A program made the translations under genes and the position numbers. This document shows positions 1 to 21,939 of a stretch of DNA of 21,939 bases, piece by piece. Below the pieces are notes generated by a model, which was not told the DNA's origin, did no database searches, and saw only the letters and a program-made list of their open reading frames with translations. Origin of the DNA: Deltaproteobacteria bacterium RBG_13_61_14 (GTDB lineage: Bacteria > RBG-13-61-14); contig MGQK01000010.1 in assembly GCA_001797815.1 (NCBI GenBank), positions 1-21,939 on the forward strand, read 5' to 3'. The stretch's first letter is position 1, and the number at the start of each line of letters is the position of its first letter.

Positions 1-1380
1 GCCTGGAGCGCCTACCGGGGGGAATGGGCCATCGTCCGGATTTTTGCCGATTCGATTCTTTTGGGAATCATCCTGGGCGCCGCTCTGGCTTTTTGGGGCC
101 GGAGGACCGAGCAAGAATTTTTCCGCCGGGAAGCGCTGGCGGTGGTTTCCTTGGGCTGGATCCTGGCCGCGGCGGTGGGGGCCCTGCCCTTTTTCCTGTC
201 CCATCGTTTTCCCGGAGGCTACATCAATTGTTACTTTGAAGCCATGTCCGGTTTCACCACCACCGGCGCCACGGTGCTCAGTGAGATCGAATCGGTTCCC
301 GAGGGCCTGCTCTTATGGCGATCCTTCACCCAGTGGCTGGGAGGTGTCGGCATTGTGGTCCTGTTTGTGGCGGTGCTCCCGGCGCTGGGCGTGGAGGCCA
401 AGCACCTTTACCGGGTCGAAATCCCCGGGGTGATCAAGGACGGGACCCGGCCCCGCATCCGGGAGTCCGCTTCCCTGTTGTGGAAAATTTACTTGGGTTT
501 CACGGTCCTCGAATGCGCGTTCTTAATGCTGGGCGGAATGACTTTTTTTGACGCCCTCAACCATACCTTCACCACCTTGGCCACCGGAGGCTTCTCCACC
601 AAAAACGCCAGCATCGCCCACTTCAACAGTCTCGCCGTCGAAGGGGTGATCGTCTTCTTCATGTTGGCGGTAGGGGTTAACTTTTCTCTTTACGCCAGCG
701 CCGTGCGGGGCAAGATTCGACAGTTCTGGAAGGAGCCGGAATTTAGGGCTTACCTCGCTTTCCTGCTCGGCGCCGTGATCCTGCTGACCCTCAGCCTGAC
801 CGCGCACCGCGACTACCCCTCCCCGGCCACTTCTCTGCGGCATTCCCTGTTCCAGGCCGTCTCGATCATGACCACCACCGGCTATTACACCGCGGATTTC
901 GACCAGTGGCCCTCCTTTGCCCGGATCCTCCTGATCCTGCTGATGTTCGTCGGCGGCTCGGCCGGCAGCACCGCCGGCTCCATCAAAGTGGTGCGAATCG
1001 TGGCCCTGGCCAAAATGGCCTGGATCGAGCTCCAGCACTTCTTTTTTCCCCGCCGGGTTCGAACCGCCAAACTGGGCAAATCCGTGCTTCCGGAAGAAAG
1101 CCGCCACGCGGTGTTCGGTTTCTTCATCCTGTTCGTCGCCGTTTTTATTTTCGGCACCGTGTTCATGGCCGGCCTGGGCCTGGATCCGATCACCGCGGCT
1201 TCCAGTGTGATTGCCACGCTGGGGAACGTGGGGCCTGGACTCGGAGGGGTGGGGGCTGTCCAACACTACGGACACATCCCCGCTCCGGGAAAAATCTTCC
1301 TTTCCTTCTGCATGGTCCTGGGCCGGCTGGAAATCTTCACGGTCCTGGTCCTTTTCCTCCCGGAATTCTGGAAAAAATAA
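1..1380 (+). CDS. trkH: TrkH-type potassium uptake channel subunit (5' end cut off by window)
   Basis: The frame is open from base 1, so the true start lies upstream and 459 codons are visible. TrkH is the membrane-embedded K+-conducting subunit of Trk/Ktr systems, usually gated by a cytoplasmic TrkA/KtrA ring, which is not in this window. The sequence shows the four-fold P-loop plan of the family. The selectivity stretches are SGFTTTGATV (about codons 83-91 of the visible part), TLATGGFST (around 196), IMTTTGYYT (around 294) and IATLGNVGPG (around 408). Each is flanked by hydrophobic helices. GGSAGSTAGSIK, typical of the segment after the third P-loop, is present near codon 320. Full-length TrkH is about 480 residues, so only some 20-30 residues are missing. 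The stop is TAA at 1378-1380. No terminator is obvious downstream. The family assignment is firm; the partner is unknown. Confidence 0.93.
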   Translation, partial: AWSAYRGEWAIVRIFADSILLGIILGAALAFWGRRTEQEFFRREALAVVSLGWILAAAVGALPFFLSHRFPGGYINCYFEAMSGFTTTGATVLSEIESVPEGLLLWRSFTQWLGGVGIVVLFVAVLPALGVEAKHLYRVEIPGVIKDGTRPRIRESASLLWKIYLGFTVLECAFLMLGGMTFFDALNHTFTTLATGGFSTKNASIAHFNSLAVEGVIVFFMLAVGVNFSLYASAVRGKIRQFWKEPEFRAYLAFLLGAVILLTLSLTAHRDYPSPATSLRHSLFQAVSIMTTTGYYTADFDQWPSFARILLILLMFVGGSAGSTAGSIKVVRIVALAKMAWIELQHFFFPRRVRTAKLGKSVLPEESRHAVFGFFILFVAVFIFGTVFMAGLGLDPITAASSVIATLGNVGPGLGGVGAVQHYGHIPAPGKIFLSFCMVLGRLEIFTVLVLFLPEFWKK

Positions 1381-1442
1381 TTAGTTCGTCTCGATAATTG
1401 GTGGGTCAAAACCTGGCCCTGCCGGGGGCCGGGCTTGGACTT

Positions 1443-1516
1443 CGGTGAGCTCCCCTCGACAAGCTCGGGGCCTCAGTTTCGACCCGAGCTCACCGTCGAG
1501 GGTGAGCCTGTCGAAG
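1443..1516. repeat. REP-like inverted-repeat cluster downstream of trkH
   Basis: CGGTGAGCTC (1443-1452) is the reverse complement of GAGCTCACCG (1486-1495). AGCTCGGG (1462-1469) is the reverse complement of CCCGAGCT (1483-1490). A further GGTGAGCCTGTCGAA follows at 1501-1515. The motif family (TCGACAAGCTC...GAGCCTGTCGA) looks like a dispersed intergenic palindrome. The rest of 1381-1708 holds no convincing gene or terminator. Confidence 0.55.
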
Positions 1517-1708
1517 GCAGTCGAACCGGGGGCTGGTCCCCCAGATTAAGCAGAACAGCCTGGGGCTGGTTCGGACACCGGCCTCAAGTTACGGAACCCA
1601 TTGAAAAGATAGATAATCTTTGTGGTCTAACGCCCAAACTCACACACAAATTTCCAAGAAGAGCCAAATAATTCTTCCCGAATTCGGATCACCAACAACC
1701 CGGAATCA

Positions 1709-2125
1709 TCAGCGCGGCGGCGATTGAAGCAGGCAGTGGTGGTCGTAACCAATCGCGGCCTCCACCGCCGGATTAGAGAAATAGGTGAGGAAGACCGCAG
1801 TTTTGAGCATCAAGCTCAAGGCCCGTTGGACATAATTCTCGCTTTCCTCCAAACGCCGGAGATACTCCAGCCGCTCCTCCGGCTTCAGCCGGCCAAACGC
1901 GCGGCGGTAGCCGAAGACGAGCGGACCCATCTCAATGGCCCGGAGGACCAGACCGAAGCCGGCGCGATGTAAGGCCGGCAGCCGGCCGATCAAGTGCTCG
2001 ATTTCCCGGGCCACCGCTTCCGGCGAGGGCTTGTCCGGAGCTAAAGCCGCGTCGCCGATCATGGTGGCCACAAAGGCCGCCAGGAAATCCCGGCCGGCCG
2101 TGCTGAAACTAAACGCCTGTGTCAT
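1709..2125 (-). CDS. Small protein resembling gluconate 2-dehydrogenase subunit 3 / GMC-oxidoreductase accessory domain
   Basis: The product is 138 aa, soluble in appearance, with no signal peptide or cysteine cluster. The middle and C-terminal part has the pattern R-x-F-x-x-L-x-P-E-E-R-x-x-Y-L, then ESENYVQRALSLMLKTAVF, then YFSNPAVEAAIGYD. This resembles the helical small subunit or N-terminal domain found beside GMC-type oxidoreductases (gluconate 2-dehydrogenase subunit 3-like). In such systems the large FAD subunit is normally adjacent, but none is visible here, so the gene stands alone. The start ATG is 18 bases downstream of the predicted transcription start of a near-consensus sigma70 promoter (2150-2178). 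A GAGAGG sequence lies 12 bases before the ATG. Coding is certain in my view; the family is only a resemblance and the function is unknown. Confidence 0.72.
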   Translation of the reverse strand: MTQAFSFSTAGRDFLAAFVATMIGDAALAPDKPSPEAVAREIEHLIGRLPALHRAGFGLVLRAIEMGPLVFGYRRAFGRLKPEERLEYLRRLEESENYVQRALSLMLKTAVFLTYFSNPAVEAAIGYDHHCLLQSPPR

Positions 2126-2149
2126 GATTTTTTCTTGCCTCTCAGCTTA

Positions 2150-2178
2150 ATTATGCTACCCTAATAGTGTGATGTCAA
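2150..2178 (-). promoter_or_regulatory. sigma70-type promoter for the gene at 1709-2125
   Basis: On the minus strand TTGACA (2178-2173) is followed by exactly 17 bases and CATAAT (2155-2150). Predicted transcription starts near 2143, giving a leader of about 18 nt. The site lies in the short divergent gap shared with the hydrolase gene. Confidence 0.75.
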
Positions 2179-2227
2179 CATTCCGCTCCGGCCTGCAAAC
2201 TGCGGTTCCGGAAGTCAGCGCCTTTTC

Positions 2228-2977
2228 ATGGAAGAAAAATCCTTCACCGTATCGGTAGACAACCTTACCCTTCGCGGCCGATGTTTTTCCGGGTCAGGCG
2301 CCGGCCCGAAGCCGTGCGTGATCATCCTGCACGGAATCCCCCGGGACAAGACCTCTGACCGCGACGAGAGCTACCCCCAACTGGCCCGGCGTTTTGCCGG
2401 CCTGGGCTGGCTCGCCATCCTTTTCAATTTCCGGGGCACCGGCGAAAGCGGGGGCAACTTCCAGATCTTGGGCTGGACCCGGGACCTGGCCGGCGTGGTG
2501 GGCTTTGCCCTGGATCAGCTCCAGGCTGACCCTTCCCGGCTCGCGGTCCTGGGTTTTTCCGGCGGAGCCGCCACCGCCATTTATACCGCGGCGCATGATG
2601 AAAGGATCCGGGCCGTGGCGGCGTTGAGCTCGCCGGCTGAGTTCACCTTTCTGGACACGGAGCTATTGGAATGGCTGCAAAGGTTCCGGGAAATCGGACT
2701 GATCCGGGATCCCCTTTTTCCGGAGTCGGTGTCAGCCTGGGAAAAAGAATTTTATGAGGTAAGCCCGATTAATTGGGTGGAAAAGTTGGCTCCGCGGCCG
2801 ATTTTAATAGTCCATGGCAAATCGGATGAGGTCGTGCCAGTCGAACATGCCACCCTGTTATTTAAAAAAGCTAATAAACCCAAGGAGTTATTGATAATTG
2901 AGGGCGGGCACCGATTGAAACATTCGCCCGAGGCTCTGGACCATGCGGTTTCCTGGCTGGAGTCCTGGAAAAAATAA
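2228..2977 (+). CDS. Alpha/beta-hydrolase (serine hydrolase, DAP/dienelactone-hydrolase-like)
   Basis: The 249-aa cytoplasmic protein has a complete alpha/beta-hydrolase plan. The oxyanion-hole HG lies at residues 35-36 (VIILHGIPRDK). FNFRGTGES is at 66-74. The nucleophile elbow is G-F-S-G-G with Ser111, the acid is Asp200 in VHGKSDEVVPV, and the base is His228 in EGGHRLKH. Length is normal for the family and there is no signal peptide. The substrate cannot be read from the sequence; esterase, peptidase or C-C hydrolase are all possible. The ATG has only a weak ribosome site upstream. The gene is divergent from the 1709-2125 gene and separated from the folD operon by 459 non-coding bases, so it is probably monocistronic. 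No terminator hairpin is evident after the stop. Confidence 0.88.
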   Translation: MEEKSFTVSVDNLTLRGRCFSGSGAGPKPCVIILHGIPRDKTSDRDESYPQLARRFAGLGWLAILFNFRGTGESGGNFQILGWTRDLAGVVGFALDQLQADPSRLAVLGFSGGAATAIYTAAHDERIRAVAALSSPAEFTFLDTELLEWLQRFREIGLIRDPLFPESVSAWEKEFYEVSPINWVEKLAPRPILIVHGKSDEVVPVEHATLLFKKANKPKELLIIEGGHRLKHSPEALDHAVSWLESWKK

Positions 2978-3034
2978 GAAAATTAAATAAAAGTAAAAGT
3001 AACATTAGAAATGATCTAATTAAAAAAATAATGC

Positions 3035-3063
3035 TTGACAAGCGGTTAGATGTTTTTTATAGT
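3035..3063 (+). promoter_or_regulatory. Consensus sigma70 promoter of the folD-acs operon
   Basis: TTGACA (3035-3040), a 17-base spacer, then TATAGT (3058-3063), within AT-rich DNA unlike the surrounding GC-rich coding sequence. Predicted transcription starts near 3070. No other promoter of this quality is visible between the hydrolase and folD, so this is the best candidate for driving the acs operon. Confidence 0.78.
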
Positions 3064-3069
3064 AAAAAT

Positions 3070-3436
3070 TAGCAAGAATAAATATGGCTTTCAAATAGGT
3101 TCTGATAGACCCCTCGTCAAACTATTATTAACCTTTGAAGAGCCGGGATCAAGAAATAGGGGAACGATTGAATATTGTTATTTTTTTAACAAATTGCACG
3201 GTAGGGGATAGATAATTGAGAGCGACCTGGGGGTGGGCAGGAGAATTTCCAAAAACATTGTTTCCGGGATTTTTCAAAGCAGTATTCGCTTTGCCATCAA
3301 ATGAGTGGGCTTTTTCTAATGAATCACCCAAATGCCAAAACCCGGTTTTTCATCTGCCCTGGGAAAAGCGGCTTGGCCGAGATTCCAGCGGCCCCGGTAT
3401 CGCCGTCAAACTCATTTCAAAAGAAGGAGTAGTATT
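3070..3436 (+). promoter_or_regulatory. Long (~370 nt) 5' leader of folD, unassigned
   Basis: The stretch between the predicted transcription start and folD has no supported gene. It contains a small AT hairpin (TTGTTA 3175-3180 / TAACAA 3187-3192, T-loop) and several weaker dyads. It ends in a strong Shine-Dalgarno, AAGGAG at 3424-3429, 7 bases before the folD ATG. I looked for ZTP (pfl), THF and cobalamin riboswitch consensus pieces, since ZTP and THF switches regulate folate/C1 genes, and did not recognise any. It may be an unstructured leader or an unrecognised regulatory RNA. Confidence 0.4.
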
Positions 3437-4303
3437 ATGTCAGCAGAACTGATCAGTGGTAAAGCCGTCGCCGAGCAAATGCAAAATGAATTTGTCAGCG
3501 AGGTGAGCGAGCTCAAGGAAAAGCACGGGGTCCAGCCCTGCCTGGCAGTGATCCTGGTGGGCGAGGACCCGGCCAGCCAGGTCTATGTCAAGAACAAGGG
3601 CATCGCTTGCCAGAAGATCGGGGTCAAGTCCCTGGAGTTCCGCAAGCCCGCGGATTTTCCCGAGGCGGACCTGATCCAGCTGGTGGAACAACTGAATCAT
3701 GACGCCGCCGTCCACGGCATCCTGGTCCAACTGCCCCTGCCCAAGCACATCAACGAGACCAAGGTGCTTTACGCGGTCCGGCCGGACAAGGATGTGGACG
3801 GGTTTCATCCGGTGAACGTGGGCAAGCTCATGATCGGGGAGGCCGAATTCCTGCCCTGCACCCCGGCCGGCATCCAGGAACTGCTCATCCGCTCCGGCAC
3901 CGAGACCAAGGGCGCCGAGGTGGTGGTGGTGGGCCGGTCCAACATCGTGGGCAAGCCCATTGCCATGATCCTGTGCCAGAAGCAGAAAGGCGCTGACGCC
4001 ACCGTCACTATCTGCCATACCCGGACCAAGGATATGAAAAGCCACACCAAGCGCGCCGACATCCTGATCGTGGCCGCGGGCAAGCCCAAGGCGGTCACCG
4101 GCGACATGATCAAGCCCGGGGCTACTGTGATTGACGTGGGCGTCAACCGCCTGGAGAGCGGGCTCTGCGGCGACGTGGATTTCGAGACGGCCAAGGAAGT
4201 GGCGGGCAAGATCACCCCGGTCCCGGGCGGGGTCGGGCCCATGACCATTACTATGCTCATGAAGAACACGATTAAGGCGGCTCGTCTCACCTTGAAGAAA
4301 TAA
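3437..4303 (+). CDS. folD: Bifunctional methylene-THF dehydrogenase / methenyl-THF cyclohydrolase
   Basis: FolD interconverts 5,10-methylene-, 5,10-methenyl- and 10-formyl-THF, the middle steps of the methyl branch of the Wood-Ljungdahl pathway. The 288-aa product has the normal length and every catalytic residue at the classical positions: Tyr50 and Lys54 in YVKNK, Gln98 in GILVQLPLP, and Asp121 in PDKDVDGFHP. The Rossmann segment VVGRSNIVGKP and the C-terminal PVPGGVGPMT signature follow. I chose the ATG at 3437 because it sits 7 bases after AAGGAG and starts the conserved sequence. An in-frame ATG at 3332 would add 35 unconserved residues. It is the first gene of the acs operon and lies 73 bases before acsV, consistent with co-expression of the folate step and acetyl-CoA synthesis. 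Confidence 0.96.
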   Translation: MSAELISGKAVAEQMQNEFVSEVSELKEKHGVQPCLAVILVGEDPASQVYVKNKGIACQKIGVKSLEFRKPADFPEADLIQLVEQLNHDAAVHGILVQLPLPKHINETKVLYAVRPDKDVDGFHPVNVGKLMIGEAEFLPCTPAGIQELLIRSGTETKGAEVVVVGRSNIVGKPIAMILCQKQKGADATVTICHTRTKDMKSHTKRADILIVAAGKPKAVTGDMIKPGATVIDVGVNRLESGLCGDVDFETAKEVAGKITPVPGGVGPMTITMLMKNTIKAARLTLKK

Positions 4304-4376
4304 GGAAAGGGACGATTTTTATCGCGACCGAGGACCATGCGAGGATTATGTCTGAGGAAAGCAGCCTGATCGGAAC

Positions 4377-6353
4377 ATGAAACTGAAAATACTGCCAGAT
4401 AATATCACCATCGAAGTCGCCGCGGGCATGAATTTGCTGGATGCCCTCAGCCAGGTCCAGATCGCGCTCGACAATTCCTGCGGGGGCGAAGGGATCTGCG
4501 GCCAGTGCCGGGTCCAAATCCGGGAAGGCGGGATCGAGGCCGAGCAAGGCCCGCGGCAATCCAACGAGGAATACGAACAGGGTTGGCGCCAGGCCTGCCT
4601 GGCGACCCTCTCCGCGGACGTTGCCATTTTCATCCCCGAGGATTCCCGGCTCGAGCGGGAGGTAATTTACCAGCGGATCGCTCCCTCCGGCCAATACCTG
4701 ACCGACGCGCAAATCGCCCGGCTCAACCCGGGCTGGCAGTTTGATCCGCCCTTGAAAAAGTATTTCGTGGAGCTGCCGATCCCCACGCTCAAGGACAACA
4801 TCAGCGACCTCGACCGGCTCTTGCGCGAACTGCGCAAACATCATGGCCTGCGCAAGGTCTCGGTGGATTTTCCGATCCTCCCGAACCTTCCCGAACTCCT
4901 TCGCCAGGACCATTTCCGGGTGACGGCAACGGTGGCGGAGGTCAAAGGGGAGGAAGGCTCGCAATCCCCCCGGCGGCGGCCCAAGCTGATCCGGGTGGAG
5001 CCGGGCGATACGCGGTCGCGGCATTACTCTTTCGCGGTGGACATCGGCACCACCACCATCTCCGGCCAGATCCTGGATTTGAACAAGAAAAAGCCTTTGG
5101 CCACTCAAACCCAATACAACGCCCAGGTCCGGCACGGGGCCGACGTGATCAGCCGGATCGTCTATGCCGGGAGCCGGCCCGACGGGCTCGCCACCTTGCA
5201 GCGGCTGGTGGTTGAGACCATCAACCACGTGCTGGCCGAAGCGGTGAAAAAATCGAAGATCCAGCTCGACAACATCAGCCACTTGAGCGCGGCCGGCAAC
5301 ACCACCATGACCCACCTGCTCCTGGGGCTGAACCCCCGCTGGCTCCGCATGCAGCCTTATACCCCGGCCATGAACCAGGCGCCGCCGGTCCGGGCCAAGG
5401 ACCTCGGCATCAAAGTCGGTCCCTGGGCCCACCTCTACACCTTCCCCAGCGTGGCCAGCTACGTGGGCGGCGACATCGTCGCCGGCGTGCTCGCCGCCGG
5501 CATCTACAAGCGCTCGCCCCTGACCCTTTACATTGACATCGGCACCAACGGCGAGATCGTGCTCGGCAACCGCGACTGGATGCTCACCGCCTCCTGCTCG
5601 GCCGGCCCGGCCTTTGAAGGCGGCGGCATCAAGCACGGGATGCACGCCGGCCCGGGCGCCATCGAGCGTTTTACCCTGGACCGCCGGACCGGCGAGGCCC
5701 GGGTGGCCACCATCGGCCACCATCCGGCCCTGGGCTTGTGCGGGTCCGGGATGATCAACACCGCGGCCGAGTTGCTGCGGGCCGGGGTGATAGACCCGAA
5801 CGGCAAGGTGAATCTGCACTGCGGCTCGCCCCTGGTCCGGGAGGGGGAGGACGGTCCGGAAGTGGTGATCGCCCCGGCCGGCCAGACCGCGAGCGGGCAG
5901 GACATCACCTTGACCGACCTGGACCTGGACAACCTGCTCCGGGCCAAGGCGGCCATGTATGCCGGCTACCACACCTTACTCCAGCACGTGGGCCTGAATT
6001 TCGAGGCCGTCCAGGAAGTGTTGATCGCCGGCGCTTTCGGCAACTACCTGGACATCGAGAACGCCATCACCATCGGGCTGCTGCCCGACCTGGACCGCAA
6101 TCGTTTCAAGTTCATCGGCAACGGCTCCTTGCTCGGCGCTCGGCTGGTGAGTCTCTCCAACGCTCTTCTCGACGACGCCGAGCACGCCGCTCGCCTGATG
6201 ACCAACGTGGAATTGAGCGACAACCCCATTTTTATGGACCAATACATGGCCGCGCTTTTCCTGCCCCATACCGACCAGAAGCTGTTTCCCGGCATCGCCC
6301 GTCGGATCCAGGAGAACCGCGGGGAATCCGCAGCTCCAGGGGTGCATCCATGA
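4377..6353 (+). CDS. acsV: Reductive activator of corrinoid iron-sulfur protein (RACo; ferredoxin plus ASKHA domains)
   Basis: RACo uses ATP hydrolysis to drive electrons uphill onto the Co(II) corrinoid of AcsC/AcsD when it has been accidentally oxidised. The 658-aa product has an N-terminal plant-type [2Fe-2S] ferredoxin domain with ligands Cys35, Cys41, Cys44 and Cys74 (C-G-G-E-G-x-C-G-x-C). A linker/middle domain follows, then a C-terminal ASKHA ATPase region with phosphate motifs around Asp222 (VDIGTTT) and Asp387 (DIGTNGEIV). GSAPAFEGGG-like and GLCGSGM-like segments appear as SAGPAFEGGG and LGLCGSGMI. Length agrees with bacterial RACo of about 630 residues. The ribosome site is weak, so the gene may depend on coupling to folD. 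Its stop overlaps the start of cooC (ATGA, 6350-6353). Related proteins (RamA-like) activate methylamine corrinoid proteins, but the context here supports AcsV. Confidence 0.92.
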   Translation: MKLKILPDNITIEVAAGMNLLDALSQVQIALDNSCGGEGICGQCRVQIREGGIEAEQGPRQSNEEYEQGWRQACLATLSADVAIFIPEDSRLEREVIYQRIAPSGQYLTDAQIARLNPGWQFDPPLKKYFVELPIPTLKDNISDLDRLLRELRKHHGLRKVSVDFPILPNLPELLRQDHFRVTATVAEVKGEEGSQSPRRRPKLIRVEPGDTRSRHYSFAVDIGTTTISGQILDLNKKKPLATQTQYNAQVRHGADVISRIVYAGSRPDGLATLQRLVVETINHVLAEAVKKSKIQLDNISHLSAAGNTTMTHLLLGLNPRWLRMQPYTPAMNQAPPVRAKDLGIKVGPWAHLYTFPSVASYVGGDIVAGVLAAGIYKRSPLTLYIDIGTNGEIVLGNRDWMLTASCSAGPAFEGGGIKHGMHAGPGAIERFTLDRRTGEARVATIGHHPALGLCGSGMINTAAELLRAGVIDPNGKVNLHCGSPLVREGEDGPEVVIAPAGQTASGQDITLTDLDLDNLLRAKAAMYAGYHTLLQHVGLNFEAVQEVLIAGAFGNYLDIENAITIGLLPDLDRNRFKFIGNGSLLGARLVSLSNALLDDAEHAARLMTNVELSDNPIFMDQYMAALFLPHTDQKLFPGIARRIQENRGESAAPGVHP

Positions 6354-7144
6354 GCCGGATACTGGCGGTGGCCGGCAAAGGCGGCACCGGCAAAACCACC
6401 CTGGCCGCCCTCGTCCTTCGGCATCTGCTTCGCGCCGAAAAAGGCCCCTTCCTGGCCGTGGACGCGGACCCGGACGCCAACCTCGGGGTCATGCTCGGCG
6501 CCCGGCCGGAGAAGAGCGTGGGCCAGGTGCTCCAGGATTTCCTCGAACAAAAGCTCTCCATCCCCCAGGGGATGCCCAAGCAGCAATGGCTCGAACTCCA
6601 GCTCAACACCGCCATCTACGAGAGCAAAGGCCTGGACCTGGTCGAGATGGGCCGGCCCGAAGGCCCGGGCTGCTACTGCTCGGCCAATGCCGTGCTCCGC
6701 GACTTCCTGGAGCGGCTCTCGGAGAATTACCAGGCGGTGGTGGTGGACAACGAAGCCGGGATGGAGCACCTTTCCCGACGCACCGCGGGCAAGATTGACC
6801 AGCTCTTCATGGTCTCCGACGCTTCGGCCAAGGGCATCCGCACCGTGCTCAGCCTGCTCGAGCTGATTGATGAGCTCAAGCTCAACCCCGGCCGCAAGTT
6901 CCTGGTGGTGTGCCGGGCCGAAAAACTCGATCCCCGGCTCGAAGCCCAGGTGGCCAAGCTGGACGTGGAATACCTGGGCGCCGTGCCCCAGGATCCGAAT
7001 ATTGTCGAATCCGATCTCAGCGAACGTTCCCTGCTGGAACTGCCGGGCGACTCGCCGGCGGTTCGGGCAGTGGCTGAAATTATGGCGGCCGCCCAAGCTC
7101 CTGCGCAAGTGGAGCCGGTCGCGAAAGTCATGGAAAGGAGGTAA
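6350..7144 (+). CDS. cooC: CooC/AcsF-type Ni-insertion ATPase (first copy)
   Basis: This is a MinD/ParA-class (SIMIBI) NTPase that helps load nickel into CODH and/or ACS. The 264-aa protein begins with the deviant Walker A GKGGTGKTT (residues 9-17, signature Lys10 and Lys15). VDADPDANLG follows at about residue 41. The CXC motif is Cys108-Tyr-Cys110 in GPGCYCSAN, which in CooC dimers forms the metal-binding site. A VVVDNEAGMEHLSRRT switch/Walker B segment is also present. The ATG overlaps the acsV stop by 4 bp, indicating translational coupling. The 3' end carries the AAGGAGG for the next gene. Position between acsV and acsD corresponds to acsF in acetogen clusters, so it may serve AcsB rather than AcsA. 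I cannot tell which from sequence. Confidence 0.92.
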   Translation: MSRILAVAGKGGTGKTTLAALVLRHLLRAEKGPFLAVDADPDANLGVMLGARPEKSVGQVLQDFLEQKLSIPQGMPKQQWLELQLNTAIYESKGLDLVEMGRPEGPGCYCSANAVLRDFLERLSENYQAVVVDNEAGMEHLSRRTAGKIDQLFMVSDASAKGIRTVLSLLELIDELKLNPGRKFLVVCRAEKLDPRLEAQVAKLDVEYLGAVPQDPNIVESDLSERSLLELPGDSPAVRAVAEIMAAAQAPAQVEPVAKVMERR

Positions 7145-7149
7145 AGGCG

Positions 7150-7374
7150 ATGGCGGAGAAGTGGCCGACCGTGACCAAGGACTCGTTTGACGGGAGCAAA
7201 GTGGAAATTTTGGGGGAAACCTATGAACCCGGCAAACCCGGTCCGGAGGCGCCCGGGCTCTGGCGGAACAAGCTGCAGGACCGCAAACAGATGCTTAAGT
7301 ACCTGGAGACCGGGCTGCGCTATTGGTATGCCAAAGAAGGCTATGGTTCGGAGAAGCGCAAGAACCCGGCCTGA
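7150..7374 (+). CDS. Conserved-looking 74-aa operon protein of unknown function
   Basis: I do not recognise this protein. It is real on context: AAGGAGG at 7135-7141 (inside the end of cooC) lies 8 bases before the ATG. The gene follows cooC by 5 bases and uses the same GC-rich codons as its neighbours. The product is small, charged and soluble, with no cysteines and no membrane segment. A Gly/Pro-rich N-terminal half (ETYEPGKPGPEAPG) precedes an amphipathic, aromatic C-terminal half (KYLETGLRYWYAKEGYG). Without Cys or a His cluster it is unlikely to carry metal by itself. It could be a small subunit, an assembly partner of CooC/AcsD or a chaperone; these are guesses from position. It is not an upstream piece of acsD, whose own N terminus is complete. 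Confidence 0.75.
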   Translation: MAEKWPTVTKDSFDGSKVEILGETYEPGKPGPEAPGLWRNKLQDRKQMLKYLETGLRYWYAKEGYGSEKRKNPA

Positions 7375-7384
7375 AGCAGTTCAC

Positions 7385-7470
7385 AGTTCCCGGTTCCTGG
7401 TTCGCGGTTGATGGTTTCGGATTGGACTCTTTTCCGTCAACCGTGAACCAGGAACCAGGAACCGGGAACC
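7385..7470 (+). repeat. Long imperfect hairpin between the 74-aa gene and acsD
   Basis: The left arm at 7385-7414 (with GGTTCCTGGTTC) is the reverse complement of the right arm at 7434-7470 (GAACCAGGAACC), apart from a 7-base extra repeat unit and three mismatches. The loop is about 19 nt. The right arm is built of tandem GAACCAG/GAACCGG units. It ends 5 bases before the acsD ribosome site. The unit looks like a dispersed GGTTC repeat that has landed in the operon; as RNA it would form a stable stem. Confidence 0.8.
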
Positions 7471-7475
7471 AAGAA

Positions 7476-7482
7476 AAGGAGG
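7476..7482 (+). promoter_or_regulatory. Shine-Dalgarno fixing the TTG start of acsD
   Basis: AAGGAGG lies 8 bases before TTG at 7491. The acsD frame stays open upstream through the hairpin repeat, so without this site a longer and wrong start would be chosen. Confidence 0.85.
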
Positions 7483-7490
7483 ATAGGATC

Positions 7491-8435
7491 TTGGCAGTGG
7501 AATTCGTCAAACAGGATTATACCGGAAAGATCCGGGAAGTGACCATCGGCGCCGGGGACAAGGCCGTCAAGGTCGGCGGAGCCAACTCGTATCCCTTCTA
7601 CCTTTTTGAAGGGGCGCTGCCCAACCCGCCCCGGATTGCCTGGGAGGTCTGGGATGCCGAAACCGACCAGTGGCCCGAGGCCTGCAAGGAGCCGTTCGCG
7701 GACGTGCTCACCGACCCCCCGGCCTGGGCCAAGAAGCTGGTGGAGAAGCATGGCGCGGAGATGATCGCGCTCAAGCTGGTCAGCATTGACCCCAACGGCA
7801 AGAACGCCGACGCCAAGAGCGCGGTGGAAACGGTCAAGAAGGTGCTGGCCGCGGTCTCGGTGCCGGTGCTGGTCTTCGGGGTCAACAGCGTGGAGAAAGA
7901 CGCCGAGGTGCTGCGCCAGGTGGCCGAGGCCTGCGAGGGCAGGAACCTGGTGCTGGGGCCGGTGCAGGAACAAAACCACAAGGCCCTGGGCGCCGGCGCC
8001 ATCGGTTTCAAGCACACGGTGCTCGCGAGCACGCCGATTGACGTGAACCTGGCCAAGCAGCTCAACACCCTGCTCGGGAACCTGGGGGTGAAAGAAGACA
8101 AGCTGCTCATGGATCCCACCACCGGCGGGCTGGGCTATGGCATCGAATACACCTACTCGGTGATGGAGCGCGACCGGATGGCCGCCCTGGTCCAGCAGGA
8201 CGAGAAGATGCAGCAGCCCCTGGTCTGCAACCTGGCCCCCGAGGTCTGGAAGACCAAGGAGGCCAAGCTTTCCGCCCAGGACGACCCCAAGATGGGCGAG
8301 GCCAAGACCCGGGGCATCACCCTGGAGGCCATGACCGCCACCCTGCTGCTCCTGGCCGGCGCCGATGTCCTGGTCATGCGCCACCCCGAAGCGGTGGCCA
8401 AGATCAAGACCCTGATCAAGGAGCTGAGCGCTTAG
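7491..8435 (+). CDS. acsD: Corrinoid iron-sulfur protein small subunit (CODH/ACS delta)
   Basis: AcsD is the TIM-barrel small subunit that pairs with AcsC to hold the cobalamin that carries the methyl group from AcsE to AcsB. The 314-aa product has normal length and typical segments: VGGANSYPFYLFEG near the N terminus, ALKLVSIDPNGKNAD, VLVFGVNSVEKD, LLMDPTTGGLGYGIEYTYS and the C-terminal LLLLAGADVLVMRHPEA. The start is TTG, chosen because it follows AAGGAGG by 8 bases and begins the conserved sequence. An upstream start would translate the repeat. It precedes acsA by about 50 bases. The identification is firm from family resemblance and context. Confidence 0.94.
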   Translation: MAVEFVKQDYTGKIREVTIGAGDKAVKVGGANSYPFYLFEGALPNPPRIAWEVWDAETDQWPEACKEPFADVLTDPPAWAKKLVEKHGAEMIALKLVSIDPNGKNADAKSAVETVKKVLAAVSVPVLVFGVNSVEKDAEVLRQVAEACEGRNLVLGPVQEQNHKALGAGAIGFKHTVLASTPIDVNLAKQLNTLLGNLGVKEDKLLMDPTTGGLGYGIEYTYSVMERDRMAALVQQDEKMQQPLVCNLAPEVWKTKEAKLSAQDDPKMGEAKTRGITLEAMTATLLLLAGADVLVMRHPEAVAKIKTLIKELSA

Positions 8436-8486
8436 GGCCGGCCAGCGCCAGGGGATGCAAGATTCAATAGGGAGTTGAAAGACATT

Positions 8487-10922
8487 ATGGATTCAGCATT
8501 GGTTATCGAGATTGTGGATCACCATGGGCGGGACCCGGACCGGTTGATGGAAATCATCCGGGACCTGCGCCTGCACCAATATGACCTTCCCGACCCGGTG
8601 ATTGAGCAAGTGGCCGAGCGCCTGGGCCTTGCGCTGGACCAGGTCCGGGCCGCGGCCGTAGCGCCGATCCTGAAAAAGCGCGGCCGGCCCAAGGGAAAGA
8701 AGAACAAGCCCAAGCTCATCTCCGAACCCAAGCCGAAAGTGAGCGTGGCCCCCCGGGTCATTCTCCGCAAGCGGCCCAAACCCGAGCCGTCCTTGGAAAC
8801 CGCAGCCGAGAGCCGGCCCCCGGTCCCGGCCGAGGCAGAAGAGCCGGCTCCGACTCCGCCGGCTCCCCCGCCGGCCACTGAAGAAAAAATCGCGCCGCCG
8901 GCTATAGCCGCGGTCAGCGAACCGCCTATGCCAGAACGTCGCGCGGAAGTTGATTCAACAAGGAGGTATCCGGAAATGACCGAGCCGAAACGCAGTGCGG
9001 ATCCCACCGTGGGTCCCCTGCTGGAAAAAGCGAAACAAGACGGAGCCGAGACCGCCTTTGACCGGGCAATGGAAGGTCAGAAGGCGATCTGCCAGTATGG
9101 CGCCAACGGCGTCTGCTGCCGGCTCTGCGCGATGGGGCCTTGCCGGATCAGTCTGAAAGAAGGCAAAGGCGCCGAGCGGGGCGTATGCGGGGCCACCGCC
9201 AATACCATCGCCGCCCGCAACTTCTGCCGCATGATCGCGGCGGGAGCCGCGGCCCATTCCGACCATGCCCGGGCCGTGGCCGATACCTTTATCCTCGCCG
9301 CCAAGGGTGAAATCCCCGGCTTCCAGATCAAGGACGAGCAAAAGCTTTACCAACTCGCCTTGGATCTGGGAATCGCCATCGGCGACCGCAGCGTCAAGGA
9401 AATCGCCATCGAGGTGGGCGAGAAATGCCTGGCCGAGTTCGGCCGGCAGGAAGGGGAACTCCTTCTGGTCAAACGCGCGCCGCTCAAGCGCCAGGAGATC
9501 TGGCGCAAGCTGGGCATGACCCCTCGCGGCATTGACCGCGAGGTGGTGGAAATGATGCACCGCACCCACATGGGCGTGGATCAGGATTACCGCAACCTCA
9601 TCCTGCAAGGCTCCCGCACCTCGCTCGCCGACGGCTGGGGCGGCTCGATGATCTCCACCGAACTCCAGGACATCATGTTCGGAACCCCCCAACCCATCGC
9701 CAGTGAAATTAACCTGGGCGTGCTGAAAGCGGACGAGGTCAACATCATCGTGCACGGCCACGAGCCTCTGCTCTCGGAGATGGTGGTCGTGGCTTCCCGC
9801 GATCCCGAGCTCCTGGCTTTTGCCAAAGAAAAAGGCGCCAAGGGCATCAACCTGGCCGGGATCTGCTGCACCGCCAATGAGATCCTGATGCGCCACGGCA
9901 TCCCCATTGCCGGCAACTTCCTGCAGCAGGAGTTGGCCATCGTCACCGGCGCGGTGGACGCGATGGTGGTGGACGTGCAGTGCATCATGGAGAACCTGGC
10001 CGAGATATCCAAGTGCTACCACACCAAGCTCATCACCACCAACTACCGGGCCAAGATCATCGGCGCCGAGCACATCCAGTTTGAAGAGCACGACGCCATC
10101 AACACCGCCAAGAAGATTGTCCGGACCGCGATCGAAAATTATCCTCGACGCGACCCCAAGAAAGTCAGCATCCCCCAGGAAAAGAGCGATATGGTCGTGG
10201 GCTTCTCCCATGAGACCATCAACTATCTCCTGGGCGGGCTCTTCCGCGCCAGCTACCGGCCGCTCAACGACAACATCATCAACGGCCGCATCCGCGGCAT
10301 CGCCGGGGTGGTCGGGTGCAACAATGTCCGCACCGAGCATGACAGCGCCCATCTCGCCATGATCAAGGAGCTGTTGAAGAACGACGTGATCGTGCTCACC
10401 ACCGGCTGTGCGGCCATGGCCTGCGGCAAGGCCGGGCTCCTCACCCCCGAGGCGGCCAAGCAATACTGCGGGCCCGGATTGGCCGAGGTCTGCGAGACCG
10501 TGGGCATCCCCCCGGTGCTGCACATGGGCGCCTGCGTGGACAACAGCCGCATCCTCATCGCCGCCACCGCGGTGGTCAAAGAGGGCGGGCTGGGCGACGA
10601 CATCTCCGACTTGCCCGCGGCCGGAGCCGCGCCCGAGTGGATGAGCGAAAAGGCCATCGCCATCGGCCAATACTTCGTGGCCTCCGGCGTGTTCACCGTG
10701 TTCGGGGTCACCTTCCCGATTATGGGCGCGCCCCAGGTCCGCGACCATCTCTTCTCCGAACTGGAAGGGATGGTGGGCGGCAAGTGGGCCTTTGAGCCGG
10801 ATCCGGTCAAGGGCGCTAAGCTCATGATCGAGCACATTGACAAGAAGCGCAAGGCGCTGGGCATTGACAAGGCCCGGGAGCGAGTGCTCTACGACATGGC
10901 CATGCGCCGGGAAATGGAATAA
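8487..10922 (+). CDS. acsA: Ni-Fe-S carbon monoxide dehydrogenase catalytic subunit, with N-terminal extension
   Basis: This enzyme reduces CO2 to CO at the C-cluster and feeds it to AcsB. The canonical CODH begins at an internal ATG (8976), giving 648 aa, normal for CooS/AcsA. In that numbering Cys39 and Cys47 (D-cluster) and Cys48, Cys51, Cys56 and Cys71 (B-cluster) are present. C-cluster candidates are the His260-Gly-His262 motif, Cys297/298, Cys336, Cys448, Cys478 and Cys520, so it looks fully active. The frame, however, is open upstream to an ATG at 8487 (811 aa), with GGGAG 12 bases before it. The added 163 residues contain a NuoE N-terminal-like helical segment (about 1-58), an AT-hook-like KKRGRPKGKKNK (63-74) and a Pro/Ala/Glu-rich linker (about 77-155). 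A TTG at 8475 abuts the ribosome site and is unlikely. Both long and short forms may be made. Confidence 0.95.
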   Translation: MDSALVIEIVDHHGRDPDRLMEIIRDLRLHQYDLPDPVIEQVAERLGLALDQVRAAAVAPILKKRGRPKGKKNKPKLISEPKPKVSVAPRVILRKRPKPEPSLETAAESRPPVPAEAEEPAPTPPAPPPATEEKIAPPAIAAVSEPPMPERRAEVDSTRRYPEMTEPKRSADPTVGPLLEKAKQDGAETAFDRAMEGQKAICQYGANGVCCRLCAMGPCRISLKEGKGAERGVCGATANTIAARNFCRMIAAGAAAHSDHARAVADTFILAAKGEIPGFQIKDEQKLYQLALDLGIAIGDRSVKEIAIEVGEKCLAEFGRQEGELLLVKRAPLKRQEIWRKLGMTPRGIDREVVEMMHRTHMGVDQDYRNLILQGSRTSLADGWGGSMISTELQDIMFGTPQPIASEINLGVLKADEVNIIVHGHEPLLSEMVVVASRDPELLAFAKEKGAKGINLAGICCTANEILMRHGIPIAGNFLQQELAIVTGAVDAMVVDVQCIMENLAEISKCYHTKLITTNYRAKIIGAEHIQFEEHDAINTAKKIVRTAIENYPRRDPKKVSIPQEKSDMVVGFSHETINYLLGGLFRASYRPLNDNIINGRIRGIAGVVGCNNVRTEHDSAHLAMIKELLKNDVIVLTTGCAAMACGKAGLLTPEAAKQYCGPGLAEVCETVGIPPVLHMGACVDNSRILIAATAVVKEGGLGDDISDLPAAGAAPEWMSEKAIAIGQYFVASGVFTVFGVTFPIMGAPQVRDHLFSELEGMVGGKWAFEPDPVKGAKLMIEHIDKKRKALGIDKARERVLYDMAMRREME
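8960..8966 (+). promoter_or_regulatory. Internal Shine-Dalgarno inside the acsA frame
   Basis: A perfect AAGGAGG sits 9 bases before an in-frame ATG at 8976, which is where CODH homologues normally start (MTEPKRSAD). It is stronger than the GGGAG site of the long form. This supports a second, shorter CODH product from the same frame. Confidence 0.8.
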
Positions 10923-10969
10923 GGATCACGGCGGGAATTACCCCCGGAAACCATAAGGAGGTTTGAGTC

Positions 10970-13174
10970 GTGTCAAAGTTGATTGCATCTGCGGCGATTC
11001 GGGGGGCGCACAAGATTGTGGCCCACGCCGAAGCCAAGTTCAAGGAAGCGCGGGAAAAGTTCGGCGAGAACCATGAGGTCGGCTTTCCCAATACCGGGTA
11101 TTATTTGCCCATCATCTACGGCATCCTCGGCCGCAAGGTCGAGAAGATCAAGGACATGGCGCCGGTGCTCCAGGTTTGCCGGGAGATCCTGCCCCCGCCG
11201 GTCAAGGAGAAGAACGCCCTGCCCTACCTGGCGCCGGCGCTGGACGCGGGCATGGCCACCTTCTTCGCCGAGGAGATCATCGAGGCCATCCGCTACCTGG
11301 AATATCCGGATTTTTACGTCCTGGGCGAAGATCCCACGGATGACAACCTCTGGCTGGGCGCGGCGGATGACATCATCCTGCGCAAGCGGGGGGTCGAGTT
11401 TGTGGACGGCACGGCCCCGGGCTTTGCCGCGGTGCTGGGCGCGGCGCCGACCAAGGAGATCGCGGCCCGGATCGCGCTCGAGCTCCAGGAAAAGAACCTT
11501 TACGTGTTCATGGCCGCCGAGCACCAGGGCCGGCGCTTCTCCGAGCAGCTCAAGGAGGCCGGGGTCCAGATCGGCTGGCCCACCCGGCTGGTCAGTTTCG
11601 GACCGGACGTCTCGGCCACCGTGTTCGCCATGGGCTTTGCCACCCGGGCGGCCATGAGCTTCGGCGGGATCGAGCCGGGCGACTTCCGCAAGATCCTCAT
11701 CTACAACAAAGACCGGGTCTTCGCTTTCGCCCTGCCGCTCGGGTTTGTCACCGACGAGTGGTATGCCAACGCGGCCGGGGCCATCAACTGGGGTTTCCCG
11801 GTCATCGCCGATTCGCCCATCCCCCAGGTGCTGCCTACCGGCATCTGCACCTACGAGCACGTGGTCAGCAATATTCCCCACAAGGACATTGTCCAGAAGG
11901 CGGTGGAAGTCCGCGGCCTGAAAGTCACCGTGCACAAGGTGCCGGTGCCCGTGTCCTACGGCCCGGCTTTTGAGGGCGAGCGGGTCCGGGGCGAGGATAT
12001 CTACCTCGAAGCCGGCGGCGGCCGCACCCAGGCGATCGAGCTGGTGCGGATGAAGAACATGAACGAGGTCGAGGATAACAAGATCGAGCTGTTCGGCCCG
12101 GACCTCAAGGACATTCAGCCGCCGGCCAAACTGCCGCTGGCGATCATGGTGGAAGTGTCCGGCCGCAACATGCAGGAAGACTTTGAGCCGATCCTGGAGC
12201 GGCAGATTCACCACCTGATCAACTATGCCCAGGGCGTGATGCACATTGGGCAGCGCGATATCGCCTGGGTGCGCATTGCCAAGCAGGCGGTGGAAAAAGG
12301 CTTTAATTTAAAGCACTTCGGCTCGATTCTTCACGCAAAATATCATGAGGATTTTGGGAGCATTGTGGACAAAGTCCAGGTTCGGATTTACACCGAATTG
12401 GACAAGGTCAAGGAGTTGACCGAGCAGGCCCGCAAGATTCACCGGCATCGGGACGAGCGGCTGGCCGGCATGACCGACGAGGATACGGACCCATTCTACT
12501 CCTGCACCCTGTGCCAGAGCTTTGCTCCCAACCACGTCTGCATCGTCACCCCGGAGCGGACCGGCCTGTGCGGGGCCTACAATTGGCTGGACTGCAAGGC
12601 CAGCAATGAAATCAACCCGACCGGCCCCAACCAGCCGGTGCCCAAGGGCGAGGTGCTGGACCCGGTTTACGGCCAGTGGAAAGGGGTCAACGAGTTCGTC
12701 AAGAAAGCCAGCCGGGGCGCGGTGGAAAATTACGACGCCTACGGCATCCTCCGCCAGCCCATGACCAGCTGCGGCTGCTTCGAGTGCATCGCCGCGGTGC
12801 TGCCCATGTGCAACGGCTTCATGGCGGTGGACCGCGATTACACCGGGATGACCCCGGTGGGCATGAAGTTCACCACCCTGGCCGGCTCGGTGGGCGGCGG
12901 CGCCGTGACCCCCGGCTTCGTGGGCCACTCCAAGTATTACATCACCAGCCGGAAATACCTTTCGGCCGAGGGCGGGATCAAGCGCATGGTGTGGCTGCCC
13001 AAGCGGCTCAAGGAAGAGATCCGGGACCGCATCGAAAAGCGCTCCCAGGAAATGGGAGTTCCGGATCTGATTGACAAGATCGCGGACGAAACCGTGGCGA
13101 CTACCGAAGAGGAAGTGATGAAATACCTCACCGAGAAACAACATCCGGTCCTGGCCATGGACCCGCTCTTCTAA
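10970..13174 (+). CDS. acsB: Acetyl-CoA synthase catalytic subunit (CODH/ACS alpha/beta type)
   Basis: AcsB condenses CO, the corrinoid-bound methyl and CoA at the Ni-Ni-[4Fe-4S] A-cluster. The 734-aa product matches bacterial AcsB (about 729 aa), including the N-terminal domain that docks to CODH. The A-cluster ligands are complete: Cys512, Cys515, Cys524 and Cys534 (C-x2-C-x8-C-x9-C) for the cubane and bridge, and Cys601-Gly602-Cys603 for the distal nickel. A GTG start follows AAGGAGG (10955-10961) by 8 bases. The gap from acsA is 47 bases. A C-terminal LAGSVGGGAVTPGFVGH segment is present. No truncation or frameshift is seen, and the enzyme should be functional. Confidence 0.97.
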   Translation: MSKLIASAAIRGAHKIVAHAEAKFKEAREKFGENHEVGFPNTGYYLPIIYGILGRKVEKIKDMAPVLQVCREILPPPVKEKNALPYLAPALDAGMATFFAEEIIEAIRYLEYPDFYVLGEDPTDDNLWLGAADDIILRKRGVEFVDGTAPGFAAVLGAAPTKEIAARIALELQEKNLYVFMAAEHQGRRFSEQLKEAGVQIGWPTRLVSFGPDVSATVFAMGFATRAAMSFGGIEPGDFRKILIYNKDRVFAFALPLGFVTDEWYANAAGAINWGFPVIADSPIPQVLPTGICTYEHVVSNIPHKDIVQKAVEVRGLKVTVHKVPVPVSYGPAFEGERVRGEDIYLEAGGGRTQAIELVRMKNMNEVEDNKIELFGPDLKDIQPPAKLPLAIMVEVSGRNMQEDFEPILERQIHHLINYAQGVMHIGQRDIAWVRIAKQAVEKGFNLKHFGSILHAKYHEDFGSIVDKVQVRIYTELDKVKELTEQARKIHRHRDERLAGMTDEDTDPFYSCTLCQSFAPNHVCIVTPERTGLCGAYNWLDCKASNEINPTGPNQPVPKGEVLDPVYGQWKGVNEFVKKASRGAVENYDAYGILRQPMTSCGCFECIAAVLPMCNGFMAVDRDYTGMTPVGMKFTTLAGSVGGGAVTPGFVGHSKYYITSRKYLSAEGGIKRMVWLPKRLKEEIRDRIEKRSQEMGVPDLIDKIADETVATTEEEVMKYLTEKQHPVLAMDPLF

Positions 13175-13187
13175 GAACACGAAGGTC

Positions 13188-13209
13188 GAGCGGCTGGAGT
13201 CAGCCGCTC
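13188..13209 (+). repeat. Perfect hairpin between acsB and acsC
   Basis: GAGCGGCTG (13188-13196) and CAGCCGCTC (13201-13209) form a 9-bp perfect stem with loop GAGT. TTTTT occurs 7 bases later (13217-13221), directly before the acsC AAGGAGG. The spacing is too long for a classical intrinsic terminator. A weak attenuator or an mRNA-stability stem is possible. Confidence 0.75.
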
Positions 13210-13234
13210 CCCCAAGTTTTTAAGGAGGAATACG

Positions 13235-14578
13235 ATGGCACTTTCAGGACTGGAAATCTACAAGAAACTCCCCAAAACCAACTGCGGGGACTGCGGCGTT
13301 CCCACCTGCATGGCCTTTGCCATGAAGCTGGCCGCGGGCCAGGCCGAGCTTTCGGCCTGTCCCCACGTCAGCCCGGAGGCGGCCGAAGCCCTGGGCGCGG
13401 CCTCCGCGCCTCCGGTGCGGCCGATCAGTGTGGGCGCCGGGCCGGCCGTCTTCAAGATCGGCGGCGAGACCGTGCTCTTCCGGCACGAGAAGACCTTTAT
13501 CAACCCGCCCGGGGTGGCGGTGCTGGTGACCGATGCCATGAGCGAGGGCGAGGTGGATTCCCGGCTCAAGGCGATCTCGAGTCTCCAGTATGACCGGGTC
13601 GGCTTGAAGCTCAAGGCCAACCTGGCGGCGGTCAAGTCCAATGACGCCGGCAAGCTGACCGCGCTGGCCCAGAAAGCGGCCGGGTCCGGGGCGGCGGTGA
13701 TGCTGATGTCGGATTCCGCCGACGCGCTCAAAGCCGCGGCCGCTTCGATCAAGGACCAGAAGCCCCTGCTCTACGCCGCGACCAAGGCCAACGCCGACGC
13801 CATGGGCGCCCTGGCCAAAGAGATGGGGCTGCCGCTGGTGGTCAAGGGCGAGGGCAGCCTGGAGAGCGTGGTGGCGCTGACCGAGAAGCTCGCGGGCATG
13901 GGCCTCAAGGACTTGCTGATTGACACCGGCACCCGGGGCATCAAAAAGGCGCTGGAAGAGCAGGTCCAGATCCGCCGGCTGGCGATCAAGAAGACCTACC
14001 GGCCGCTGGGTTATCCCACGGTGGTGTTCCCGGCGGAAATGACTAAAGACCCGGTGACCGAGGCGCTGTATGCCTCGATCTTCGTGGCCAAATACGGCGG
14101 GATCATCGTGATGTCCGACTTGCGCGGCGAAACCCTCTTCCCGCTCCTGGTCGCCCGGATGAACATCTACACCGACCCGCAGCGCCCCATGGCCACCCAG
14201 AAGGGCATCTACCCGATCAACAACCCCACCGAAAACTCGCCGGTGCTGGTCACCTCCAATTTCTCGCTCACCTACTTCATCGTCTCCGGCGAGCTGGAAT
14301 CGTCCCGGCTGTCGGCCTGGCTGATCGTGGTGGACACCGAGGGCCTTTCGGTGCTGACCTCCTGGGCCGCGGGTAAGTTCGCGGCGGACATCATAGGCCC
14401 CTATGTTTTGAAGTGCGGGATCATTGACAAGATCAAGCACAAGAAATTGATCATCCCGGGTGTGGTGGCGAGCATCTCGGGCGAGCTGGAAGAGGAAATG
14501 CCGGGCTGGGAGATCATGATCGGTCCGCGCGAAGCGGTCCATATTGCCAACTACCTCAAGGAACGCTTTGCCGCGTAA
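13235..14578 (+). CDS. acsC: Corrinoid iron-sulfur protein large subunit (CODH/ACS gamma)
   Basis: AcsC carries a [4Fe-4S] cluster and, with AcsD, the corrinoid that receives methyl from AcsE. The 447-aa product starts with the cluster domain: Cys17, Cys20, Cys25 and Cys42 in KLPKTNCGDCGVPTC...SACP. A TIM-barrel middle region (VKSNDAGKLTALAQKAAG, LLIDTGTRG) and a C-terminal corrinoid-binding Rossmann-like domain (about 320-447) follow, with ENSPVLVTSNFSLTYF and a terminal PGWEIMIGPREA segment. Length is normal. The ATG follows AAGGAGG (13222-13228) by 6 bases. The N-terminal cluster is the usual entry point for electrons from AcsV. Confidence 0.96.
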   Translation: MALSGLEIYKKLPKTNCGDCGVPTCMAFAMKLAAGQAELSACPHVSPEAAEALGAASAPPVRPISVGAGPAVFKIGGETVLFRHEKTFINPPGVAVLVTDAMSEGEVDSRLKAISSLQYDRVGLKLKANLAAVKSNDAGKLTALAQKAAGSGAAVMLMSDSADALKAAAASIKDQKPLLYAATKANADAMGALAKEMGLPLVVKGEGSLESVVALTEKLAGMGLKDLLIDTGTRGIKKALEEQVQIRRLAIKKTYRPLGYPTVVFPAEMTKDPVTEALYASIFVAKYGGIIVMSDLRGETLFPLLVARMNIYTDPQRPMATQKGIYPINNPTENSPVLVTSNFSLTYFIVSGELESSRLSAWLIVVDTEGLSVLTSWAAGKFAADIIGPYVLKCGIIDKIKHKKLIIPGVVASISGELEEEMPGWEIMIGPREAVHIANYLKERFAA

Positions 14579-14589
14579 TCAAGCGGTCG

Positions 14590-14609
14590 GGGCGCGATTG
14601 ATCGCGCCC
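14590..14609 (+). repeat. Short palindrome between acsC and acsE
   Basis: GGGCGCGAT (14590-14598) and ATCGCGCCC (14601-14609) are perfect complements with a 2-base loop. The same GGGCGCGAT/ATCGCGCCC arms recur at 21883-21902, so this is a copy of a dispersed palindrome. It ends just before the acsE AAGGAGG (14614-14620). Confidence 0.75.
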
Positions 14610-14628
14610 GCCAAAGGAGGGGCAACGG

Positions 14629-15507
14629 ATGTTGACGATAGCGGAAAATATCAATGTCATGTCCAAGCCCATCGGGCCGGCCATGAAGGCGCGGGACAAG
14701 AAGCCGATCCAGGAGCTGGCCGTGCACGAGTCCGAGCAAGGGGTGGATTACCTGGATCTCAACATCGGCCCGGCCCGCAAGGACGGCCCCGAGCTGATGA
14801 CCTGGCTGGTGCAGACGGTGCAGGAAGTCAGCAAAGTGCCCTGCTCGCTGGATACCACCAATGCCGACGCCATTGCCGCCGGGCTCAAGGTGCACCAGGG
14901 CAAGGCCCTGATCAATTCGGTCACCCTGCAGCCCGACCGGATGCAGAAGGTGCTGCCCCTGGCCAAGGAGTTCGAGACCGACATCATCGGCGTGCTCTGG
15001 GGGCAGGAGGGCATGCCCCGCGACGAGAACGAGCGGGCCGTGCACGCGGTCAACCTGATGATGGCGGCGAACGAGCTGGGCGTTCCCAACGAGCGGCTGT
15101 GGGTGGACCCGATCGTCAGCCCGGTCTCGGTGGAAATCAATCAGGTCAAGGCCTGCATCACCTTCATGCAGACCCTGCAGGACCTGGTCCCGGGCTGCAA
15201 GTCCACGGTCGGGCTGTCCAACATCTCCAACGGCGCGCCCGACGAGCTGCGCCACTGGCTCAACAAGACCTACGCCATCATGCTCATGCGCTACGGCTGT
15301 TATTCGGCCATCGTGGATGCCTTTGACGAGGACCTGCTGGCCCTGGCCAAGGGCGGGAAAAAGGAGGTAATCGCCCTGGTGCACAAGGTGATGGACGGCG
15401 CCGCGGTGGACCCCAAGTCGCTCAACCCGGAGCTGCTCAAGTATTACCGCACGGCCAAGGTGCTGGTGGGGGAGACCCTGTATTCGGCCTCTTGGCTGGA
15501 AGGATAA
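14629..15507 (+). CDS. acsE: Methyl-THF:corrinoid iron-sulfur protein methyltransferase
   Basis: AcsE transfers the N5-methyl of methyl-THF to Co(I) of AcsC/AcsD. The product is a 292-aa pterin-binding TIM barrel with conserved pterin-site residues near the positions known for the Moorella enzyme: Asp75 in SLDTTNAD, Asp160 in WVDPIVSP, and Asn198 in GLSNISNG. LDLNIGPA (42-49) is another signature of the fold. The ATG is 8 bases after AAGGAGG. The protein is about 30 residues longer than the 262-residue Moorella MeTr as I recall it, the extra being C-terminal (LKYYRTAKVLVGETLYSASW). It is the last gene of the tightly spaced core operon; 133 bases follow before the toxin-antitoxin pair. Confidence 0.95.
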   Translation: MLTIAENINVMSKPIGPAMKARDKKPIQELAVHESEQGVDYLDLNIGPARKDGPELMTWLVQTVQEVSKVPCSLDTTNADAIAAGLKVHQGKALINSVTLQPDRMQKVLPLAKEFETDIIGVLWGQEGMPRDENERAVHAVNLMMAANELGVPNERLWVDPIVSPVSVEINQVKACITFMQTLQDLVPGCKSTVGLSNISNGAPDELRHWLNKTYAIMLMRYGCYSAIVDAFDEDLLALAKGGKKEVIALVHKVMDGAAVDPKSLNPELLKYYRTAKVLVGETLYSASWLEG

Positions 15508-15527
15508 AAGCCAGAACCTGAACCCTG

Positions 15528-15555
15528 CCCAGGCCCCGGCACCCGCGGCCCTGGG
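15528..15555 (+). terminator. GC-rich dyad after acsE, possible operon end
   Basis: CCCAGG-CC (15528-15535) pairs with GGCCCTGGG (15547-15555) with a one-base bulge and an 11-base loop. No U-run follows, so it is not a proper intrinsic terminator. It may be a partial terminator or 3'-end protecting stem. Confidence 0.35.
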
Positions 15556-15566
15556 GCGGGGCTTAG

Positions 15567-15595
15567 TTGCAGGATGACGCCTTCTTTGTTATCCT
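15567..15595 (+). promoter_or_regulatory. Putative promoter of the vapBC-like pair
   Basis: TTGCAG (15567-15572), a 17-base spacer and TATCCT (15590-15595) lie 45 bases before the antitoxin ATG. The match is moderate, but the position is right for an own promoter of the module and of the genes that follow it. Confidence 0.45.
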
Positions 15596-15640
15596 AAAAA
15601 GCGTAGGGGATGGGGGAAAGCGGGGAAAAGGGGTAAAACC

Positions 15641-15832
15641 ATGGCTTTGAAAAAACGAAAAAAAGCGGCGAAAACTTCAAGTTTGGAACGAGAAATAGCT
15701 GAATTGGAAGCGAGGCTGACGCCTGAGGCACGCGCCCTGTATGAAGAGGCCATGGAAATCCGGCGCCGGATTGGTAAAGTTCCTTTTAAAGTAACCGATC
15801 TGGTCCGCGAAATTCGGGGAGAGAATGACTGA
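15641..15832 (+). CDS. Putative antitoxin of a PIN-domain toxin (VapB-like)
   Basis: The product is a 63-aa basic-then-acidic helical protein. It has a Lys-rich N terminus (MALKKRKKAAK), a predicted coiled or long-helix middle (LEREIAELEARLTPEARALYEEAMEIRRRIG) and a short FKVTDLVREIRGEND tail of the kind that wraps the toxin. It overlaps the toxin gene by 8 bp, the classic type II arrangement. A purine-rich GGGGAAAAGGGG ribosome site precedes it. Codon use is AT-richer than the acs genes. I infer antitoxin from the partner and size; no DNA-binding fold (ribbon-helix-helix or AbrB) is evident. Confidence 0.7.
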   Translation: MALKKRKKAAKTSSLEREIAELEARLTPEARALYEEAMEIRRRIGKVPFKVTDLVREIRGEND

Positions 15833-16283
15833 GCGCTTGGTGCTGGACTGCTCGGTCGCTGTGAAATGGTATTTGCTCGATGAAGAGGACTCCGACCTGG
15901 CGAGATTCTTCCTTTTAAGTTTTCTCAACCATGATATTGAATTCCATGCGCCTGAATTGCTGAAATACGAAGTGGCTCATGCCCTGACCAAGGCCCAGCG
16001 CTCGCAAAAACGGCGATTTTCTCAAACCGAGATTCAAGAGGGGTTTCATCATTTTCTTAAACTTCCCGTTAAGTTCCATTCTTTGTCTGATTCGGTCCTT
16101 GAAGAGGTAATCGCTTTCGCCAACCGCTTTCATCGGAACTTCTATGACCGCTGTTACCTTTGGCTGGCGGAGCAATGGGACTGTGCCTGGCTAACCGCTG
16201 AAATGAAATTCCACGGGCCTTTTCCCCTGGGCTTTCCTAAGAATCGAATCCGACTGCTTGGTTCAAAGCCACCCAATGAGTAA
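15825..16283 (+). CDS. vapC: PIN-domain ribonuclease toxin (VapC-like)
   Basis: The 152-aa PIN-domain protein shows Asp8 in LVLDCSVAVKWY, Glu49 in PELLKYEVAHAL and Asp108 in FYDRCYLWLAEQ. Family members typically cleave tRNA or rRNA. The usual fourth acidic position TAD is TAE here (Glu126), a conservative change that could keep Mg2+ binding. The gene overlaps its antitoxin by 8 bp and the DUF3786 start by 8 bp. Base composition is AT-richer than the acs operon, in line with later arrival. The toxin identity is well supported; activity is not known. Confidence 0.85.
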   Translation: MTERLVLDCSVAVKWYLLDEEDSDLARFFLLSFLNHDIEFHAPELLKYEVAHALTKAQRSQKRRFSQTEIQEGFHHFLKLPVKFHSLSDSVLEEVIAFANRFHRNFYDRCYLWLAEQWDCAWLTAEMKFHGPFPLGFPKNRIRLLGSKPPNE

Positions 16284-16974
16284 GATCAAACCGCCGAATC
16301 GGGATCTCGTGAGTATGTATGAGGGGATCAAGCTGGAACTCCCCCAACAGGAGAATTACGAGACCGCGCATCGGATGGCCATCGCCAAACTGGCCGGCCT
16401 CAATTTCCAGGAACAATGCCGCAAAGCCGGGGCCGACCTGAGCACCGGCGCCGGCGAAACCCGGGCGCGCCTTTCCTTTTTGGGCCGGCCCCTGGTGGTC
16501 TCGCATCCCTCCGGCGCCATCCATTCCGAGACCGGGGAAGACGTCCCGCTCTGGGAAAAGATCATCACCCTGCATTACCTGATCCACGCCCGGGGCACTT
16601 CGCCCAGCGGCAACCTGGTCGCCTACAACGACATCCCCGACGGCCGGCTCTACTACCCCAACTTTATCAAGCGCACCTCCGAGCTTTTGCTGAAAGCCTA
16701 CGGGCAGAACCTGGAGGCCCTGGTCCAGGCCGCGGCCAAGCTGGGCGGCATCGAGCGGCCCGGGCTGGGCGACTACGGGGTGGTGATCCCGGCCTTGCCT
16801 CGGGTGGCCTATGTCTTTGTGATCTGGAAAGGCGACGAGGAATTTCCGCCCCAGGTCAACGTGGTCTTTGACCAAAACATCTCCGATTACCTCCCGGCCG
16901 AGGACATCACCGTGCTGGCGAACATGATTGCGGTGAAGTTGATGAAGGCGGGGAAGGAACCCACCCTTCGCTGA
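16276..16974 (+). CDS. DUF3786-family protein
   Basis: The 232-aa soluble protein matches my memory of DUF3786. Its segments are LWEKIITLHYLIHARGTSPSGN (about 95-116), DGRLYYPNFIKRTSELLLKAYG, ALPRVAYVFVIWKGDEEFPPQVNVVFD and a C-terminal ISDYLPAEDITVLANMI. The family has no established function as far as I know. It is found in anaerobes, often near corrinoid, CODH or Fe-S genes; that part is recollection. No Cys cluster is seen beyond a single Cys. I chose ATG 16276 (overlapping the vapC stop by 8 bp); a TTG at 16258 is less likely. A second CooC follows, so a role in metal-centre assembly is a reasonable inference only. Confidence 0.8.
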   Translation: MSKIKPPNRDLVSMYEGIKLELPQQENYETAHRMAIAKLAGLNFQEQCRKAGADLSTGAGETRARLSFLGRPLVVSHPSGAIHSETGEDVPLWEKIITLHYLIHARGTSPSGNLVAYNDIPDGRLYYPNFIKRTSELLLKAYGQNLEALVQAAAKLGGIERPGLGDYGVVIPALPRVAYVFVIWKGDEEFPPQVNVVFDQNISDYLPAEDITVLANMIAVKLMKAGKEPTLR

Positions 16975-16986
16975 CGCGAAGGGCGG
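16961..16986 (+). repeat. Palindrome around the DUF3786 stop codon
   Basis: CCACCCTTCGC (16961-16971) pairs with GCGAAGGGCGG (16976-16986) with one mismatch. The loop TGAC contains the TGA stop of the DUF3786 gene. It looks like a dispersed repeat that supplies the end of the gene. Confidence 0.7.
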
Positions 16987-17010
16987 GCTACAAGAAGGTA
17001 TTTTTCTCCG

Positions 17011-17799
17011 ATGAAAATTGCCATTTCCGGCAAAGGCGGGGTGGGCAAGACCACGCTGGCCGCCTTCCTGGCCCGGGCCTTGAAAGGCAAGGGCTACAAG
17101 GTTCTTTGCGTGGACGCGGACCCGGATGCCAACCTGGCCGGCGCGCTCGGATTCAAGGATGCGGGTTCCATTACGCCCATTGCGGAGATGAAGGAGTTGA
17201 TCGAGGAGCGCACCGGGGCCAAGCCCGGGACCATGGGCGGCTTTTTCAAGATGAACCCCAAGGTGGACGACTTGCCCGATGCCCTGGCCAAGGAGCAGGA
17301 CGGGATCCGGCTCATGGTCATGGGCACGGTCAAGACCGGCGGCTCGGGCTGTGTCTGCCCGGAGTCGGTGCTGCTCAAGAACCTGATCCAGCACCTGCTG
17401 ATCGAGCGCAAGGACGCGGTGATCATGGACATGGAGGCCGGGATCGAGCACCTGGGAAGGGCCACGGCCTTTGCGGTGGACCTGATGATCGTGGTGGTGG
17501 AGCCGGGCCGGAGGAGTTTGGAAACCGCGGCCGCGGTGAAGAAGCTCGCGGCGGAGATCGGGATCAAGAAGGTGGCCGCGGTGGGCTGCAAGGTGCGAAA
17601 TGACCAGGACGCCGAGTTCCTGAAGCGCGAACTCGACATCCCCTTCCTCGGCTACCTCCCCTTCCGCCAGGAAATCATCCAGGCCGACCTGGAAGGCAAG
17701 CCCGCCTTCGAACTCGCCCCGGACCTCCTGGTCGTGGCTGAAGACCTGGTCAGCAAGATCGAAGCAATGCTGAAAAAAGATATACTAATGGGAGCATGA
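17011..17799 (+). CDS. cooC2: CooC-type Ni-insertion ATPase (second copy)
   Basis: The 262-aa SIMIBI-class NTPase has the deviant Walker A GKGGVGKTT (8-16), VDADPDANLAGALG, the metal-binding CXC motif Cys114-Val-Cys116 (GSGCVCPES) and the MDMEAGIEHLGRATAF switch region. CooC1 of Rhodospirillum-type systems has its CXC at nearly the same position (112/114). This copy therefore looks closer to the CODH-maturation CooC, whereas the copy after acsV is more AcsF-like. Only an AGAAGG-like ribosome site is seen, about 13 bases before the ATG. The last codons and the stop lie in the left arm of an inverted-repeat element (17783-17910), so the natural C terminus may have been replaced. Confidence 0.93.
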   Translation: MKIAISGKGGVGKTTLAAFLARALKGKGYKVLCVDADPDANLAGALGFKDAGSITPIAEMKELIEERTGAKPGTMGGFFKMNPKVDDLPDALAKEQDGIRLMVMGTVKTGGSGCVCPESVLLKNLIQHLLIERKDAVIMDMEAGIEHLGRATAFAVDLMIVVVEPGRRSLETAAAVKKLAAEIGIKKVAAVGCKVRNDQDAEFLKRELDIPFLGYLPFRQEIIQADLEGKPAFELAPDLLVVAEDLVSKIEAMLKKDILMGA

Positions 17800-17910
17800 A
17801 ATATTGGACACTTCCAGCGGCGGGCAAACCCCGTAGGGGCACGGCATGCCGTGCCCCTACAATCTGTGCCGGGGTTCCTCACTGTCCAATGAATAGCGCT
17901 CCCATTAGTA
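17783..17910. mobile_element. Nested inverted-repeat element (MITE-like) 1
   Basis: Outer arms TACTAATGGGAGC (17783-17795) and GCTCCCATTAGTA (17898-17910) are perfect complements. A second pair is ATTGGACA (17803-17810) / TGTCCAAT (17883-17890). A third is AACCCC (17827-17832) / GGGGTT (17871-17876). The core is a 28-nt perfect palindrome (17833-17860, half site GTAGGGGCACGGCA). It has no ORF. It overlaps the cooC2 stop and reaches to 3 bases before the TPR gene start. It is either a non-autonomous transposon-like element with a REP palindrome inside, or a fold-back regulatory RNA. Confidence 0.7.
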
Positions 17911-17912
17911 AG

Positions 17913-18920
17913 ATGAGATTGCTTCCCCTCGCGCTTTTTTTAGCCTTGGCCCTTCCTTTTCCCGCCTTTTCAGAATCTCTCCGCACCGACATCTTCCCCG
18001 GCGAGTGCGAGCCGCAAATCTCGGACGCGATCCTGCGCGCTTATGATTTGGCCCTGGACCGGAATTATGAGGCGGCCAAACAGATCTGCGAGAATTTGGA
18101 ACGCGACTATCCGGACAGCCCGTCCGGGTCGGCCGGGCTGATGACCTTATACCAGGTGATGATGCTGGAGAATGACGATTACAGCTACGATGCCGAGATG
18201 CGTGCGGCCGCGGTCCGCAACCAGGCCGCGATCGGGCGGTTCCTCAAGACCGCCCCGAAAAACGCCTGGTCCTACACCCTGGTCGGCGCGAGCTGGGGCA
18301 TCCAGGGAATCTATTACCTGCGGCGGGATGAGTATTGGCTCGGCTTTTATCGGGGGATCAACGCGCTTCGCTACCTCCGGGCAGCGTTGGAGATCAACCC
18401 GGACGACTGGGAAGCGCGCCTGGGCTTAGGCATATTTATTTACTACCGGAGCGCTTATGCTTCTTTCATTCCTCTTTTCTTCCCGGACCAGCGAGCCGAA
18501 GGAATCCGTGAGGTGAAACAAGCTGGCCGGCATCGGCCTTACCTTCACGAGGTCTCCCGGATCGCGCTCTATCACATCTACCTCAATGAGAAGGATTACG
18601 ACCGCGGCCTGGCCATCATGGAGGAACTGCTGGCCGAACGGCCCCAGTTCGTGGTCTATGACCAGTTCGCCGGCCGGGCCCTGATGCAGAAGGGGGACTT
18701 TCAGGGCGCCCTGCCCTATTACCGCCGCATCCAGGAGATTGACCCTTCGCTGTATCTGCCCCTGTTCAAGATCGGCGAGTGCTGCTTCCGCCTGGGCGAG
18801 GACGCCGAGGCCCAGTCTTACCTGCAAAAATTCCTGGAGCAGACCCAGAACCCGGACCCGAGCTATGTCCATTCGGCCCGGTCTTACCTCAGAGAGATCC
18901 AGGCGCGCTCCGGCTCCTAG
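17913..18920 (+). CDS. Exported tetratricopeptide-repeat protein
   Basis: The product is 335 aa. The N terminus MRLLPLALFLALALPFPAFSES is a Sec signal peptide, with likely cleavage after AFS, so the protein acts outside the cytoplasmic membrane. The rest is helical TPR-like. One repeat is near residues 26-60 (DLALDRNYEAAKQICENLERDYPDS), one around 145-165 (INALRYLRAALEINPDDWEA), and a C-terminal pair is in the last third (YDRGLAIMEELLAERP; FQGALPYYRRIQEIDPS; AEAQSYLQKFLEQ). No catalytic motif is seen. I placed the start at 17913 because the signal peptide begins there. ATG 17889 would add eight residues (MNSAPISK), and an upstream ATG at 17796 translates the repeat. Both gene ends touch inverted-repeat elements. 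No functional link to the acs genes is visible. Confidence 0.85.
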   Translation: MRLLPLALFLALALPFPAFSESLRTDIFPGECEPQISDAILRAYDLALDRNYEAAKQICENLERDYPDSPSGSAGLMTLYQVMMLENDDYSYDAEMRAAAVRNQAAIGRFLKTAPKNAWSYTLVGASWGIQGIYYLRRDEYWLGFYRGINALRYLRAALEINPDDWEARLGLGIFIYYRSAYASFIPLFFPDQRAEGIREVKQAGRHRPYLHEVSRIALYHIYLNEKDYDRGLAIMEELLAERPQFVVYDQFAGRALMQKGDFQGALPYYRRIQEIDPSLYLPLFKIGECCFRLGEDAEAQSYLQKFLEQTQNPDPSYVHSARSYLREIQARSGS

Positions 18921-19050
18921 TGTCGTGTCCCAGAAGTCCATTAACTATTTTCACCGGGGGTAGGGGCGGTTCGCGAACCGCCCCTACTGGCGAATCCCAA
19001 CCTTTTTCGTGGCGAAGATTATGCAAATCGTTTACGGGACATGACACTAG
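18917..19050. mobile_element. Nested inverted-repeat element (MITE-like) 2, between convergent genes
   Basis: Terminal arms CTAGTGTCGTGTCCC (18917-18931) and GGGACATGACACTAG (19036-19050) are complementary over 15 bases with one mismatch. Inside is a 28-nt perfect palindrome (18960-18987, half site GTAGGGGCGGTTCG). The left arm includes the TPR stop codon; the right arm ends 3 bases before the znuB stop. It has no ORF. Besides being an element, it could act as a two-way transcription terminator. Confidence 0.7.
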
Positions 19051-19052
19051 CT

Positions 19053-19928
19053 TTATTGCTTCTTGGCCAGAGCCGGTTGGGGCGGACGCAGGCGGCGGGA
19101 GAAGAAGAAGCCGATGGTGACCAGGAGGTAAACGGCGCCGGCCAGGACGATGATGGTGGCGCCGGCGGGAAGGTCCGGGCTGTAGCTGAGGGCCAATCCG
19201 GCGGTGGTGAAGAGGGCGCTGAACAAGGCGGAGAGCGCCATCATCTGCCACAGGGTCTTGGAGAAGCGGCTGGCCACGGCCACGGGCAAGGGGAGGAGCG
19301 CGATGACCATGACGATGCCCACCACGGTCAGGAGCAGCACCACGGTGAGCGCGGTGATCCCCAGCAGGAGCAGGTAATAGAACTCCACCCGCAGACCGCG
19401 CAGGCGGGAAAACTCCTCGTCAAAACAAACGGCCAGGAACTGGTTGTAGAACAGGAGCACCAGGCCCACAATCAGGGCATCGAGACCCGCGATCAGCCAG
19501 ATGTCTTCGGGCGTGACCATGAGGATGCTGCCGAAAAGGTAGCTCATCAGGTCTTGGCCGTAGCCGGGGGTGCGGGAAATGAAGATGATCCCGACCGCCA
19601 TGCCCACGGCCCAGAGCGCCCCGATCACGGTGTCCTCCCGTTCCTTGGCGCGCAGGCTGACCAAGCCGATGATGAGCGCGGCCAGGAGCGCGGCGAAGAG
19701 GGCGCCGTGCAGCGGCTTCAGCGCCTGCCACTGGTAAACCACCTGGAGGTAACGGACCGCGCCCATGCCGCCCAGCACGCAATGGGCGATGGCGCCGGCG
19801 AGGTAGCTGATCCGGCGCGCCACCACGTAAGTCCCGACCATGCCGCAGGCGATGCTGGCCAAAAGCCCGGTGAGCAGGGCGTATTGCAGGAAAGCGTGCT
19901 CTTGGAGGTCGGAGAGGAATTCCATCAA
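19053..19928 (-). CDS. znuB: Zn/Mn ABC transporter permease (ZnuB/MntB family)
   Basis: The 291-aa integral membrane protein has about eight or nine hydrophobic helices. It carries the family start pattern LLTGLLASIACGMVGTYVVARRISYLAGAIAHCVLGGMG and a late VVGIVMVIALLPLPVAVA segment, typical of ABC-3 permeases for Zn2+/Mn2+ (and Fe2+). The ATG overlaps the znuC stop by 4 bp. The last residues (PPQPALAKKQ) are a cytoplasmic tail. Its stop lies next to inverted-repeat element 2. The metal is not decidable from the permease alone. Confidence 0.92.
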   Translation of the reverse strand: MMEFLSDLQEHAFLQYALLTGLLASIACGMVGTYVVARRISYLAGAIAHCVLGGMGAVRYLQVVYQWQALKPLHGALFAALLAALIIGLVSLRAKEREDTVIGALWAVGMAVGIIFISRTPGYGQDLMSYLFGSILMVTPEDIWLIAGLDALIVGLVLLFYNQFLAVCFDEEFSRLRGLRVEFYYLLLLGITALTVVLLLTVVGIVMVIALLPLPVAVASRFSKTLWQMMALSALFSALFTTAGLALSYSPDLPAGATIIVLAGAVYLLVTIGFFFSRRLRPPQPALAKKQ

Positions 19929-20743
19929 GGAGTGCCCTTTCCCGGGTAGCGGGGGTTGTGGTGCACGGAGCGGTGTTCGCTCTCCAGGATCTCGTGGGCC
20001 GCCTCGTGGGTTAAGGTGGAGGCGGAGCGCATCCGCACGGTCCGCTTGACATAGACCACATAATGGACGTATTTGGAGACAAAGGACAGGTCATGGGAGA
20101 CGAGCACGATGCTCAGGCGGCGGTTGAGCAGGCGCAAGAGCTCATACAGCTCGTGTTCCGAGACCACGTCCAGGTTGGCCGTGGGCTCGTCGAGCAAGAG
20201 CAGATCGGGATCGCTGACCAGGGCCCGGGCGATCAACACCCGCTGGCGCTGGCCGCCGGAGAGGGCGGAAAAATGGCGGTGGGCATAGTCCCGGTCCAAC
20301 CCCAACTCGCGCAAGACCGCTTCGGCCTGGTCCTTGTCCGAACTGCGATAAGGCCCGAAGGTGCGCCGGTGGCCGAGTCGTCCCATCAGCACCACGTCCA
20401 TCACGCTCACCGGGAACTGGAGGTCGAGATGAGCATGCTGAGGGACGTAGCCGATCCGGTTTCGGGCCAGGGCCGGCGGCAGGCCGAAGACCCGGACCGT
20501 GCCTTGGCCCGGATAGATCAAGCCCAGGACCAGCTTGAGCAGGGTGGACTTGCCCCCGCCGTTCGGACCCACGATGCTGACAAAGTCCCCCTTGGAAATA
20601 GCCAGCGAAACGTCCTCCAAAACCGGCGGGCCGTCATAGGAAAAGGACAGGTTTTCCATGAACACGACCGGAGACGAATCCCCCGCGGTCTTGGCCTCTG
20701 AAGGAGTCTTGGGTTTTCGATTCAGCCGGTTCGTGAACATCAT
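19925..20743 (-). CDS. znuC: Zn/Mn ABC transporter ATPase
   Basis: The 272-aa ATPase powers the importer from the cytoplasmic side. It has all ABC motifs: Walker A GPNGGGKST (59-67), Q-loop Gln102 in YVPQ, signature LSGGQ (161-165), Walker B LLLLDEP (181-187) and H-loop His217 (SHD). About 25 extra residues at the N terminus precede the conserved domain, starting with a double Met (MMFTNR), so the true start is uncertain; an internal Met at residue 29 (FMENLSFSY) is an alternative. It overlaps znuA and znuB by 4 bp each, indicating one transcript with coupled translation. Confidence 0.93.
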   Translation of the reverse strand: MMFTNRLNRKPKTPSEAKTAGDSSPVVFMENLSFSYDGPPVLEDVSLAISKGDFVSIVGPNGGGKSTLLKLVLGLIYPGQGTVRVFGLPPALARNRIGYVPQHAHLDLQFPVSVMDVVLMGRLGHRRTFGPYRSSDKDQAEAVLRELGLDRDYAHRHFSALSGGQRQRVLIARALVSDPDLLLLDEPTANLDVVSEHELYELLRLLNRRLSIVLVSHDLSFVSKYVHYVVYVKRTVRMRSASTLTHEAAHEILESEHRSVHHNPRYPGKGTP

Positions 20744-21645
20744 TGGCTCCGATGGAACTGACCCTCGGTCAGGGCTTGGCGGATCTGGCCGGCCATGGCC
20801 TCCAGGTTGTGAAGGTAATCCGGCGCCAACGGATCCATGGCGACCACGGTAGCGCCCACCGCCGCGGCCACCGCCTCCGCGCTTTTTCTCGAGAATTGCG
20901 GCTCGATGAAGATCACCTTCACCTGTTCCTGCTTGGCCAGATCAATCAGGTCCGCGAGCTCCTTGGCGCTCGGCTCTTTGCCTTCGCTCTCCACCGCCAC
21001 CTGCTTCAGCCCGTAAGCCGCGCCGAAATAGCCAAAGGCCGGGTGATAGACCATGAAGCTTTGGCCCTTGAGCGGCGCCAGGGTGGCCGCGATCTCCGCG
21101 TTCACCCGGTCGAGGTCCGCGGCAAAGGCCTGGAGGTTCTTCTCGTATTCCGCGGCGTGAGCCGGGTCGAGCTGGCTCAGGGTGACGGCGATGGTGCCCG
21201 CCTGGATCTTGACCAGCTTGGGATCCAACCAGATGTGGGGATCGGGCGCGCCGCGGGGGAGGTTGGCATCCTGGTCCGGCGCGGTCATCGGGAGAAGTTG
21301 AATCCCCGAGCGGGTGTCCACCACCTTGAGCTCTTTAAAAGCGTCGCTGATCTTGGCCAGCAGCGCATCTTCAAAGGGGACCCCGATCCGAAAATAGACC
21401 TGGGCTTCCGCCAAGCGGGCAACTTGTTTGGGCGTCGGCTCATAGCTGTGCGGCGACTGTCCCGGCCCAACCAGGACTTCCATGTCCACGTCCGGTCCGC
21501 CGATCCTTTCCACAAAATATTTCTGGGGCAGGATGCTCACCACGACCTTGAGCTTGGACGAAGGGTTTTCAGCCGCGAAAAAAGGCCCACTCCGCCCGAG
21601 AATGAGAAAGGAAAAAACCAAGGCAAGATGAAATTCCCGGGTCAC
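20740..21645 (-). CDS. znuA: Zn/Mn-binding periplasmic/lipid-side substrate-binding protein
   Basis: The 301-aa cluster A-I solute-binding protein captures Zn2+ or Mn2+ outside the membrane and delivers it to ZnuB. It has an N-terminal signal peptide (about 1-25, ending FFAAEN), with no lipobox Cys. Metal ligands are His66 (PGQSPHSYEPTP), His137 (DPHIWLDPK), His201 (VYHPAFGYF) and Asp271 (MDPLAPDYL). The acidic, His-rich loop common in ZnuA is missing; only TAPDQDANLPRGAP occupies that region, so Mn2+ or Fe2+ cannot be excluded. The GTG start is 7 bases after AAGGAGG (21653-21659, minus strand). It is the first gene of the znuACB operon. Confidence 0.93.
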   Translation of the reverse strand: MTREFHLALVFSFLILGRSGPFFAAENPSSKLKVVVSILPQKYFVERIGGPDVDMEVLVGPGQSPHSYEPTPKQVARLAEAQVYFRIGVPFEDALLAKISDAFKELKVVDTRSGIQLLPMTAPDQDANLPRGAPDPHIWLDPKLVKIQAGTIAVTLSQLDPAHAAEYEKNLQAFAADLDRVNAEIAATLAPLKGQSFMVYHPAFGYFGAAYGLKQVAVESEGKEPSAKELADLIDLAKQEQVKVIFIEPQFSRKSAEAVAAAVGATVVAMDPLAPDYLHNLEAMAGQIRQALTEGQFHRSQ

Positions 21646-21939
21646 CGGGCAACCTCCTTTGCCGGCACTTTGCCGCGACGCCCTGCCCTATCTTAATTAG
21701 CCGGGATCCTTTTGCTGGAGCGGTTGCAATGACTATTTCCCGGATAACGGCTTGCTATTAGGTTGACCCTGCCTCGAAAGTTTGTCAAGCGACTCTGGTC
21801 CCTTGCCCTCCCTCAGTTTTTTTCTGCACCGCATATTTTCGGCCTTCGTAGTGGCGCAATTCATTGCGCCCCGTCCCGGCAAGGGCGCGATAAATCGCGC
21901 CCCTACCCCCGGTTTCCGGAAAACTGCGGGAGGGCAAGA
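21646..21939. other. Upstream region of znuA, no gene seen
   Basis: There is no supported ORF. A TTGACA on the minus strand (21788-21783) lacks a well-spaced -10 partner. I could not identify a clear Zur/MntR operator. The only distinct feature is the tandem-hairpin repeat at 21848-21906. Confidence 0.4.
21848..21906. repeat. Tandem-hairpin REP-like repeat
   Basis: The first stem is GGCGCAAT (21853-21860) / ATTGCGCC (21863-21870). The second stem is GGGCGCGAT (21883-21891) / ATCGCGCCC (21894-21902). The whole is framed by GTAG (21848-21851) and CTAC (21903-21906). It shares the GTAG...CTAC frame with the cores of the two nested elements and the second stem with the acsC-acsE palindrome. Confidence 0.75.

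Follow-up and report, generated by a model that had tools for sequence, protein, structure and literature searches.

A NuoE-type domain in frame with the carbon monoxide dehydrogenase of Deltaproteobacteria bacterium RBG_13_61_14

Does the open frame ahead of acsA in the acs operon of Deltaproteobacteria bacterium RBG_13_61_14 extend its Ni-containing carbon monoxide dehydrogenase (CODH), and what would such an extension encode? The window, meaning the whole stretch of DNA analysed here (21,939 nt; assembly GCA_001797815.1, contig MGQK01000010.1, positions 1 to 21,939, forward strand), carries folD, genes for an AcsV/RACo-like protein and a CooC-like ATPase, acsD, acsA, acsB, acsC, acsE, and genes for a DUF3786 protein and a second CooC-like ATPase. 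The two CooC-like P-loop ATPases of this one operon (6350-7144 and 17011-17799, both +) differ from each other. Also, a 152-aa ORF that separates acsE from the DUF3786 gene (15825-16283, +) has by eye the look of a PIN-domain (VapC-like) protein and no Pfam or NCBIfam match, and translation of the gap upstream of acsD (7323-7470, +) in one frame shows phrases that recur (VPGSWF..., NQEPGTGNQE), which suggests that a short repetitive element lies there. A search of the genome returned acsA as its single CODH match; the match to TIGR01702 (anaerobic Ni-CODH catalytic subunit) is full-length and above the curated cut-off, covering residues 171-793 of the 811 in the open frame.

Two in-frame starts for acsA

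The acsD gene (TTG start at 7491, AAGGAGG at 7476, product of 314 aa) ends with a TAG at 8433-8435 that lies in the same frame as acsA, and from there the frame stays free of stops until acsA ends at 10922. A sequence-only reading of the window had described acsA as open for about 163 codons before its canonical start, and this was borne out: translation from the ATG at 8487 would yield 811 aa, and 163 codons separate this start from the canonical ATG at 8976 (648 aa). The span given in that reading begins at 8475, which is merely an in-frame TTG with Shine-Dalgarno pairing of only -3.1 kcal/mol; homology begins at 8487, and the ATG there is taken as the long start.

Each of the two in-frame starts has a ribosome-binding site. 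The AAGGAGG of the canonical start was found exactly where it had been placed, and the GGGAG of the long form is the weaker site, as had been proposed (Table 1). Anti-Shine-Dalgarno duplex energies for acsA, acsB, acsC, acsD and acsE range from -11.3 to -11.9 kcal/mol, each with AAGGAGG. Since the inner site equals in strength the sites of the remaining acs genes, and the outer one falls short of them, translation should yield mostly short CODH, with the 648-aa form dominant and a tailed 811-aa form in the minority. Within the long form the AAGGAGG is part of Thr-Arg-Arg and is read as AGG AGG; because AGG specifies only ~3% of arginines in the other genes of the window, it is the Shine-Dalgarno sequence and not codon preference that shapes this stretch. 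No relevant RNA elements, tRNAs, promoters or terminators were found near the acsD/acsA junction. The idea of a dual-start gene therefore holds for the two starts and their ribosome-binding sites, the inner much the stronger, and the two isoforms remain predicted.

Table 1. Features of the acsD/acsA junction; positions are those of the window, except in the last line, which refers to locus L139
Feature	Positions	Strand	Basis or remark
acsD (corrinoid Fe-S protein small subunit)	7491..8435	+	NF003377, 527.9 bits, over cut-off; PF03599
GGGAG, weak Shine-Dalgarno of long form, 12 nt before ATG 8487	8470..8474	+	duplex -8.2 kcal/mol
Extension residues 1-58, NuoE/HydC/BfuC-type N-terminal four-helix domain, without [2Fe-2S] thioredoxin domain	8487..8660	+	PF01257 below cut-off; NuoE profile; helix prediction; Foldseek
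KKRGRPKGKKNKPK, residues 63-76, AT-hook-like basic segment	8673..8714	+	read from translation; no Pfam hit
Residues 77-163, basic, then Pro/Ala/Glu-rich linker, predicted disordered	8715..8975	+	structure prediction; codon bias lost from residue 106
AAGGAGG, internal Shine-Dalgarno of canonical acsA start, 9 nt before ATG 8976	8960..8966	+	duplex -11.9 kcal/mol
acsA, canonical 648-aa Ni-CODH	8976..10922	+	TIGR01702, 693.5 bits (cut-off 478)
acsB (acetyl-CoA synthase), next gene of the operon	10970..13174	+	NF040764, 1102 bits
AcsD-linker-CODH fusion of L139	1316-4684	+	

Domain content and coding character of the extension

Residues 1-57 of the extension aligned from Met1 with the N-terminal helical domain of NuoE/HydC/BfuC proteins, at 26-41% identity to individual NuoE-type proteins. 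PF01257 matched at E 0.0033-0.014 (15.7-17.7 bits), under its gathering cut-off of 24.8. A profile of 38 NuoE proteins returned E 2.6e-7 at Z=100000 and 97% in hhalign, and gave the extension 32.6 bits against 9.7 bits for the best of 20,000 shuffles, scores that are not fully independent because the profile was assembled from hits to this same query. AlphaFold run without an alignment predicted four helices (3-13, 17-29, 36-46 and 50-58) followed by disorder, with a mean pLDDT of 63, and in a Foldseek search with this model ranks 1-7 went to NuoE-type subunits from NAD-dependent formate dehydrogenases and from bifurcating enzymes, although the E-values were weak (0.4 or higher). The C-terminal thioredoxin-like [2Fe-2S] domain is absent; basic and Pro/Ala-rich sequence stands in its place and no Cys occurs in the 163 residues, so the extension cannot carry electrons by itself.

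Openness of the frame is in itself weak evidence for a protein, since its chance probability is p about 0.014-0.02 and GC-rich shadow frames of 120-230 codons were found upstream of other CODHs, one of them ~230 codons long. These two observations are what would speak for a chance open frame in GC-rich DNA, devoid of protein meaning. However, residues 1-105 have gene-like codon statistics, resembling those of the neighbouring genes, in this frame only. Moreover, across the 79 relatives scored the open run upstream of the CODH start has a median of 25 codons, and only one other relative reaches 100 codons, with a run of Arg/Ser-rich shadow sequence. Together with the homology beginning at Met1, these results lift the extension above chance, and we disfavour a meaningless frame as very improbable.

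The end of the extension behaves differently from its beginning. Residues 106-163 (the last ~58 codons, 8802-8975) use atypical synonymous codons, falling below every block of real genes, with a GC3 of 0.59 against 0.86, and this 3′ third is not clearly established coding sequence. A real coding piece of ~105 codons thus leads into acsA by way of a segment that has the appearance of young or relaxed sequence, or of sequence moulded by the ribosome-binding site. The proposal that a small upstream gene had been fused in frame to acsA accordingly fits the first ~105 codons, with their NuoE-type domain, codon bias and Met1-to-Met1 alignment.

Relatives and neighbouring NADH genes

The extension was absent from all 80 nearest CODH loci. 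Orthologues were sought in 29 CODH-bearing genomes, in 297 genomes of the phylum of the nearest CODH and in 145 sampled relatives, and the hits inspected were complete NuoE proteins. CODH itself was matched in 250 of 395 genomes of that phylum, 45 of 386 sampled relatives and 24 of 201 genomes of another phylum; among the matches listed, none but the CODH of the window carried homology to residues 1-57. Three long open frames taken up as possible extended CODHs (G205/L143, G339/L147 and G979/L155) turned out to be either shadow frames or plain read-through. The canonical Shine-Dalgarno sequence and start of acsA are conserved in relatives. Comparison with related acsA genes, suggested earlier as a check on conservation, therefore gave a negative answer, and the extension counts as lineage-specific, known from a single genome in the data searched.

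Another kind of joining was found at the same junction. In three genomes (L139, L140 and L141) AcsD and CODH form one in-frame protein with a Pro/Ala-rich linker of ~150 residues between them, in open frames of 1123-1150 aa, and a fourth fusion is probable at L142, where it is cut by the contig edge. A literature search found no published account of an AcsD-CODH fusion. Like the CODH of the window, these proteins have a Pro/Ala-rich linker N-terminal to CODH, and three of the four have an internal Shine-Dalgarno-like stretch and ATG, whereas the tethered domain is AcsD instead of a NuoE-type domain. In L140-L142 the Shine-Dalgarno-like stretch lies 8 nt before an ATG at a common motif, MGQLTKDDIQ, placing the internal start 64-79 codons ahead of the CODH homology; L139 has no canonical Shine-Dalgarno sequence and ATG for CODH. 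Separately, many AcsD proteins of Desulfobacterota encoded directly upstream of CODH (L045, L049, L052, L054, L056, L067, L073, L091 and others) carry a ~200-residue K/A/E/P-rich disordered C-terminal tail, at the end of which there is often a short, conserved helix such as MVDKLINNLNRIHKR. The 314-aa AcsD of the window lacks such a tail, and no kinship was found between the extension and the tails of Desulfobacterota. Taken together, the fusions and tails indicate that linkers recur at the AcsD/CODH junction, of which the window holds a distinct version.

Genes for NADH modules also occur beside CODH. In G002/L028, of the window's own order, nuoF and a 261-aa nuoG-like Fe-S gene directly precede acsA (L028 1-1409, G002 C527), a gene order that suggests an NADH-linked CODH module, and L030 has the order nuoE-nuoF-nuoG-like-acsD-acsA. 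The presence of nuoEF near CODH/ACS has been reported in NPL-UPA2 Unc8 (PMC6305446). These operons share pathway and CODH neighbourhood with the window, but their nuo genes are separate and complete and their CODH has no extension. A comparable link is found in Codh-Bfu operons, which combine BfuABC with CODH subunits and have been reported only in Firmicutes (PMC9304861). There, as in the window, gene arrangement connects a Ni-CODH to a NuoE/NuoF-type (BfuC/BfuB) NADH module; however, BfuC is a complete separate subunit with bfuA and bfuB in the cluster, whereas in the window a BfuC-like N-terminal domain is fused to CODH and no bfuB is nearby. Neither nuoF nor bfuB was found in the window, and bfuA, bfuB and bfuC are not clustered with its CODH.

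The domain type would fit docking on a NuoF/BfuB-type partner. In cryo-EM structures of NiFe-HydABCSL, binding of FMN/NADH releases the C-terminal Fe-S domain of HydC and the N-terminal domain of HydB, both of which then become invisible, while the rest of HydC, its N-terminal part, stays resolved (PMC8880783). From this continued visibility we infer that the N-terminal domain of NuoE-type proteins is the docking part. The genome contains 7 complete NuoE and 7 NuoF hits, all 7 of the latter on other contigs; each NuoF adjoins a NuoE, and no orphan NuoF was found among them. Every NuoF found thus already has its own NuoE, and no free docking partner is evident. The earlier suggestion that a tail could change docking or electron supply agrees with the domain type and with the nuoEF neighbours of CODH in relatives, and is weakened by this pairing and by the lack of a nuoF gene in the acs operon of the window.

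Competing explanations and significance

The arrangement in the window is real and unusual. As its best explanation we tentatively favour a fusion specific to this lineage, by which some molecules of the cell's single CODH would carry a NuoE-type docking domain; we infer both the making of two forms and the binding of the tail. An in-frame piece, composed of a NuoE/HydC/BfuC-type domain, an AT-hook-like segment and a Pro/Ala-rich linker, would have been inserted between acsD and acsA. Since this piece has no stop of its own, ribosomes starting at 8487 would have to make the 811-aa CODH, and those recruited by the strong internal Shine-Dalgarno sequence would make the ordinary 648-aa enzyme. 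CODH is a homodimer, so a mixture of dimers would be expected in which neither, one or both subunits are tailed. Most likely the tail would be a flexible tether that, through docking of its NuoE-type domain on an NADH flavoprotein of the NuoF/BfuB type, keeps an electron partner near CODH.

It is possible, though unlikely, that the slot instead holds a separate small gene, encoding the NuoE-type domain and its basic tail, whose stop is missing because of an error of assembly (indel or substitution) or because it mutated very recently, and that CODH is made as 648 aa only. Codon bias ends near residue 105-140, and stops lie just before acsA in the other frames (TGA 8951 in +2; TGA 8977 in +1, overlapping ATG 8976), so that a single shift would leave a normal boundary between two genes. 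The conserved canonical Shine-Dalgarno sequence and start would suit such a gene, as would the two nearest CODH loci, L013 and L014, which have a separate CooF-like ferredoxin gene of similar size in the acsD/acsA slot. Yet frame 0 is open to the end and looks like an ordinary disordered tail, translation in the alternative frames gives Arg-rich shadow sequence, and the contig bears no independent sign of error. Less probable still is a decaying remnant of a nuoE that once stood in the acs operon, as in L030, and is now untranslated or translated to no effect. The nuoE-nuoF pair of L030, the nuoF before acsA in G002, the restriction of recognisable NuoE sequence to the first third, the weak start site and the atypical late codons are all consistent with decay, whereas the basic segment at residues 59-105 is entirely gene-like in its codons and corresponds to nothing in NuoE, 180 codons have accumulated no stop, and no trace of nuoF or nuoG adjoins the extension.

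The extension might also be chiefly a nucleic-acid-binding or regulatory module, with HTH-like helices and an AT-hook, acting on DNA or on its own mRNA, its fusion to CODH being incidental. The basic segment resembles an AT-hook, a type defined by a GRP core that is flanked by basic residues and binds AT-rich DNA, and its DNA binding is putative; Sigma70_r3 matched residues 36-56 weakly (E 0.04), and homeodomains appeared at lower ranks of the Foldseek list. However, motifs like this AT-hook occur often in basic linkers, and the NuoE match spans the whole domain and scores better; we regard this possibility as improbable.

The favoured fusion is new as a variant and has clear precedents in kind, namely the Codh-Bfu operons, fused or extended CODHs and bacterial dual-start isoforms. 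N-terminal extensions (Cys motifs, His-rich) and fusions of Ni-CODH have been reported (PMC6344411); they resemble that of the window as lineage-specific N-terminal additions, but carry metal-binding motifs in place of a predicted folded docking domain on a long linker. The sequence-only reading knew of no such extension in AcsA proteins, which is upheld for this domain and is too broad for N-terminal additions at large, given these reports and the AcsD-CODH fusions found here. For aerR, likewise one gene with two in-frame N-terminal isoforms, both AerR forms have been shown in vivo, with a 41-residue difference between them (PMC6199135), whereas the predicted isoforms of the window lie 163 residues apart.

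A bolder version, which we think rather improbable as a whole, is that CODH hard-wires its redox partner: a minority isoform would bear the NuoE/BfuC helical anchor on a ~100-residue disordered leash, the internal start would set the number of dimers tethered to an NADH module, and, with the AcsD-CODH fusions, translationally controlled tethering would recur at the acsD-acsA junction. The finding bears on the electron supply to CODH/ACS, and on its direct feeding by NADH modules, in uncultured Wood-Ljungdahl bacteria. A CODH bearing a NuoE-type docking domain would, if true, be direct genetic evidence of a partner. In addition, the AcsD-linker-CODH fusions suggest that the acsD/acsA junction is a recurrent tethering site, which may interest engineers of carbon-fixation complexes.
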